Part shown: in pieces, positions 1 to 64,000 of the stretch
Position numbering within the stretch: position 1 is the first letter of the stretch
Layout of the letters: every line of letters begins with the position of its first letter
Origin: an uncultured Bacteroidota bacterium
GTDB lineage: Bacteria > Bacteroidota > Bacteroidia > Bacteroidales > WCHB1-69
DNA: 64,000 nucleotides
Assembly: GCA_902786595.1 (NCBI GenBank)
Contig: CADADB010000007.1
Coordinates: forward strand, 6,536-70,535
Direction: 5' to 3'
Position numbers and translations under genes: made by a program
Notes under the pieces: generated by a model
Seen by the model: only the letters and a program-made list of their open reading frames with translations
What the model was told of the DNA's origin: nothing
Database searches by the model: none

Positions 1-37
1 CATAATTGGCAGCACATCCGGCATAACAAAAAAATAC

Positions 38-45
38 TATTTTTG
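38..45 (+). promoter_or_regulatory. Bacteroidetes -7 box for the DUF4290 operon
   Basis: TATTTTTG matches the TAnnTTTG consensus of the Bacteroidetes primary sigma factor. It lies 32 bp before the start codon at 78. No convincing TTTG is seen 19 bp upstream. Confidence 0.5.
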
Positions 46-77
46 CACATTTAAAAAGAAAACGCACTAATCATACT

Positions 78-752
78 ATGATAGAATATAACACCAAACG
101 TAACAATCTTATAATCAGAGAATACGGAAGAAATATCCAAAAATTGGTTGAACAATGCGTTTCCATAGAGAACAGAGAGGAGCGCACGCGCACGGCATAC
201 GCCATCGTTCGGATTATGAGCGATGTTGTCAATTCCAAAGAGAACAGCAACGAGAGCAACCGCAATAACGACGATTTCTGGAACAAGCTGTGGGACCATT
301 TGTTCATGATGTCCAACTACCAGTTAGATGTGGATTCCCCTTACCCCAAGCCGGTTCCAGAACAGAAAGACAAGGTCTTTGTAAAACCTTCCTACAACAA
401 TAAAAACAAGGTGAGATTCCGCACATACGGGGTGAACATGCAAAACCTCATCAACAAGGTGTCTGAATATCCGGAAGATGTTCGGGAAGCTTTTGCCCCT
501 TCTTTGGCGAACCATTTGAAAATGATGTATCTAACCTACAACCGGAATTCAGTAAACGACCAATTAATCCGTCATCAGCTGGAAGAGCTCTCCAACGGGA
601 GAATCACTCTTCCCGAGAACTTCAACTTCATCAACACCAAGGAATTGCTGAACATCGCCAACGCCAACGCCGCCTTCTATGTGGCACCACAGAACGGTTC
701 CAAAAAGAAGAAAAAGAAGAAAAAAAAGAAAAACAATAACTCCGCTGTATGA
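78..752 (+). CDS. DUF4290 domain-containing protein
   Basis: A 224-residue cytosolic protein. The opening (MIEYNTKRNNLIIREYGRNI) and the early NREERTRTAYAIV stretch are typical of DUF4290, a family found almost only in Bacteroidetes and without an assigned function. The family body covers about residues 1-190. The C-terminus ends in about ten consecutive lysines followed by asparagines, encoded by an A-rich tract at about 700-740. This suggests contact with nucleic acid, but that is inference. The stop overlaps the next start by 4 bp (ATGA), so it is probably co-translated with the ABC exporter genes. Confidence 0.85.
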   Translation: MIEYNTKRNNLIIREYGRNIQKLVEQCVSIENREERTRTAYAIVRIMSDVVNSKENSNESNRNNDDFWNKLWDHLFMMSNYQLDVDSPYPKPVPEQKDKVFVKPSYNNKNKVRFRTYGVNMQNLINKVSEYPEDVREAFAPSLANHLKMMYLTYNRNSVNDQLIRHQLEELSNGRITLPENFNFINTKELLNIANANAAFYVAPQNGSKKKKKKKKKKNNNSAV

Positions 753-1690
753 ATATAATTGACGTGCAACATGTCACGAAACGTTTTTCGGAACATGTTG
801 CCCTTGATGACATTTCTGTTTCAGTGCCTCAAGGATGCGTGTTTGGATTGCTGGGACCCAACGGCGCCGGCAAAACCACGCTGATCCGCATCCTGATGCG
901 CATCTCCTTCCCCGACAAAGGGGAAATTTTCTTCAAAGGACATCCCCTGTCGGAGCATGACGTTTACGATATGGGATATCTTCCTGAAGAACGCGGCTTA
1001 TACAAAAAAATGAAAACTGGAGAGCAGGCCATGTATCTCGCTCAGCTCAAAGGACTTGACAAGCAAGAAGCATACAAACGGCTACGAGCGAAATTCGAGC
1101 AGTTCAACATCATGGAGTGGTGGAACAAACCCATCGAAGAACTCTCCAAAGGAATGCAACAGAAAGTGCAGTTCATCACCACCATTCTGCACCGGCCTTC
1201 GTTTCTGATCCTCGATGAACCTTTCAGCGGCTTCGACCCCATCAACGCCAACCTGCTCAAAGACGAAATCGCCCAACTGAAAAAAGAAGGCGCCACCATC
1301 GTCCTTTCCACCCATAATATGGCTTCCGTGGAGGAGATTTGCGACCACATCGCTCTCATCAACCGCTCCCGCAAGATTTTGGAAGGCGACATCTATGAGG
1401 TGAAAAACCGCTTCAAGAAAAATATTTTCTCCATCCAAGTCTCCAATTGCCCCGACAACATCATCCATGAGCTTCAAAGTCGTCAATACACCGTCTGCGA
1501 CCAAAGCCAGAACGACTATTACACCCGCTTCGACATCAAGCTGCCGGATGGGGAATCCCCTAACAAACTTCTGCAACTGTTTGCACAAAATTGTGAAATT
1601 CATTCTTTTAACGAAATAATGCCCACCATGAACGATATTTTCATCGAACAGGTGGAAAAAGCCAACCAACAGCCAAGCCATGAAGAATAA
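749..1690 (+). CDS. ABC exporter ATP-binding protein (NatA type, DUF4162)
   Basis: A 313-residue ATPase subunit. Walker A is GPNGAGKT at residues 36-43, the signature is LSKGMQQK at 132-139, Walker B is FLILDEP at 152-158 and the switch histidine is in STHN near 189. The last 80 residues fit DUF4162, typical of NatA-like ATPases that pair with an ABC-2 permease. It starts within the stop of the DUF4290 gene and overlaps the permease gene by 11 bp, so the three form a tight operon. It should supply energy to the next protein. The substrate is unknown; sodium (NatAB) or drug export is only a family precedent. Confidence 0.93.
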   Translation: MNIIDVQHVTKRFSEHVALDDISVSVPQGCVFGLLGPNGAGKTTLIRILMRISFPDKGEIFFKGHPLSEHDVYDMGYLPEERGLYKKMKTGEQAMYLAQLKGLDKQEAYKRLRAKFEQFNIMEWWNKPIEELSKGMQQKVQFITTILHRPSFLILDEPFSGFDPINANLLKDEIAQLKKEGATIVLSTHNMASVEEICDHIALINRSRKILEGDIYEVKNRFKKNIFSIQVSNCPDNIIHELQSRQYTVCDQSQNDYYTRFDIKLPDGESPNKLLQLFAQNCEIHSFNEIMPTMNDIFIEQVEKANQQPSHEE

Positions 1691-3011
1691 AACACTCCTG
1701 ATTATTTCGCGTGAATATCTGACACGCATCCAGAAAAAATCCTTCATCATCATCACCATCCTGATGCCGGTGCTGCTGGCGGCCATGATTGTGCTGCCCG
1801 TGCTGCTGGTTCAGCTCAGCGAGAGCAAAAAGTTCTCCAAAGTCCTCGTGGTCGATGAAAGCGAGATTTTCATCAACAACTTCACTGACGACAAGCACTA
1901 CTCATTCAGTTACCGTTCCGGCGACATAGAACAGATCAAGAAAGAGGCCTTTGACCAAGATTACGACGTGGTTCTGCAAATTTTAGCGAACACGCAATCC
2001 CTGAAATCCAACATCTACTATAAAAAGAACCTGCCGTCAGGGTTGCAATCCGACATAGAAAGCCAGATGGACGACATCTTCTTCAACCAATTGTTGCGAG
2101 ATTCGCTGCACATTGAGATGGCCCGTTTCGAAAACCTGCAGAACCTGGCCAAAGCGGAATCTGTCACCATCCAGATTGATGACAACGGGGGCGAAAAGGA
2201 GCATGATGCCGAGGTCAACCAGATTTTCGGCATGATGTGCGGCATTATCATCTACTTCATCATCATCATGTTCGCCAGCCAGGTGCTGCGCGGCGTCTTG
2301 GAGGAGAAATCGAACCGCATCGTGGAGGTGCTGATCTCCTCGGTGAAGCCCACGCAACTGTTAGTCGGCAAGATCGTGGGTATCGCTTTGGTGGGGCTTA
2401 CGCAACTGGCGATATGGGTTGTCCTTTCCGTCGGCATCCTGCTCGGCGTGCAGGTTGCCGCCCCCAACCTGTTCAGCCCCGATACCGTGGAAACCTTGAC
2501 GGAGACGCCCGGTGTCAACGTGCCCAACACGGCACAGATAGATATCGCACCGGACAACATCTTCGAGATGATCCAGAACTACTTTTCCGTTTCATTCGGA
2601 ACTATTATCTTCGCATTCATTTTCTTCTTCGTGGTTGGCTACCTCATCTACTCGACCCTCTACGCTGCCACCGGCTCCGTTGTGGATAACGAATCGGATT
2701 CTCAGCAATATACGATGCCCATCACCATCCCGCTGATTCTGGCCATCGTGTTCGTGCCGACCATCTCCACCAATCCCGACGGCGCATTAGCGTTCTGGCT
2801 CTCCATGATTCCGCTCACCTCCCCCATCGCCATGATGGTGCGGCTCCCCTCCGGCGTCCAGGCCTGGGAGTTGATTCTCTCGATGGGACTCGCGCTCGCC
2901 TTCCTCGTGTTCTGCATCTGGTTCGCGGCCAAAGTCTATCGCATCGGCATCATGACCTACGGGAAAAAGCCGTCGTGGGGCACGATTTTCAGGTGGCTGC
3001 GGGAGAAGTGA
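1680..3011 (+). CDS. ABC-2 type permease (NatB-like)
   Basis: A 443-residue inner-membrane subunit. The first membrane helix is at about 20-42 and is followed by an extracytoplasmic domain of about 140 residues. About five more helices begin near residue 185. LEEKSNRIVEVLISSVKP near residue 207 is the characteristic cytoplasmic motif of NatB/ABC2_membrane_3 permeases. It overlaps its ATPase gene, so the two form one exporter. The stop codon at 3009 is the first unit of a 7-bp repeat array. Confidence 0.92.
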   Translation: MKNKTLLIISREYLTRIQKKSFIIITILMPVLLAAMIVLPVLLVQLSESKKFSKVLVVDESEIFINNFTDDKHYSFSYRSGDIEQIKKEAFDQDYDVVLQILANTQSLKSNIYYKKNLPSGLQSDIESQMDDIFFNQLLRDSLHIEMARFENLQNLAKAESVTIQIDDNGGEKEHDAEVNQIFGMMCGIIIYFIIIMFASQVLRGVLEEKSNRIVEVLISSVKPTQLLVGKIVGIALVGLTQLAIWVVLSVGILLGVQVAAPNLFSPDTVETLTETPGVNVPNTAQIDIAPDNIFEMIQNYFSVSFGTIIFAFIFFFVVGYLIYSTLYAATGSVVDNESDSQQYTMPITIPLILAIVFVPTISTNPDGALAFWLSMIPLTSPIAMMVRLPSGVQAWELILSMGLALAFLVFCIWFAAKVYRIGIMTYGKKPSWGTIFRWLREK

Positions 3012-3043
3012 GACGTGTGACGTAAGACGTGAGACGTGAGAGG
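3009..3043. repeat. Heptamer array, TGAGACG type, about 5 units
   Basis: Units in order are TGAGACG, TGTGACG, TAAGACG, TGAGACG and TGAGAGG, with exact 7-bp spacing. The first unit contains the TGA stop of the ABC permease. One of many 7-bp-period arrays in the window. Confidence 0.85.
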
Positions 3044-3081
3044 ACATGACGATAGGGAGATTATACGGTCGAAGGACCATT

Positions 3082-3114
3082 CCCCTTCTTTTTAAGAAGG
3101 GGTGCCCAAAGGGC
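3082..3114. repeat. Double hairpin element (REP-like or terminator)
   Basis: CCCCTTCTT-TTT-AAGAAGGGG is a perfect 9-bp stem at 3082-3102, followed by GCCC-AAA-GGGC at 3104-3114. It lies between the exporter operon and the symporter gene. No run of T follows, so a REP-like element is as likely as a terminator. The remaining gap to 3206 shows nothing else. Confidence 0.6.
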
Positions 3115-3206
3115 GGGGTAGTAATATGAACATATCCGGCGTAAGCCGACCTTTTTACAACAGTTGTCAGAAAGGCAGAACAGTTAAACCTTAAACTAAA
3201 CAAGCA

Positions 3207-4550
3207 ATGGCTAACGAACAACGAGGTTTCACCTCGAACATAGGAGCGATTTTGGCGGCGGCAGGCGGTGCCGTCGGACTTGGCAACATCTGGCGCTATC
3301 CCTATATGCTGGGACAGAACGGCGGCGGGGCATTCCTGCTCGTCAACCTGTTGTTCGTGCTGATGATCGGCATCCCGCTGATGATGACGGAGTTCGTCAT
3401 CGGACGGCGTACGCAAAGCAACGTGGTCGGCGCGTACAAGAAACTGGAACGGAAGAAGGGATGGGCTGCGATTGGCTATTTCAGCATTCTGGCGGCGGTT
3501 CTCATCTACGCCTTTTACAGCGTGGTGGCCGGCTGGACGCTCAACTACATCGTCATGGCGTGTACCAACCGCCTGTCGGGACTGACTCCCAATGAGGTCG
3601 CCGACGCTTTCGCCTCCTTCACCGCCGGCTCATTCTGGCCGTTGCTATATCAATTTTGTTTCCTGATACTCACCGCGTTAGTGATTTCCTTCGGTGTGCA
3701 GAAGGGCATTGAGAAGATCTCCAAGATTCTGATGCCAGTGCTCTTCTTCTTGCTGTTGCTGATGGTTGTCCGTTCATTGACGTTGCCCGGTGCGAAAGAG
3801 GGATTGCAATTCCTCTTCAAGCCCGATTTCAGCAAGCTGACCGGCGCGGGCGTGTTAGGCGCATTGGGACAGTCATTCTTCTCGCTCAGTCTTGGTATGG
3901 GCGCGATGGTGACCTACGGTTCCTACATCCGCAAAGAGGATTCACTGTTCAAAACGAGCTTGTGGATTTCCGTGTGCGACCTCTTGGTGGCGATATTGGC
4001 GGGTGTGGTGATTTTCCCGGCGGTCTTCTCCTTCGGAATGGACCCCGCCGGCGGTCCGCAACTCGTCTATGTGGTGCTGCCCAACGTCTTCAACAGCATG
4101 CCGATGGGCGGATTATTTGCCGCGGTCTTCTTCTTGTTATTAGGCATTGCCGCACTCACTTCCACCATTTCCCTGCAGGAAATCATCGTGGCTTTCAATG
4201 TGGAGGAGCTCCACTGGAGCCGCCGCAAAAGCTCAATTATCAGCATGATCAGCATCTTCGTCATTGGTATTTTCTGCACCCTGTCGTTCGGTCCCATCAA
4301 GCACTGGACCCTTTTCGACCGCACCATCTTCGACCTCTTCGACCTCGTCACCGCCTCCTATCTGATGCCTATCGGTGCGCTGGCGACGACCATCTTCCTC
4401 GGCTGGTTCTACCCGAAAGTCGAAGTCAAAGATGAAATCACCAACGGCGGCGCGCTGAAAGGGGAACTTTTCGAGCTTTACTACTTCATCCTGCGCTTCG
4501 TCGCTCCGATCGCCCTGATTGTGATTCTGGTGTCGGGAATCATAGGGTAA
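3207..4550 (+). CDS. Sodium-dependent transporter, NSS/SNF family
   Basis: A 447-residue inner-membrane symporter of the LeuT/NSS family, which couples sodium entry to uptake of an amino acid or similar amine. The N-terminus has the family signature GAVGLGNIWRYPY at about residues 23-35, which forms the unwound substrate and sodium site in helix 1. About 11-12 hydrophobic helices follow, ending at residue 447. Bacterial members of this length often have 11 helices. The substrate cannot be read from sequence. It is monocistronic, with repeat elements on both sides. Confidence 0.93.
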   Translation: MANEQRGFTSNIGAILAAAGGAVGLGNIWRYPYMLGQNGGGAFLLVNLLFVLMIGIPLMMTEFVIGRRTQSNVVGAYKKLERKKGWAAIGYFSILAAVLIYAFYSVVAGWTLNYIVMACTNRLSGLTPNEVADAFASFTAGSFWPLLYQFCFLILTALVISFGVQKGIEKISKILMPVLFFLLLLMVVRSLTLPGAKEGLQFLFKPDFSKLTGAGVLGALGQSFFSLSLGMGAMVTYGSYIRKEDSLFKTSLWISVCDLLVAILAGVVIFPAVFSFGMDPAGGPQLVYVVLPNVFNSMPMGGLFAAVFFLLLGIAALTSTISLQEIIVAFNVEELHWSRRKSSIISMISIFVIGIFCTLSFGPIKHWTLFDRTIFDLFDLVTASYLMPIGALATTIFLGWFYPKVEVKDEITNGGALKGELFELYYFILRFVAPIALIVILVSGIIG

Positions 4551-4553
4551 TGC

Positions 4554-4580
4554 AGAATGAAGAATGTAGAATGTAGAATG
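4554..4580. repeat. Heptamer array, AGAATGT type
   Basis: AGAATGA, AGAATGT, AGAATGT, AGAATG, with exact 7-bp spacing, starting 3 bp after the symporter stop. A weaker TCTAACC-like run follows at about 4593-4614 and overlaps the convergent tcdA stop. Confidence 0.75.
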
Positions 4581-4608
4581 CTGTACCGACCATCTACCTT
4601 CTAACCTT

Positions 4609-5412
4609 CTAATCCTCCGCACAGATGTCCTGCATCACCAATCCGGCGAGTGTGAAGCCGAAGATGGCGGTGATGTGGGAGGTGGTGCCGTTGATTTGTG
4701 CTTTGGAGGAGCACCATTCGTGGTTGATGAGGTCGGGGTTGCCTGCCGCGATGATGGCTTTGGGACAGAGGCAGGCGTTGGTGCCGCAGGTTGTCACGGT
4801 GCCTTTGTTGGGCAGCACTTCGGGAGAATAGACGCATGGGAACTTTTTGCGTGGGTACTCGCCTATCCGTTTGAACCGTTTGCGCAGGGCGCGCGCCAGC
4901 GGGCATCCCTGCACTTTCCAGAACTCGGTCACCGACACTTTGGTGGGGTCCATCTTGAGGGCGGCGCCCATGGCGGAGTAGAACTTGCCGGGGCATTCGG
5001 TGGCGTGCAGGATCAGCCGTGCCTTGTGCTCCAAGCTGTCGATGGCGTCGATGATGTAATCGTAGGTTTCCAGATGGAATTGCGCAGCGTTCTCGGCGGA
5101 GTAGATTTCCTGGACGGCGTTGATTTCCGCCTGCGGGTTGATGTCGAGCAGCCGTTCCTTGAGCGTTTCGACCTTGACCTGTCCCACCGTCTTGGTGGTG
5201 GCCTGGAGCTGCCTGTTGACGTTGGTGACGCACACGCGGTCGCTATCGACGATGGTGAGGTGGCGGATGCCGTTGCGCACCAAGCTCTCGGCGCACCAGC
5301 TCCCGACACCGCCGACACCGAAGACGATGACCCGCTGCTTGGCGATGCGCTCCATCGCCGTCTCCCCGACGAGCAGGGTCATGCGGTTGAATATGGCGTT
5401 TTCTATGCCCAT
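4609..5412 (-). CDS. tcdA: tRNA threonylcarbamoyladenosine dehydratase
   Basis: A 267-residue E1-like enzyme that uses ATP to cyclise t6A37 of ANN-decoding tRNAs to ct6A. The N-terminal glycine-rich nucleotide loop is VFGVGGVGSWCAE at about residues 30-42. DSDRVCVTNVNRQ follows, and a cysteine-rich C-terminal half (VTTCGTNACLCPKA) fits the YgdL/CsdL family. The frame stays open upstream to 5577. I chose the ATG at 5412 because it leaves about 28 residues before the glycine loop, as in E. coli TcdA. It converges with the symporter gene. Confidence 0.9.
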   Translation of the reverse strand: MGIENAIFNRMTLLVGETAMERIAKQRVIVFGVGGVGSWCAESLVRNGIRHLTIVDSDRVCVTNVNRQLQATTKTVGQVKVETLKERLLDINPQAEINAVQEIYSAENAAQFHLETYDYIIDAIDSLEHKARLILHATECPGKFYSAMGAALKMDPTKVSVTEFWKVQGCPLARALRKRFKRIGEYPRKKFPCVYSPEVLPNKGTVTTCGTNACLCPKAIIAAGNPDLINHEWCSSKAQINGTTSHITAIFGFTLAGLVMQDICAED

Positions 5413-5577
5413 GCGATTACGCGGACTCCTCTGTTTGCCGAACAATGGCTGCAGCGCCGCCATGCGGAGTCCGTTGAACATGGCCAGCCTGCAATCGCCG
5501 CGCAAAAATAACATAATTTTCGATAATCGCGATGACAGCATGAATGGGTTGTGGCATGCACGTTCCGTCATCCCCAT

Positions 5578-5595
5578 GAACCCCGTTAGGGGTTC
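5578..5595. repeat. Hairpin, REP-like
   Basis: GAACCCC-GTTA-GGGGTTC is a perfect 7-bp stem. A related GGTTCCCC/GAACCCC pair follows within 60 bp. It sits between tcdA and the first remnant of the accessory island. Confidence 0.55.
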
Positions 5596-5655
5596 AATAT
5601 CTGTAGCCCGGTGCGGTTCCCCACGATGTTCCGCAGAACCCCGTCATGGGTTCCA

Positions 5656-5958
5656 TCACCATTTCCCCACCACAACCGCCGCCCCCGCCACGAAAAACGG
5701 CAGCAGGAAGAAGATAACGGCATAGCCGAAGGCGTTGCCCACGCGGTTGTCAAAGAGTTGCACCCGCGATTTGCTCCAGAAGAATTTCGACGGCACGTCC
5801 AACGCCCAGTTCGTGAACCCGAGGACGAACCCCGCGAGCGCAAGCCCGCCCGCAACGACATATACGTGCGTCCCGATGCCGATGTCGCCGTAGGCGATTT
5901 CCGAGAGCAGGAGGAATAGTCTGATGAGGTTGGTGAGCGGGAGAGGCTGCTGGATGAA
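5656..5958 (-). pseudogene. Decayed copy of the 108-residue membrane protein gene
   Basis: Reading the minus strand gives an open stretch without a start codon. It is bounded upstream by TAA at 5959-5961 and ends with TGA at 5656. Its middle (GFVLGFTNWALDVPSKFFW, then SKSRVQLFDNRVGNAFGY) is clearly homologous to GFILGFTGWAEDVAPRLFW and RVELLDNQIGYA of the intact gene at 23370-23696. The first 25 or so residues, which form the first membrane helix, are missing. I infer a 5'-truncated relic. Confidence 0.75.
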
Positions 5959-5989
5959 TTAAAGGAGGGCGGTCATATAGGAATCGTGA

Positions 5990-6436
5990 TTAGCCACAGA
6001 ACCCATTGAGCCAAGCATCCTTGATATCATATGCGTTAGGATATTTTTGTTTAAGTCCAGCTATAGCTTCTTTTCGACTCTTAGCAAATACTTTTTCGTA
6101 TTGATAAACGGAAGGTGTGCAATAAATTTTACAGGTAAATTCGACTAACCCTTCTGCGCGCCACCTGTGTGCATGAACATGATCATCTTGCACAACGTAT
6201 TGATTTTCATCACCGTCTTGAATAGTGTAAGATACTTTACCTCTTCCTTTTCCTTTCAAAATGTTTGCTGTTACTCCGATGACTTCACCGAACTTAGGTT
6301 CTGTGCAACCATCTTGGTCAGGGATAAACCATACTTCGTCACCGATTTTGAATTTGACATTTCGAATACCAATAATTGAACAAACTATCACGGCGTGTTC
6401 GTGTTTTTCTTTTTTTGATGTTAGGTTGCCTTTCAT
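5990..6436 (-). CDS. Hypothetical protein with SH3/KOW-like segment
   Basis: A 148-residue protein of no family I recognise. Residues about 28-52 (KFKIGDEVWFIPDQDG, then GEVIGV) resemble the small beta-barrel opening seen in KOW/SH3-type domains. The C-terminal 60 residues have the pattern VFAKSRKEAIAGLKQKYPNA, which looks like an amphipathic helix. No signal peptide or membrane segment. It is the last gene of a minus-strand run, 23 bp after the GIY-YIG gene. Confidence 0.6.
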   Translation of the reverse strand: MKGNLTSKKEKHEHAVIVCSIIGIRNVKFKIGDEVWFIPDQDGCTEPKFGEVIGVTANILKGKGRGKVSYTIQDGDENQYVVQDDHVHAHRWRAEGLVEFTCKIYCTPSVYQYEKVFAKSRKEAIAGLKQKYPNAYDIKDAWLNGFCG

Positions 6437-6459
6437 AATCTACTTGTTTTGTGAAATTA

Positions 6460-6969
6460 TTATGGACGGTTAAATTGAATATTCCAATCGGGATTATTCC
6501 CCTTGATTAGTTGTTCTTCTGAATTGCTAATGGCTATGTTGTCATCCATCACATGGAACCCCACTAAAACCGTACTACCTTTAAGAAGCTCTGTGTTAAC
6601 TAGAGAATTGATGTGGCAATTGGTCAATCTGCCGCCAGGATGACCATCTTGTGGAGCATAGCAGTTGTAGGGGCTGATATGCCCATAGCCGTTGTTAAAT
6701 CGCTTTCCAAAACTACTGTTTCCTGTTACTTTGCCAATGTATTTGACAACATCATTCACCACAAAACAGTATAGACCTTTTTCATCTAGATGATCATTGA
6801 TTTTGAATATACAAAATGGTCCTTGTCCAAACCTGTGAAGTGCTCTCAATGGATTCAATCTTCCTGAAAGATTAATGTTCAAACCATTCTGTGGGTCATA
6901 GTAAATGTCATGAAGGCAGAATACTATTCCTCCAACAGTAATAATACCTTTTGAAGATGTACAGGGCAT
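6460..6969 (-). CDS. GIY-YIG nuclease-like protein
   Basis: A 169-residue protein. GLYCFVVNDVVKYIGKV at about residues 66-82 gives the GIY and YIG strands. FGKRFNNGYG follows with the conserved arginine, and EEQLI near residue 153 supplies the expected glutamate, followed by NPDWN. This order matches GIY-YIG endonucleases, which cut DNA with one metal ion. The 60 residues before the domain are unrecognised. A 33-bp repeat shared with two other genes lies 21 bp before the start. A role in restriction or repair is inference. Confidence 0.75.
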   Translation of the reverse strand: MPCTSSKGIITVGGIVFCLHDIYYDPQNGLNINLSGRLNPLRALHRFGQGPFCIFKINDHLDEKGLYCFVVNDVVKYIGKVTGNSSFGKRFNNGYGHISPYNCYAPQDGHPGGRLTNCHINSLVNTELLKGSTVLVGFHVMDDNIAISNSEEQLIKGNNPDWNIQFNRP

Positions 6970-6990
6970 AATTGTATGTTTTTTGTTTAT

Positions 6991-7023
6991 CTCCTACTCT
7001 TTTCCGGATTTTCGGCTTTCTCC
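6991..7023 (-). repeat. 33-bp leader repeat, copy A
   Basis: Core TACTCTTTTCCGGATTTTCGG (plus strand, shortened here) lies just upstream of the minus-strand GIY-YIG gene. Copies B (7823) and C (10137) have the same core and nearly the same distance to their start codons, 5-21 bp. Confidence 0.85.
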
Positions 7024-7096
7024 GTTAAAATATTAAAATTTTTCTATTTATTGTCTTCGCCACCTTGATCAGCCTCGATGGCCTCAAATCTATTTA

Positions 7097-7333
7097 TTAA
7101 AAGAACACTTCACTCCCATATTCTTTTTTGAAGATTTCATACTGATCTAACAATATGCCTCCACAATCTGGGCACAAGTGCTTTCCACAAGAAACATAAG
7201 AGGCTCCGCAACTTTCACATGTGCATTTAACTGATTGCATAGCTCTTCCATTCAAGCTTGAGCCACAAATATCACATTTGGTCCCATCATGTATTATAAT
7301 CAACGGCATTATTACTAACATTTTAATATACAC
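7097..7333 (-). CDS. Small zinc-ribbon protein
   Basis: A 78-residue protein with four Cys pairs or half-pairs: CDIC near residue 20, CTCESC near 37-42, a single CGK near 49 and CPDC near 54-57. This fits one or two treble-clef or zinc-ribbon folds. The first residues are hydrophobic (MLVIMPLIIIHDG), so translation may start at one of the inner methionines. No function can be assigned. Confidence 0.65.
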   Translation of the reverse strand: MYIKMLVIMPLIIIHDGTKCDICGSSLNGRAMQSVKCTCESCGASYVSCGKHLCPDCGGILLDQYEIFKKEYGSEVFF

Positions 7334-7367
7334 TGATTCGTGTCGTGTGCAACTTTTAAATTAACAT

Positions 7368-7817
7368 TTATTCTTCGCCCCATCTGATACGACGACACAG
7401 ACTATTGACGGTAGAATCAATTATCTTATTAGGATTGCGGTTGATAATTCCATAAAAAAGATTGTCTGGTTTGTTCTCTAAAAATGATTTCAAAGCATTG
7501 ACAGCGCGTATATCAGCCTCTTCGACATAAAAAATCATAAGATAATTTTTGTTCGAATGCTCATTGGCCATATCCAGCCACCAATACCGGTAATAGAAAT
7601 AGGGAGTGGGCGCATTTGTGACAATCACCCTTTCGCCTCGGATATCATCTATGGAATGAAGATCCATTGATAACAATTCAACATCTTTCGAATCCGCCCA
7701 TTTTTTAATGAAATCTGTAGCATCTCCTGAAACCATAAAGTTAAATTTTATTTGTAGTTCCATATAAAGACGTATTTCGAACTCTTTTAAATTATTAATA
7801 TCCATTTTATCGTCCAT
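7368..7817 (-). CDS. Hypothetical protein
   Basis: A 149-residue, likely cytosolic protein with no motif I recognise. It has a tyrosine/tryptophan-rich middle (PYFYYRYWWLDMA) and a charged C-terminus ending CRRIRWGEE. Copy B of the 33-bp leader repeat ends 5 bp before its start codon, which supports expression in the same way as the GIY-YIG and 220-residue genes. Confidence 0.6.
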   Translation of the reverse strand: MDDKMDINNLKEFEIRLYMELQIKFNFMVSGDATDFIKKWADSKDVELLSMDLHSIDDIRGERVIVTNAPTPYFYYRYWWLDMANEHSNKNYLMIFYVEEADIRAVNALKSFLENKPDNLFYGIINRNPNKIIDSTVNSLCRRIRWGEE

Positions 7818-7822
7818 TTTTT

Positions 7823-7855
7823 CACCTACTCTTTTCCGGATTTTCGGCCTTCTCC
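7823..7855 (-). repeat. 33-bp leader repeat, copy B
   Basis: Same core as copies A and C. It lies immediately upstream of the hypothetical gene at 7368-7817 and downstream of the DUF2779 gene. Confidence 0.85.
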
Positions 7856-7889
7856 TTTTACAATGTTCTATATGTGTTTCCCAATCTAT

Positions 7890-9428
7890 TTACTGCGCCA
7901 CCTCCACCAGTTTCTCCCAAATCTTCACCATAGCCCAGGTGTCGAGCTCACAATAACGAAGCAAGTCCTTGCGGGCGCGGCGGGCTTTGAGGAAAGACAT
8001 CTCCTTGATTTTCGGAAAGATGTCCATGGCTTCGCTGCCGTTGTGGACACCACTCAGGTTGTGGTAGTCCAATTCAGGGTCGTTGGGGAAGAGGGCGGGC
8101 AACACGCTCTTGATGCTGAACGAGCCGCCCATGGCGGGGACGTAATAGTACCCGTCACGGAAAGGCACGAGCAAATCCACTATGTTGTCGTGGATGCGCA
8201 TGAGATGATTGTACAAATCCGGAAATGCTTCCGCTAATTCCTTGATGACAGTCTTCTCAAAAGACATATTATACGCTATCACGCAAACATCAGTTGGAAT
8301 GTCTCTGCAGAGTTGCTCGGCCAGTCCCCGGCGCGGGTCAGTGCCATCGCTTTCCGCCAAATACTCCTTGTGTTCATACTTTCCCAACCGTTTGGCGATG
8401 TGCAACGAGTATTGGAAGGGGATTTGCTGATATGGTTTGGAGCCTTCAAACTGCGGCACCACACTTTGCATCGTCTCGAAATCAAGGAAGTAGAGTGGCA
8501 GGGAGAGTTGAACAAGGAACTTTTGGATTCCGATTTTGTCAATTGACTCCTTGTTGGTCAACGTGTTGCCCACTTGCATCCTTTGTATGTTACCCAACGG
8601 CTGGGCAAGCAAATCTTTGAATGACACTCTGCCTGCACGGTAGTGCGCCAATTTCTTATCAAAATAAAAACAATCATCCTTCTTGCAGCCAATAGCACCG
8701 CTATACACGTCGAATACCGATGGTTTTGGCAGATGGCGCGTGCAGTAGTTCCAAAAAGCACATTTGTATGGTTTTTTGCAGTTTTCCGACAGATCGAGAC
8801 GCGGTTCAGTCTTGCTGTTGATGATTTTCTGCGCTTGCTTTACTGTTCCGTCAACAAGTTGGTATTCCTCGGTAATCGCCTGGCTCAGGTCGAGAGTTAA
8901 GAACAGGTTCTGAAGGTCCAGAGTTTTTCCCTTTCGGTAATTACTATTGAGGCACAACAGATAGGAGCCCGTTACCTTGACCCCGCATTGCTCCAACACC
9001 CACGTTTGGTAGGCGATGTCGGGGAGATATGGCGCGATCTTGCTTTTGTCTAACTTTCCCGGCTCTGCCGAGGTGCTCTTCACCTCGTAGATGGCCCATC
9101 CACGCCCTTCCTTGTGCAGGATATCAACGGCACAGTAATTGCCTTTGTAGTCAAACGAGGCTTCGCAAATGTTCTCCACGCCGTCCTTCATACATTGCTG
9201 CGTTTTCTTAATCATAGCAGCGAGGTCGAGTTTTCCTCTGGAGGTGGTAGTCACCTCCACGAAGTTTCCGAAATATTGCATAGCGAGGTCGCCCACTTCG
9301 TTGCCTTGGTCGAGCCGGGCCTGTAACGAAGGGTCTTCGACGGCCTCTTCCGGTTTGTTTATCTTCAGCCAAAAGTTTTTGGGGCATTGGCGGAAGGCGG
9401 TGTAGCGGGATTTGGACAAAGTTTGCAT
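7890..9428 (-). CDS. DUF2779 nuclease (PD-(D/E)XK plus DEDD-like)
   Basis: A 512-residue protein with two nuclease-like halves. The N-terminal half begins SKSRYTAFRQCPKNFWLKI and carries AVDILHKE...YEVKST at about 99-118, the D...ExK signature of Cas4/RecB-type PD-(D/E)XK nucleases. Cysteines near residues 217-229 (CKKPYKCAFWNYC) could bind an Fe-S cluster. The C-terminal DUF2779 half shows DEDD exonuclease-like motifs: YFLDFETM, AYNMSFEKTV and RYCELDTWA. DUF2779 proteins are widespread but uncharacterised. In this setting a DNA repair or defence role is plausible, not shown. Confidence 0.88.
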   Translation of the reverse strand: MQTLSKSRYTAFRQCPKNFWLKINKPEEAVEDPSLQARLDQGNEVGDLAMQYFGNFVEVTTTSRGKLDLAAMIKKTQQCMKDGVENICEASFDYKGNYCAVDILHKEGRGWAIYEVKSTSAEPGKLDKSKIAPYLPDIAYQTWVLEQCGVKVTGSYLLCLNSNYRKGKTLDLQNLFLTLDLSQAITEEYQLVDGTVKQAQKIINSKTEPRLDLSENCKKPYKCAFWNYCTRHLPKPSVFDVYSGAIGCKKDDCFYFDKKLAHYRAGRVSFKDLLAQPLGNIQRMQVGNTLTNKESIDKIGIQKFLVQLSLPLYFLDFETMQSVVPQFEGSKPYQQIPFQYSLHIAKRLGKYEHKEYLAESDGTDPRRGLAEQLCRDIPTDVCVIAYNMSFEKTVIKELAEAFPDLYNHLMRIHDNIVDLLVPFRDGYYYVPAMGGSFSIKSVLPALFPNDPELDYHNLSGVHNGSEAMDIFPKIKEMSFLKARRARKDLLRYCELDTWAMVKIWEKLVEVAQ

Positions 9429-9456
9429 CTTCGTGTCTGATTATGATTCTGTTCTA

Positions 9457-10119
9457 CTATTTTTTCTTTAAAGCGTCATAAATCTTCTCCAAAATGGCGG
9501 CAGAATTTGTCCCAATGGCGATAATGTTGCCAGACAAAATGGCTCCGATTAAAGATAGCACCTCCAACACTCCATACTTGTGGACGATTTTACGAACTGT
9601 ATCGATATAATCTTTGTCTTTTTTACCATCCTCAAGTTCATCCAAAAACTGAATAACTTCTTCGATATCTTTTTTCTGTTTTTTATCCTTGATATCACGA
9701 CGTTTGGCATTCAATTCGCCAGTGACTTGAGAGAGGTTCGCTTTTTCAACATTGTGGGCGAGTTCTTGGACCAGCTGATCCATAGTGCTTTTACTCGCTT
9801 GGTAAGGAATCAACTCTAACTTGGACAAAGGAAATTCGCCTGGAACCGACACCCGTCCGTCTTTTCTGAACACTATCACTACATAGCCGAACTCTTGCTC
9901 AACTTTTTTGCAGAAAGCGTCCACAGAAATGTCTGCACGGAATGTTAAATCGCCCGTGGTTGGTGCATTGTAAACTTGTACACTCGCCATAGAATCGTTT
10001 TTATCCGCCACATGCCCTTTACTGTCTTTATAGACTTTTAGGGTTGCATCGAATTGGTCCTCAAATTGTTTGGCAAATGCACCGACTGTCTTTCGGCCGT
10101 CAAATTTTAATGTTGCCAT
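9457..10119 (-). CDS. Hypothetical protein with duplicated N-terminal module
   Basis: A 220-residue protein. Two related halves occupy about residues 8-60 and 62-108: TVGAFAKQFEDQF...LKVYKD and SVDAFCKKVEQEFG...VFRKDGRV. The second half matches the C-terminal part of the protein at 11964-12371, so the two define a shared unnamed domain. A charged coiled-coil-like segment rich in K, D and E follows, and a hydrophobic stretch near 185-205 may enter the membrane. Copy C of the 33-bp repeat precedes it. Confidence 0.6.
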   Translation of the reverse strand: MATLKFDGRKTVGAFAKQFEDQFDATLKVYKDSKGHVADKNDSMASVQVYNAPTTGDLTFRADISVDAFCKKVEQEFGYVVIVFRKDGRVSVPGEFPLSKLELIPYQASKSTMDQLVQELAHNVEKANLSQVTGELNAKRRDIKDKKQKKDIEEVIQFLDELEDGKKDKDYIDTVRKIVHKYGVLEVLSLIGAILSGNIIAIGTNSAAILEKIYDALKKK

Positions 10120-10136
10120 AACACAATTGTTTTTTG

Positions 10137-10169
10137 CACCTACTCTTTTCCGGATTTTCGGCTTCCTCC
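10137..10169 (-). repeat. 33-bp leader repeat, copy C
   Basis: Same core as copies A and B, 17 bp before the start of the 220-residue gene. Confidence 0.85.
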
Positions 10170-10205
10170 ATTAAAACATAATTAGTAGGGATGACACTGG
10201 TGCGA

Positions 10206-10706
10206 TTACACTTCTTCAATCCACATTTTGTACCACCAAGATGAACCCTCAAAATGAAGTTCGAAGGATCCATGGCGTCCTTCGGTCACCTTGTATTCGT
10301 TTTCTGAAAACGCTTCCGTCCTGCATATGATGAAGTCCTCCATAGCCTCTTCGGCTTCCTCTCGGGTGTCAAATTCTTCATACGAGGTACGGTCTTCATC
10401 TTCATATCCGATGGTCTGGAAGGCGTACTTGCATTGAAAAGGTTCGGGCTCGGAGCGTTTCGGTTTTTGTTCTGAGTTGCAATCCGATTCCCCCATAATG
10501 AAATCAACCAACTTGGATCCCATTTGCCGGGTGTTCCAGTCGGGATTGCAGTCAAATTTCAGCTTCGGTGCGATTTGGTCCCGAAGCAACGATTTGGCCT
10601 CCCTGTCCCCACATGGATTTCCGTCAACCAGCACATCAATGCCGCCGTCCGGACGCACACCGATGGTGTATTTCCCTATTGTAGCGGATTTTTTGTAATC
10701 GTTCAT
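10206..10706 (-). CDS. Hypothetical protein with TIG/LLRD domain
   Basis: A 166-residue protein. Residues 5-65 (KSATIGKYTIGVRPDG, then SLLRDQIAPKLKFD and NPDWNTRQMGSKLVDFI) form a compact unit also found in the frameshifted gene at 12458-13119. The C-terminal half is acidic and different (DEDRTSYEEFDTREEAEEA). This conserved head and variable tail suggest a modular family. No signal peptide is seen. Its start overlaps the stop of the DUF4230 gene upstream by 4 bp, so the two are co-translated. Confidence 0.65.
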   Translation of the reverse strand: MNDYKKSATIGKYTIGVRPDGGIDVLVDGNPCGDREAKSLLRDQIAPKLKFDCNPDWNTRQMGSKLVDFIMGESDCNSEQKPKRSEPEPFQCKYAFQTIGYEDEDRTSYEEFDTREEAEEAMEDFIICRTEAFSENEYKVTEGRHGSFELHFEGSSWWYKMWIEEV

Positions 10707-11305
10707 TTATCTTCGATTTTACATTCTTGGCCTTCAATAGTGATGGTCACCTCGCTGAAACCAAATAATTTGAAAATTTCGTAGAGTTTCTTCACACCGG
10801 ATTGGGTCGCTTTCCCAACAATGCCGTCTTTAATGGCATCTTGCTTGATTTGCTTGCGCGCCTTGCTCTCCAATTCAGTCACGGAAGGATGATCCCAATC
10901 ACCTTCTTCATAATAAACTGAAATATCAGAAGGATTTACACGTACGTCAAAAATTTCAGCATGAGGCAAATCCACCCAAAGCGTATCACCTTTGACTTCC
11001 ACTCCTGTAGAATCGAGCTTTGCTAAGTCAAAACCTGCGCGCACTGTCCCTCTCGCCACAAATACCAATTCGTCGTCTGAAAAACGCCCTTTCCTTACTT
11101 CTTTGATAGGAAGTTCTTCATAGAAACACGCTGTGGCTAATTGCGAAATTTTCTTAATCTCAGCAACCACATTGGGGGTTTCTTTTATTACAATCTCTTC
11201 ACCTTTGTTTTTCTTAAATTTCTTGTGGAGGATGAAACCTGTGGTCCCCAATATTGCCAAAACAACAACACCTATCAATAATTTTATTATTAATCCTTTA
11301 TCCAT
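10703..11305 (-). CDS. DUF4230 protein, membrane anchored
   Basis: A 200-residue protein with one N-terminal membrane helix at about residues 7-28, a short basic stretch (HKKFKKNK) and a DUF4230 domain. The domain shows the family pattern: a strand-rich core with GTVRAGFDLAKLD, then VDLPHAEIFDVRVNPSDISVY. The C-terminal KQDAIKDGIVGKATQ helix is also typical. DUF4230 has no known function. It is the sister of the next gene and probably sits in the inner membrane facing the periplasm. Confidence 0.82.
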   Translation of the reverse strand: MDKGLIIKLLIGVVVLAILGTTGFILHKKFKKNKGEEIVIKETPNVVAEIKKISQLATACFYEELPIKEVRKGRFSDDELVFVARGTVRAGFDLAKLDSTGVEVKGDTLWVDLPHAEIFDVRVNPSDISVYYEEGDWDHPSVTELESKARKQIKQDAIKDGIVGKATQSGVKKLYEIFKLFGFSEVTITIEGQECKIEDK

Positions 11306-11307
11306 GA

Positions 11308-11901
11308 CTATTCGAATTTAATATTGATACTTTCAAATCCAAGCTGGCCAAGTAAGGCCTTGAAAAAATCTCTTGCGTTATTTTCGGCATCATTAAGTAT
11401 GCCCAAATTAGGTACGTCTTCTTTGATGCTTTTCTCTCCTAATTTCAACAGTTCGTTTCGCTCTTCAACCGTCCAGTCACGTCGGGTCCCAGTTCTCTTT
11501 TCGTAAACAATCTCAGAGTTCTCAGGCGGAATATTTAGGGAAAATAATTTTGCCTTGGGCAATGTGATGACCACGGATTTTTTCTTTTCGTCAATTTTCA
11601 TTTTGGTAGGATCAAAATTGTTCATATCTATCCCCGCTTTCAAATAGGCGGTACATCTGAACATGATTTTTTTGACTCCGAATTCGTACCATTTCTTATT
11701 AATTACGGAGTCCATCACCACTTTTTTCACGGTGTACTCCACAGTGCCCAATTCAGCGGTCGTTGACATCTGCGTGATTCTCTGGTTCAGCTTTTGTTCC
11801 AGCGTGATTTCTTGTTGCGGTTCGGGAGCTTTTCCCTTCTTCTTGCACCCCCCGCATAGCATTATCACGAATGCTAACAATACGTACGTTACTTTTCTCA
11901 T
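11308..11901 (-). CDS. DUF4230 lipoprotein
   Basis: A 197-residue lipoprotein. The lipobox LCGGC places the lipidated cysteine at about residue 19, followed by KKKGK. The DUF4230 pattern follows: TAYLKAGIDMNNFD, ITLPKAKLFSLNIPPENSEIVY and a C-terminal helix. It is a paralogue of the membrane-anchored protein encoded 2 bp downstream. A pair with one inner-membrane anchor and one lipid anchor suggests a two-membrane or two-face arrangement, which is inference. Confidence 0.82.
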   Translation of the reverse strand: MRKVTYVLLAFVIMLCGGCKKKGKAPEPQQEITLEQKLNQRITQMSTTAELGTVEYTVKKVVMDSVINKKWYEFGVKKIMFRCTAYLKAGIDMNNFDPTKMKIDEKKKSVVITLPKAKLFSLNIPPENSEIVYEKRTGTRRDWTVEERNELLKLGEKSIKEDVPNLGILNDAENNARDFFKALLGQLGFESINIKFE

Positions 11902-11963
11902 TGTTTAATATTTTTAGTTAATCTATGTTGCTTTTGAAACGTTTTCCCATAGAACTTAATGGC

Positions 11964-12371
11964 TTACAGAAATCGCCGTATATCGGCTGCGGTACGGATC
12001 ACTTGAACGTATTCAAGTGCGATTTCAGGAGGAATAAGCACTCTGTTGTCCCGCGTGGCCACTTCCACAGTAAGGCCGAATTCATCATACATTCTATAGC
12101 AAAATTCGCCAACCGTGAGATCGTAAGGACAAATCATTTCGCCCTTTCTGTCGAAATGCCCGCCAGATGGGCGATAGTCCCTGATCGGTCTATGCTCGTT
12201 GGCAGGGCGAGTGGCCCGTCCGTCCTCATAGACACGCAAAAAGCCTCCAAAAACGAGAAAAAACTCGTCCATCAAATCCCGGACTATTTGACGTTCATCA
12301 ATATGCAACGATTTAGGCGTCTCTTGGTAATAGCCACTATTTGCTTTACTGTTCCTATCTAATATGGACAT
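11964..12371 (-). CDS. Hypothetical protein, paralogous domain to 9457-10119
   Basis: A 135-residue protein. The segment LTVGEFCYRMYDEFGLTVEV followed by RDNRVLIPPEIAL aligns with SVDAFCKKVEQEFG...RKDGRVSVPGEFPL in the 220-residue protein. An earlier weaker copy (IVRDLMDEFFLVFGGFLRVYEDG) gives the same two-repeat layout. It lacks the coiled-coil and hydrophobic tail of its paralogue. Function unknown. Confidence 0.6.
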   Translation of the reverse strand: MSILDRNSKANSGYYQETPKSLHIDERQIVRDLMDEFFLVFGGFLRVYEDGRATRPANEHRPIRDYRPSGGHFDRKGEMICPYDLTVGEFCYRMYDEFGLTVEVATRDNRVLIPPEIALEYVQVIRTAADIRRFL

Positions 12372-12457
12372 GATTATTGTTTTGATTATTGTTGATTTTA
12401 TTTCGCATATAACAGAATAGTTTATTCAGGATTTCACTCCCTCGGCAATCTGATTGG

Positions 12458-13119
12458 TCATCGTTTTGTTGTCAAAGACATTTCAATCATACTAACCATA
12501 GTTTCAAGACTATCGATATTTTGAGCACGAGGGCTATACTCTAAATACACATCATCAAATAATTCCTCATCTTCATATTGGGCCAATGTACATATCAGTT
12601 TGTCGCCATCCAATAAGAACTTGAACCCTTTCCACATCTCAGGACGGTCATTCCAATAATCGAACCAAACACCATAATCCGCACCATAATTATTAAAGTC
12701 GTCCCATCCTTGATCGTCGCCATCATTGGGTAGTGGTTTGGTCCAGCCCAGTTCTTTTACGCCCCTCCTCTTTGCCGTTTGAAGCAACCCTTCCACTCTT
12801 TTTTCTAACATTTTACGCAATTGGTCACTTTCCTCACCGTGTTTTTGAATTGTTTCATTAAACTCGTTTATGTTATCGATTATCTTTTTCCCTAATTGCT
12901 GCGTGTTCCATTCAGGATCAATGTCCAGCTGTACCATTGGGGCGATCTCGTCTCGGAGCAAACTTTTTACATTTCCTGAGAAAGGTTTGCTATCTCTACA
13001 CTTTTGTCAGAGCGTATGCCGATGGTATAATCCCCAATAGTGGCTTTTTTCTTGTAAGAAGATGTCGAATTGGAGCGTTTTCTGAAAAACAATCCCATAA
13101 TTTTGTTGAACATTCCCAT
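12458..13119 (-). pseudogene. Frameshifted TIG/LLRD-domain gene
   Basis: From the ATG at 13119 one frame reads through KKKATIGDYTIGIRSDKSVE and stops at TAA 12967-12969. The +1 frame continues as SKPFSGNVKSLLRDEIAPMVQLD and runs to 12458. Joined, the product parallels the intact paralogue at 10206-10706 (KKSATIGKYTIG...SLLRDQIAPKLKFD). A one-base indel at about 12990-13003 is therefore the simplest explanation. The tail is unlike the paralogue's (WDDFNNYGADYGVWFDYW). It could be a real mutation or an assembly error. Confidence 0.75.
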
Positions 13120-13213
13120 AATTTAATTCTTTCTATTTGTTGTTATTGGTAGTACATTTTTGAAAGTGCAAAGATAGAAATTTTATAATCCCATTGCAAA
13201 AAATTCAGAAAGA

Positions 13214-14011
13214 CTATGACATCCTTTCCAACTGCTGCAGCAGCTTGTTCCGCATTCTGGCCGAGACCTTTTGATGTGGTGCGAAAGCGCAGTGCGTGGG
13301 GCATTCGTCTATCAGATTCCCGACATCATCATGTAGAGAACGATATGCAGGAATCACCTTGTACGTATCGTCCCATGCGGAGAATCGGGTGCCCACGTCA
13401 AAGCCTCTGTCACCCGTTCGATGCTCGGTATCAGCCAAGTACCTGTTAATCCATTCTGCCATCTTCTCCTCCGTGGGCGGCGTGTCCACCACAATGGCCA
13501 ACTCAATGTAATCGTCGCCCCAATAACTATTTCCGGGATGACAGAAGATCTCAATAATATCCCCTTTTTGGAAACGGATTTCCTCCGCTTTCCTTCCATA
13601 AAAGGCGCATCGACCATAAAGGTAATTGTCATATTCGATTTCACCGTATTGCTCAGGGACATCCCGTACCACTATCTGCGCATACGCCCTTTCACCCCAA
13701 AGCGTGCCGTCGGCCAAGTACAGTTGTTCTGAAAAACTTTCCCCTTCAAACATCGGAGTGCCCAGCGGAATTTCACTCACCACGATACAATATATGTTGT
13801 CGCCCGAAAGTGCTTCAGCACATACCCGAACCGCAGCCAACGCCTCTTCTTTCGTCCGATAAAACCGGTGCGCCTCGCGATGGCAATGGTATGTAGGATA
13901 TTTGCAATGACGCTCATGGTTTGGAATTGTATAGGGCGTCACCTGAAAAAAAGTAGGGATGTGGATGGTTGATTCTGGCATATCGGCTACAAGGTTTTGT
14001 AGATTAATCAT
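13214..14011 (-). CDS. Hypothetical protein
   Basis: A 265-residue protein, unrecognised. The frame is open upstream to 14152. I chose the ATG at 14011 because it lies 2 bp after the stop of the upstream nuclease-like gene, while the longer start would lie inside that gene. It has several Cys/His-rich bits near the N-terminus (HERHCKYPTYHCHREAHRF) and a long acidic, beta-rich middle. It is co-transcribed with the next gene, so it may act with that protein. Confidence 0.6.
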   Translation of the reverse strand: MINLQNLVADMPESTIHIPTFFQVTPYTIPNHERHCKYPTYHCHREAHRFYRTKEEALAAVRVCAEALSGDNIYCIVVSEIPLGTPMFEGESFSEQLYLADGTLWGERAYAQIVVRDVPEQYGEIEYDNYLYGRCAFYGRKAEEIRFQKGDIIEIFCHPGNSYWGDDYIELAIVVDTPPTEEKMAEWINRYLADTEHRTGDRGFDVGTRFSAWDDTYKVIPAYRSLHDDVGNLIDECPTHCAFAPHQKVSARMRNKLLQQLERMS

Positions 14012-14013
14012 AG

Positions 14014-14748
14014 CTACACGAGCACCTCCGCACAATAGAAAGAAAATCTTTCGAACGTGTAATCGTACCAGTTCACGTCGTGTTCGTCTTCCAGCATGAA
14101 ATTCGGGCAGGATTTGTAGGAATCTGTCATCAGCGGGTTGAACGGCCAGCAACAGTTCGTGTCCTTGTGATACGAGTCAGTGCCGTCGCCCATAGCGAGA
14201 TATTCGCTGTTGGTGCCCGCCAAAGAGGCCGTTTTGTAGGATTCGTCGTTGGTGACAAACAGCACGATGCCGTTTCTGACATTCACAAACGAATCGACCA
14301 AAAGCTCCATTCTGCGCACCTCTTTCCAAAAGCCGTACCGTCCGAAGTCGTGCTTCGCATCACCCTTCAAGAGGACGCCCTTGCCCATATCCTGCCAGAA
14401 CAGTTTCACATCTCCTTTCAGCTCCTTCTTCTTGTATTTCAGCTCAACGGGCACGTATTCATCCCCGTTGCCGACCACCAAATCGACATACATTTCCTGC
14501 GGTTTGCTGCTGTAGGTCTGAAACCAAGGGTAATAGCCTATTCTCATCGGTAAGGATTGCGGAAGAAGTGTATCGATGATGTTCGATGGAATGTGGTATT
14601 CCACCTCGACATCATATCGTTTTTTGGCTTTCAGATAAACCGCCAGATTCATCTGCAAATCGCGCTCGTTGGCGAACATTTTGGTGTTCTGGTTCAGAAA
14701 TTCGTGAATGTCGTTTAGGACTTGTTGGGCGAAGGTTGTTTGGGACAT
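14014..14748 (-). CDS. PD-(D/E)XK nuclease-like protein
   Basis: A 244-residue protein. MYVDLVVGNGDEYVPVELKYKK (shown in part) at about residues 87-107 gives the D...ExK strand-turn-strand of restriction-endonuclease folds. An earlier helix (FANERDLQMNLAVYLK) supplies the usual glutamate. The family is unnamed to me. Proteins like this, which use a stand-alone nuclease fold with a small partner, are common in defence islands. It heads a two-gene operon with the preceding entry. Confidence 0.65.
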   Translation of the reverse strand: MSQTTFAQQVLNDIHEFLNQNTKMFANERDLQMNLAVYLKAKKRYDVEVEYHIPSNIIDTLLPQSLPMRIGYYPWFQTYSSKPQEMYVDLVVGNGDEYVPVELKYKKKELKGDVKLFWQDMGKGVLLKGDAKHDFGRYGFWKEVRRMELLVDSFVNVRNGIVLFVTNDESYKTASLAGTNSEYLAMGDGTDSYHKDTNCCWPFNPLMTDSYKSCPNFMLEDEHDVNWYDYTFERFSFYCAEVLV

Positions 14749-14832
14749 AATTGATTGGTTTTTGGTGAAATTGTTTTTGTTAGCTTTTACACCTATATAT
14801 AAGCTTTTTGTCTGAAAATTAAGTTCAGATAT

Positions 14833-14952
14833 TCATAAAAAGTAACACTTTATTTCTATGCGCTTGCCGAAAGCGAATCTGTTTCTGAACGATTGATGTG
14901 TCGCCATAAGATCATATAATTTGTCATTCACATTTTGAAGACGTTCTTTCAC
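14833..14952 (-). pseudogene. 3' gene fragment
   Basis: Minus-strand frame ending at TGA 14833 reads KERLQNVNDKLYDLMATHQS then FRNRFAFGKRIEIKCYFL, with natural-looking composition. A TAA lies in frame a few codons before, and only a GTG could start it. It is probably the tail of a lost gene, or a very short ORF. Confidence 0.35.
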
Positions 14953-15103
14953 CCGTTTTTATCCGAGGCCAAAAACATAGAACATATAATGGTAATTATC
15001 AAATGTTTAGCAACGTGTTGCTTGGCGGATTGACCAGAATTTACGGGTAAATATGGCAGGCCGTTTTGAATTTGCAGTTTGAACTATAAAAATAGTGGAG
15101 ATT

Positions 15104-15134
15104 TTTGCAGCTTAAAATATAAATTGTATCTTTG
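15104..15134 (+). promoter_or_regulatory. Full Bacteroidetes promoter of the AAA ATPase gene
   Basis: TTTG at 15104-15107, then exactly 19 bp, then TATCTTTG at 15127-15134. This is the best match to TTTG-N19-TAnnTTTG in the window. The start codon is at 15161. Confidence 0.8.
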
Positions 15135-15160
15135 CACCGTCGTTCAAATTCAAGGATGTT

Positions 15161-16366
15161 ATGGAAAACTCTGATTTACAACCCCTTTATGACAACTATC
15201 ACCGCAAGATAGCCAAGATAGACTTGCGGTTCAAACGTTACCTTTACCCCCAAATCAACTGGAAGGCCAGGATGATCGGCATCAAAGGCCCTCGCGGTGT
15301 CGGCAAAACCACTATGCTCCTCCAGCACATCCTTGAGAACTACGAGAACATCGACCAAACCCTCTACGCCTCCCTTGACGACCTCTGGTTTGCCTCCCAT
15401 ACCCTTGTCGAACTCGTGGACTGGGCCTACCGGCATGGCATCATGCGCCTCTATTTGGATGAAGTACACCGCTATGACCAATGGTCCATCAACCTGAAGA
15501 ACATATACGACAACTATCCCGACATGAGCATCGTCTATACCAGCAGTTCTCTCCTCGTTATGGACAACGCCAAAGTGGACCTCTCGCTCCGACAGACCGT
15601 TTACACGCTTTACGGCATGTCGTTCCGGGAGTTTCTCGTTTTTGAGAATGCCATGAATATTGAGCCGATTCCCTTAAACGAGCTCATTCAGCACCACGTC
15701 CGCCACGCCATGGCTATCACAAGTGCTGTCAAGGTTGCCCCGCTCTTCGAGGCGTACCTGCGCCACGGCTACTATCCCTTTTACCGCGAGTCCATCGAGG
15801 ATTTCCCATCCCGATTGCGTGAAACGGTGTCTGTTGTGATCGACAACGACCTGCCCGCTGTGGAGAACGTGTCATTCGAAACCCTCCAGAAAGTCAAACG
15901 CCTGCTGATGATCATCTGCGAACAGGTTCCTTTCGAACCGAACATGTCCAAGCTTTGGAAACAGCTTGACACCAATAACGAGTTGGGGCTGCGCATGTTA
16001 TACGCGCTCGACAAAGCGCAAATCCTGGGTCTGCTCACCTCGAAGACCAAGAGTTACAAGCACCTCTACAAGCCCGACAAAATCTACTTGGGCAACCCCA
16101 ACCTGATGAACGTCCTGTGCCCTCGCATAGACAAAGGGAACGAGCGGGAGACGTTCTTCTACAGCCAACTCCGCGTGGCGAACGAGGTCAAATATCCCAA
16201 GAAGGGCGATTTTCTTGTGAACGACAAATATCTCTTCGAAGTGGGCGGCAGCGGGAAAACGTTCGATCAGATTGCCGATGCGCCGGACAGCTTCTTAGCT
16301 ATCGATGACACCGAAGTCGGTCACGGCAACCGCATCCCTTTGTGGATGTTCGGGTTGCTGTATTAG
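15161..16366 (+). CDS. AAA_14 family ATPase (DUF4143-type)
   Basis: A 401-residue ATPase. Walker A is GPRGVGKTT at about residues 44-52, and the Walker B-like YLDEVHRYDQW is at about 97-107. Sensor-like TSSS follows in IVYTSSSLL. The C-terminal third (FYSQLR...YPKKGDFLV...FEVGG) fits the DUF4143-type nuclease-like domain common in this family. Such proteins are widespread in gut Bacteroidales and their target is unknown. It is the only plus-strand gene in the island and converges on a remnant of the 108-residue membrane gene. Confidence 0.88.
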   Translation: MENSDLQPLYDNYHRKIAKIDLRFKRYLYPQINWKARMIGIKGPRGVGKTTMLLQHILENYENIDQTLYASLDDLWFASHTLVELVDWAYRHGIMRLYLDEVHRYDQWSINLKNIYDNYPDMSIVYTSSSLLVMDNAKVDLSLRQTVYTLYGMSFREFLVFENAMNIEPIPLNELIQHHVRHAMAITSAVKVAPLFEAYLRHGYYPFYRESIEDFPSRLRETVSVVIDNDLPAVENVSFETLQKVKRLLMIICEQVPFEPNMSKLWKQLDTNNELGLRMLYALDKAQILGLLTSKTKSYKHLYKPDKIYLGNPNLMNVLCPRIDKGNERETFFYSQLRVANEVKYPKKGDFLVNDKYLFEVGGSGKTFDQIADAPDSFLAIDDTEVGHGNRIPLWMFGLLY

Positions 16367-16385
16367 CAAGACTGTTCCGTAAATT

Positions 16386-16530
16386 TTACGACCTCCCCAC
16401 CACAACCGCCACCCCCGCCACGAAGAACGGCAGCAGGAAGAAGATGACGGCGTAACCTATTTCCGAAAGCAGCACCAGTGTCCCGAAGATATCGGTGCTC
16501 GAAGCAATCTTGAGGTTGAGCCATAGGGAA
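16386..16530 (-). pseudogene. Second decayed copy of the 108-residue membrane protein gene
   Basis: The minus strand reads LNLKIASSTDIFGTLVLLSEI then GYAVIFFLLPFFVAGVAVVVG and a stop at 16386-16388. The end is nearly identical to that of the 5656-5958 remnant. Everything between LLSEI and GYAVIFF in that copy, about 45 residues, is missing here, so this is an internal-deletion relic. Confidence 0.75.
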
Positions 16531-16550
16531 CAGGGACAGAGTCTTTAATA

Positions 16551-17231
16551 TCATTGTTTGTTTTCTTGATATAATCTTGGGTTAATAGGTGCTATTTTCT
16601 CAATCAAGTATTTCTTTCCACCTAGCTTAAATGCGCACCAAATATAAAAATCAACATCTCTATAGGAAAGAGACGATAGGTTGTAGGCCCTACAAAACGA
16701 ATCATAAACTTTAACATAGTAAGGATAGTCATGCAATGCTTTTTCATATTCTCCAATATTTTTACATGTGTCGTTTTCTGCCTGTTTCTTGCCACGAAGA
16801 GTATATGGCGGAATCTTGTTGTTCTTCAACAAATAGAGCAACACATTCGCCACAATACTGTCATAAATAGGATACTTGTCTGGTTGGTGTAAGGCGCAAT
16901 ACTTTGTGGCGAAAGAGTAATTGTTTCTCTTTTTGCCATCGGAGAGTTGTATTACAGCTATGTCCGCAACAAGATTCAAATCCCCTTTTTTTAGTCGTGA
17001 ATCAATGTTTGCTACCCCCAAGATTTTATTCACCATCACATTCATGGCTTGTATGCCCGTAGAATAGAACAGGTTTAGCAACTTTGCCTTCAAATCGACA
17101 GCTTCAGGCACGGTATGATCAGTATATTCTGTTACAAGATGTTGAAGTATCTTTTCCTGCAGCTCGTATGATCTCAGTTGGCTCTTGTCTTTTAGAACCT
17201 TTTGTGCATCTTTGAATAAATCTTCGATCAT
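16551..17231 (-). CDS. Unknown protein coupled to graspetide ligase; possible OGG/HhH-like fold
   Basis: A 226-residue cytosolic protein. I chose ATG 17231 because its ATGA overlaps the ligase TGA by 4 bp, a sign of translational coupling; an earlier ATG at 17261 exists. SFATKYCALHQPDKYPIYDS near residue 115-134 resembles a pattern I associate with bacterial proteins of the OGG/HhH DNA-glycosylase-like fold, but this is a weak resemblance. DVDFYIWCAFKLGG is near the C-terminus. It is third in the operon after the precursor and ligase. Immunity, self-protection or a new tailoring role are open possibilities. Confidence 0.6.
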   Translation of the reverse strand: MIEDLFKDAQKVLKDKSQLRSYELQEKILQHLVTEYTDHTVPEAVDLKAKLLNLFYSTGIQAMNVMVNKILGVANIDSRLKKGDLNLVADIAVIQLSDGKKRNNYSFATKYCALHQPDKYPIYDSIVANVLLYLLKNNKIPPYTLRGKKQAENDTCKNIGEYEKALHDYPYYVKVYDSFCRAYNLSSLSYRDVDFYIWCAFKLGGKKYLIEKIAPINPRLYQENKQ

Positions 17232-18232
17232 TGTTTCAATCGTTTTGTTTCGTATTTGCATAAATTTTCTGCCATCACTTTTGAGATGTCATATCCTGTT
17301 TCCAACTCAATCCAAAGCCACTGTCCGTTGGGATTGCATTCGAGAAACACATATTCTCCTTCAACTGTCACAATAAAGTCGAAACATCCAAAATGCAGCT
17401 TCATTTTTTCCAAGAAAGCCAAACAAAATTGTCGAATCCGATAGGGAATATCCACAATTTCGTGTTTGAGGTTGTAGTCGTAGCCTTGCCTCCAATCGAT
17501 TTTGCCCTTGTCATCGTCCTGCGCTTGCGAGTCTATTTTGCAGGAGATGATATCCCGGTTGATAACCGTAATACGCAGCTCGTAGTCCTTCTCCACATAG
17601 TTCTGGATAAAGCAGACTGTTTGTGTAAATGCTTCATCCGGCTGCATAAGCAAATCTTCGCTTTCAACTTTTTGAGAATAAAACACGTACTCGTCTTCAC
17701 CATCAACAAAGACACTTTCATTGCCAATTTGCTTAAGAGACAATGTTTTATATCTTTTCGCCAAAGTACAGGCAGGTTCTTTTTCATTTGAAAAACATGT
17801 ATCTGGAATGGTCATCCCCAAATCACGTGCGACGCAAAGCTGCAACATTTTTGAGGCAGCAGGTCTGTCCTCCACAATACTACCTATAGAATACACATCT
17901 TTCAGATAGTAACGGATGAAGCTCAAGAAACTATGAGCTTCATCCAAATTGAATTTGTTGATGCCTTCGACTGCATTTGTAACAGGTAGTTCTTTGGGAA
18001 TTTCGGGTCTGCGGTCCCAAATTGCCGTAATTTGATGGCCAAACAGTTCCAATCCGTTTCTGATATTTCGGATATGAAAATCACACTCCTGCTCATTTGC
18101 CCACCATGAAAAACGATAGTCTGTAAGCAAACATTCAGTATTAAGTCTGAAAACAGGAATACCCCACTCATTAAGATATTGAATCACATGGGTGGGGTGC
18201 GAATCCTCTTTATTCGTGAAAACGAAGATCAT
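17228..18232 (-). CDS. ATP-grasp peptide ligase, graspetide (MvdD-like) maturase
   Basis: A 334-residue ATP-grasp enzyme. The N-terminus (FTNKEDSHPTHVIQYLNEWG, then PVFRLNTE) is the pre-ATP-grasp fold typical of peptide-modifying MvdC/MvdD relatives. The C-terminal metal and ATP site is FDFIVTVEGEYVFLECNPNG at about residues 288-307, then QWLWIELETG. Family members activate Asp or Glu side chains of a ribosomal peptide and join them to Ser, Thr or Lys as omega-esters or amides. It lies 5 bp after the precursor gene and is coupled to the 226-residue gene. Confidence 0.88.
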   Translation of the reverse strand: MIFVFTNKEDSHPTHVIQYLNEWGIPVFRLNTECLLTDYRFSWWANEQECDFHIRNIRNGLELFGHQITAIWDRRPEIPKELPVTNAVEGINKFNLDEAHSFLSFIRYYLKDVYSIGSIVEDRPAASKMLQLCVARDLGMTIPDTCFSNEKEPACTLAKRYKTLSLKQIGNESVFVDGEDEYVFYSQKVESEDLLMQPDEAFTQTVCFIQNYVEKDYELRITVINRDIISCKIDSQAQDDDKGKIDWRQGYDYNLKHEIVDIPYRIRQFCLAFLEKMKLHFGCFDFIVTVEGEYVFLECNPNGQWLWIELETGYDISKVMAENLCKYETKRLKQ

Positions 18233-18237
18233 TTTGA

Positions 18238-18477
18238 TTATCTTACTGATTTGGAATCATCAATCTCGTTTTTCTTATCTTGATACCCCTTACCACCCTT
18301 ACTAGTCCAAAACATTTTTAGACTCCTTGTCCCTACAGTTCGCATCTCATATGAAAACTGATTGTTATCATCGTAATTGAAAATTGGCGGAGTGTATTCC
18401 TGAATCGGACTTGGTGTGGTGAAATTCATTAATAATGGCATAACATTGCCTTGATCGGATTGGTTATAGGTTTGCAT
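18238..18477 (-). CDS. Graspetide-like precursor peptide
   Basis: A 79-residue peptide directly before the ATP-grasp gene. I chose the ATG at 18477 (MQTYNQSDQG); one more ATG lies at 18504. Residues 1-52 form a proline/tyrosine-rich leader with MPLLMNFTTPSPIQEYTPP and an FNYDDNNQFSYEMR block. The tail SKGGKGYQDKKNEIDDSKSV is dense in Ser/Lys donors and Asp/Glu acceptors, as ligation sites in graspetides require. Gene order, size and composition support a RiPP precursor. The cyclisation pattern cannot be read. Confidence 0.78.
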   Translation of the reverse strand: MQTYNQSDQGNVMPLLMNFTTPSPIQEYTPPIFNYDDNNQFSYEMRTVGTRSLKMFWTSKGGKGYQDKKNEIDDSKSVR

Positions 18478-18488
18478 AATTTTGATTA

Positions 18489-18709
18489 TTAATAGGTTAA
18501 ACAATTATCATTATTCATCATTAATTCTTCCTTAAAATCGGTATCGCTGTCTTCAACTTTCAAGTCGCGGTCGTTTTGAGCAAAAATGGCGATGGTACGT
18601 ACCCTTTGGCAAGGTCTGCGTCGAGTGTTTGCAGATTGCCATCAATACGTGCACCTCACGAAGAGTTGCCATCGTCAGGGCAACCAACTGTTGGTTGCAA
18701 TTTTCCATA
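18489..18709 (-). pseudogene. Possible frameshifted small gene before the precursor
   Basis: From ATG 18709 one frame reads MENCNQQLVALTMATLREV, then VLMAICKHSTQTL. About 110 bp on, the neighbouring frame reads RTIAIFAQNDRDLKVEDSDT, then DFKEELMMNNDNC, to TAA at 18489-18491. Both halves look coding and are separated by one base, near 18600. It may be a broken small gene of the same operon. Low confidence, because each half is short. Confidence 0.35.
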
Positions 18710-18733
18710 ACAAAAAGGTTTGTTGAATTGCTT

Positions 18734-19495
18734 TTATATATCCCATTCCGTATCTTCACTGCCCAAAGCTTGCTGCACTTGATTGATGTCGGAAAGGTTC
18801 TTAAAAGGGCTGGAGGCAGCGAGAGAGTTGATATTATTGAGTGTCAGGGCAAGCATTTCGGTGTTTCCATCACGCAAAGCAGCGTCCACACATTCAAATT
18901 GCTTGGCGAAAACAGCACTCCGTTCGTCGAATGTTTTTTCGAGATAGAGTTTGATATTGTCACTCATCGCATGGATTTGCGCAATAGCCACATCCCGTCG
19001 GGCACGGATTTCCTCCCGTTTGGTCTCTTGCTCCGCTACATATCGGATGGTTTCATTAGAGACCTGAGTAAGTGCTGCAATGGCTGCCATGACCTCCTGT
19101 GGATTTGTGGGATTTGTATTCTTCACCGTGTCCATCAGACTGCCAAGTTTGTCCTCGAAAAAAGTATCTTCCTCCATTGGTGCCATTTCCATTTCTGCAT
19201 CAGGAAGACATTCGGGGGCTTCAACAAGCATCTCTTTTGTTGCCAAGGAGTCTTCTTTGGGTGCGGAAAACAATCCTTTTGCTTCCGACACAACTTTTTC
19301 CCCGTCTGTAAATGTTCCAATTCCTACTCTGGCAACATTGAGAAGTTTGCCTGCGGATATCTTCTTCCCCTTTTTTGGAATTACCTCTTTGACCGCTTCA
19401 GTGAGTTTCGCGCCATGTGCGTCCCAAAAATCTTTTCCTTTCTTGACCGTATTCATTACGTTGTCAAGTCTTATTTTTTTAGATTTCTTTTTCAT
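18734..19495 (-). CDS. Hypothetical protein, last gene of the TPM/TerB operon
   Basis: A 253-residue protein with a lysine-rich N-terminus (MKKKSKKIRLDN). The C-terminal third (RRDVAIAQIHAMSDNIKLYL, then FDERSAVFAKQF and LAASSPFKNL) looks like a long helical hairpin seen in many bacterial hypotheticals. I cannot name the family. The ATG at 19495 lies 2 bp after the stop of the 637-residue gene; a GTG at 19501 is an alternative. Tight spacing suggests the two act together. Confidence 0.65.
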   Translation of the reverse strand: MKKKSKKIRLDNVMNTVKKGKDFWDAHGAKLTEAVKEVIPKKGKKISAGKLLNVARVGIGTFTDGEKVVSEAKGLFSAPKEDSLATKEMLVEAPECLPDAEMEMAPMEEDTFFEDKLGSLMDTVKNTNPTNPQEVMAAIAALTQVSNETIRYVAEQETKREEIRARRDVAIAQIHAMSDNIKLYLEKTFDERSAVFAKQFECVDAALRDGNTEMLALTLNNINSLAASSPFKNLSDINQVQQALGSEDTEWDI

Positions 19496-19497
19496 AT

Positions 19498-21411
19498 TCA
19501 CAATGATGTATTAAGAATTTTCTCTGTTTTTGCAGCAATAATATTGGCCTGTTCATTAAGATTGCCGTCATCGTCCAAGACAGACACTTGGGCCAATTCA
19601 CTCATGGATTTCACCATAATGGCAGCTTGTTGGAAGAGGCCAACCAAGTACATGTCTTTATTGTCAAAGTTGTCAATATAAGGATCCAACTTGTGCAGTT
19701 GCTCGATAGTACGACTTTCAAGATCAGTAGTCAAGCTTTGCAATTCAAGTACACGATGCTTTATCCCGGCCATTACGGTCCAGCTGGCCTCCGTCTGTGC
19801 TACCCACTCTTTCACTTCAGCAAGGTATTCTGTAGCTTCAGTGTACTTGCGTGCGTAAAAGGCGGATGCCAATGTGCTTATAGTCACCCATGCCATACCA
19901 ATTGTGGCTGTTGCGGTGATAGCTGACATCACACTGGTACCAGCTACTATTCCACCACCACCATGTGCAATTGTGCCGCCTCCTAGCCTTGCTAACACAG
20001 CTCTCTTCAGGGCTGCACCATGAAGTTTTTTTATCGCACGGTCTGTTCCCGCCTTTGCAACAGAAGCCACCACATGGGTTACAACATTCGGCGTTCCTAC
20101 TAATCCGATAGCACCAAAACCACTACCTACAGCCAGTACTTTGGCCACATCTGATGCTTTCATGTCTATCTGCTTCATTTCAGCAATTTCTTCCGACTTA
20201 ATATCTATCTCTGTCAGAAACTCATATTCTTTGGTCTTGGATTTTTGGTTAAGTCGTTCAAGATATTCCATAAATTGGCCTATGGTGTTATGCAACGCTT
20301 TCAATCTTATTTTACCAAAATTTTCAAGTGTTTCGTTTATATCGTCACGTACGGCCTCATTAGTGGATTCCACCTCTTTCAATAGTTTCTCCGCTTCTTC
20401 CTTGGTTTGGATGGAATTTTTCCTGTCTTGAACGGCTTGTATGCCTGTCATGACTTTCATACCTTTGACATATATTTGCGGATCTCCCATTTTCTTAGCT
20501 AATTCAATAGATTTGTCCACAGTTTGTTGCCAAAGTGCAACCCGACATTCGGGTTCTTTCAATTCTACAAGTTTGTCCCCGACAACTTGTACAGAATCAA
20601 CCATTTTGTCCGAGATTGAAAAATAGGCTTGCCGTCCTTTTTGGATAGCATTTTGAGCCATCTGCTTGGTCCATTCACCCGCTATTGATGCTGCATCTTT
20701 TGTGCCTCCCCACGTTTTCTGTGCCACATCGGTTACTTTATCTGTTGCTGCCTCTGCAAATTCACCGATCTTGCTAATCAATTTGTTGTCCTCCTCTTTT
20801 GGCTTCTCCACGATATTCATCACTTTACGGACTTTCTGACCGGCTTCGTTAATATATATTTCGTCGTAAGGGACTTTACTTTTGGGAATCCGGGTGCCAT
20901 CCAGCAAAGTGACGATTTCATCTGTGACCACCACATTTTCTGCAATAGCCACGGCCTTGTCATCCAGTTTCGATTGTTTAACAATTCCCCAAATTTGTGT
21001 TGCGACTACAGGCCAAGCAACTATAGCTGTTATTGCCGAAGGAATAGCTTGTTGCCCGAATATGCCAACGCTTGCATCAATATGGATTTTCCCCTCTTGA
21101 GGATATAAATTGATTTTCAATGCGGTTTTCAACCCCACTGCGGATTTAACAAGACCACCATTAGATAGGGAAATGTCGTAATGGTCTCCTTCTTGAATAC
21201 AATCTGCATTGTAACCATTCTCTCTGAATTCTTTCATGATTTGTTCCGCAATGCAAGGTATCAACAAAATGTCTCCAGAGATTTCTTTTGAGGAACGGAA
21301 TACAGCGTCGTGTTTTTCTTTGGCCGTTTGTGCGATTGAATGTCCCTTTTCCTTTGCCACCTGGGTCATTTCCTGCCCTTTTTCTTTAATTTTGTCAAAA
21401 AGTTTTGCCAT
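19498..21411 (-). CDS. Large hypothetical protein with hydrophobic glycine-rich segments
   Basis: A 637-residue protein. Residues 1-40 are repeat-like (KEKGQEMTQVAKEKGHSIAQ). Residues about 50-160 form a domain ending GIFGQQAIPSAITAIVAWPV then QIWGIVKQSKLDD, a pattern I have seen in other bacterial hypotheticals with a membrane-associated end. A long helical middle follows, then a Gly/Ala-rich hydrophobic stretch near 440-540 (GSGFGAIGLVGTP; GGGTIAHGGGGIVAG) that could insert in membranes. No signal peptide. A membrane-active or membrane-sensing role is inference. Confidence 0.65.
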   Translation of the reverse strand: MAKLFDKIKEKGQEMTQVAKEKGHSIAQTAKEKHDAVFRSSKEISGDILLIPCIAEQIMKEFRENGYNADCIQEGDHYDISLSNGGLVKSAVGLKTALKINLYPQEGKIHIDASVGIFGQQAIPSAITAIVAWPVVATQIWGIVKQSKLDDKAVAIAENVVVTDEIVTLLDGTRIPKSKVPYDEIYINEAGQKVRKVMNIVEKPKEEDNKLISKIGEFAEAATDKVTDVAQKTWGGTKDAASIAGEWTKQMAQNAIQKGRQAYFSISDKMVDSVQVVGDKLVELKEPECRVALWQQTVDKSIELAKKMGDPQIYVKGMKVMTGIQAVQDRKNSIQTKEEAEKLLKEVESTNEAVRDDINETLENFGKIRLKALHNTIGQFMEYLERLNQKSKTKEYEFLTEIDIKSEEIAEMKQIDMKASDVAKVLAVGSGFGAIGLVGTPNVVTHVVASVAKAGTDRAIKKLHGAALKRAVLARLGGGTIAHGGGGIVAGTSVMSAITATATIGMAWVTISTLASAFYARKYTEATEYLAEVKEWVAQTEASWTVMAGIKHRVLELQSLTTDLESRTIEQLHKLDPYIDNFDNKDMYLVGLFQQAAIMVKSMSELAQVSVLDDDGNLNEQANIIAAKTEKILNTSL

Positions 21412-21437
21412 AGCTTTTTGTTAATTCAAATGATGTG

Positions 21438-22079
21438 TCAAACATACTCCTGTCTTGACGAAGCATGCGTAATAGTTGTATTCTTAACATTTTGATTGAT
21501 ACGTCTTATAGTATCAAGGTTGACTTTTAGATTGCCTTGTTGTGCGGCCGCAAACTTTGTCTTGTTATCTTGAACTTTCAAACCCACGTATGCGGCTGCC
21601 ACTCCTACTGCGGCAACAGCAACAGAAACACCGATTTTATGAAGCTTTTCCCGAAGTTTCTTCTTCCGTTCTATATTATAATTGGCCAAGGCTTCAGTAA
21701 TGTAAGAGTTAAGTTCTTCTTTGCAGACTCCCGCTTTTTGCGACCGATACAAAAGTGCTTTCATTTCCTTGCCATCAATCTCCCCATCATCATCCACAAA
21801 TAGTTTCACCTTGGCTATCAGATTTTTCTTGTATTCCATCCGAATCATTTCGTTAAGACCATAATTACTGACCCCAAGCTTCACCGTCAATTTGCAGAGT
21901 TCCTCGTATTCCGCCTTGGTGATCTCACCGTCCTCAGTGGCTGTTCTTACTAAATCCCGTAATTGTTGCTGATATTGTTCCAACAATGCCGGGTCCGAGA
22001 TTGTTGGATCAAGATTCTCCTCTTTATTATTAACTTTCACAGGAAGAGTCTGTTTTGTTTTGTCTAAAAGATCAACCAT
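21438..22079 (-). CDS. TerB-like protein with C-terminal membrane segment
   Basis: A 213-residue protein. Residues about 35-130 contain two acidic loops, ATEDGEITKAEYEEL and VDDDGEIDGKEMKALL, embedded in helices. This resembles the TerB/tellurite-resistance-type helical fold, whose acidic turns can bind metal; EF-hand-like binding is an alternative reading. An alanine/valine-rich helix near 149-168 (VSVAVAAVGVAAAYVG) may anchor it. It lies between the TPM gene and the 637-residue gene in one operon. Confidence 0.65.
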   Translation of the reverse strand: MVDLLDKTKQTLPVKVNNKEENLDPTISDPALLEQYQQQLRDLVRTATEDGEITKAEYEELCKLTVKLGVSNYGLNEMIRMEYKKNLIAKVKLFVDDDGEIDGKEMKALLYRSQKAGVCKEELNSYITEALANYNIERKKKLREKLHKIGVSVAVAAVGVAAAYVGLKVQDNKTKFAAAQQGNLKVNLDTIRRINQNVKNTTITHASSRQEYV

Positions 22080-22144
22080 AATAACATTATTTCAATGTTG
22101 TTTTAAAATACTTATTCTCTGCGTCATATTTTAGGCGTTACCTT

Positions 22145-23281
22145 CTACCAACTTCCAGAAACGGAACTCCCACCTTGTTTCGGCTTGTTGCCTCCTCCGA
22201 GTCTCGGTTTGCCACCTCTGCCACCCAGTCTTGGCCTACCTCTTTTCCTTTTGCCTCCTCCAAACACCGACTTTACCGTGTCCGCAACTTTATCCTTGTT
22301 TTTGAGTGCAAACATACCACCACCTGCAATTAAAGCGCCAACAACGGCTTTTTTCAATAAACCGCCCTCGTCGGTCCTGCTCACCTCCTCTTGTAAGTCA
22401 TCCAAATCTCTAATATTCCGTTTCCGATTTTGATATTCTGAATAATTGTATGAGTTATTTTCTTCGTCTTCGTCATAGTCATAGCCATTATCTTCTTCAA
22501 TCTCATAATCAAAAATTGTTTCTGGCTTATGGACAACTTTTTTGGAGGAGGTAGGATGTTTATATGTGCTGCTACGACAAGGAATCGCTTTCTTGTTCAA
22601 ACCATTTAACTTCGATACAGCAAACTTTACGACAACTCCGATCAGAAGCAGTAAAATAGCTATAAGGACAAATGCCAATAAACCTTCTAAAATTATTCTA
22701 AAGACTGACGTTCCATTCTCTTTGCTATGTTCCCCATCATGCTTATCATAGTTATCAGAATGCGATGGTGTATAGTTTGAGGATTCGCTTTCCTCGGACA
22801 TACTGTTCATATACTCCAAAACGGCTTCAATACCGCCGAAATAATCATTCTCCTTGAAATGAGGAATCATGCTTTCTTGCACTATTTCCTCGCACACTGA
22901 GTTTGGGAAGACATCTTGCAAGTCGGGACTGGCAAGCAACATGACCTCCCCCCTTTCCCGATCCGATTTTGGCTTCACTAAGACAAGCATGCCGTCTTCT
23001 TGGGCAACATTCCATTTGTCGCATAATTCAGCAGCATACTCATCAATAGAATAATCTCCAAATGTGGATACTATGGCCACAGCAATTTGTGTGGAATAAT
23101 AATCGCACATGGCCTTAACATCCTCGCGCAACTGTTTCAGTTCGGATTTGGACAGGATGCCGGCTGCATCGGTCACGTATTTATCCTTCATTTTTGGCAA
23201 ACTGGCTGCGCAAACAGTGTTGCTGACCATCAGAATGATTGCGAACAACAGTAGGTTACAAACAAATCTAATGTGTTTCAT
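22145..23281 (-). CDS. TPM domain protein, secreted N-terminus, one membrane helix
   Basis: A 378-residue protein. Signal peptide at residues 1-26, then a TPM domain at about 30-165 (YVTDAAGILSKSELKQLRED, STQIAVAIVSTFGD and GMLVLVKPKSDRERGEVML). TPM domains are linked to photosystem II repair and to metal-dependent phosphatase activity, and in bacteria they mostly sit on the periplasmic side. A serine-rich linker and one strong membrane helix near 200-225 follow. The tail is acidic then Gly/Arg/Lys-rich (RPRLGGRGGKPRLGG). It is the first gene of the operon. Confidence 0.85.
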   Translation of the reverse strand: MKHIRFVCNLLLFAIILMVSNTVCAASLPKMKDKYVTDAAGILSKSELKQLREDVKAMCDYYSTQIAVAIVSTFGDYSIDEYAAELCDKWNVAQEDGMLVLVKPKSDRERGEVMLLASPDLQDVFPNSVCEEIVQESMIPHFKENDYFGGIEAVLEYMNSMSEESESSNYTPSHSDNYDKHDGEHSKENGTSVFRIILEGLLAFVLIAILLLLIGVVVKFAVSKLNGLNKKAIPCRSSTYKHPTSSKKVVHKPETIFDYEIEEDNGYDYDEDEENNSYNYSEYQNRKRNIRDLDDLQEEVSRTDEGGLLKKAVVGALIAGGGMFALKNKDKVADTVKSVFGGGKRKRGRPRLGGRGGKPRLGGGNKPKQGGSSVSGSW

Positions 23282-23369
23282 TTATGGTATTGTTTTATAA
23301 GAAAAATATGCGACAATTATTTTTTTTCATATTCCTTTTCGGTACTGTTATTTTATTTACCAAGCATGC

Positions 23370-23696
23370 TCATAAAAACAGAATAATCGCCCCTATAGCA
23401 GCAGGAATGAAAAAGAATTGTATTGCTAATGTTATGGCATAACCTATTTGATTGTCTAAAAGTTCTACTCTGCCTTTAATCCAGAACAATCTAGGAGCAA
23501 CATCTTCTGCCCAGCCCGTAAATCCGAGAATAAAACCTACAAGAGCGCATATTCCTCCAATAATATACGTCGTATTACTCTCCAATGGAACATCATCGCT
23601 CCAGTTCGGATTTAAAAGAACAAAGGCGGTGTATATTGCACCCGCAATCATTATTAGTGGACCAATAATTTTCCAAATCCATAAGAACACTCTCAT
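23370..23696 (-). CDS. Small membrane protein, intact parent of two remnants
   Basis: A 108-residue protein with three to four hydrophobic segments: residues 5-28, 42-62 and 83-108. The loop between them is GWAEDVAPRLFWIKGRVELL. I do not recognise the family. Two decayed homologues lie at 5656-5958 and 16386-16530 in the same orientation, so this gene seems to have been duplicated and lost at island module boundaries. Confidence 0.7.
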   Translation of the reverse strand: MRVFLWIWKIIGPLIMIAGAIYTAFVLLNPNWSDDVPLESNTTYIIGGICALVGFILGFTGWAEDVAPRLFWIKGRVELLDNQIGYAITLAIQFFFIPAAIGAIILFL

Positions 23697-23896
23697 TTTT
23701 TGTTTGTAAGGTTATTCAGCATCTTACACATCGCTTTTAAATTCGGATTCTTTTTGTTTTTTCAATGATCGAAGTGGGAAACCTATTCGGATTATCACAT
23801 TGCAAAATAAAAACTTTCTTCCCGAAAAACAATAGCCCATTTTGACCCATTTTCAAATGGGCTAAAATGGGTTGTGCGGATTCCCTGCGAATTATG

Positions 23897-23904
23897 TATT
23901 TTTG
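23897..23904 (+). promoter_or_regulatory. -7 box deciding the start of the 193-residue gene
   Basis: TATTTTTG lies inside the longer reading frame that begins at 23872, so that start would precede the transcript. The ATG at 23926 is therefore preferred. Confidence 0.6.
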
Positions 23905-23925
23905 CCGCCGAAAATCGGATTCTTA

Positions 23926-24507
23926 ATGGACGACAACGACAAAAACTACATCGAACACTTGAAAAACCTTCTTTGCGAGGCCTTGGAACGGCAGATGAAC
24001 CGCTCCTCCGACTTCGTGTTCCTGCAGGCCTACATCTTCGAGCGCACCCACGAGAATATCGGCATCAACACATTGAAACGGATCTGGAACTATGGCAACA
24101 CGCCTGTGACTCCGCGTATCTTCACGCTGGATGTTCTGTCCAAAGCCCTCGGCTACCGCAACTTCGAGGACATGAAACGCTTCTACGGCGACGAAGGGGC
24201 GGATTCCTCCGACAAGGTGCTCGGCAAGGTGGTGAGCAGTCAGGATTTGCGCCCCGGCGACCGCGTGACGCTCTGCTGGGACCCCGGCCGCCGCTGCACC
24301 GTGGAATACCTCGGCAGCAACGCCTACCGCGTAGTCAGCAGCGAACGCACCAAACTGAAACCCGGCAACACCTTCCAGACCGCCTTCTTCGCCACCGGCT
24401 CTCCCCTCATCCTCTCCAACCTCATCCAAGACGACTCCTTCGCCACCCTCTACGAAATCGGCCGCAAATCCGGCGTGACACAAATCACCGTGGAAACCAC
24501 GAAATAA
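23926..24507 (+). CDS. Hypothetical protein, possible N-terminal HTH
   Basis: A 193-residue protein. The N-terminal 90 residues read like a helical bundle with GINTLKRIWNYGNTPVTPRI and LDVLSKALGYRNFEDM, resembling helix-turn-helix heads of Bacteroidetes proteins. The C-terminal half is a small beta-barrel-like domain beginning DLRPGDRVTLCWDPGRRCTV. I recognise the layout as recurring in Bacteroidales but know no function. It is monocistronic with its own promoter. Confidence 0.65.
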   Translation: MDDNDKNYIEHLKNLLCEALERQMNRSSDFVFLQAYIFERTHENIGINTLKRIWNYGNTPVTPRIFTLDVLSKALGYRNFEDMKRFYGDEGADSSDKVLGKVVSSQDLRPGDRVTLCWDPGRRCTVEYLGSNAYRVVSSERTKLKPGNTFQTAFFATGSPLILSNLIQDDSFATLYEIGRKSGVTQITVETTK

Positions 24508-24540
24508 CATTCATCGTATCACCATCGTAATCCAAACGCT

Positions 24541-24632
24541 ACCGAGCTCTTGCCCCTGACGGGGCTGCTTAAGGAAGATGTTTTTATGCTCTACCAAGCT
24601 CTTGCCCCTATCGGGGCTGCTTAAGGAAGATA
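24541..24632. repeat. Two hairpin repeats (GCCCC-N4-GGGGC)
   Basis: Two copies of a ~40-bp unit, at 24541-24580 and 24592-24632. Each holds CTCTTGCCCC, a 4-base loop and GGGGCTGCTTAAGGAAGAT. They lie between convergent genes. REP-like elements or terminators. Confidence 0.7.
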
Positions 24633-24658
24633 ATTTCTAATTACAAATTACCAATTGG
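24632..24658. repeat. Heptamer array, AATTACC type
   Basis: AATTTCT, AATTACA, AATTACC, AATTGG at 7-bp spacing, running through the stop codon of the kinase gene at 24641. Confidence 0.7.
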
Positions 24659-26431
24659 TTCTATCCTCCTAAACTTCCCCCACACCTCGTGTTTTCGGTA
24701 CTTTTCCACCGACTGGGCGGGCACGTACAGCACCGCACTGTCAGGGATGCCGTACAGGGAGTTCGGCAACATGGTGGGCGGCCCCTCGCAGCGGACAATC
24801 ATAGTCTTCAGTTCCCTGTTGTTGTTGAAGGCATAGTTGTCAATCCGTTTCATGCCCCTTCCGATGTCCACTTCTTGGAGATGGTTACAATAGGAGAAAC
24901 AGTATATCCCCAATCTCTCCGTCTTGTCGGGGATGACGATGCGTTCGATTCCGGTAGAGTAAAAAGCAGCATTCCCGATTACTCGAAGTGAGTCGGGGAG
25001 CTTTACCACGCGGAGGGCAGAAGAATACACCGCCATATTGTCAGGCAGCTTGCGTAGATGGTTCGGTAGCACTATTTCCTCCAGCCACTCCATATTCGTG
25101 AAGACACGTTCGGGCAGGTCATCTACGGAATTGTCCACGATGGCTTTCTTCAAAGAGACGCACCGGTAGAAAAATGACCTGTCGCGGTCTTCGTCTTTTC
25201 CGGTACATTCCCCCGATGCCTTCCATATCAGCGTGGTGAGAGCGTGACAGTCCGTAAAGGCCAAAGGCTCTATCCGTTTCAGCGATTTGGGGATGACAAG
25301 AGTGTCTTTCAGCTGATAACATGCACCGAATGCTCCCCATCCAATCCGTTTTATACCTTCCGGGATGATCAGATGCGTAAGGTTGCTGCAACCGTTGAAT
25401 GCATTTGAATCTATTTCAGACACCCGGTAATTCATGCCTCTGCACCTGATGCGCGAGGGGATGATCATATCACCTGCTGGTGCGTTGGCAATATCCAGCC
25501 ATTTCTTTGATTCGTTGGGATTTACGAAGGCAACAGTGCGGTGCCAGTGCGAAAGCACCTTGGCATAGACCGTCTGCCCAGAGTCTAACTTGACAGGGAA
25601 TTTCTTGCCATTCGGGTGCATCCACCAGCAGAAGAGACCGATGAGAAGCATCGGCAGCAGCCACAATTCCCATCGCGGCCGCATCAGCTTTGCCAAAGCC
25701 GCCACCGACTGCGGACGTTTGCCTGGGTCGGGGCGTTGCGCACGGCGGACGGCGCGACCATAGCGGTACGGGAACATCCGCTTCAGGATGCCTCCCAACG
25801 CGTAGATGTCGCTGCGGTGGTCGGCGACCTGTCCGGCCAGTTGCTCGGGCGCGGCGTACTTGCGCGTGCCACCAGTCTGCCGGAAGGCGAAGCCGCTGTT
25901 GTCGGAAAGCCCGAAGTCGATGATCTTGGCGGTCAGTCCATCTTTGGTAATCAGAATGTTGGAAGGTTTCAGGTCTAGATGCCAAATTTGTCGGTCGTGA
26001 CAGTAGGCCATGGCGTCCAAAATCTGCCGGAAGATCTGTTTGCGGGCAGCAGCGAACGGTCGCGTGGCCAGCCATTCGTCAAGACTTTGCCCATCCACGT
26101 ACTCCATCACAATGCAGAGCCCCGCTTTGGGGTCCTCTTCCAAACTGTTCACCCGCACAATATGGGGATGGTCGAGCTGCACCCCGATCTGATACTCCTT
26201 GGAGAGATACTCGCGCATAGCGGGATCGTCGCGATACTCGGGCGCAAGACCTTTCAGCACGTAGTAACGGCCGAAACGACGGGCACGATAGAGTACATTG
26301 CCCTGCTGCCGGCTCCGCACAGGCAACTTCTCGTAGCCGGAGAACTCCGCCGACAGAGCATCCAGGGAACCCGAAATGGCCCCTGAAGCATAATAATACT
26401 CCTCGCGCACGTTTTTATCTGTATCTTTCAT
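24641..26431 (-). CDS. Membrane Ser/Thr protein kinase with BspA-type LRR ectodomain
   Basis: A 596-residue receptor-like kinase. The Hanks-type domain spans about residues 30-255: VLKGL supplies the lysine, HLDLKPSNIL the catalytic loop, IIDFGLSD the DFG motif and YAAPEQL the APE motif. The catalytic loop is HLD rather than HRD, so it is a non-RD kinase. One membrane helix (WLLPMLLIGLFCWWM) follows, then an extracytoplasmic region of LRR_5/BspA repeats (IPSRIRCRGMNYRVSEIDSN style). Start at 26431 was chosen because the -7 box lies upstream of it and inside the longer frame. Confidence 0.88.
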   Translation of the reverse strand: MKDTDKNVREEYYYASGAISGSLDALSAEFSGYEKLPVRSRQQGNVLYRARRFGRYYVLKGLAPEYRDDPAMREYLSKEYQIGVQLDHPHIVRVNSLEEDPKAGLCIVMEYVDGQSLDEWLATRPFAAARKQIFRQILDAMAYCHDRQIWHLDLKPSNILITKDGLTAKIIDFGLSDNSGFAFRQTGGTRKYAAPEQLAGQVADHRSDIYALGGILKRMFPYRYGRAVRRAQRPDPGKRPQSVAALAKLMRPRWELWLLPMLLIGLFCWWMHPNGKKFPVKLDSGQTVYAKVLSHWHRTVAFVNPNESKKWLDIANAPAGDMIIPSRIRCRGMNYRVSEIDSNAFNGCSNLTHLIIPEGIKRIGWGAFGACYQLKDTLVIPKSLKRIEPLAFTDCHALTTLIWKASGECTGKDEDRDRSFFYRCVSLKKAIVDNSVDDLPERVFTNMEWLEEIVLPNHLRKLPDNMAVYSSALRVVKLPDSLRVIGNAAFYSTGIERIVIPDKTERLGIYCFSYCNHLQEVDIGRGMKRIDNYAFNNNRELKTMIVRCEGPPTMLPNSLYGIPDSAVLYVPAQSVEKYRKHEVWGKFRRIEPIGNL

Positions 26432-26439
26432 AGAAGAGG

Positions 26440-26447
26440 CAAAAGTA
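26440..26447 (-). promoter_or_regulatory. -7 box of the kinase gene
   Basis: TACTTTTG on the minus strand, 8 bp before the ATG at 26431. This implies a nearly leaderless transcript and rules out the longer start at 26452. Confidence 0.6.
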
Positions 26448-26486
26448 CACATTTTTCAATAACACGAGACCAATCCCTATTTTTTG

Positions 26487-26494
26487 TATTTTTG
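26487..26494 (+). promoter_or_regulatory. -7 box upstream of prfB
   Basis: TATTTTTG, 268 bp before the prfB start. If it is the prfB promoter, all three heptamer arrays are in the 5' untranslated RNA. Confidence 0.5.
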
Positions 26495-26507
26495 CGGCCT
26501 GCGTACT

Positions 26508-26587
26508 AATTGATAATTGATAATTGATAATTGATAATTGATAATTGATAATTGATAATTGATAATTGATAATTGATAATTGATAAT
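26508..26587. repeat. Heptamer array, ATTGATA, about 11 copies
   Basis: Perfect tandem repetition of a 7-bp unit for about 80 bp, the most regular array in the window. Confidence 0.95.
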
Positions 26588-26616
26588 GAAGTGGCAAGTA
26601 CATACTAATTTCCTAA

Positions 26617-26714
26617 TCACTATTCACTATTCACTAATCACTATTCACTAATCACTATTCACTATTCACTATTCACTAATCACTATTCACTAATCACTAT
26701 TCACTAATCACTAT
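26617..26714. repeat. Heptamer array, TCACTAT/TCACTAA, about 14 copies
   Basis: 98 bp of a 7-bp unit in which only the last base alternates between T and A. Confidence 0.95.
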
Positions 26715-26726
26715 TCACCAGCTTCA

Positions 26727-26752
26727 ATAACCCATAACCCATAACCCATAAC
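26727..26752. repeat. Heptamer array, ATAACCC, about 3.7 copies
   Basis: Third array before prfB, again with 7-bp period; ends 9 bp before the start codon. Confidence 0.9.
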
Positions 26753-26761
26753 CATTCAAAA

Positions 26762-27845
26762 ATGACAACCACCGACCAAATCAAAGCGGTTCAAACGAGG
26801 CTCAGTGAGCTAAGGAGGTATCTTTGACGTAGATGCCAAAGAACAAGAAATTAAAGACAAAGAACAAATAACCCAACAAGACGGCTTTTGGGACGACCCG
26901 AAGGCCGCCGAGAAGCTGCTGAAGGAGATCAGCGGCATCAAGGCGTGGGTGGCCGACTACTACAAGGCCGCCGAGCTGAACGATGAACTGCTGGTAGTCA
27001 GCGAGTTCCAGCAGTCTGGCGACGCCACCGAGGCGGAACTCGACGAGGCCTACGCCAAGACGATGGAGGCCGTGGAGAAGCTGGAGTTCAAGAACATGAT
27101 GCGCGACGAGGAGGACTCTTTTGACGCAATCCTGAACATCAACTCCGGCGCGGGCGGCACCGAAAGCTGCGACTGGGCCGAGATGCTCCTGCGTATGTAC
27201 ATGCGCTGGGCCGAACGCCACAACTTCTCCGTGAAACTCATCGACCGTCAGGAAGGTGACGTGGCGGGCATCAAGTCCGCGTCCATCGAAATCGAGGGCT
27301 CCTACGCCTACGGCTTCCTCAAGAGCGAGAATGGCGTACACCGGTTGGTGCGCATCTCGCCGTTCGACTCCGCGGCGCGGCGACACACCTCGTTTGCCTC
27401 CGTCTTCGCCTATCCCATCATCAACGACGACATCGAGATCGAAGTCAGTCCGGCGGACATCTCGTGGGATACCTACCGCAGCAGCGGCCCCGGCGGACAG
27501 AACGTCAACAAGGTGGAGACTGCCGTGCGCCTGCACCACCACCCCACCGGCATCATCATCGAGTGCCAGGTAACCCGCTCGCAGTCGCAGAACCGCGAGA
27601 AGGCCATGCAGATGCTGAAATCGCAACTCTACCAAATCGAGTTGGAGAAGAAGCGCGCGAAGCTCAACGAAATCGAGAGTTCCAAGAAACGCATCGAATG
27701 GGGCAGCCAGATCCGCAGCTACGTGATGCAGCCCTACAAGTTGGTGAAGGACCTGCGCACGCAATACGAGGTCGGTAACGTGAACGCGGTGATGGACGGC
27801 GACATCGACGGGTTCATCAAGGCGTACCTGATGCAGTTCCATTGA
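26762..27845 (+). CDS. prfB: Peptide chain release factor 2 with programmed +1 frameshift
   Basis: RF2 terminates translation at UGA and UAA. The first 21 codons from ATG 26762 lead to an in-frame TGA at 26825-26827. AGGAGG sits just upstream and CTTTGAC spans the site: the conserved autoregulatory frameshift in which low RF2 allows a +1 slip on CTT. Downstream, [15 protein letters not shown] carries the SPF tripeptide that reads the stop codon and [14 protein letters not shown] carries the GGQ catalytic motif. Full length is about 360 residues. Coordinates span both frames. Confidence 0.97.
26804..26829 (+). promoter_or_regulatory. prfB recoding site
   Basis: An internal AGGAGG Shine-Dalgarno-like sequence a few bases before CTT TGA C, the canonical RF2 +1 frameshift cassette. 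Confidence 0.95.
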
Positions 27846-27897
27846 TAATTGATAATTGATAATGCATAATTGATAATGCATAATGCATAATTTATGA
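27842..27897. repeat. Heptamer array, TTGATAA/TGCATAA, 8 units
   Basis: Units at 27842, 27849, 27856, 27863, 27870, 27877, 27884 and 27891. The first unit contains the prfB stop codon TGA (27843-27845), and the last ends 12 bp before the esterase gene. Confidence 0.95.
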
Positions 27898-27909
27898 GGC
27901 ATAATTAAC

Positions 27910-29133
27910 ATGAAATCGCATTCCCTCTTTTGGATGGTGTTTTGCCTGCTGTGTCCCGCCACGCTTCTGGCTCAAACGGGCAGCCGTTATGCCGATCCTG
28001 TGTTTGAAAGCACCATGACGACCTCTGAAATCCCTTTCAGCAGTGCTGTGAGGGAAGGTCAGACCTCGCCTACCACTCTTTATCTTGATTTCTACGAGCC
28101 CTCGGGCGACACGCTTTCTGCCCGTCCGTTGGTAATCACCGTTTTCGGGGGTGCATTTGTGGCTGGCAGCCGCGATTGGTGTGACATGGTGGAGTACTGC
28201 ACCCGTTTTGCCAAACACGGTTATGCAGCGGCCTCCATTGATTACCGCCTGCTGCCGCTGATGTCCATCAGTGCGAGTTCGCTTATCCGGAGCGCCTACA
28301 TGGCCGCACAGGATGTGAATTCCGCCATTCGCTTTTTCAAAGCACATTGTCTCGAATATCGTATCGACACGAACAACATATTCCTTCTGGGCAACTCCGC
28401 CGGTTCCATTGCCATCCTCAACGAAATCTTTTTGTCAAACGAGGAAAGGCCTTCGGAGACATCTGTTTCGCCTGACCTGGGACCGATGAACAGCTCCGGA
28501 TATGACGAATACTCCGGTCTTTCATCCAAAGTGGCTGGGGCGGTGGCACAATGGGGAGGCGTGCTTGATGTTGAAGTCATAGACCTTGATGAATATGTCC
28601 CCCTTTGTATGATTCATGGCACTGAGGACCAGGTGGTGCCCTTCGACTCCGGATATTGCTACTCCTATTTGCCGTTATCTTTTTTCCCGTACATGTACGG
28701 ATCGCACCCTATAGCAAACCGCCTTTCTGATCTCGACATTGACGACTACGAATTTCACCCATTCGACGGGGAGGAACACAGTTTCTATATCTCGATGTAC
28801 ACCAATCTTTTAGAAGATAAATTTGACACCTGTTTCCATATCGCCCGCGATTTTTTGTATAACCATCTGGACATTCACTCAACGAGTGATGTCTCAGAGT
28901 ATGCTGCCGATAATGTCAGGATATACCCCAATCCTACTTCTGACATTCTGATTGTTGAGCTGAAAGGAGATGAGAAGATAGCGAATATCACGCTGTGTGA
29001 TATGCAAGGGCGAATCGTGGAGGAAAGCAATGCTTCACCCGTTTTTCTCGGTCACTTGCCCTCGGGCGTGTATGTTGTGCATGTGACAGATTCGGACGGC
29101 AGAAAATACATCCAAAAAGTGGTTGTCAAATAG
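27910..29133 (+). CDS. T9SS-exported alpha/beta-hydrolase (carboxylesterase-like)
   Basis: A 407-residue protein. Signal peptide at 1-22 (cleavage after LLAQ). The hydrolase domain has VFGGAFVAGSRDW as oxyanion-hole region and GNSAGS as the nucleophile elbow near residue 159-164. A later DGEEHSF provides the likely catalytic His. Residues about 335-407 form a type A T9SS sorting domain: IYPNPTSDILIVEL, then SGVYVVHVTDSDG. It should be exported across the outer membrane and perhaps surface-anchored. The substrate is unknown; ester-linked plant or host polymers are possible. Confidence 0.9.
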   Translation: MKSHSLFWMVFCLLCPATLLAQTGSRYADPVFESTMTTSEIPFSSAVREGQTSPTTLYLDFYEPSGDTLSARPLVITVFGGAFVAGSRDWCDMVEYCTRFAKHGYAAASIDYRLLPLMSISASSLIRSAYMAAQDVNSAIRFFKAHCLEYRIDTNNIFLLGNSAGSIAILNEIFLSNEERPSETSVSPDLGPMNSSGYDEYSGLSSKVAGAVAQWGGVLDVEVIDLDEYVPLCMIHGTEDQVVPFDSGYCYSYLPLSFFPYMYGSHPIANRLSDLDIDDYEFHPFDGEEHSFYISMYTNLLEDKFDTCFHIARDFLYNHLDIHSTSDVSEYAADNVRIYPNPTSDILIVELKGDEKIANITLCDMQGRIVEESNASPVFLGHLPSGVYVVHVTDSDGRKYIQKVVVK

Positions 29134-29166
29134 ACCTCCTATCCCCCCCCAACAGAGCACACAACA

Positions 29167-29187
29167 ATTATGCATTATGAATTAATA
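29167..29187. repeat. Heptamer array, ATTATGA type, 3 units
   Basis: ATTATGC, ATTATGA, ATTAATA. The last unit holds the stop codon of the minus-strand gene at 29182. Confidence 0.65.
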
Positions 29188-29967
29188 TAATTCCGTCAAG
29201 TACTTCCGGTACCGCCTCGGCATGTCCTGTAGCTGTTTCCGGGGGTTCAACCGCTCGCGGATGCATATCGCCTTGAAGTAGGTGCGCCACAAGTCCTGCA
29301 GGAGTTGGTCGTCGTCGCTCAGCACTTCGTCGTTCAGACGGCCGTTGGCAAGGTTGAACGTCACCGATGACTCGTCTTCGAAGGTGATACGCACCGGCTC
29401 CCCTGTTCCGTCATAGTAGAACCCGTAATGGCGCTTGGCGTCGTAGATGAGCCACGGCTGGTCGTTGAACCGGTCCGCGAAATGGTCGATGACGAGCGGC
29501 AAGACGTTGTGGTCGGGTGAAATGACGGCGAGGTAGGTGCCGTCCTTGGCTTTCTGGAAACGGATGAACTGCTTCATACGATGCTGCTCGTGATTCACCT
29601 TGCGGGCGATGTTGGTCACGGTCAGGATGTCGGGGTCGGCGAAGTTCCGCTCGATGCCTTCGATTCCTTTCGGCTGCCGGAACACCTTGCAGATGTATTG
29701 AAACAGCGGGTTGTTAAGCTCGTGCATCTCCGACAAAAAGCTGACGGCGAGCATTTTGACCACATTTTTCGGGAGCCGTTTCTCCAACCCCTTCCACACA
29801 CGACCGGCCTTCTCCGTATCGGTGGGAACGGCATACAACCGATCGCAGAACAACGGCACGGGGTCGCCTTCCGACAACAACATCTCCGGCTGTTCGTGCA
29901 GGGCGAACGCCTCGAAAACGGCGGTGAGGAGACCATCCAAGGTGTTGTCGAAGGAGTAGCAGGTCAT
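29182..29967 (-). CDS. TIGR03915-type DNA repair protein (DUF4130)
   Basis: A 261-residue protein of the SAM-associated uracil-glycosylase-like family that is usually encoded beside a TIGR03916 radical SAM protein, as here. The opening MTCYSFDNTLDGLLTAVFEA and the later NIARKVNHEQHRMKQFIRFQ are typical of the family. A DNA repair role rests on this conserved linkage, not on a demonstrated reaction that I know of. It is downstream of its partner but separated by a heptamer array. Confidence 0.88.
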   Translation of the reverse strand: MTCYSFDNTLDGLLTAVFEAFALHEQPEMLLSEGDPVPLFCDRLYAVPTDTEKAGRVWKGLEKRLPKNVVKMLAVSFLSEMHELNNPLFQYICKVFRQPKGIEGIERNFADPDILTVTNIARKVNHEQHRMKQFIRFQKAKDGTYLAVISPDHNVLPLVIDHFADRFNDQPWLIYDAKRHYGFYYDGTGEPVRITFEDESSVTFNLANGRLNDEVLSDDDQLLQDLWRTYFKAICIRERLNPRKQLQDMPRRYRKYLTELY

Positions 29968-29974
29968 TTGTAAT

Positions 29975-30089
29975 GGTTATTGGTTAGGGGTTATTGGTTA
30001 TTGAAGGTTAGGGTTAAAAGTTCAATGGTTAAGGGTTAAGGTTCAAAGGTTAAGGGTTAAGGATTAAGGGTTAAGGGTCAAAGGTTCAG
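29975..30089. repeat. Heptamer array, GGTTAAG/GGTTATT, about 16 units
   Basis: GGTTATT, GGTTAGG, GGTTATT, GGTTATT, a 3-bp break, then twelve units ending GGTTCAG. It sits 7 bp upstream of the TIGR03915 start, between the two partner genes. Confidence 0.9.
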
Positions 30090-30117
30090 GTTTCACGATA
30101 ATCGTTTACTGGGAGTC

Positions 30118-30151
30118 ACTCCCCCCCCTTTAGGGGGGGCTGGGGGGGGCA
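30118..30151. repeat. C/G-rich hairpin at the TIGR03916 stop
   Basis: A run of C, then TTTA, then a run of G and a second G run. It forms a strong stem overlapping the end of the minus-strand radical SAM gene. REP-like or terminator. Confidence 0.6.
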
Positions 30152-31431
30152 AACTCCAACGTCAATTGCGCTTCTGCGGCAGCGAGTTTCTGTTCGGCCT
30201 TGGAGACCAGCAGCGGCCGCAGCCGTTCGGGCGTCAGCTCGTTGATGCCAAGGAGGGGCTGCAGGTTGGAGGCGCCGAGCTCGTGACAGGTGATGAAGTA
30301 TTTGGCCTTTTTCATCACCACGCCCATCTTCTTGAGGTCGAAGGTGGTCAACCGGTTGAAGCGGCGGGAGTTGACGATGAGCCACGCCGACTTGGCACCG
30401 AGGCCGGGCACACGAAGCAACATCTCGTAATCTGCCGTGTTGATATCGACAGGGAAGGCTTCAGGATGTCGCAACGCCCAGGCCAACTTCGGGTCTATCT
30501 CTAAGTCGAGGTTCGGATGCAGGTCATCGACGATTTCATCCACCTTGAAGTGGTAGAAACGCAGCAGCCAGTCGGCCTGGTAGAGACGGTTTTCGCGCAC
30601 CAGCGGCGGCTGCTTAAGCACCGGCAGGCGCGAGTCGAACGTGTTGACGCTCACGTAGCCAGAGTAATAGACACGACGCATCGAGGGCTGGCCGTAAAGC
30701 ATCGACGACATGTTAAGAATGTCGCGGTCGGAGTCCTTGGTCGCGCCCACGATCATCTGGGTGGATTGTCCGGCGGGCACGAAGCGGGGCACGTGACGGT
30801 AGTGCTTGCGGTCTTCCTTGTTTTCGAGCACGCTCTGCTGGATGAGATGCATCGGCTGGAAAACGCTTCGGTGGTCCTTCTCCGGAGCCAGCATCTTCAG
30901 CGACTCTTCCTTGGGGATCTCGATGTTCACGCTCATACGGTCGGCGTAACGGCCGGCCTCGTTGAGCAGCTCCTGCGACGCGCCAGGAATGGCCTTCAGG
31001 TGGATGTAGCCGTTGAAACGGTGGATGAGCCGCAGGTCGCGGACAATGGCGGTGAGCCGTTCCATCGTATAGTCGGGGTTCCGCACCACCCCGCTCGACA
31101 GGAACAGTCCCTCGATATAGTTGCGGCGGTAGAATTCCATCGTGATCGTCTCAATCTCCGACACGGAGAGCGTGGCCCGGCGGATGTCGTTGGAGCGGCG
31201 ATTGACGCAGTAGGCGCAGTCGAACATGCAGTGATTGGTCAGCATCACCTTGAGAAGGGAGATGCAACGGCCGTCATCGGCGAAAGAATGGCAGATGCCG
31301 ACACCACCCACGGTGTTGCCCACCATCCCCTTCTTGCCGCCGCGCACAGTGCCCGACGACGAGCACGACACATCGTACTTCGCCGACTCCGCGAGAATGC
31401 GCAACTTCTCCAATGTCCTTTCCGTCAACAT
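30130..31431 (-). CDS. TIGR03916-type radical SAM DNA repair/modification protein
   Basis: A 433-residue radical SAM enzyme. CMFDCAYCVNRRSND at about residue 69 gives the CX3CX2C iron-sulfur site. The C-terminal part has a helix-hairpin-helix-like stretch (LRVPGLGAKSAWLIVNSRR), suggesting DNA contact. It is found with TIGR03915 across many phyla (rSAM_link_UDG). The pair probably repairs or edits a specific base lesion; substrate unknown. Confidence 0.92.
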   Translation of the reverse strand: MLTERTLEKLRILAESAKYDVSCSSSGTVRGGKKGMVGNTVGGVGICHSFADDGRCISLLKVMLTNHCMFDCAYCVNRRSNDIRRATLSVSEIETITMEFYRRNYIEGLFLSSGVVRNPDYTMERLTAIVRDLRLIHRFNGYIHLKAIPGASQELLNEAGRYADRMSVNIEIPKEESLKMLAPEKDHRSVFQPMHLIQQSVLENKEDRKHYRHVPRFVPAGQSTQMIVGATKDSDRDILNMSSMLYGQPSMRRVYYSGYVSVNTFDSRLPVLKQPPLVRENRLYQADWLLRFYHFKVDEIVDDLHPNLDLEIDPKLAWALRHPEAFPVDINTADYEMLLRVPGLGAKSAWLIVNSRRFNRLTTFDLKKMGVVMKKAKYFITCHELGASNLQPLLGINELTPERLRPLLVSKAEQKLAAAEAQLTLEFAPPSPP

Positions 31432-31475
31432 ACGCTGGATGGAATTTTATATTTTACTGTTTTTCAATAATTTGA

Positions 31476-31510
31476 CTATTGGCTTTGGGCTGTTAGCTGT
31501 TAGCTGCTAA
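31476..31510. repeat. Heptamer array, CTGTTAG type, 5 units
   Basis: CTATTGG, CTTTGGG, CTGTTAG, CTGTTAG, CTGCTAA at 7-bp spacing, between the divergent radical SAM and ribBA genes. Confidence 0.8.
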
Positions 31511-31552
31511 ACCTTGGCAAAGGTATAATATTTTAGGTTGCAAAAAAAATCG

Positions 31553-31560
31553 TATCTTTG
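31553..31560 (+). promoter_or_regulatory. -7 box of ribBA
   Basis: TATCTTTG, followed by ATG at 31589. It lies inside the longer frame from 31538 and so supports the shorter protein. No FMN riboswitch is visible in the short leader. Confidence 0.65.
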
Positions 31561-31588
31561 CAAATTTCTGAAAATAGCGATATTAGAT

Positions 31589-32800
31589 ATGCAAGAATCT
31601 AAATTACAATCAATTGAACAGGCCATTGAGGATTTGAAAGCCGGGAAATTCGTCATTCTGGTGGATGACGAGGAACGTGAGAATGAGGGCGATTTCATCA
31701 TCGCCGCCCAACATATAGATGCCGACAAGGTGAACTTCATGCTTTCACGCGGACGTGGCGTGCTCTGCGTGCCCATGACCGCCGAACGCTGCCGCGAACT
31801 GGACCTTGAAATGCAGGTTTCCAACAACACCTCCATACACGAGACTCCTTTCACCGTGACCGTTGACCTTCTGGGCCATGGTTGCACGACGGGCGTCTCC
31901 ATGCACGACCGCGCCGCCTCCATCAACGCATTGGCGGATAAGACGATGAAGGCCACCGACTTCGGTCGCCCGGGACACGTGAACCCGTTGCGCGCCCGTG
32001 ACGGCGGCGTGCTCGTCCGCGCCGGCCACACCGAAGGCACCGTCGATCTGCTGAAGCTCGCAGGCATGGAACCCGTGGGTGCCCTCATCGAAATCATCAA
32101 CCCCGACGGCACGATGGCACGTCTGCCTGAGTTACTGGAAGTGGCTGAACAATACGGAATTACGATTACCAGCATCGAAAAGCTGATTGCCTACCGTTTG
32201 GAAAAGGAAACCCTCATCCGCCGCGAGCAGGAGGTCAACTTGCCCACGCAATGGGGTGATTTCCGTCTGATTGCCTACACGCAACTCAACAACGGCGCCA
32301 CCCACCTCGCCCTCAAGAAAGGCGACTGGGAGGACGGCGAGCCGGTGATGGTGCGCGTACACTCTTCTTGTGCCACCGGTGACATCTTCGGATCCTGCAA
32401 GTGCGACTGCGGCGAGCAGCTGCACCGCGCCATGGAGATGGTCGATAAGGAGGGCAAAGGCCTGGTGCTCTACATGAGTCAGGAAGGCCGTGGCATCGGA
32501 CTCATCAACAAGCTGAGGGCCTACCACCTGCAGGAACTCGGCCGCGACACCGTGGAAGCCAACCTCGAACTCGGCTTCAAGGCCGACGAGCGCGACTACG
32601 GCGTCGGGGCGCAGATCCTCCGCGACCTCAAGGCCACCAACGTCCGCCTCATCACCAACAACCCCGCCAAACGCGTCGGTCTCTCCGCCCACGGCATCAC
32701 CATTTCCGAAACCCTCCCCATCATCGTCAAACCCAACAAAATCAACGAGAATTATCTGAAGACCAAACAGGCGAAAATGGGACACAAACTTGGCCTTTAG
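31589..32800 (+). CDS. ribBA: Bifunctional DHBP synthase / GTP cyclohydrolase II
   Basis: A 403-residue two-domain enzyme of riboflavin synthesis. The N-terminal RibB half converts ribulose 5-phosphate to [19 protein letters not shown] holds the acidic metal residues and HTEGTVDL the later histidine site. The C-terminal RibA half opens GTP; the zinc cysteines are in [11 protein letters not shown] and the GTP loop is EGRGIGL. Both halves look complete. It is followed at once by a heptamer array and lepA. Confidence 0.96.
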
Positions 32801-32858
32801 CTTTTAGCTATTGGCTATTGGCTTCAATAACCTATAACCAATAACCCATAACCATTAT
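32796..32858. repeat. Heptamer array bridging ribBA and lepA, 9 units
   Basis: TTTAGCT twice, ATTGGCT twice, then TCAATAA, CCTATAA, CCAATAA, CCCATAA, CCATTAT. The period stays 7 bp while the unit changes. The first unit holds the ribBA stop TAG (32798-32800) and the array ends 1 bp before the lepA ATG. Confidence 0.95.
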
Positions 32859-32859
32859 A

Positions 32860-34647
<1,788 letters not shown>

Positions 34648-34668
34648 TCGTTGCGGTTGCGTCAAATG

Positions 34669-34700
34669 TTGTAGGGGCGAATAATTATTCGCCCCTACAA
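34669..34700. repeat. Perfect 32-bp palindrome
   Basis: TTGTAGGGGCGAATAA and its exact reverse complement join at AATT without a loop. It lies between convergent lepA and the FISUMP gene and could serve as a bidirectional terminator or REP element. Confidence 0.85.
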
Positions 34701-35489
34701 CTAATTCTTCACACACCTCACGGCACAAAAATGGAGATCCGCCAACGAACTGATTGAAGGGTCAGAATGGATACTCATCTCGAAAATATAGGGTTGCGGA
34801 TAGATGGAGTCGGGCCAGCCATAATTCCACGCAGGATACGGATCCGGACTAATGTTGGCAGTATCAATGACCGGCGCCGGTTTCGGATAATCGTCGTTGA
34901 AGTCGGCACACCAATAGATGGCACTCTCGTGTTCTTTCCAATGTTCCCATAGGCCACCGGCATGTAGTGGATAGTCATGGACAAAGCCCGTAGGAAGAGC
35001 GGAGAAACCTGTTTGGTTGAAATGTTCGGGCTCGTTGCCCAAATTCACGCCTTCGACACGCCAGCTTTTGTCGGCCAACGCCTTGCTGACTGAACCGGAA
35101 GTGTCCCAAAAAGTGGGATGGTTGGCAAGATAGCTGACGAGTGTCTGCCACTCGTTAGAGGTGGGAAGGTGCCAACCGTCGGGACAAATTCCTTGCGTGG
35201 TCGTGCCGGTCTCAAAAGTGCCGTTTTGCGCGGCAGCGGCGTTGTAATACACTTTGCCGGAAAAGGTTAAATACGCGGGCTTTTGAAGAAGAATGTCGTA
35301 TGTACTCAGCTCCGAACCGTCAGGGAGGTGCGTGACCTTAAGGTCCTGGCTCATCCAGACCTGGTCGCCGATTTTCACCGTGCTATATTGGTTGCCATCT
35401 ACATCCGTGAGAGGTCCATCGGGCTCGGGCTTGCAGGCCGTCGTCAAAAAAACAGCGGTTCCCAAAAGAAATGCAATGATTTTTTTCAT
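34701..35489 (-). CDS. FISUMP-domain lipoprotein
   Basis: A 262-residue lipoprotein. The lipobox is LTTAC with Cys at about residue 19. The rest is a Fibrobacter succinogenes major paralogous domain: VDGNQYSTVKIGDQVWMSQD, then CPDGWHLPTSNEWQTLVSYL and later GFSALPTGF. FISUMP proteins are surface proteins of unknown role in Fibrobacteres and Bacteroidetes. It is the first gene of the minus-strand stretch that leads into the RHS locus, but it is not clearly in the same operon. Confidence 0.88.
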   Translation of the reverse strand: MKKIIAFLLGTAVFLTTACKPEPDGPLTDVDGNQYSTVKIGDQVWMSQDLKVTHLPDGSELSTYDILLQKPAYLTFSGKVYYNAAAAQNGTFETGTTTQGICPDGWHLPTSNEWQTLVSYLANHPTFWDTSGSVSKALADKSWRVEGVNLGNEPEHFNQTGFSALPTGFVHDYPLHAGGLWEHWKEHESAIYWCADFNDDYPKPAPVIDTANISPDPYPAWNYGWPDSIYPQPYIFEMSIHSDPSISSLADLHFCAVRCVKN

Positions 35490-35521
35490 AATGATTGACT
35501 TTTATTATTGTGATTGATTTA

Positions 35522-35659
35522 CTAATTTTGTGTAAACTCCGAGGCCTGCACGAAGTTGTCGGGGGAGAAGAAGCGGGCAATTACGGGATCGTACAAACGG
35601 CCGTTCATGTTGATGATTTTCAGGTCGGCGTAGTGCTCGTGGCCAGTGAAGCCGCGTAT
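35522..35659 (-). pseudogene. Orphan RHS core fragment
   Basis: About 45 codons identical in pattern to the RHS core: RGFTGHEHYADLKIINMNGR, LYDPVIARFFSPDNFVQ, then SEFTQN and a stop. In the complete copies the sequence goes on as SYNRYSYCLNNPLQ. This is a third, truncated core copy with no tip. Confidence 0.85.
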
Positions 35660-35687
35660 GTGATTTCTAACAACTTTGTCCATTTCT

Positions 35688-36141
35688 TTAGATGACTTTC
35701 GCATTGATTAATAACGACAGCATAAAGAAAGCAACAATTATCATAGTATGTAAGAGGGCAATAGCAACAATGAGAACCATCGGTAAGGTTCTTCTCAAGT
35801 TTTCAATAGATTTAACAAAAGATTCCCCGGCATAAGACAAGAACACTTCCGTTTTTTTTTTCTGATGATTTTATGGTGTGATGATCGATTACAGACAGTG
35901 CAATTACAACTAAAAACATACCTATAAAAACGAACAGGAAATATGCCTTGTGATATTGCAATACAAGATTTGGAAAGAAAAAGGGGACAATACTCCACAA
36001 CACCATCCAAATATGAAATCCCAAAAATCCCAAAGCGCTTGATATTGTGGAATACATTATTTCCAGCGAGAACCATTGATATGCTCTGCTAAGCCACTTC
36101 AACCACCATGAAACATGGATATTATTTACTCGTGTATTCAT
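35688..36141 (-). pseudogene. Frameshifted small membrane protein (poly-A tract)
   Basis: From ATG 36141 the frame gives at least two membrane helices and then reaches a run of ten A (minus strand) near 35855-35864. The reading frame then ends after SVLVLCRGIFC. In another frame past the A-run the sequence continues TEVFLSYAGESFVKSIENLR and two more helices to TAA 35688-35690. The intact neighbour at 36169-36624 has SYAGKDFLKQLEETRTQ at the same place, so the shift is real relative to the family. Slippage or sequence error are the explanations. Confidence 0.75.
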
Positions 36142-36168
36142 GTTTATGTAGTATTAGTTTGGAATTTA

Positions 36169-36624
36169 TCACTTGCATAAATATATAACACTAAATGTGT
36201 TAATCAAAATGGGGGCAAAAAACAGATTCATAAAAACAATCACTTCTAAAATAAAGGACCTTTGTGTTCTTGTTTCTTCCAATTGCTTTAGAAAATCTTT
36301 ACCTGCATATGATTCCATCCTTTTGTAGTATTTTCCGCTTTTAATTACTAATAATATTGATAAAGCTATGGATATGGCCACAACAGCTCCCCAAAAGCAA
36401 AGCAGACAGATTATCACATCATTTGCGTTTAGCCAAGTAATTTGCCAATCAGATAAATACTTATACAAGACTAACGGTAGTGTAAAAAAACAGCCTATCA
36501 ATCCAATAATCATGAACAAGGTTGTCCATGGAGGAACAGAATAATTGAAATTATCATACGATTCTATTCGAAAATAGATTTTTGCAAGAAAGCATAAAAA
36601 AGTATTATCACTATTTTTTTTCAT
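36169..36624 (-). CDS. Small membrane protein of the RHS locus
   Basis: A 151-residue protein with four hydrophobic helices (about residues 33-53, 70-95 and 120-148). The cytosolic loop YKRMESYAGKDFLKQLEET is shared with the frameshifted gene downstream. No family name known. Its place after RHS tips resembles that of immunity or accessory genes, but no such activity can be read. Confidence 0.65.
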   Translation of the reverse strand: MKKNSDNTFLCFLAKIYFRIESYDNFNYSVPPWTTLFMIIGLIGCFFTLPLVLYKYLSDWQITWLNANDVIICLLCFWGAVVAISIALSILLVIKSGKYYKRMESYAGKDFLKQLEETRTQRSFILEVIVFMNLFFAPILINTFSVIYLCK

Positions 36625-36635
36625 GACGCAAACTA

Positions 36636-37298
36636 TTAATACATTTTTCCAAATCCTCCAAATCCGTCAGTTGTTACATCCAAAATGAAATAAGAGGTTG
36701 AAACGATGAGTCCAACAGGGCCAAGAAGTCCTACACCAGTCATAATCAAATCCATTCCAAATTTCGTAGTAACCATCCAATCAAACCCATTAGTTGTTGT
36801 ATAAATTCCGTAATTCGCAATTTCCATAACTGTAGAAGTAACTGACGCTGCTCCTCCCAACATTTTGCTCATTTTCAAATATTTTGAACCAACACGACCC
36901 AATGTTTTTTCAATTCGAATTTTCCTCTCATCGCCCAATTTTCTAAATTGGTACCATTTTTGACTATCAGAGAAATTGTACCTCACAACTGCATCGAAAA
37001 GATTGGTTTTGGCTCCATTGGCCAAGGAAAAACCGTTCAACCCATTGATATACCCCGGATTGATTGGGGCCACGTATTGGAAATTACTGGAGAAGCTGCC
37101 CGTCTGCTCGGAGGGGTCGCCTATCCGGTAGAAGCCCGCACCTTTCAGGGGAGAGGAAGAAAAAGTGAAATCCACGGGATTCCCCCAGTCAATGAACACC
37201 TGCGGCAGCTTGAGGTTCGATATCCGTCCGTCGGCGTAGTAGTAGCGCATTTCACCGTCACTGGTGAACACGCCTTCGTTAAAATACATTTCCTTCAT
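36636..37298 (-). CDS. Possible displaced RHS tip protein
   Basis: A 220-residue protein with no RHS core. Its N-terminus (EGVFTSDGEMRYYYADGRIS) resembles YD-repeat sequence, and its C-terminal part is glycine-rich with hydrophobic stretches (MTGVGLLGPVGLIVSTSYF) like tips of neighbouring RHS proteins. I infer an orphan C-terminal tip left by recombination. It overlaps the 120-residue gene upstream by 4 bp. Confidence 0.5.
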   Translation of the reverse strand: MKEMYFNEGVFTSDGEMRYYYADGRISNLKLPQVFIDWGNPVDFTFSSSPLKGAGFYRIGDPSEQTGSFSSNFQYVAPINPGYINGLNGFSLANGAKTNLFDAVVRYNFSDSQKWYQFRKLGDERKIRIEKTLGRVGSKYLKMSKMLGGAASVTSTVMEIANYGIYTTTNGFDWMVTTKFGMDLIMTGVGLLGPVGLIVSTSYFILDVTTDGFGGFGKMY

Positions 37299-37657
37299 AT
37301 TGTTATTTTAGTGAATAGTTGTCCGAAAAAGAGCAAAACCGATATGGATACGTAAGCCCAAACAACGAAACCCTTACTATGCATATCTGCTTTTTCATCG
37401 TATTTGTCACATAAGTCTATATATTTTTTTTCATTAAAAACAAAAAGATGATTTGTCAATAAAATCATAATTGGAAAAACGATGTCAACAAGAACACCCG
37501 ATAAATTCAGTATATGCAAAATAGTTAGCAAATTGAAAATTTGCAACAAGGAAATCAAGCTACATGCATCTATATAAATGAGTGATGTTAACTCAACTTC
37601 TTGAAGAAGTTTTGATTTGCATATTCTATAAAAACAATATTCCCAAAATCTAAACAT
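37295..37657 (-). CDS. Small membrane protein of the RHS locus
   Basis: A 120-residue protein with about three membrane helices and a charged loop (FNEKKYIDLCDKYDEKADMH). It has the same general plan as the proteins at 35688 and 36169 but no clear sequence match. It is translationally coupled to the 220-residue gene. An immunity-like role is possible, not shown. Confidence 0.6.
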   Translation of the reverse strand: MFRFWEYCFYRICKSKLLQEVELTSLIYIDACSLISLLQIFNLLTILHILNLSGVLVDIVFPIMILLTNHLFVFNEKKYIDLCDKYDEKADMHSKGFVVWAYVSISVLLFFGQLFTKITI

Positions 37658-37669
37658 AACACACGTGAT

Positions 37670-38938
37670 TTATCTGAACGGCATTCCTGGATAACCTACA
37701 GGTATATAACCTTTTTTTATCATATCGTTTCTATCATAATGTTGACGACGTATCTCTTTTTGCATTTCAGGATAGTGTTTTATTTGAATATTGTAATGTA
37801 ACGACAACCATACACCCAAGGGACCAAACATTCCAACTATATCCATTGTTCCATCTGAACTATATTTAATTCTTTCGAACGTAGATTCTGATTGGGAGAT
37901 TTTATAGATCGAATATAATGCATCTATTGTCCCCATAATGTTGCCAGCAGTGTTCATAGTTTTACCAATTTGTGATACGGATCGTGTTTTAACATGTAGA
38001 TTTTGGACACAACCATTATTATTATAATTAAAACAAATTCCTTTTTCACTAATTGTAAATTGAAATGTTGAATTGGATTGTTTGAGTATAGTGCCTCCCA
38101 TGCTTAATAATTCGGACGACGTAGTAACTATCTTTTGCGGATAACTTAAACCAATCTCTATTTCTGAAGAAGATATGGCCTCCTGTTGTTTGGCCTTACC
38201 TATCACCACCTCCTCCAACGGGTAAAGATAGTGTAAACCACCGTATTCATCACCATAAATCCTTTGGCCATTTTTAGAAAAACCAACCACCACACTGCCA
38301 ACCCTTGAGTAAATTTCTCCGTTCACTTCAACATAATCGCTGGTACTCTCAAACCATTGCAGGTCCCGTTTTGAATCTATGTACCAGTCGTTAAAAGACC
38401 ATTCCCCGCTCGGGTCCACCCACTGCAACGGGTTGTTCAGGCAATACGAATACCGGTTGTAGCTCTGCGTGAAGTCCGGTGCCTGCACGAAATTGTCAGG
38501 CGAGAAGAAACGGGCGATCACGGGGTCGTACAAACGGCCGTTCATGTTGATGATTTTCAGGTCAGCGTAGTGCTCGTGACCGGTAAAGCCCCGGGAGAAA
38601 CGGAAAGAACCCGCCAAGTTGCCGGACAGCGTGGTGGAGTCGAAAGTGAGCCAGTCGGTGTCGGTCTTCACGTTGCCCCACGGGTCGAAATGGAGATTGC
38701 GAATCACCTGTTTGTTGGCATTGGTGATGTGCGTGTAGCTGCCCAAGCGGTCAGGGTGTACGTAGTACATGCTATCGACACCGTTGCGGCGCACGCAGAT
38801 GGCGGCGAGGCCGTTTATCTCCGCGTATCGTACGGATCTGCACGTATATTTTGTCAAGCTATATGTCTGGTTCGAGAACATTTTTCTTTGACGATGTGAA
38901 AGTAAGGGGACCTCTATTTTTTCATTTCCGCACCACAT
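37670..38938 (-). CDS. Displaced RHS core plus alternative tip
   Basis: A 422-residue product. Residues 1-42 are unrelated to RHS. Homology starts sharply at GLAAICVRRNGVDSMYYV and follows the big RHS protein through LYDPVIARFFSPDNF to NPLQWVDPSGEW. The tip that follows (about 245 residues) is unlike the tip of the big protein. There is no signal peptide and few upstream repeats, so it is likely a silent cassette that can replace the tip by recombination. The true start, if any, is uncertain. Confidence 0.7.
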   Translation of the reverse strand: MWCGNEKIEVPLLSHRQRKMFSNQTYSLTKYTCRSVRYAEINGLAAICVRRNGVDSMYYVHPDRLGSYTHITNANKQVIRNLHFDPWGNVKTDTDWLTFDSTTLSGNLAGSFRFSRGFTGHEHYADLKIINMNGRLYDPVIARFFSPDNFVQAPDFTQSYNRYSYCLNNPLQWVDPSGEWSFNDWYIDSKRDLQWFESTSDYVEVNGEIYSRVGSVVVGFSKNGQRIYGDEYGGLHYLYPLEEVVIGKAKQQEAISSSEIEIGLSYPQKIVTTSSELLSMGGTILKQSNSTFQFTISEKGICFNYNNNGCVQNLHVKTRSVSQIGKTMNTAGNIMGTIDALYSIYKISQSESTFERIKYSSDGTMDIVGMFGPLGVWLSLHYNIQIKHYPEMQKEIRRQHYDRNDMIKKGYIPVGYPGMPFR

Positions 38939-38983
38939 CTTACCAGCATCCTTCGTTCTGTGTTAATTGAAACATGTTAAAAT

Positions 38984-39376
38984 TTATTGATATATGTATC
39001 GGTATTTGTCTCTTTCCAATTCATCTTTCGTCAAAACCACTTTAATAAAAAGTTTTTCTTTTGAAATTTCACACATGGAATATTGTCTCACTACTGTATC
39101 CTCAATAAAAAACAATGTAATGATTTGTTTTTTGTTTGGAATGATCGGTTTGTTTTTAGTTCCATTTAAAATATATGAATCTGACTTGTTAGATTCAATA
39201 TAAGCCAACATGTCTATTGAGTTTAAAACAGGAAATGTATCACATTCATCGACACTCACATTGACCCATACAGGTTTGGCAGAATGATTTATTATTGTCA
39301 TTCTTGCTTTTGGCGGATCATATGTACACGCAAGCAATAATAAACATAAAACGAGAAAACAAAAAAAATTCTTCAT
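38984..39376 (-). CDS. Small lipoprotein next to the RHS tip
   Basis: A 130-residue lipoprotein; lipobox LLLLAC with Cys at about residue 17. The remainder is beta-rich (RMTIINHSAKPVWVNVSV) and ends in basic KYRYIYQ. It lies 15 bp after the end of the large RHS gene, the usual place for an immunity gene, which is the most likely guess. Confidence 0.65.
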   Translation of the reverse strand: MKNFFCFLVLCLLLLACTYDPPKARMTIINHSAKPVWVNVSVDECDTFPVLNSIDMLAYIESNKSDSYILNGTKNKPIIPNKKQIITLFFIEDTVVRQYSMCEISKEKLFIKVVLTKDELERDKYRYIYQ

Positions 39377-39391
39377 TTGACTATGAAATAT

Positions 39392-42300
39392 TTAATGTAT
39401 TATATTTGCTGATAATAAACGTAAATAATTGAACCAACTAATATTTTGTGATGGCCAAGAATTAATAAGACTGTTTGCTCCAAAATAATTTTGAGATAAA
39501 TAATTTGCCCAAGTTTCTGTCCAAAACAAATCATGGCTCCATCCATTAATTCCGTCAAACGACGCACTTATAAAACTTTCCTTCGCTATTATGGAATAAT
39601 ATGCAACCAAACCCACTTTCCGAGCTTGAAGTATATGACCAAATTCGTGCTGCAATAGTTGTTTCGTGTATAAAGAACGACTATCCATAGAATATTGTCC
39701 CTTAGATAATATAATTCCTCTTCCTGGGAGTGTTGCAGCAGATCCTTCCGGTATATTAGCTTCGTATAAATTGACACCTTCAAATTTTCCAACATATTTA
39801 CCAGTTACTGTCTTTTCTCCTATAGGCTTACCTATCGCACCATAATTGTCTGATAAATCAAAAGATGCTGTCCCTGTCCAAAAATTTGTTCCTTTATATA
39901 AAGCATCAATTCCTCCAATTATTCCACCTGTTAAACTGCCTATAAATATACCTATTCCTCCTTGTGTTATTCCATTTATTAATCCTTTACTAAAGGAGTT
40001 CCCTGAAATCCATGAATTTCCTGAGCTTGTAATAAAACTACCAATAAAACCAGATGCAGCACCAGATGCAGCACCAGAAAGAAAACCCGTTGCAGAAACA
40101 CCTGCTGTAGTTCCTGTAAAGCCAGCGATAAAACTTCCTCCTGCAAAAGCAGTACTAATTCCAGCTCCAATCCCTGCACTAAGAGCTCCTGCAACAGCAC
40201 CTATTCCAAAATAGGCAAGTCCTTGCCAGCAATTTTCTATATTATTTGCATTTAATACCACATTCAAAAAACCACCTATGGCGGCACCAACAATAAGATG
40301 CCAAAACTCCCCGCTCGGATCCGTGTATTGCAGCGGGTTGTTCAAACAATACGAATACCGATTGTAGCTCTGCGTGAAGTCAGGCACCTGCACAAAATTG
40401 TCGGGCGAGAAGAAGCGGGCTATCACGGGGTCGTACAAGCGACCGTTCATGTTGATGATTTTCAGATCCGCGTAGTGCTCGTGGCCGGTGAAGCCTCGGG
40501 AAAAGCGGAAGGTTCCCGCCAGGTCGCCGGACAATGCGGTGGTGTCGAACATCTTCCAATTAGCATCGTTTTTCACATTGCCCCACGGGTCGAAGTGGAG
40601 GTTGCGGATTACTTGTTTGTTGGCGTTGGTGATATGGGTGTAGCTACCTAAGCGGTCGGGGTACACATAGTACATGCTATCGACACCGTTGCGGCGCACG
40701 CAGATGGCGGCGAGGCCGGTCGCGCCGTAAACGTAGTTGTAATGGGTGGTCACCCCGCCGGCTTCCACCTCCTTCTCGTAATTTGCGCTGATGTAGTAGC
40801 GGGTGCGCTCCACCTGCCCGTTGCGCTTGAACACGGCCTTCACACGCTGGTTGTCGGCCCCGTATTCTAACAGGATTTCCGCATCGCCCTCCGCGATGCG
40901 TGTCGGCTGGTTAAAGACATTGTACTCTGTTAAACAATCGGCAGCGGAGATGGCATTGGGGAAGTTGGTCGAGGGTGTCACCTTCGTCACCGCGTGCGGT
41001 TTGTCGCTGTCGTAGCGGTACGTTCCCGCAAAGGTATTGCTCAGAATGTTGCCTTGGGAGTCATACGTGGTGGTGAATGTCTGGGAGGAGCCATTGAGTG
41101 TACCTTGCGTGAACGAAGTCAGTCGGTCCATGTTGTCGTATTGGAACGTCTCGAACTGGCTGTTCTTTTGGGTACGCTGCGTGAGCCGCCCCATGTTGTC
41201 GTAGGTGTAGTGGAAGTTCTGGATGGTGGAATCCACGGAGAAAGGTTGCTCTATTGGATCAGTCAAGTCAGGCAGCCCGTTCACACCATTCGTGCCGTTT
41301 GGCTCAATCAGCTGTGACAAAGGGACGAGAGAATCATGTATTATCGGTGTCATGCCATAGTTTTTTAGGCCAGTCTTAATATGCGTGAGCAGTCCAGCAG
41401 GATTATACTCATACTCGGTGGCTGTGGCATTGCCGTAACCGCATTTGGTGGGTTGCCCGTATGTATTATAGGAGTATGCTTTATAAATATGCTTGTTATT
41501 GTCGTGGCGGACTATTTCTGAAAGTCTGCCTTTGCCTGTATAAGAGTAATCCAGCGTGAAACCGTCGGGGTAGGTTAGTGTGGCAAGCTGCCCGTAGGTG
41601 TTGTAGGCGTAGGATTCGACGTAAGGCGTGTTGTCAATATAGCGGATGTGCTGGGTGAGGCGGGAGAGGGTGTCATAGGTGTACTGTTCGGCATTTGTAC
41701 CATTTATTGTTATTCGGTAAAGTCTGCCTTTCCCTTTATTGTGGTTGTTATGTTGGTCGTAGTAATACTGCATGTTCTTGATAACGCCTAAACTGTCAAT
41801 ATATTGTTTATGTGTCACACGCCCCAATTTGTCGTAACTCAATTTCAATGTATCACGGCGAGCGTCCACTTGTTTGACCATCTCTCCAAATGCGTTGTAT
41901 TCATACGTTGTCACGCCTGCATCGGGATCCTGAAGACGGATGCGGTTACCACGTTGGTCGGAGACAGTCGTGATTGTGTTTCCACCGAATGTCACCGTAG
42001 TATTTAGGACGGTTTTGCCGTTTAAGACTCCTGGCGTGTAACTGTACTGTATCTGCCCACCTTGATCAGATGTCTGAATAACTCTTCCTGCCGCATCGGT
42101 GGTTTTGGAGGAGGACACTTGTCGCAGATTGTCTGTAATGGTGGTAATACGGCCGGAACGGGAATATGAAAGATTCAGATAGGTATCATATTCGGAATCA
42201 ACACGACCATACGAATCATAGGAATAAATATGCCATATTTTCTGGTTGTCCGGGGTGTTGCGGATATATGGTTTCGACACTTTTTCCACCCAACCCTTAA

Positions 42301-45300
42301 CATTATACCGCGTATCTGTATAAAATCCGTTTTCACGCGTACAAATGTTCCGTCCAAGCAAATCATAATATTGCTCGGTGTCAAACGTTCTTCCAGGGAC
42401 GTGGGTTATGGTATAGTATTTTGCGTATGGAATTTCGTCACCTGTGTACCAACCATATCGGATGGTGTCCGTGTTGCCGTCAGGATGTCGGACAGCCGTG
42501 AGTTTTCCGAAAGCATCGTAAGAATAAGCGGTAGTAAGCAGATTCGCATCTGTGGCATTAAGAACAAGTCCAGTGCGTGGGTCACTTACCACACTGGCAA
42601 CATGGTTCATTGCATTGAACTCCGTAACACAAAATCGTCCAGTGATATCGAAAAACCTTGAGACAGACCTGCTTTCGCAACCTGTGGCGGATGCTGTCTC
42701 ACTTTTCACGTTTCCGAACCCATCATATGTGTTATACGTCACCGTGTTCGTGACACCATCACATAACGTGCTGGAAGAAAGCATTCTTCCATTTGAATAA
42801 TAAGTGAAGGACTGTTTTTTGGTGAAAAAATCTGTAGAGTTGCCAAAAAACGAATACGAAACGATGGAATCCGTATGAGTGGTAAATCCACCGTTGGATA
42901 AATTAATAGTAGAGAAATGGTATTGTACCGAATCCTTGGTGAGGAATCCTGTCGCATTGATGTCCTTTGTTATGGTGGATGTGCCGACAAGCCGTCCGTC
43001 ACTGTTCACTGTGTTTTGTTGTGTCACACTTGTAAGCGACAGATTGTCGTGGCTGACACTTCTATAAATGAGAGGAATCCTTCTGTTTTGCGCAAGGACA
43101 AGAATAGATGGTGAATATGTCACATCTTGTGTGATATTGTATCCTATTCTAACTCTCTTCTTAACAGGCATCAGCACATCTTGCCACAATCCGTTGCTTT
43201 GCAGGTTAGCCAAGTGGACGGTGTCAGAGGCATTTCTGACGGAGTCAACTTGTGTGATGGTGGAGAAACCCAAGACGGAATGCCTACGGAAACTGTATTG
43301 AGGGTTTTTGAATTGATAATGATATACACTTTCTCGGGAAGGTCGGTCTCCCGAAGCACGCATGGTTTTAACCACATCAAAATAATAAGGAAGGGGTTTG
43401 ATAAAAGAGGCATATTGGTAATAGTAGCCTTGAATGTCTTGATAATGCCACTGCACGTACGAACTATCACCCTGTGTAATCTTGGTCGCATAACGGTTGG
43501 TTTTGTTCTCATTGAACTCATATAAGGTCAGTTGGCTGTTGACATCATATTGCCACGCCACCAAAAAGTCAAGCCGTTTGTCGGAATTGAAATTGCCTAT
43601 AACGAGGTTGAACAAATCAGGGACTGGATTCCCATAAATACTTTTGCGAGGCATCACATAAGGATAATTCGACGAAGCCCATGATTGGTTAAAAAACAGC
43701 TGTACAGAATCATTATAATACCCTTTCCCCAAATAAACAAATAGTTTCAAACTTCCATTAGATGTCTTACGGAATGTCAAAATATCGCTGAAGCCGTCGT
43801 TGTTCACATCCAGTAGAATTGGAGACAGTGTATCGTTTGTGAGTTGGCGGGACAGCGGAATCTGTTCAAAAAAACCATTTCCGTTTCCCAATGCGCAACC
43901 ATAATTATTAAAAGAATTAAAATATATATAGTCAGAAATGCCGTCGCCATTGAAATCTCCAAAAGAAAGTGGTTTTTTATAAAAATGATAATCACTACAG
44001 ATACACTCTATGTGTTCAGTTGTCGGGTTATACTTGTACACAGACATTGTGTTGTTTTTCACAAGCGCAAATTCTAATTGTCCGTCCCCATCATAATCCA
44101 ACAAGTCGAATTTTCCAGTGGAATGATCTATGGTTATTTCCGTTTGCCTGTTGATTCTATACAACAACACGTTGTCTTGATTGTAACAAATCAAAAGCTG
44201 ATGTGTCCCGTCTCCATAAAAATCCCCTGCCAACACAGTTTTAACACTATCAACGTTAGATAATTGTAGAAGCGTAACTTCATTCTGACTTGAAACCAAA
44301 GCTGTTACAGAAAGTTCTCTATCGGACGAGTTGTAATATGTTGTGATGACCTCGCTGTAACCATCACCGACAAGATCCGCTGGAATAACTGAAAAAATAT
44401 GCTGATTGTGGGATTGATTGTCTGCGAACAATTCCTGAAAAGAATTGTTTGCATTTATTAGAACCCTTCGTTTGCTATTGTTGTATTCCAAAATGTCACT
44501 TAGTCCATCTCCGTTAAAATCAAGAGCGAAATGGGCGGTACCTTCATCAAAAACCATGTTGGGAACTGACAACTGGGAAGTGGTCGGTGTACCATACGTC
44601 AGCGTAGTCCACTCCACTCTCGTCGGGTTCAGCGCCGAGGAGTCCGAAGCCATGAGTTGCACTTTGGTCAGCCGTTTTGGAGATTCGTTGGAATAGGTAA
44701 ACTGATACTGACGTACCATTTCGTAACTTGAACCGTTCTTGTATTGCACGGTTATCTTCCGCAAAAGGTGGGAGTGGACAATCTCGTAACCCGCCACAAA
44801 GTCGGAAGTCAAATACGGATAAATGTCGTATGTGAACGACACCCTCGCGTAAGGGGACAAACTCGCCGCTGAATTGCCCGTATAATCAATATGGTCAATC
44901 CAGATTTCACCTCCGCTGCCGCCGTAAGTGAAAGTCATGTAGTTGCCGTTGATATCCGTGATTTTGTTGATATACCAACTATAGACTTTTGTGCCTAACA
45001 TCTGCCTCGAATCCGCACTGTTGCCGTACTCCACCACGCTGCCGTCATCACGATAAACCTTAAACCAAGCTGGGCCGTTTTCGATGGATCCGTAAGGAAT
45101 AATCTTGGAAAAATCCTCGAACTCCGGCAAATGTTCAACCCCTGGGTATCCATACATTGCACCATTGATACACACTAACCGGTTCCCGTCCAAGGCGAAT
45201 CGGTCGGTGTTATCCATCATTACGGAGGAAGAACGTGAATCCAAAAACTTGTTCTGTCCCACCCGGGTGATGGCGGACAAACCGCCCAAATCCCATTGGC

Positions 45301-45541
45301 TTCCCAAAATACCAATGCCGGCCATACTGTTATAGACCACACTCAAGTTCGGTTGCACGCCCTGTGTCCCGGGCACCACCTCTATCGGTATGCTGTATGT
45401 GGCCGCGCCCATGGCAGTTACATCCGCACTACCGGGAATTGTGCCCACGGGCAAAGAAGTGTTTTGTGCATACGAAGTGGCAAATATCAGATTAATCGCC
45501 ACAAATAAACTGATTACTAATGTTTTATGTTGTGATTTCAT
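39392..45541 (-). CDS. Large secreted RHS/YD-repeat protein with polymorphic tip
   Basis: A 2049-residue protein. Start 45541 (MKSQHKTLVISLFVAINLIF) gives a clean signal peptide; the longer ORF start at 45571 would overlap the upstream gene. The N-terminus is SpvB/TcB-like (ATYSIPIEVVPGTQGVQPNL). VCBS/FG-GAP repeats such as DFNGDGLSDILEY follow, then many YD repeats and the RHS core. The tip after DPSGE is about 285 residues, with Gly/Ala-rich hydrophobic segments and QHEFGHILQ, a zinc-peptidase-like motif. RHS shells encapsulate toxic tips in many bacteria. No T9SS CTD is visible in it. Confidence 0.93.
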   Translation of the reverse strand: MKSQHKTLVISLFVAINLIFATSYAQNTSLPVGTIPGSADVTAMGAATYSIPIEVVPGTQGVQPNLSVVYNSMAGIGILGSQWDLGGLSAITRVGQNKFLDSRSSSVMMDNTDRFALDGNRLVCINGAMYGYPGVEHLPEFEDFSKIIPYGSIENGPAWFKVYRDDGSVVEYGNSADSRQMLGTKVYSWYINKITDINGNYMTFTYGGSGGEIWIDHIDYTGNSAASLSPYARVSFTYDIYPYLTSDFVAGYEIVHSHLLRKITVQYKNGSSYEMVRQYQFTYSNESPKRLTKVQLMASDSSALNPTRVEWTTLTYGTPTTSQLSVPNMVFDEGTAHFALDFNGDGLSDILEYNNSKRRVLINANNSFQELFADNQSHNQHIFSVIPADLVGDGYSEVITTYYNSSDRELSVTALVSSQNEVTLLQLSNVDSVKTVLAGDFYGDGTHQLLICYNQDNVLLYRINRQTEITIDHSTGKFDLLDYDGDGQLEFALVKNNTMSVYKYNPTTEHIECICSDYHFYKKPLSFGDFNGDGISDYIYFNSFNNYGCALGNGNGFFEQIPLSRQLTNDTLSPILLDVNNDGFSDILTFRKTSNGSLKLFVYLGKGYYNDSVQLFFNQSWASSNYPYVMPRKSIYGNPVPDLFNLVIGNFNSDKRLDFLVAWQYDVNSQLTLYEFNENKTNRYATKITQGDSSYVQWHYQDIQGYYYQYASFIKPLPYYFDVVKTMRASGDRPSRESVYHYQFKNPQYSFRRHSVLGFSTITQVDSVRNASDTVHLANLQSNGLWQDVLMPVKKRVRIGYNITQDVTYSPSILVLAQNRRIPLIYRSVSHDNLSLTSVTQQNTVNSDGRLVGTSTITKDINATGFLTKDSVQYHFSTINLSNGGFTTHTDSIVSYSFFGNSTDFFTKKQSFTYYSNGRMLSSSTLCDGVTNTVTYNTYDGFGNVKSETASATGCESRSVSRFFDITGRFCVTEFNAMNHVASVVSDPRTGLVLNATDANLLTTAYSYDAFGKLTAVRHPDGNTDTIRYGWYTGDEIPYAKYYTITHVPGRTFDTEQYYDLLGRNICTRENGFYTDTRYNVKGWVEKVSKPYIRNTPDNQKIWHIYSYDSYGRVDSEYDTYLNLSYSRSGRITTITDNLRQVSSSKTTDAAGRVIQTSDQGGQIQYSYTPGVLNGKTVLNTTVTFGGNTITTVSDQRGNRIRLQDPDAGVTTYEYNAFGEMVKQVDARRDTLKLSYDKLGRVTHKQYIDSLGVIKNMQYYYDQHNNHNKGKGRLYRITINGTNAEQYTYDTLSRLTQHIRYIDNTPYVESYAYNTYGQLATLTYPDGFTLDYSYTGKGRLSEIVRHDNNKHIYKAYSYNTYGQPTKCGYGNATATEYEYNPAGLLTHIKTGLKNYGMTPIIHDSLVPLSQLIEPNGTNGVNGLPDLTDPIEQPFSVDSTIQNFHYTYDNMGRLTQRTQKNSQFETFQYDNMDRLTSFTQGTLNGSSQTFTTTYDSQGNILSNTFAGTYRYDSDKPHAVTKVTPSTNFPNAISAADCLTEYNVFNQPTRIAEGDAEILLEYGADNQRVKAVFKRNGQVERTRYYISANYEKEVEAGGVTTHYNYVYGATGLAAICVRRNGVDSMYYVYPDRLGSYTHITNANKQVIRNLHFDPWGNVKNDANWKMFDTTALSGDLAGTFRFSRGFTGHEHYADLKIINMNGRLYDPVIARFFSPDNFVQVPDFTQSYNRYSYCLNNPLQYTDPSGEFWHLIVGAAIGGFLNVVLNANNIENCWQGLAYFGIGAVAGALSAGIGAGISTAFAGGSFIAGFTGTTAGVSATGFLSGAASGAASGFIGSFITSSGNSWISGNSFSKGLINGITQGGIGIFIGSLTGGIIGGIDALYKGTNFWTGTASFDLSDNYGAIGKPIGEKTVTGKYVGKFEGVNLYEANIPEGSAATLPGRGIILSKGQYSMDSRSLYTKQLLQHEFGHILQARKVGLVAYYSIIAKESFISASFDGINGWSHDLFWTETWANYLSQNYFGANSLINSWPSQNISWFNYLRLLSANIIH

Positions 45542-45549
45542 AATGTTGG

Positions 45550-46002
45550 TTATTGTTTGATGATTTTCCATGTGTCTGTTTGCCCATCCAATGTAAGTGT
45601 AAGCAGATACACCCCATTTTCGTATCGCGACAAGTCAAGGGTGAAAATTGAGATCGTTATGGTTCCGTCCAACAGTAACTTTCCAGACAAATCCGAAAGT
45701 CTGAAAAGTACTGTCTTCACAGGTTTATCGAATTGCAAGGTAACCATCCCTTTTGTCGGGTTCGGGTAAATTTTAACGTTGTTTTCTCCGATAGCCTCCT
45801 CATAATAGGGCTCTTGTTTTGAGTTTGAGACATCAGCGAAACTCGTGTCCGCCCCGGTTGCAACCGCCTGCCGCATAGTCAACGTTGTGCGTAAGATTCG
45901 GTTACCGGCGTTGTCGTAGTCGTAGGTGCGGGGAAGATTTCCTTGAGCAATGCACGCCACGGTGACAAATAAAACAAAAAAGGATAAGGTGAATTTTTGC
46001 AT
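45550..46002 (-). CDS. Small T9SS-CTD protein with a single YD motif
   Basis: A 150-residue protein. Signal peptide to about residue 19, then YDYDNAGNRILRTTLT, which is a YD-repeat-like motif, then a short acidic region and a type A T9SS sorting domain (KIYPNPTKGMVTLQFD to ENGVYLLTLTLDG). It lies 8 bp upstream of the RHS start and is likely cotranscribed. It may help deliver or dock the RHS protein, which lacks its own sorting domain. This is inference from position. Confidence 0.8.
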   Translation of the reverse strand: MQKFTLSFFVLFVTVACIAQGNLPRTYDYDNAGNRILRTTLTMRQAVATGADTSFADVSNSKQEPYYEEAIGENNVKIYPNPTKGMVTLQFDKPVKTVLFRLSDLSGKLLLDGTITISIFTLDLSRYENGVYLLTLTLDGQTDTWKIIKQ

Positions 46003-46066
46003 TGGTTCGTGTTTTGGGTGAATTATGATTGGTTATTTGTGACTTACGATTAGTTATAGGCTCATA

Positions 46067-46094
46067 GTAGAGACGCAAAATTTCGCGTCTCTAC
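46067..46094. repeat. Hairpin GTAGAGACGC / GCGTCTCTAC
   Basis: A perfect 10-bp stem with AAAATTTC loop between the lipoprotein gene and the RHS pair. A close relative lies at 52219-52246. Confidence 0.8.
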
Positions 46095-46101
46095 AGCGTT
46101 C

Positions 46102-46596
46102 CTAATTGTTACTGTACGCCGCCGTACTGCTGTAGAACAGTCCCGTGAACGTGAACTGCTGCGTGGCGGTGTCCCGATAGACCATCTGCCCGGGAATGTT
46201 CAGGAAAATGTGGCTCCCTTTCTCGTCCACGTATTCCAAGGAGCGGTCAGGCATGAGGAAGAAATTTTCTGAGGTCAGATCAAATGTGTCCGTGGTGGTG
46301 GCGGTGACGGCGGGACCTATTTGCTGAATATGGACAGATGTTGCTGTCGCGCAATAGTTGCCTTCTCCCATGCAGTCCATGTGGCATAGAGTACCATTCT
46401 CATAGACGCACCCCTTACAGTTTTTTCCGTCATGCCCGATACTCATCATAAGGATTGTCGAACCCTCTGTTTTTCCATCAGCAGGGATGTTTATCACTCG
46501 GTTAGACGACAATTCTTGTGTTGTGTGTTTGCTCTCTTTTTCACACGCGCCAAATAAAACGGTGGCAAGTAGTGTAAATGTTAATACTTTTTTCAT
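46102..46596 (-). CDS. Lipoprotein with Cys-rich centre
   Basis: A 164-residue lipoprotein; lipobox LFGAC with Cys about residue 18. The middle has clustered cysteines (NCKGCVYENGTLCHMDCMGE), probably disulfides or a metal site. The C-terminus is beta-rich. It is the first gene of the minus-strand operon that reaches the RHS genes unless the hairpin at 46067 stops transcription. Function unknown. Confidence 0.7.
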   Translation of the reverse strand: MKKVLTFTLLATVLFGACEKESKHTTQELSSNRVINIPADGKTEGSTILMMSIGHDGKNCKGCVYENGTLCHMDCMGEGNYCATATSVHIQQIGPAVTATTTDTFDLTSENFFLMPDRSLEYVDEKGSHIFLNIPGQMVYRDTATQQFTFTGLFYSSTAAYSNN

Positions 46597-46640
46597 TGTG
46601 TTTTGATTTTAAAATGTGTTAATTTGTTGATTTCCGACGA

Positions 46641-46648
46641 CAAAAATA
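46641..46648 (-). promoter_or_regulatory. -7 box of the lipoprotein/RHS operon
   Basis: TATTTTTG on the minus strand, 44 bp before the lipoprotein start at 46596. Three tandem palindromic repeats lie just upstream. Confidence 0.55.
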
Positions 46649-46675
46649 CAATTTGTTTGTGTTATTATAAACCCT

Positions 46676-46733
46676 CACATCTGAAATGTGAACCCACATC
46701 TGCAAAATGTGAACCTACAGTTGAACACAACCC
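46676..46733. promoter_or_regulatory. Three tandem operator-like repeats
   Basis: CACATCTGAAATGTGAACC at 46676, CACATCTGCAAAATGTGAACC at 46695 and a weaker CTACAGTTGAACACAACC at about 46715. Each holds a CACAT...ATGTG dyad and they repeat every 19-20 bp, about two helical turns. They lie upstream of the minus-strand -7 box, where an activator would bind, and in the gap shared with the LytTR gene. Confidence 0.6.
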
Positions 46734-46868
46734 CTTTTTAACGAGTGTATTTTGCTGATAATCTACACACTGCAAAGTGTTGTTGTTATTTTATTGCGTG
46801 AGGGGATAAGCGGATGTTTGTGAAGGGATAAATATGTTTTTCTAGGATAGGCATGTCGGAAAAATGAT

Positions 46869-46876
46869 TATCTTTG
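46869..46876 (+). promoter_or_regulatory. -7 box deciding the LytTR gene start
   Basis: TATCTTTG lies within the first codons of the longer frame from 46864, so translation should start at the ATG at 46900. Confidence 0.65.
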
Positions 46877-46899
46877 CCACCAGATTCAATCACAATATT

Positions 46900-47997
46900 A
46901 TGAAACACCTTAACACAATTGTCATCATTTTGCTGAACATACTGTTTTGCTTCGGCTTGCTTTGGTTCTTTACCCGTAACGCTTTCTTGCGCCCGTATGC
47001 AGGCAGTACTCTTAAAGAGGCCGTCACCGGTCTTTTGCTTTTAGGGTCTCTGTATGCCAATTATTTCCTTTTGTATCCGATACTTTATCAAAAACATTCA
47101 CACAACAGCTATTGGCTTTTAGTATTTTTCATTGCTTTGGCAACAGGATTCATAGAGTTGGCCATTGCCTATCAAAACATATCATTGTGTAATGCTGAAT
47201 TTATACAAAAATTTGGATTCTTCAGCTTCTTTTCAAAACGATTTCTTTTTATCGTTGGACGTAACCTTGCTTTCAATTTCTTTCCTTTTCTAATTTGTGA
47301 GCGGCAGCATTTCCGACAATCATGGGAAAAAGAGGTGAGGATTGTTTACCAAGATGTTCGGAAGCTTGATGTTACCGATGGTGGCAGCAATATACAATTG
47401 GTTCCCATCGAAGACATATTCTATTGTCAACAACAAAGAAACTTCACCAATATCTTTATGGTGAGTGACAAGAAATACACACGGCTTGGTTCCATGAAAC
47501 ATCTTCAACAGCTGGTCGGAGAGGGGGAATTCATCCGCATAACGACCACCTTGCTGGTGCCATTCCGACACATTGAGTCGTGTAAAGACTATACGGTAAT
47601 CATGAAAAAAATGCCTTGGGAACAAGAACCTACCACATTCAAATTGGAACCCAAAACCCAAGAAGAAGTCGCCAAAAAAGTTGTAGAAGGCATTCTGAAA
47701 TACAGAACCATCGTAAGCGGTAAAGAAATCTCAAAGAAACAAGACCCTCCAAAATCCAAACGGAAACCGACAACACCTCCGAAAGAAAAGATTAATGAAG
47801 TTCTCTTTTATATAGAAAAGCATTCAAACTGCAACTCGGCGGATATCATCGCTGAGACGAAGTTTTCTTTGAGCACCGTCGAGCGTTGCCTGTTGGAACT
47901 CAAAAAACAGGGCCTCATCGAACACTCCGGCAGCAAGAAGACCGGCGGGTATCGGGTTAAAGAAGATACGATTAAATCGACAATTTCTAATAAGTAG
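46900..47997 (+). CDS. Membrane-bound LytTR regulator with winged-helix tail
   Basis: A 365-residue regulator. Four membrane helices occupy about residues 5-135. A LytTR DNA-binding domain follows at about 160-260 (NIQLVPIEDIFYCQQQRNFT, then RIHHH-like FIRITTTLLVPFRHIE). A lysine/proline linker leads to a C-terminal winged-helix-like part (NSADIIAETKFSLSTVERCL). No response receiver is present, so it probably senses a membrane signal directly. It is divergent from the RHS operon, the natural target. Confidence 0.85.
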   Translation: MKHLNTIVIILLNILFCFGLLWFFTRNAFLRPYAGSTLKEAVTGLLLLGSLYANYFLLYPILYQKHSHNSYWLLVFFIALATGFIELAIAYQNISLCNAEFIQKFGFFSFFSKRFLFIVGRNLAFNFFPFLICERQHFRQSWEKEVRIVYQDVRKLDVTDGGSNIQLVPIEDIFYCQQQRNFTNIFMVSDKKYTRLGSMKHLQQLVGEGEFIRITTTLLVPFRHIESCKDYTVIMKKMPWEQEPTTFKLEPKTQEEVAKKVVEGILKYRTIVSGKEISKKQDPPKSKRKPTTPPKEKINEVLFYIEKHSNCNSADIIAETKFSLSTVERCLLELKKQGLIEHSGSKKTGGYRVKEDTIKSTISNK

Positions 47998-48022
47998 GGC
48001 TGTCGCAATGCGGCAGCCCTAC
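47994..48022 (+). terminator. Hairpin terminator of the LytTR gene
   Basis: GTAGGGCTG and CAGCCCTAC form a long stem beginning at the stop codon and followed by GTTTTG. It may serve both this gene and the convergent TonB receptor. Confidence 0.7.
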
Positions 48023-48059
48023 GTTTTGATATTCTTCCGACAGTGTCGGGAGACAAACG

Positions 48060-50720
48060 CTATAGCGTGTCGCCCGTCTCGCTCTCGCCCTCCTGCACCT
48101 TCTTCTCCAACTCCATCTTGCCGAAACGCAACGTGATGCCCGCCGACACATATCGGCTGTTCATCATCTTGTTGGTGCTGTTGTTCAAGAAATAAGGGTT
48201 GGTATTGACAGAACCGGAGCCGAACCGGGCACCCCAGTTGAAGATGTCCTGCACGTTGACGAAAATCGACAGTTTGCGCTTGAACAAATCGCTGCGAAGA
48301 CCGAAATTCAGCCAGTAACGCGCCTTGCGCTCACTCATCAAGCTGAGGGTCGGGGAAGTGTAGTTGCCCGCCACGGTGAACTGCAGCCAGTCGAAGGCCT
48401 TCGCCCAGAAATTCAGTCGCACGCTCCACGACCACTTGTCGCGCTGGTCGAGCTGATGCACGCCGTCGCGGTCATATTCCATCTTGTAACCATAGTCATA
48501 GACGTTGGCATAGAGCCGCAAATTGACGAAACCCGTCGGGCGGTAGGTCGCGTTCAACGAAGCACCGTAACGCCACGAAGTTCCCATATTGTAGGGCATC
48601 GAGTAACTGACCACACGGTCCAGATACTGGTCGTACTCGGAATCGGTCAGCGAGCTGATTTCGTTGGTGCTCAACCGGCCGTACATCTCCACGCCCACAT
48701 TGCCGAACTTGTTGAAATACTTCTGCCATCCGGCCTCCAAACTGTGTGTGAAGCTGCTCTTCAGCCCATTGGGATTTCCGGTGGAATAGCTGTTGTCACC
48801 ATAACGGCGGTAGCGGCTCAAGTCCTCCTCATCCGGGTGAGACATGCGCATGGAGTAGTTGAGCTTGATATTGTGCATACTTTTTGTACGGTATGTGAGA
48901 TGGATGGACGGGCGGGCGGAGAAGAACAGCGGAGCCGCCTTGTCAGCGAACGGCATGTCGCTGATATAGTCGTAGGCATCACGCAACAGCCCGACCCCCA
49001 AACCTGTGCTGAGGGTGAAACCGCCCCAGCGGTGCGTCCAGTTCACATCGGCGTTCACGTTGGTCGAGCCCCCGTTGAAATGGTACGTGCGCAGGGTGTC
49101 TATCAGCGTGCCCTCCAGGTCGTTGTAACGCTTGTAATCGTTGCTCATCTGGAAATGGCTGGTTCGCAGACCGTAACTCATCTCCCCGTTTTCGCTATAG
49201 GGCCGGTTGTAACGAGCGTCCAAATCGGCACCGTAGCGATAGCTGCGGGTGAGCAGGTAACGGTGCTCGTCCAAATCGTAATAGGTGTCATAGAACCGAT
49301 TGTACCACTGGTCGCTGGCGTTGTGCGAGAACCGCCCGTTGAGGCCGATGCGCAGGTTGTGCCCGTTCTTGTCGAACTTTTTGGTGTAATCAACCCCGGC
49401 ATGAGACATCACCGACCATCCCTGAGTCTTGCTCAAAGAGGTATCAATATACTCCAATGAGAAAGGCGGCATTGAATCCAAGTAGAAATAGGACTGATCA
49501 CGCGATGCTGCATAACGGCTGTTTGTGTTGTTGTAAAATCCGCCCGCATCGAAAGCGATCTCGCTGGTGGAGTCAATTTCGTAGTTGATGCCGAGGAAGA
49601 AGTTGGCGCTGCCATTGCGGTTGGTGTCCCGCTGGGCGACGATGCTCGACCAAGTGGTGTCGTACTCTCCGGCGATGGCCGCGTCACGGCGCTGGTAGGA
49701 GCTGGATTCCGTGGCGTTGCGACGTGCGCTGTATCGTCCTGAAAGGAACAGGTTGACGCTCAGCTTCTCCTTCGTCCACATGTAACTGACCCACGGGGAG
49801 ATGAACGGCTGGGAAGAGCCATTGACACCGAAGCTGACGAACTGGTTGCTCTTGACGTGCGCCGAAGTGACGATATTGATGACCGCCTCGGCATCGGTGG
49901 CGTATTTCGCCGACGGGTTGGTGATGGCCTCGATACGGTCCAAAGCATTGGCAGGAAGAGTCTGCAAATACGTTTTCAGATTCTCTTCCGTGAGTTTGGA
50001 AGGTTTGTCGTTGATCCAGATCTCCACGCTCGATACGCCGCGCAAGGTGATGTTGCCCTCCACATCGACCTCCACACCGGGTGCGTTCTGCAAAGCGTCC
50101 TCGGTGGTGCCGGTCTGGATGGAGGCATCCTCGCTGACGTTATAGACGAGTTTCTCGCCGTCCATGGCGTAAATCGGCTTCTCCCCCTGGATGGTCACCT
50201 CACCCAACGTGGTGGAGATCGGCATCAGCCGGATGACATCCAGATTGGTGTTGTTTTTCACTGTGAAGGGAATGTGCCGCGGGGTGTAGTTGAACGTCCA
50301 GATACGCAGAATGCACTCGCCTTGCGGGATTCCTTCGATTTCGAAATAGCCGTTGGCATTGGCTGAAGTACCCTTGATGAGCGTAGAGTCCTCGGCATCG
50401 AGCACGGCCACGTTGGCGTATGCTAACGGTGTTCCCGCGATGGAGTCGCGCAGAAGCCCCACCACTTTGAAAGTTGACCCTTCGCGTACCTTCTTCTTCG
50501 GTTTCACGGTGGGACTCTGTTGCTGTTGCTGCTGCTGGTTCCAGCCACCACGGTCGCCGCCCATCGGGGGACGGCCGGGATAACCGCCGGGAGGTCTTCC
50601 GCCGGGGTATCCGCCGCCGGGGGGTTGCGCCATTACACAAAAAGCCGACAACAGCATCACCATTGTCAGCAAAAAAACTCTACAAAACACACTCTTTTGG
50701 GGAAACTTTACAGAAGTCAT
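48060..50720 (-). CDS. TonB-dependent receptor-like outer membrane protein
   Basis: An 886-residue protein. I chose ATG 50720 (MTSVKFPQKSV), which gives a signal peptide ending VMAQ. A low-complexity Pro/Gly/Gln stretch (PGGYPGRPPMGG, then seven Q) follows, then a carboxypeptidase-regulatory-like domain (KVVGLLRDSIAGTPLAYANV), a plug-like region (EDALQNAPGVEVDVEGNITL) and a long beta-barrel of the outer_membrane_beta-barrel family. No clear TonB box. There is no SusD partner, so it is not a Sus-type glycan system. The ligand is unknown. Confidence 0.88.
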   Translation of the reverse strand: MTSVKFPQKSVFCRVFLLTMVMLLSAFCVMAQPPGGGYPGGRPPGGYPGRPPMGGDRGGWNQQQQQQQSPTVKPKKKVREGSTFKVVGLLRDSIAGTPLAYANVAVLDAEDSTLIKGTSANANGYFEIEGIPQGECILRIWTFNYTPRHIPFTVKNNTNLDVIRLMPISTTLGEVTIQGEKPIYAMDGEKLVYNVSEDASIQTGTTEDALQNAPGVEVDVEGNITLRGVSSVEIWINDKPSKLTEENLKTYLQTLPANALDRIEAITNPSAKYATDAEAVINIVTSAHVKSNQFVSFGVNGSSQPFISPWVSYMWTKEKLSVNLFLSGRYSARRNATESSSYQRRDAAIAGEYDTTWSSIVAQRDTNRNGSANFFLGINYEIDSTSEIAFDAGGFYNNTNSRYAASRDQSYFYLDSMPPFSLEYIDTSLSKTQGWSVMSHAGVDYTKKFDKNGHNLRIGLNGRFSHNASDQWYNRFYDTYYDLDEHRYLLTRSYRYGADLDARYNRPYSENGEMSYGLRTSHFQMSNDYKRYNDLEGTLIDTLRTYHFNGGSTNVNADVNWTHRWGGFTLSTGLGVGLLRDAYDYISDMPFADKAAPLFFSARPSIHLTYRTKSMHNIKLNYSMRMSHPDEEDLSRYRRYGDNSYSTGNPNGLKSSFTHSLEAGWQKYFNKFGNVGVEMYGRLSTNEISSLTDSEYDQYLDRVVSYSMPYNMGTSWRYGASLNATYRPTGFVNLRLYANVYDYGYKMEYDRDGVHQLDQRDKWSWSVRLNFWAKAFDWLQFTVAGNYTSPTLSLMSERKARYWLNFGLRSDLFKRKLSIFVNVQDIFNWGARFGSGSVNTNPYFLNNSTNKMMNSRYVSAGITLRFGKMELEKKVQEGESETGDTL

Positions 50721-50926
50721 TATTAAATCATTAAAGAAAAATTGACCAAACAATTTTTATTTAGTTTAAAATCAAGCCGCGAAAATACTATTTTTTTCAA
50801 CACTTTTGCTCGTGGTTTGCAAAGACTTTTTTATTTTCCGAAATTCCTGAATCCACTTGTTAACAAAATATGATATCCATCTATTTCTATTATGCATGCA
50901 GAATCGCAGGATTGCGCAAAAAAATG

Positions 50927-50934
50927 TACTTTTG
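50927..50934 (+). promoter_or_regulatory. -7 box of the DUF819 gene
   Basis: TACTTTTG inside the longer frame from 50870. It moves the likely start to ATG 50957. Confidence 0.65.
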
Positions 50935-50956
50935 CCGCCAAATCAAAAAATCAAAA

Positions 50957-52135
50957 ATGCCTATGGCTACAACTTTTACTCTTATCGGATACTTCATCAT
51001 CCCCATTCTCATCATCTTGATATTCAACAAGTACAGATGGGCGAGAAGCATCGGCACCGTCATTATGGCGTATGCCGTCGGTATCATCGCGGCGCTGATC
51101 GGATTCCTGCCCACGGGGTCGGAACCCGGCGCGGAAGCCCTCGAGTCGATGCAGAAGACGCTCATGAACGTCGCGGTACCCTTGGCCATCCCGCTGATGC
51201 TATTCAACTCGGATTTCAAACTGTGGACGAAGTCGCTGCCGAAGACCATGGCGGTGCTCCTCGGTGGTTTAGTCTCCATCCTAATTGCCGTCGTGTCGGG
51301 CTACTTCCTCTTCCGCAACGCCGGCATTCCGCAATTCGACCGCGTGGCGGCCATGATGACCGGCATCTATACCGGCGGCACCATGAACTTCTCCGCTTTG
51401 GGCACCATGCTCGAAGTCGATCCGTCGCTCATCACCCTGACGCTCACCTTCGAGGAGATCGCCACCTTCCCGTTCATCGTCTTCATCGTGGCTGGCGGCT
51501 ACAAATTCTTCCGCTGGCTGCTGCCCGCGAAAGAACCGGACGACACCGTGGCCGAAGACACAAAAAACGTTGATGCCGAGAGTTTCGAAAACTACCGCGG
51601 TATGCTTCAACCGAAAACCTTCGGCAAGATGATGCTCGGGTTCCTGCTCTCCCTCGGCATGTTGGCCATCGGCGCGGGTCTCTCGCTGCTCATCACCGGA
51701 AAGCTCAACGAGCTCATCGTCATCTTGACGATCACGACCCTCGCCATCATCGCCTCCTTCAGCCCGAAGGTGCGCGCCCTGCCCAAAACCTTCGAGTTAG
51801 GCATGTTCTTCATCCTGATATTCAGCGTGGTGGTGGCCTCCAAGTTCGACATCCACGCCCTCAAGGGGTCACTGCAGATCCTCTGGTTCATCCTTTTCGT
51901 GATGCTCACCTCCATCGTCCTGCACCTCATCATCTGCAAGATTTTCAAGGTGGAGGGCGACCTCTTCACCGTGGGTCACATCAGTCTGCTCTGCTCGCCT
52001 CCGTTCGTGCCGCCCATCGTGGAGGCCCTGGGTAACCGCAAAGTGCTCCTCAGCGGCATCGTCATCGGTTTGGCCGGTTACGCAGCCGGCAACTATTTGG
52101 GGGTGCTGATCGCGTGGATGCTGGGAGCGTTTTAA
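50957..52135 (+). CDS. DUF819 family membrane protein
   Basis: A 392-residue inner-membrane protein with about ten to twelve helices. The start MPMATTFTLIGYFIIPILII and a repeated GGTMNFSALGTML / SPPFVPPIVEALGN pattern in the two halves fit DUF819, a family with transporter-like internal duplication. The substrate is unknown. It ends 1 bp before a heptamer array. Confidence 0.88.
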   Translation: MPMATTFTLIGYFIIPILIILIFNKYRWARSIGTVIMAYAVGIIAALIGFLPTGSEPGAEALESMQKTLMNVAVPLAIPLMLFNSDFKLWTKSLPKTMAVLLGGLVSILIAVVSGYFLFRNAGIPQFDRVAAMMTGIYTGGTMNFSALGTMLEVDPSLITLTLTFEEIATFPFIVFIVAGGYKFFRWLLPAKEPDDTVAEDTKNVDAESFENYRGMLQPKTFGKMMLGFLLSLGMLAIGAGLSLLITGKLNELIVILTITTLAIIASFSPKVRALPKTFELGMFFILIFSVVVASKFDIHALKGSLQILWFILFVMLTSIVLHLIICKIFKVEGDLFTVGHISLLCSPPFVPPIVEALGNRKVLLSGIVIGLAGYAAGNYLGVLIAWMLGAF

Positions 52136-52170
52136 TGTAGAATGATGAATGCTGAATGATGAATTATGAA
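52136..52170. repeat. Heptamer array, TGATGAA type, 5 units
   Basis: TGTAGAA, TGATGAA, TGCTGAA, TGATGAA, TTATGAA, beginning directly after the DUF819 stop codon. Confidence 0.9.
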
Positions 52171-52171
52171 T

Positions 52172-52204
52172 AGGGCTGTCTGGTTGTGGCGGCCCTGTTT
52201 TTTG
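52172..52204 (+). terminator. Terminator after DUF819 gene
   Basis: AGGGC...GCCCT stem followed by GTTTTTTG. Placed just after the heptamer array. Confidence 0.6.
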
Positions 52205-52218
52205 TCTAAGGGACACCT

Positions 52219-52246
52219 GTAGAGACGTGCCATGGCGCGTCTCTAC
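52219..52246. repeat. Hairpin GTAGAGACG / CGTCTCTAC
   Basis: A 9-bp stem with TGCCATGGCG centre that overlaps the stop of the DUF1846 gene. Same stem sequence as at 46067-46094. Confidence 0.75.
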
Positions 52247-53709
52247 TTCCCCTTCCGTATCGGCTCGCACGTCAGCCCGATTCCCAATTTCTTGAAAATC
52301 TTGTGATCAATTTCGCTCAACATGACGGTGGTATGCGCCTGACAACCATCCAATTGCGGTAAACAGGCCAATGCCTTGCGACAGTTCTCGTCGTTGAGAC
52401 TGAGCATGGAGAGCGCAACCAACACCTCGTCGGTGTGCAGGCGCGGGTTGTGACCATGCAAAAGGTTTACTTTGGTCTCTTGGATAGGTTCGATCATGGC
52501 CTGCGGGATCAACCGCACCTCGTGGTCGATGCCCGCCAGGTGCTTCGTGGCGTTGAGCAATAGTGCAGCGCTCGGTCCCAACAGCGTACTGGTCTGGGCG
52601 GTGATAATCGTGCCGTCGGCCAATTCGATGGCGGAAGCGGCCACCCCGCTCTCTTCCTTACGTTTCCGCGCCGCCGTGATGGTCTTGCGGTCTTCCACTG
52701 TGATCTGCGCCCGCTTCAGCAACAGTGATATCTTGTTGACTTCCTGTTCGGTAGCTTTTCCGTCCACCACATTGCACAGCGCGGTGAAGTAACGGCGGAT
52801 GATCTCGTCTTTGGAGGCCTCACAACACACCTCATCGTCGGAGATGCAGTAGCCGGCCATGTTCACGCCCATGTCGGTGGGCGACTTATAGGGATTCTCG
52901 CCGTAGATGCCCTCGAAAATGGCGTTCAACACCGGGAAAATCTCCACGTCGCGGTTGTAGTTGACCGCCATCTTGCCGTACGCCTCCAAATGGAAGGGGT
53001 CGATCATGTTGACGTCGTCCAAATCGGCGGTGGCGGCCTCGTAGGCGATGTTGACGGGGTGCTTCAGCGAGAGGTTCCAGATGGGGAAAGTCTCGAACTT
53101 GGCATAGCCAGCTTTGACCCCGCGCACGTTTTCCTGATAGAGCTGGCTCAGGCAGACGGCCATCTTGCCGCTGCCGGGACCGGGCGCCGTCACGACCACC
53201 AACGGACGGGTCGTCTCCACGTACTCGTTGCGGCCGAAGCCGTCGGGCGAGTCGATGAGATCGACATTGGTAGGATAACCCTCTATGAGATAATGGTAAT
53301 AGACCTTGATGCCCATGCGCTCGAGGCGCTCGCGGTAGGCCATCGCGCTGGCTTGGCCGTTATAGTGCGTGATCACCACCCCGCTGACCAGAAAACCGCG
53401 GGCGATGAAGATGTCACGCAGACGCAGCACATCCTCGTCGTAGGTGATGCCCAAGTCGCCGCGCACCTTGTTCTTTTCGATATCCACGGCACTGATAACG
53501 ATGATGATCTCCGCATCGTCCTGCAGTTGGGTGAGCATACGGAGCTTGCTGTCCGGCTGGAACCCAGGCAACACACGGCTGGCGTGGAAGTCGTCATACA
53601 GCTTCCCGCCGAATTCCAAGTAAAGTTTGTGTCCGAACTGAGCGATGCGCTCCTTGATGTGTTCCGATTGGATTTTCAGATACTTCCCGTTATCAAAACC
53701 GTTTTTCAT
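52243..53709 (-). CDS. DUF1846 domain-containing protein
   Basis: A 488-residue protein matching the DUF1846 family over its full length. The N-terminus (FDNGKYLKIQSEHIKERIAQ) and the nucleotide-loop-like APGPGSGKMAVCLSQLY at about residue 177-193 are characteristic. Family structures are known but the reaction is, to my knowledge, not settled. Cytosolic and monocistronic. Confidence 0.92.
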   Translation of the reverse strand: MKNGFDNGKYLKIQSEHIKERIAQFGHKLYLEFGGKLYDDFHASRVLPGFQPDSKLRMLTQLQDDAEIIIVISAVDIEKNKVRGDLGITYDEDVLRLRDIFIARGFLVSGVVITHYNGQASAMAYRERLERMGIKVYYHYLIEGYPTNVDLIDSPDGFGRNEYVETTRPLVVVTAPGPGSGKMAVCLSQLYQENVRGVKAGYAKFETFPIWNLSLKHPVNIAYEAATADLDDVNMIDPFHLEAYGKMAVNYNRDVEIFPVLNAIFEGIYGENPYKSPTDMGVNMAGYCISDDEVCCEASKDEIIRRYFTALCNVVDGKATEQEVNKISLLLKRAQITVEDRKTITAARKRKEESGVAASAIELADGTIITAQTSTLLGPSAALLLNATKHLAGIDHEVRLIPQAMIEPIQETKVNLLHGHNPRLHTDEVLVALSMLSLNDENCRKALACLPQLDGCQAHTTVMLSEIDHKIFKKLGIGLTCEPIRKGK

Positions 53710-53785
53710 ATCATTACTGGTTTAAAATACGGGATGCAAAAATAAGATTTTTTTGGACACTCCGTCAACAAGAGTGAAAAAATTC

Positions 53786-53793
53786 TACTTTTG
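53786..53793 (+). promoter_or_regulatory. -7 box of the S41 peptidase gene
   Basis: TACTTTTG, 33 bp before ATG 53826. Confidence 0.6.
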
Positions 53794-53825
53794 CGCATAA
53801 AAACCAAATCTATAATTCTAAGATT

Positions 53826-55541
53826 ATGATAAAACAAATCTTATATATCGTCATTCTCCTTTTCTGTGCGACCATCTCTTTCGCACAAACACCTTCCAAC
53901 GTGTCTGTCGCAGTCCGAGACACGGTGTATGACCACGGTTCCGACGTGGTTTTTCCTGAAATAACCCCACAATTGGTGGACAACCTTGAGCTATTAGGTC
54001 GTGTTTGGGGCTTTCTGAAATATCATCACCCACTTATATCCAAAGGCACTTACAATTGGGATTACGAACTTTTCCGTATGCTGCCCGGCTACCTGCAAGT
54101 TACGGACAACAAGCAGCGCGACACATACCTGGTCAAATGGATTTCTCATTTCGGGAAGATTCCTGTCAACAAAGACGTTAAACCCGTTGACACGAACGCT
54201 GTTCTGAAGCCCGATTTGTCATGGATTAATCCTGACAAACTCTCCCCAAAGCTTTACAAAGTGCTGATGAATGTTTATCAGAACCGCAATAACGGCCACT
54301 ATTACGTAACCTATGAGTCTCCGTGGCTGAAGGTGGCGAAATTCATCCACGAGAACCCATACGAGGATATGGAGTGTCCTGACGCCGGCTACCGCTTGCT
54401 GACCCTGTACCGTTACTGGAACATGGTAAATTACTTTTTCCCCTACAAGCAACTCGCTGACACAGACTGGAATATAATTCTGAAAAAGTACATTCCTTCT
54501 ATCCTATCCGCCGATGACAAAAAATCCTATTGGCAAGCAGTCCGGCAACTGATTGCCCAATGCGACGACACGCACGGAGTGGTCTGGTCCTCCAAACCGG
54601 CTAAATCGTCGGAAAATTACCGTCCCCCGTTCAATGTGAGGTTCTTGAAAAACGACACGCTGGTGGTCTCCGGCTATTGGGATGCGTCAAAAATCGACAG
54701 TTCGGGACCGCACATCGGGGATGTCATCACGCACATCGACGGGAAACCGGTTTCGTATTGGGTTGACAGCTTGGCTCCGCACTATGCGGCCTCCAACCAC
54801 CATGCAAAACTGCGGCAAGTAGCATGGTGGGTCTGCGCCGGCCTCACGCCCACCGTGAGTCTCAAATTCCTGTCGGATAACGTCCAGAAGGAGGCCACCA
54901 TCACCCGATATAACAATGAGGAGATGGCACCCAGTTTCGCAACCGACAGTGTTTGCTATAAAGTTTTTGGCGACAGCATCGGATATGTATCGATGGATGA
55001 CATCACCGAAGCTTGGGTGCAACGCATCGCGGACACCTTGCACACCACGAAAGGGCTGATTTTAGATTTGCGGGAATATCCGAATGAGACCATCAATTAT
55101 GCGTTTTACCGCATTTTGTCTGACAAATCAAGGCCGTTTTTCAAATCCACGACCCCAAACTTAAGCAACCCAGGTGAATTTGTCCTCACAAAGTCGGTTT
55201 ACACAGGACGAGGTAAAGAGGCCTACGGGGGTAAAACCGTCATTCTCATCGATGAGAATTCGCAAAGTCACGCGGAGTTCTGCACCATGATGTACCGCAC
55301 GATCCCGAACAGCACCGTTATTGGCAATACGACGGCAGGCGCAGACGGCAATGTGGTGTGTATCCTGCTTCCGGGCGGGGTCTGCTCCTATTTCTCCGGC
55401 ATCGGCATCTACTATCCGGACGGCACGGAGACCCAGCGCGTCGGCATCATCCCCGACATTTATGTCTGGCCCACGGTCAAAGGCATCAAGGACGGCCGGG
55501 ACGAGTTGTTGGAAAAAGCGTTGGAACTGATTGGCGAATAA
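53826..55541 (+). CDS. S41 family peptidase
   Basis: A 571-residue exported peptidase. Signal peptide to about residue 20 (cleaved after SFAQ). A PDZ-like segment (GPHIGDVITHIDGKPVSYWV) is near residue 300. The C-terminal S41 core has VILIDENSQSHAEFCTMMYR near 480; the serine in SQSHAE is the expected nucleophile. It is followed by GNTTAGADGNV and IGIYYPDGTETQRVGIIPDI. Probably periplasmic or lipid-side cleavage of C-terminal regions; the target is unknown. Confidence 0.88.
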   Translation: MIKQILYIVILLFCATISFAQTPSNVSVAVRDTVYDHGSDVVFPEITPQLVDNLELLGRVWGFLKYHHPLISKGTYNWDYELFRMLPGYLQVTDNKQRDTYLVKWISHFGKIPVNKDVKPVDTNAVLKPDLSWINPDKLSPKLYKVLMNVYQNRNNGHYYVTYESPWLKVAKFIHENPYEDMECPDAGYRLLTLYRYWNMVNYFFPYKQLADTDWNIILKKYIPSILSADDKKSYWQAVRQLIAQCDDTHGVVWSSKPAKSSENYRPPFNVRFLKNDTLVVSGYWDASKIDSSGPHIGDVITHIDGKPVSYWVDSLAPHYAASNHHAKLRQVAWWVCAGLTPTVSLKFLSDNVQKEATITRYNNEEMAPSFATDSVCYKVFGDSIGYVSMDDITEAWVQRIADTLHTTKGLILDLREYPNETINYAFYRILSDKSRPFFKSTTPNLSNPGEFVLTKSVYTGRGKEAYGGKTVILIDENSQSHAEFCTMMYRTIPNSTVIGNTTAGADGNVVCILLPGGVCSYFSGIGIYYPDGTETQRVGIIPDIYVWPTVKGIKDGRDELLEKALELIGE

Positions 55542-55579
55542 GGACTCTTCTTTTTGGAGGTGGACTTTAATTCTATGCT

Positions 55580-55708
55580 ATGAAATGACGTAAAATCCTT
55601 ATTATTTCCGCATTCTTGGTTTTGTCCATAGCCGTAATAGCAGAAGTTGTTATGTATTGTCAAACTATTGAAACGGCAAACCAAACCTCCAATCCAAAAA
55701 TTTATTAA
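55580..55708 (+). pseudogene. Decayed copy of the 75-residue membrane protein gene
   Basis: Reads MK, a stop (TGA 55586), then RKILIISAFLVLSIAVIAEV and VMYC, parallel to MKRHKIFIISAFLALLIAVI of the intact gene at 57564. After about residue 26 similarity ends. Loss of an arginine codon to TGA and a replaced 3' half mark it as a relic. Confidence 0.75.
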
Positions 55709-55738
55709 AAGATTATATAACAATATCCAAAAATTTTA

Positions 55739-55746
55739 TATCTTTG
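55739..55746 (+). promoter_or_regulatory. -7 box deciding the DUF4160 start
   Basis: TATCTTTG overlaps the longer frame from 55744 and supports ATG 55783. Confidence 0.65.
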
Positions 55747-55782
55747 CCGCACTATAAAGAAAGAACTCAAAAACAATCTACC

Positions 55783-56040
55783 ATGTCCGAAATTAGTCGA
55801 TTTTATGGCATTATCATCACCATGTATTTCCCAGACCACAATCCACCACATTTTCATGTCAGGTACAACGAATTTCGTGCTCTTATCAACATCTCCACAG
55901 GCGAAATGACAGGATCCATGAGCAGAAGAGCTTTAGAATTCGTATATGAATGGATGGATTTGCACAAAGATGAGTTATGGGAAAACTGGAGAAGAATGGA
56001 AAACGGCGAACCTTTGAAATCAATTAAACCCTTAGAATAA
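55783..56040 (+). CDS. DUF4160 protein (toxin-antitoxin-like pair)
   Basis: An 85-residue protein. ISRFYGIIITMYFPDHNPPH then FHVRYNEFRALINI is the DUF4160 signature. DUF4160 genes very often precede a DUF2442 gene, as here, with a 1-bp gap; the pair is regarded as toxin-antitoxin-like. Which member is toxic is not established from sequence. Confidence 0.92.
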   Translation: MSEISRFYGIIITMYFPDHNPPHFHVRYNEFRALINISTGEMTGSMSRRALEFVYEWMDLHKDELWENWRRMENGEPLKSIKPLE

Positions 56041-56041
56041 A

Positions 56042-56365
56042 ATGGAAGATAGCAACAATATTATATGGGTTGTCGCAGCGGAAGCGCTTGACAATTATTT
56101 GCTGCGGCTGACTTTCAACAATAGCAGCGTGAAAACATTTGACTGCAAGCCACTAATACAGCAATTCCCTGTTTTCAGCCCACTGCAGGATAAACAAAAA
56201 TTCCACAATATCATATTGGATGGCTGGACAGTGACTTGGGAGAATGGCTCCATAAACATCGCCCCCGAATACCTTTACGAAAAGGGAGTTGCCATTTACG
56301 AGCCTCAGAAAACGACGGAGAATCTCGTGGCGGAGGACAATGCGCCGTATAATCCTGAACAATAA
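56042..56365 (+). CDS. DUF2442 protein
   Basis: A 107-residue partner of the DUF4160 gene. The domain pattern is AAEALDNYLLRLTFNNSSVK, FDCKPLIQQFPVFSPLQD and DGWTVTWENGSINIAPEYLY. DUF2442 proteins often act as an antidote-like or DNA-binding partner in such pairs. Confidence 0.9.
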   Translation: MEDSNNIIWVVAAEALDNYLLRLTFNNSSVKTFDCKPLIQQFPVFSPLQDKQKFHNIILDGWTVTWENGSINIAPEYLYEKGVAIYEPQKTTENLVAEDNAPYNPEQ

Positions 56366-56383
56366 GACCTATATCCAATCATT

Positions 56384-56731
56384 ATGAACCTCGAAGAATT
56401 CCGTGAATATTGCCTCTCGTTGGGCGAGGTAGAAGAGAAATTGCCCTTCGCGAAGATGCCCGGCGGCGACTCCGTGCTGGTGTTCTACGTCAGCGGGCAC
56501 ACCTTCTGCTACTGCGACCTCAACGACCTCAGAGTGGTGGTGAAATGTCCGCCCGAGCGCATCCCCGAACTGCTCGACACCGCCGAGGGCGTGACACCCC
56601 CCGACAGCCACTTCAGCGTCAAGTACTGGATCGGCATCCACCTGCCGACCATCGCCGACGAACTGCTCAAAGAGTTAGTTGCCGGATCGTTTGAGATAGT
56701 GAAGGGGAAGTATGCGAAGAAGCGAAGATAA
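56384..56731 (+). CDS. MmcQ/YjbR family protein
   Basis: A 115-residue protein. FREYCLSLGEVEEKLPF at the N-terminus and a CPPERIPELLDTAEGVTPP segment, then SVKYWIGIHLP, match the MmcQ/YjbR (CyaY-like fold) family, a putative DNA-binding group. It follows the DUF2442 gene by 18 bp. Confidence 0.92.
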   Translation: MNLEEFREYCLSLGEVEEKLPFAKMPGGDSVLVFYVSGHTFCYCDLNDLRVVVKCPPERIPELLDTAEGVTPPDSHFSVKYWIGIHLPTIADELLKELVAGSFEIVKGKYAKKRR

Positions 56732-56736
56732 TACAC

Positions 56737-56931
56737 TTTGCCGTCATCGGCAAAAAAACGTATCTTCTCCGCAGTTTTCTTAAGAATCTTGCCGATAGTA
56801 CGGGACACATCTCAGTTACCCGGTTTGCCGAAAAACACGGCATTAGTCTCAACGACTACCTTCGCGACATCTGCCTTACGGCACAAGACCAACACAAGGC
56901 ATTGCTGGAGTATTTCAAAATCAAGTACTAA
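56737..56931 (+). pseudogene. 3' gene fragment
   Basis: A frame different from the MmcQ gene reads IHFAVIGKKTYLLRSFLKNL, ADSTGHISVTRFAEKHGISL then NDYLRDICLTAQDQ and ends at TAA 56929. The composition and helix pattern look genuinely coding, but no start codon is present. It is a truncated tail of a lost gene. Confidence 0.6.
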
Positions 56932-57022
56932 ACAATCAAGATTTCATAAACATTGAAATTTCTGTTTATTCTCCAATCAAAAAATCTTTTCACATATATG
57001 TTAAACATTTGAATAAAAACAT

Positions 57023-57030
57023 TATCTTTG
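57023..57030 (+). promoter_or_regulatory. -7 box of the HTH pair
   Basis: TATCTTTG, 25 bp before ATG 57056. Confidence 0.6.
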
Positions 57031-57055
57031 CCGCGTTTTCAAAAAGGACAAAAAG

Positions 57056-57262
57056 ATGAAGGAAGTAACTCTCAAAACACTGGAACAAACGGACAACGTC
57101 AGCCTATACTCTATTTGCTTCGATGGCAATGCTCTTAGTGAATATGAAGCTTTTGTGCAAAAATTCGACAAATTACTTGCAGAAGCACAAAAAGAAGGAT
57201 CCATAACTATCGAAAAGAATGTAATCACAGGAATTGAAGGAAAAGTATTTCAGTTATCATGA
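57056..57262 (+). CDS. Short toxin-like partner of an HTH antitoxin
   Basis: A 68-residue protein. VTLKTLEQTDNVSLYSICFD resembles the N-terminus of longer HigB/RelE-neighbour toxins that I recall from Bacteroidetes, which run to about 120 residues, so it may be a shortened toxin. It is coupled to the HTH gene by a 4-bp ATGA overlap. Confidence 0.6.
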   Translation: MKEVTLKTLEQTDNVSLYSICFDGNALSEYEAFVQKFDKLLAEAQKEGSITIEKNVITGIEGKVFQLS

Positions 57263-57546
57263 CAAGAGATATGAACACAAAGATTTTTTCACCCATTCTG
57301 GAAGAAGCACACAACTCAATAACACCACAAGAACGTGCCGCCTTTGACTTGAATTTCAGTATTTCCGAAAAGATATACCAAATTCTGCAAGATAAAGGTA
57401 TGACCAAACGTGATTTGGCAAAATTGACTGGAAAAAAGGAATCCGAAGTGTCGAGATGGTTCTCTTTAGGCCACAATTTCACTTGCAAAACTGTCGCTTT
57501 GATTCAGCAAGCACTTGGTGCGCCAATTATTGAAATTGCCAAGTAA
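57259..57546 (+). CDS. XRE-type HTH antitoxin-like protein
   Basis: A 95-residue protein with a HTH_3 domain at about residues 45-90: QDKGMTKRDLAKLTGKKESE, VSRWFSLGHNFTCKTVALI. An inner start at 57271 (MNTKIFSPIL) is possible. This is the standard antitoxin and autoregulator architecture after a HigB-like toxin. Confidence 0.85.
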   Translation: MTRDMNTKIFSPILEEAHNSITPQERAAFDLNFSISEKIYQILQDKGMTKRDLAKLTGKKESEVSRWFSLGHNFTCKTVALIQQALGAPIIEIAK

Positions 57547-57563
57547 GAACCTATTCTAAATAT

Positions 57564-57791
57564 ATGAAGCGGCACAAAATCTTTATTATCTCAGCATTCT
57601 TAGCCTTGCTCATCGCTGTCATAGCAGAAGTTATGATGTGGTTAACTGCCATGCTTGACGGAAAATATACTCTAACTGAATCCTCTTATACTTCACATAT
57701 TAACAGCTTTGCTATTGCACTAATCATAAGCGACCTTGTCATTTTGTGTCTCTTGATTTGGATTGTTCTGCTTTTGAACAAAAAAGAATAA
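57564..57791 (+). CDS. Small membrane protein
   Basis: A 75-residue protein with two membrane helices, at residues 5-28 and 48-70, separated by a polar loop. I do not recognise it. A decayed copy of its first third lies at 55580-55708, on the other side of the toxin-antitoxin patch. Confidence 0.6.
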   Translation: MKRHKIFIISAFLALLIAVIAEVMMWLTAMLDGKYTLTESSYTSHINSFAIALIISDLVILCLLIWIVLLLNKKE

Positions 57792-57827
57792 TTATCGCGC
57801 CTTCCAAGCCCCACCCGAAAAAAATCG

Positions 57828-57835
57828 TATTTTTG
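57828..57835 (+). promoter_or_regulatory. -7 box 4 bp before the rlmI start
   Basis: TATTTTTG ends 4 bp before ATG 57840. Transcription normally starts a few bases after this box, so the message would be leaderless. Confidence 0.6.
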
Positions 57836-57839
57836 CAGC

Positions 57840-59042
57840 ATGAATGATCATACCCTTCCCCGCATCATCCTGCGCCCCGGCAAGGAGAAATCCCTGCAAC
57901 GGCGGCACCCGTGGGTCTTCTCCGGCGCCATCGCCCGCAAAGACAAAGACTTGCGCGACGGTGACATCGTGGAGGTCTATGACGCGCAACGCCAGTACCT
58001 CGCCACCGGACACTACCAACCCACCACCATCGCCGTGCGCCTCTTCAGCTTCGAGCAGCGCGACATCGACCGCGACTTCTGGCGCGAGAAACTGCTGAGC
58101 GCCATCGCTTTCCGCAAGAGCATCCTGCTGCCGAACCCGCAGACCAACATGTACCGCCTCGTCAACGGAGAGGGCGACGGCATGCCCGGTCTCATCATCG
58201 ACGCCTACAACCGCCATCTCGTCATGCAGGTGCACTCCATGGGCATGTACCGACTGCACGAGACCCTCGCGGAATTGCTCGCCGAGCTGCTGCCCGACAC
58301 GAAAGCCATCTGCCTCAAAACCGCCATCGAGACCGCTGAGGACGAGGAGGTTGCAACGGAAAACGGCTGGATTTACGGACAGCCCGACGAGGCGGTCATC
58401 GCCTCCGAGCACGGCATCCTCTTCAAAATCGACATCCTCAACGGACAGAAGACCGGCTTCTTCCTCGACCAGCGCGAGAGCCGCGCCATGGTGGGCGAGC
58501 TGGCGAAAGGGCACACTGTCCTCAACATGTTCTCCTACTCCGGCGGCTTCTCCCTCTACGCCCTGCGCGGCGGGGCAAAGCATGTGGATTCCGTCGATAT
58601 TTCGCAAAAGGCCATCGACCTCGTGGAGGAGAACGTGCGGCTCATGGGCGGAGACTTCGCGAAACGGCACAACGCCGTCTGCGAGGACGTGTTCGCCTAC
58701 CTCGACCGGATGCCCGACCACCATTACGACCTCATCGTCCTCGACCCGCCGGCCTTCGCCAAGCACCACCGCGTGAAGGAGCAAGGCATCAAGGGCTACC
58801 GCAACATCAACCGCAAGACGATGGAGAAGATCCGTCCCGGCGGGCTGCTCTTCACCTTCTCGTGCTCGCAGGCCATCAGCCGCGACGATTTCCAGACACT
58901 CGTCTTCTCCGCCGCCGCCCTCGCTGGCAAGAACGTCCGCGTGGTCAGCCGCCTGCAGCACGCCCCCTGCCATCCGGTCAGCATCTACCACCCGGAAGGG
59001 GAATATCTGAAGGGATTGCTGGTGGAAATTAGTAATTTGTAA
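57840..59042 (+). CDS. rlmI: 23S rRNA (cytosine-C5) methyltransferase, RlmI type
   Basis: A 400-residue enzyme. An N-terminal PUA domain at about residues 5-80 (RHPWVFSGAIARKDKDLRDG) is followed by an EEHUD-like middle and a SAM-dependent Rossmann domain. NMFSYSGGFSLYALRGGAKH is the SAM loop, VDSVDISQKAI holds the acidic ribose ligand, VLDPPAFAKH is motif IV and FSCSQAI carries the motif VI cysteine. Members methylate C1962-type positions of 23S rRNA. Confidence 0.93.
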   Translation: MNDHTLPRIILRPGKEKSLQRRHPWVFSGAIARKDKDLRDGDIVEVYDAQRQYLATGHYQPTTIAVRLFSFEQRDIDRDFWREKLLSAIAFRKSILLPNPQTNMYRLVNGEGDGMPGLIIDAYNRHLVMQVHSMGMYRLHETLAELLAELLPDTKAICLKTAIETAEDEEVATENGWIYGQPDEAVIASEHGILFKIDILNGQKTGFFLDQRESRAMVGELAKGHTVLNMFSYSGGFSLYALRGGAKHVDSVDISQKAIDLVEENVRLMGGDFAKRHNAVCEDVFAYLDRMPDHHYDLIVLDPPAFAKHHRVKEQGIKGYRNINRKTMEKIRPGGLLFTFSCSQAISRDDFQTLVFSAAALAGKNVRVVSRLQHAPCHPVSIYHPEGEYLKGLLVEISNL

Positions 59043-59069
59043 TTAGCAGCTAGTAGTTAGTAGTTAACT
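59028..59069. repeat. Heptamer array, ATTAGTA/GTTAGTA, 6 units
   Basis: ATTAGTA, ATTTGTA, ATTAGCA, GCTAGTA, GTTAGTA, GTTAACT. The array starts inside the last five codons of rlmI and runs through its stop, so it encodes the ISNL end. Confidence 0.85.
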
Positions 59070-59093
59070 GTACTTCCAACTTTCTAACCGCGA

Positions 59094-60347
59094 CTACCAG
59101 CGCGTCTGTCGTTTGATCACTTGCGTCATGCAGTGGGCGGCACCGTAGCCATCGATGAGGCTCTCCAACGGGATCCATTCCACCTTCACGCCGGCTATGG
59201 CAAAACGCTGTTGCAAGGCCTTCGACTGACCGCCCACCGCCATGATGTGACGCGGCGCGATGGTCAGGAAATTGTTGGCATAGTGCATCTCATCTTCGCT
59301 GTCGATGGGGATGATCTCAAAATAATCTTGCAGAAACTCCACGAAAGAGCGGTCTTTCTGCAAAAGAGTGTATTTTTTCGTGCCGGGCGCACGCACCCAT
59401 AGGTCGCAAGTAACGTACTCCGGATCGTCTTTCTGTGCATTCAACCGACTGGAAGTCAGCGTGCAAAGGTCTTTATCAATAATGTTGAAATAGGTATCGA
59501 GGTGCATCTGCATCTGCCAGAACTTGTGGTCGCGGACCACCACCACGGTGTCGTGGCCGAAAGCGTCCGCATCCATCATCTGCCGAATGCCCTCGTCGTT
59601 CGTGCGCATGCCGCATCCGATAAACGACAAGGTGCCGGCGGGCAAATAGTCGCCACCCTCCAAGCGTCCCTCGCCTTGGATACGCAGAATCGGTTTCAGA
59701 CCGAGGTGCGCGTAGCAAAGACTGATAATGTCGGCCTCAGGTTCCCGTTGCAAGGAGTTCATGTTGCATATCACATGGCCGCGCGGAGTAGATATACTCT
59801 GGTCGCGGGTGAAGTAAAGGTTCATCAGAGGATTTTGCACATATTGGGCTTCGTAACCTGTATTCGTACCAGTTTTGTATAGCACCACCGTGGGTTGCAA
59901 CAGGATGCAGCGGATCAGATCGGCGCGGCTCATCTTGGCGATCACCTCCTTTTTGTAACGTTCAGCGGCCCGCATGTCGTTCTCGTCCAACATGGTGGCA
60001 TCGTATTGCAGAAGTTCGCCCGCCAAGGCACGCAAGCTGTCGAGTCCCGTCTCTTCCAAAATCTGCCGCACCGTATAGACCTTGATGCCGTTCTTCTGCA
60101 GCATCTTGATGTAGTTCCGATGTTCCGCGGCCGCCTTATCTACATCGAAATAGTCCTCGAAAAGTCCCGCCGAAGGATGAATCACCCCGTTGAACAGTTC
60201 CTGTCCGGGGGTGTGCATCAAGATGACCGCCGCCTTCGACCATTCGGCCTGCGGGTAATCCACCTTGTTCTTCTGCGCAAAAACACAATTTATTGAATTA
60301 CAAACAACTAAAATGACAGTTAATGTCCAAATCCTCACTTTGTTCAT
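59094..60347 (-). CDS. Exported arginine-deiminase-like enzyme
   Basis: A 417-residue guanidine-modifying enzyme. A signal peptide occupies residues 1-24 (ends VFAQ). The active-site set is present: YFTRDQS, GRLEGGDYL with the catalytic acids, MHLDTYFN with the His/Asp pair and GAAHCMTQ with the nucleophilic cysteine. The family turns free arginine into citrulline and ammonia. Most bacterial arginine deiminases are cytosolic, so export is unusual. No arginine-pathway partners are adjacent. Confidence 0.88.
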   Translation of the reverse strand: MNKVRIWTLTVILVVCNSINCVFAQKNKVDYPQAEWSKAAVILMHTPGQELFNGVIHPSAGLFEDYFDVDKAAAEHRNYIKMLQKNGIKVYTVRQILEETGLDSLRALAGELLQYDATMLDENDMRAAERYKKEVIAKMSRADLIRCILLQPTVVLYKTGTNTGYEAQYVQNPLMNLYFTRDQSISTPRGHVICNMNSLQREPEADIISLCYAHLGLKPILRIQGEGRLEGGDYLPAGTLSFIGCGMRTNDEGIRQMMDADAFGHDTVVVVRDHKFWQMQMHLDTYFNIIDKDLCTLTSSRLNAQKDDPEYVTCDLWVRAPGTKKYTLLQKDRSFVEFLQDYFEIIPIDSEDEMHYANNFLTIAPRHIMAVGGQSKALQQRFAIAGVKVEWIPLESLIDGYGAAHCMTQVIKRQTRW

Positions 60348-60537
60348 CTTCCAATATCCTTAAAATTTACAAGCTGCAAAAGTACGATTTTTTTTTCGGA
60401 TGTTAAGAAACGGTAACAAACTGAAAACGTGAAACTTAGCAAACAAAACAAAGGAAGCCAGCCGGATACAGGGAAAAAGTTCACCATCAAGCTGCAACCT
60501 TTCTGAATATTTGCATCGTAAGGAATAAATAAAGTTT

Positions 60538-60545
60538 TATTTTTG
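60538..60545 (+). promoter_or_regulatory. -7 box of the M48 peptidase gene
   Basis: TATTTTTG, about 20 bp before ATG 60565. A TTG at 60550 would be too close. Confidence 0.55.
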
Positions 60546-60564
60546 CAGTTTGAAAAAAAGCACT

Positions 60565-63399
60565 ATGAAGAAGATCTTATTGGCAATACTGGTTTTGTGT
60601 TCTGTTGCGAGTTTCGCCCAACCGCAGCTCTCGGTCAACAACTACGCGCCGATCGAGTCGCAGGGCAGTTTCCCCGCCGATCTGAAGAAGGCCGCGAACA
60701 CCCCGAAGTCGGACAAGGAATACAGCCCGTTCCTCGTCTCCATGCTTAATCAGGGCAGAATCCTCTACGGCACCGAGATGAACCAGTATCTCGACAACAT
60801 CAAAGAGAAACTGCTGGTCAATTACCCGCAACTGCAGCAGGAAGTCCACGTCTATATCCTGCAGAGCACCATCGTGAACGCCTACTCGCTGCCGAGCGGC
60901 ACCGTCTTGGTGACCATGGGGATGCTGGCGCAGGTGACCAACGAGGCAGAACTGGCTTTCGTGCTGGCGCATGAGATCGCCCACTACAGCGAGCACCACA
61001 GCAAGGCCGACAACTCGAAAAGCAAAGACAAAGATGCTGTAAGCCGCTATATGCGCTACCACCAGTTCTCCCGCGAACAGGAATTCGCCGCTGACCGCGT
61101 CGGACTGCTCACCTACTACAAGGATTCCCCCTACAGCTACGACATCCTCGACGGCCTCTTCGACGTGCTGCTCTACGCCGACCTGCCTTTCGATGAAATC
61201 CCGTTCCAGCGTTCCGAAGTGGAGGCCGGCTTCTATCAATTCCCGGACAATTACTTCCTGAAAACGGTCGCCAACATCCCCGACCGCTCCAATATGATCG
61301 ACACGCTGCTCACCCACCCCAACGTGGAAAAACGACGCACGTTGGCCAATGGCTTGGTGAGCAAGTTCTCCAATGAAGGCCGCAAGCGCTTTGTGCAACC
61401 GGAAGAACAGTTCACACGCCTGCGCAACGTGGCCCGCTTCGCCTGCATCGACCGTTTCCTTATCAACCACGACTACGACAAAGCCATCTACAACATCCAT
61501 GTGATGGAACAGCACTTCCCGGACAACGCCTACCTGGTCCGTGCCAAAGCCACTGCTTACTACGGGGCTGCCAACCACAAGGGCTCCGGGCAGACCAGCT
61601 CGTACATGGAGCCCTACCGCGATGTGGAAGGCGAGCAACAGCAGGTCAACTACTTCCTTTCCAAAATGAACCGCAACGAGTATGCCGTGCTTGCACTGCG
61701 TAATGCGTGGACAGCACTGCAGGCCGCTCCTGGTGACGAATATCTGCAAAACATCGCCAAGGACCTCATCAACGACATCTTCGTGAAAAACAAAATGCGG
61801 TTTGTCGATTTCTGTGACTACCCGCAAGGAACCACCCTGGAGGAAATCGTCCAAATGGGCGGCGACACGACACGCCCCGCAGCCACCAACTCCAAGTACG
61901 ACCGCATTAAGCAGCAGAGCGTGAACGCAAAAGTGCTGCCTGATCCTAAGTTCAAGACTGTCAACTACATGCTGGTCGATATCCACAGCGACTCGCTCTT
62001 CAAGGCCTGGGTCAACGATGCGGTGGTGAACGCCGAGATGCAGGCCGTTTTGGAGTCCGTTTCCGATGCCAAAATCGGAAACGAAAAGTTGGTTTTGGTT
62101 GCCACCCCAATCTACCACATTTACGACAACTACCACCACGTCAAGAGTCATTCCGCCGACAAACGCAATGCCGAGCAGCTGCAGAAGCTGATGTGCCGTG
62201 CCCTCAAACGTCAAAAGATCACTCCGGTCACGCTTACCATGGACTTTTCCAAGCCGGAAACGGAAAAATACAACAACTACGTGAAAATGCGCCTCTGGAA
62301 CGATGACTTCACCAACGCCGGCGGCCTTGACATGCGCTACCACACTTCTGAATACCTCGATGACATCGCCGCCGAGCTGGGCAGCCGAAAACTCTGCTTC
62401 GTGCATGTAACGGACGCTCCCGGCCGTGGTTTCTTCGGCAACAAGCTCTCCCTGCCCTGGCTCGTCCCCATGTTCCCCTACTCCCTGCCCGTCGTGGCGG
62501 CCGTGCTGAGTCTCCGCCAACACGATGTCGATGTGAATTTCCGCGTCATCGATGTGGTGGATGGCAAGACGGAAGTCTCCAGCCGCTATTCCAAATCCGA
62601 GGTGATGCGCAAAGCATACGTGAACGGATATGTCTATCAGAAGGTCGAGGATTACGTGAAACCGAAGATGTACAACTTCTTGGGCAACCATGTGATCCTG
62701 AACATGGAGGGTTACATTTCACCCGCATGGCTGAACCCGAATCCGGTGAGTTCGGGCTGGGACATCTCTAAAGGGGCGCAACGTTATCTGGGGCTCAACT
62801 ACTTCCTTACACCCAACATCGAGCTGATGGTGTGGAAAAAGGGAACGGTGGGCGTCGGATACAACTACTACAATTCGCCCTTCAAGGGCAGCGACTGCCG
62901 CCTCCGGATAGGACACCAATACTATGGCTATACAGATTGGGGCGAAGCTGAGCTTTACGGGAACATCATCGCACACGGCTTTAATGCTTATTACAAGCAA
63001 TATGTCGGGAACCGTTTCGCACCCCTCGGACATTACTTCAAATTCATCTTTGACGGCTTCTTCTACCATTATAAAATGGACACCGAAGGCATACAAATCG
63101 GCATCATCGAAGGCACGCAAGAGCCATACGAGGAAATCATAGAGAACAAAGGCAACATTTTCGGCCTAAAAATCGAATACGGCTACGACTTCATCTTGCT
63201 GAACCGTCTCAAACTCACGCTGGGCGCAAGTCTCGGCACCACTTTCGGCGGCTACAAGGTTCCTTTTGCCAGAATCAAGGACAGCTCGGCTATTTACTAT
63301 GAAGAATCCACCCTGCGATATGACAATTACGCACGAACTCGTATTCTCGGCGCTTATTGTTTCGGGTTGAAGCTGGGAATTGGATTTATTCCGTTTTAA
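60565..63399 (+). CDS. M48-family metallopeptidase with long C-terminal region
   Basis: A 944-residue exported protein. Signal peptide at 1-19 (ends SFAQ). The M48 zinc motif is FVLAHEIAHYSEHHS near residue 135, with the third ligand in EFAADRVGLLTYYK. Residues about 300-660 are helical and unassigned. The C-terminal 250 residues look beta-rich (YINSPFKGSDCRLRIG style strands, then KLGIGFIPF), possibly outer-membrane associated. This large fusion is longer than ordinary M48 proteases; substrate unknown. Confidence 0.85.
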   Translation: MKKILLAILVLCSVASFAQPQLSVNNYAPIESQGSFPADLKKAANTPKSDKEYSPFLVSMLNQGRILYGTEMNQYLDNIKEKLLVNYPQLQQEVHVYILQSTIVNAYSLPSGTVLVTMGMLAQVTNEAELAFVLAHEIAHYSEHHSKADNSKSKDKDAVSRYMRYHQFSREQEFAADRVGLLTYYKDSPYSYDILDGLFDVLLYADLPFDEIPFQRSEVEAGFYQFPDNYFLKTVANIPDRSNMIDTLLTHPNVEKRRTLANGLVSKFSNEGRKRFVQPEEQFTRLRNVARFACIDRFLINHDYDKAIYNIHVMEQHFPDNAYLVRAKATAYYGAANHKGSGQTSSYMEPYRDVEGEQQQVNYFLSKMNRNEYAVLALRNAWTALQAAPGDEYLQNIAKDLINDIFVKNKMRFVDFCDYPQGTTLEEIVQMGGDTTRPAATNSKYDRIKQQSVNAKVLPDPKFKTVNYMLVDIHSDSLFKAWVNDAVVNAEMQAVLESVSDAKIGNEKLVLVATPIYHIYDNYHHVKSHSADKRNAEQLQKLMCRALKRQKITPVTLTMDFSKPETEKYNNYVKMRLWNDDFTNAGGLDMRYHTSEYLDDIAAELGSRKLCFVHVTDAPGRGFFGNKLSLPWLVPMFPYSLPVVAAVLSLRQHDVDVNFRVIDVVDGKTEVSSRYSKSEVMRKAYVNGYVYQKVEDYVKPKMYNFLGNHVILNMEGYISPAWLNPNPVSSGWDISKGAQRYLGLNYFLTPNIELMVWKKGTVGVGYNYYNSPFKGSDCRLRIGHQYYGYTDWGEAELYGNIIAHGFNAYYKQYVGNRFAPLGHYFKFIFDGFFYHYKMDTEGIQIGIIEGTQEPYEEIIENKGNIFGLKIEYGYDFILLNRLKLTLGASLGTTFGGYKVPFARIKDSSAIYYEESTLRYDNYARTRILGAYCFGLKLGIGFIPF

Positions 63400-63411
63400 T
63401 TAGAGAATTAG

Positions 63412-64000
63412 ATGAAAAGAAAAGGTATTGATGTTATTGCGGCAATGATGATTTTGGCGGCGTTTTTCGCGGGCTGTGCGAAGATTTCCAGTCCGACGGG
63501 CGGGCCGCGGGACACCACACCGCCAAAGGTGGTGAAGATGACTCCCGAAAACCAGTCTGTACGATTCCACGACAAACAGATCCGGTTTTTTTTCGATGAA
63601 TACGTCACGCTGAACAACCCGACAACGAACGTCCTCATCTCGCCCCCGATGGCGGAATCGCCGCAATACACCTTGAAAGGCAAGTCACTGATCATCAAGT
63701 TCAAAGACACCCTGCGGGCCAACACCACCTACAACATGGTCTTCTCCGACTGCATACGGGATTACCATGAAAACACGCCCCTGAGCTACTTCCATTACAG
63801 CTTCTCCACGGGCGACAGTCTGGATGACTACATGATTCGGGGCAACATTCTTGACGCCAAAAGTCTGACTCCTTCCAAGGATTTCTACGTGTTGTTGTAC
63901 AAAAACACGGCCGATTCCCTGCCGCTTACCACGAGGCCTGACTACGTCACCAAAACCCATGAAGACGGCAGCTTCCTTTTTCAAAACATCACGGAAGGGA
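63412..64000 (+). CDS. Ig-like domain lipoprotein, partial at window end
   Basis: An open frame from ATG 63412 to the end of the window. The lipobox is FFAGC with Cys at about residue 22, then SSPTGGPRDTTPPKVVKMTP, typical of the Ig_5 (SbsA Ig-like) lipoproteins common in Bacteroidetes. The domain continues FDEYVTLNNPTTNVLISPP and NTTYNMVFSDCIRDYHENT. It follows the M48 gene by 12 bp, so they may be cotranscribed. Confidence 0.88.
   Translation, partial: MKRKGIDVIAAMMILAAFFAGCAKISSPTGGPRDTTPPKVVKMTPENQSVRFHDKQIRFFFDEYVTLNNPTTNVLISPPMAESPQYTLKGKSLIIKFKDTLRANTTYNMVFSDCIRDYHENTPLSYFHYSFSTGDSLDDYMIRGNILDAKSLTPSKDFYVLLYKNTADSLPLTTRPDYVTKTHEDGSFLFQNITEG

Follow-up and report, generated by a model that had tools for sequence, protein, structure and literature searches.

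A predicted small graspetide cluster with a decayed TerB gene upstream, and a probable passenger gene beside it, in an uncultured member of the Bacteroidales

Introduction

Microviridin clusters combine a ligase of the MvdC/MvdD level with an acetyltransferase and a transporter. The main text of one graspetide survey gives Phhx(1,2)h as a leader motif and places the grasp-with-SPASM systems in branch 5 (PMC8939145). The main text of another counts 24 earlier and 19 new graspetide groups and describes graspetides that depend on a partner protein (rosaritide MirC, corallotide CorD), where the partner either resembles a PPIase or assists an oxygenase; some ligases or tailoring enzymes need, or gain from, such a partner (PMC13097080).

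Here we describe a locus in the window, by which we mean the whole stretch of 64,000 nucleotides that was analysed. With good probability, its precursor and ligase form the core of a small graspetide cluster that in full comprises TerB, precursor and ligase, and the 226-aa gene that follows them is a passenger.

Results

Layout of the locus

All three genes lie on the minus strand. The graspetide precursor of 79 aa (18238..18477) ends 5 bp before the ATG of the ligase according to the ORF listing, and the ligase, an ATP-grasp peptide ligase of the graspetide synthetase type comprising 334 aa (17228..18232), was assigned by homology, profile matches and its place in a tree. The stop codon of the ligase and the ATG of the third gene at 17231 overlap by 4 bp (ATGA). 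The ORF of this third gene encodes 236 aa from its first ATG (17261) and 226 aa, without a TM-like stretch, from the ATG at 17231 (16551..17231); the latter start is favoured because the closest relatives begin at the corresponding position. These coordinates bear out the three-gene layout described in an earlier note made from the DNA sequence. The same note had remarked that no acetyltransferase, SPASM protein or transporter adjoins these genes, which agrees with our scan of the ligase and six neighbouring proteins against Pfam and NCBIfam, where none of these families was found. Nor did we find a protease, a transporter or an export signal, a point against the cluster reading. The note had overlooked the remains of a TerB gene immediately before the precursor (18525..18708, minus strand), which were recognised by tblastn with the TerB proteins of G062 and G183. 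The N-terminal piece of the gene lies at 18708-18658 and its C-terminal piece, in another frame, at about 18602-18525, the middle being missing.

The ligase

The ligase is a peptide maturase of the MvdC/MvdD/SAV_5884 type, matching the NCBIfam models TIGR04187 (E 4.9e-55), TIGR04184 (E 1.1e-45) and TIGR04185 (E 1.1e-42). It misses every curated NCBIfam cut-off listed and belongs to the wider family only, with scores of 146 and 156 against the microviridin-level models, where the cut-offs are 425 and 475, and of 119 bits against TIGR04192, where the cut-off is 230. A profile of eight ligases of the window group matches the solved ligases 5ig9, 5ig8, 7m4s and CdnC (7mgv) from end to end (E 1.5e-45 to 5.9e-39), and 9bou more weakly; 5ig9 and 5ig8 are MdnC and MdnB, the ligases of the microviridin pathway. 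A tree was built from 25 ligases, including 12 of the window group and eight of grasp-with-SPASM systems; in it, the 12 form a single clade (100/99) that is separate from the eight (100/99). The neighbouring set, which comprises the Pseudomonas and Croceicoccus plasmid ligases, a Streptomyces ligase and that of G001, is without firm support (84/88). At the sequence level, these properties support the assignment of the window ligase as a graspetide-type ligase that would act on the 79-mer.

Among the plasmids of the collection, the top-ranked match has 30% identity, and all 84 matching records stay below 60%. Two plasmids, of Pseudomonas aeruginosa and Croceicoccus, carry trios of their own (L125 2123-4109 and L127 960-3161), in which a small gene of 120 or 174 aa is followed by a ligase and then by a gene of 220 or 237 aa with membrane-like stretches.

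SPASM partners are found beside the ligases at nine other loci (L052-L060), eight of them scoring above the TIGR04193 cut-off and that of L054 just below it, and the window ligase and its six scanned neighbours show no such pairing of a TIGR04193 protein with a TIGR04192 ligase. On the ligase scores, the separate clade and the SPASM partners present elsewhere, we reject the idea that the window cassette is a relict of a grasp-with-SPASM system.

The precursor

The window precursor matches no Pfam or NCBIfam family, and the graspetide families of NCBIfam are matched by none of ten precursors tested (that of the window and nine relatives). The sole NCBIfam match among the ten, to an unrelated enzyme at E 0.18, is taken as chance. 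An alignment of nine of the precursors has 11 columns that are invariant in all nine, namely P14, L15, I25, Y35, Q40, T50, D67, N70, D73, D74, and K76. The leader motif PLLMNF (P14-F19; 18421..18438, minus strand), of which P14 and L15 but not F19 are invariant, fits the published pattern when the alignment is judged by eye. Conserved Thr/Ser/Lys donors and Asp/Glu acceptors are present in all nine sequences, as T50 and K76 on the one side and D67, D73, and D74 on the other, and the L122 precursor, which is outside the alignment, agrees with this arrangement by eye. The best candidates for donors would be T50 and K76, and those for acceptors D67, D73, and D74. The putative donor T50 belongs to a conserved GTRSLK block (residues 49-54; 18316..18333, minus strand), and the C-terminal block D67-K76 (DKKNEIDDSK; 18250..18279, minus strand) would provide the acceptor aspartates and the donor lysine. 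The distance from T50 to the C-terminal block differs between precursors, which would be unusual if a ring joined the two.

The ligase might instead add or join residues elsewhere without forming rings, for example as a RimK-like enzyme on the C-terminal tail of the precursor. The RimK family does match the ligase (E 1e-5), and the conserved C-terminal block of the precursor matches no known precursor family. However, the RimK match is far weaker than those to the peptide maturases (E 5e-55), and the solved relatives that were found are peptide ligases of the graspetide kind, so we consider this explanation very unlikely and retain the ring-forming ligase.

Recurrence and selection

The precursor and the ligase are adjacent at 16 loci in five families of one order: the window, a second locus of the same genome (C9), G057, G062, G043 (with its genes divided between two contigs), G183, G899, G898, G886, G887, G889, G881, G390, G929, G190, and G271. 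As the two genes recur side by side at the window and 15 other loci, their pairing is not due to chance. Together with the homology of the ligase, the leader motif and the conserved donor and acceptor residues, this recurrence supports what the earlier note had proposed for the first two genes, a graspetide-like precursor and its ligase. The precursor was found in 4 of 104 genomes of the host family, in 5 of 393 genomes of the order and, phylum-wide, in 1 of 395 genomes, which is the window's own; in four other families it was found in 7/31, 2/56, 1/3 and 1/3 genomes. These sets of genomes overlap one another, and some of their members had been known beforehand to match. The figures for the phylum and the order indicate that the group is sparse.

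In the family f81, the trio of TerB, precursor and ligase is present in 7 of 31 genomes, all of the genus g97; an intact example of the G183 type lies at L091 6647-8404. For two species of one genus (G183 and G889), dN/dS is 0.039 for TerB, 0.028 for the precursor (dN 0.02, dS 0.73) and 0.040 for the ligase, which shows, as far as coding sequences are informative, that all three are under purifying selection in this genus. For the window-C9 and window-G057 pairs, silent sites are saturated in precursor and ligase, and so no ratio is given. A precursor that is nearly fixed within one genus argues for a conserved physiological role and not for an arms-race toxin.

When G183 is compared with the rearranged neighbourhoods L117, L119, and L120, the common DNA begins at most about 140 bp before TerB; its other end coincides with the stop codon of the ligase or lies some 25 bp beyond. 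The varied left flanks had raised the suspicion of a mobile cassette in g97; as several species of this genus share DNA of the right-hand flank, local rearrangement is as likely as transposition.

The upstream TerB-like gene

In G062 (L042), G183, G390, and G271, a TerB-like gene on the same strand ends 6-27 bp before the precursor. The encoded proteins, in which the DG..E motif is kept, match PF05099 with E-values of 2e-14, 2e-8, 3e-5 and 5e-4, respectively; the cut-off is passed by G062 and G183, barely by G390 (24.6 vs 24.4 bits), and is missed by G271 (20.8). Our own TerB profile, built from five proteins, matches ten of the 16 precursor-ligase loci at E 3.1e-24 or better, where five of the matched proteins had gone into the model and the remaining five are near-copies of one of those. 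The profile has no match at nine SPASM-type loci, at L051, or at eight viral and five plasmid ligase loci, the flanks of which are short in places, and it also matches the third-gene islands L046 and L048, which are without a ligase. Over the 16 loci, the TerB gene is intact at ten, decayed at two (the window and G057, where the remnant lies at the same position) and absent beside the precursor at four (C9, G043, G190, and G929). Seven of the ten intact loci come from one genus, and the independent observations number about four (families f1, f81, f106, and f65). The absence of the gene at four loci and its dead state in the window, which has a remnant in place of an intact TerB directly upstream, indicate that TerB is not strictly needed.

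To our knowledge, TerB-domain proteins are widespread and their role is unclear. Against PDB sequences, the TerB profile gave a single match, a transcriptional regulator at E 0.18. Other ter genes were not recognised beside the TerB-like gene, as judged without a profile search. The 213-aa protein of the window island was considered as a replacement for TerB and set aside, the comparison of profiles with the TerB alignment giving a probability of 4%. At the G190 locus, a 410-aa protein (L093 5967-7199) occupies the usual TerB position, where it overlaps the precursor start by 4 bp; it shows a weak match to a DnaJ-type zinc finger, below the cut-off. The papers listed in literature searches showed no link between TerB and graspetides, and TerB does not appear in the main texts of the two surveys (PMC8939145, PMC13097080).

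The third gene

Relatives of the third gene are present at none of the other 15 precursor-ligase loci, and a ligase was found in none of 32 stretches that carry such relatives. Thirty of these stretches are L045-L049, L017-L019, L095-L099 and 17 viral loci, some of them near-copies, and the other two, of only 3.3 kb, hold the weak matches of G463 and G401. On this comparison of neighbourhoods, we reject a conserved partnership. The earlier note, which had suggested a tailoring enzyme or an immunity protein, had also named ligase homologues without a conserved precursor or third gene beside them as a finding that would speak against it: the third gene is indeed missing there, while the precursor is present.

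The six closest relatives are 47-50% identical to the third protein. Five of them (L045, L046, L047, L048, and L095) sit in gene islands that contain a small coiled-coil-like protein, tandem units related to window 9457-10119, OmpA-type proteins, PPRWFW membrane proteins or TerB-like genes; none of those components was seen around the sixth, L017. In the plasmid and phage collections, no relative was found at E 1e-3. Searches of 15 family members against PHROGs and Pfam gave no accepted family, the weak matches being to DUF6308 in two (best E 0.023) and to TSP_NTD in one. The predicted fold is nearest to the OGG/MutY glycosylases (HhH-GPD; OGG2, MutY), at a Z level that could stem from nothing more than a shared arrangement. 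Foldseek gave no match at E 0.001, and no HhH-GPD match was accepted in sequence searches of Pfam, NCBIfam or PDB. K110 and D124 are invariant in all 15 proteins and might correspond to the catalytic Lys/Asp pair of HhH-GPD enzymes. The protein probably has a nucleic-acid-related, glycosylase-like role of its own, as far as the structural model can tell. Regarding the DNA-linked effector that was also proposed, the predicted fold lends it some weight, any tie to the peptide being hypothetical. In relatives on viral contigs (L081, L082, L083, and others), an extra N-terminal stretch resembles, by eye, a recombinase SAM-like domain.

At C9, G057, G062, G043, and G190, the gene after the ligase encodes a protein with membrane-like stretches; in the window its place is taken by the gene of the 226-aa protein, and elsewhere by different genes. 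A fragment of a small PPRWFW-type membrane gene lies directly past the third gene (16394..16457). It is a 64-bp match, 92% identical to 5664-5727, a segment that overlaps a PPRWFW gene copy with an in-frame stop (5698-5976), and the window holds a further membrane gene of this type at 23370-23696. Related islands contain members of the PPRWFW family as well, and one stands immediately after the ligase at G043 and, as a weaker match, at G190.

These observations bear on whether the 226-aa protein, gained in this lineage, could be dedicated to the peptide, be it in tailoring, in immunity or as an effector. Such a role would fit its 4-bp translational coupling to the ligase, its intact ORF and a family that is far less changed at amino-acid than at silent sites (pN 0.09, pS 0.85 for L045 vs L046), and the non-conserved membrane genes found after the ligase at five loci suggest a slot that may hold lineage-specific effectors or immunity proteins. 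Nevertheless, the gene is present at one of the 16 loci, its relatives have no ligase nearby, and the fragment of an island-kit gene that follows it points to island shuffling. We therefore regard a dedicated role as improbable. The third gene is a probable passenger from the surrounding island, and its translation is coupled to that of the ligase at this locus alone; the overlap could nonetheless mean that it works in this strain, conserved or not. In the simplest view, the graspetide genes and the third gene were carried independently of each other by a single modular type of island.

The surrounding island

Further genes of the window island lie upstream of the TerB remnant on the minus strand. 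They encode proteins of 255 aa (18734..19501), of 637 aa (19498..21411), which matches the PADLOC candidate family PDC-M09A (E 9e-18), and of 213 aa (21438..22079), with a weak match to the co-chaperone DjlA (E 3e-4). These three genes form a block, a repeat of which lies close to the genome's second graspetide locus, and the TPM-domain protein that follows (22145..23281) has a relative there. Elsewhere in the window, units of unknown family (9457-10119 and 11997-12311) have direct matches in the islands L047 and L048 of other genera and are related, through L048, to units in L045 and L095.

Instead of being secreted as a natural product, the peptide might stay inside the cell and belong to a stress or phage-defence island linked to TerB, its stapled form binding TerB or an island membrane protein. 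The lack of transporter or protease family matches beside the pair and the extreme conservation of the precursor within one genus are in line with this proposal, as is the window island itself, with its relative of PDC-M09A and its TPM protein, partly repeated near the second locus. In contrast, the genes around the trio in the genus g97 are not of the window island type, and PDC-M09A is no more than a candidate family in PADLOC. We consider this proposal possible but rather unlikely.

Discussion

For the graspetide cluster that we favour, the following course of events can be proposed. The ligase would dock on the PLLMNF leader and activate the conserved Asp side chains with ATP, and the activated Asp would be joined to Thr50 and/or Lys76, forming macrolactone or macrolactam rings with a loss of 18 Da each. 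In the complete form, TerB may act as a partner, for instance as a chaperone, a metal-binding helper or a sensor of the stapled peptide; this suggestion is based on the conservation of the trio and on the analogy with the partner proteins described in the main text of PMC13097080. In the window, where TerB is decayed, the pair might work without a partner, borrow another TerB-like protein or be heading towards decay. As the reading frames are intact, a functional pair is favoured.

A more speculative step, to which we give somewhat less credence than to the internal component described above, is that TerB is a dedicated partner and that the near-invariant stapled peptide stays in the producer, working with TerB in a stress or defence module. 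If this were true, a graspetide would serve as an internal cofactor or signal instead of a secreted inhibitor. A small, conserved set of three genes linking TerB to a single peptide with a predicted modification would also offer a direct experimental handle on the role of TerB.

The earlier note had further raised the possibility of a new graspetide class. The separate clade of the ligases and the ten precursors without an NCBIfam graspetide family make this plausible, as measured against the main texts of the surveys (PMC8939145, PMC13097080), and the ligases of the window group may already be part of a numbered group that is published but not discussed there.

Comparison with known systems

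With the microviridin and chryseoviridin clusters (MvdC/MvdD, CdnC), the window shares full-length ligase homology, a leader with a P-hydrophobic-hydrophobic motif and conserved Thr/Lys and Asp residues in the precursor. Unlike in those clusters, the window ligase scores below all curated cut-offs, the precursor has no NCBIfam family, the neighbours scanned include no acetyltransferase or ABC transporter, and TerB lies upstream at most loci of the group; both the ligase scores and the six neighbours thus set the window apart from a microviridin cluster. The grasp-with-SPASM systems of Bacteroidetes likewise use an ATP-grasp peptide maturase, and the same host family carries both kinds of system, but the six window neighbours include no SPASM protein and the ligases fall into separate clades. 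As for the individual proteins, the third protein is nearest to the HhH-GPD glycosylases in its predicted fold, sequence matches being absent, and the PF05099 model of the TerB proteins is matched by the upstream gene in three of four relatives scanned. The rosaritide and corallotide clusters resemble the window group in that a non-ligase protein is conserved in the cluster. Unlike in these, the candidate partner here is TerB, with a putative role, and graspetide chemistry would thereby gain a further kind of partner.
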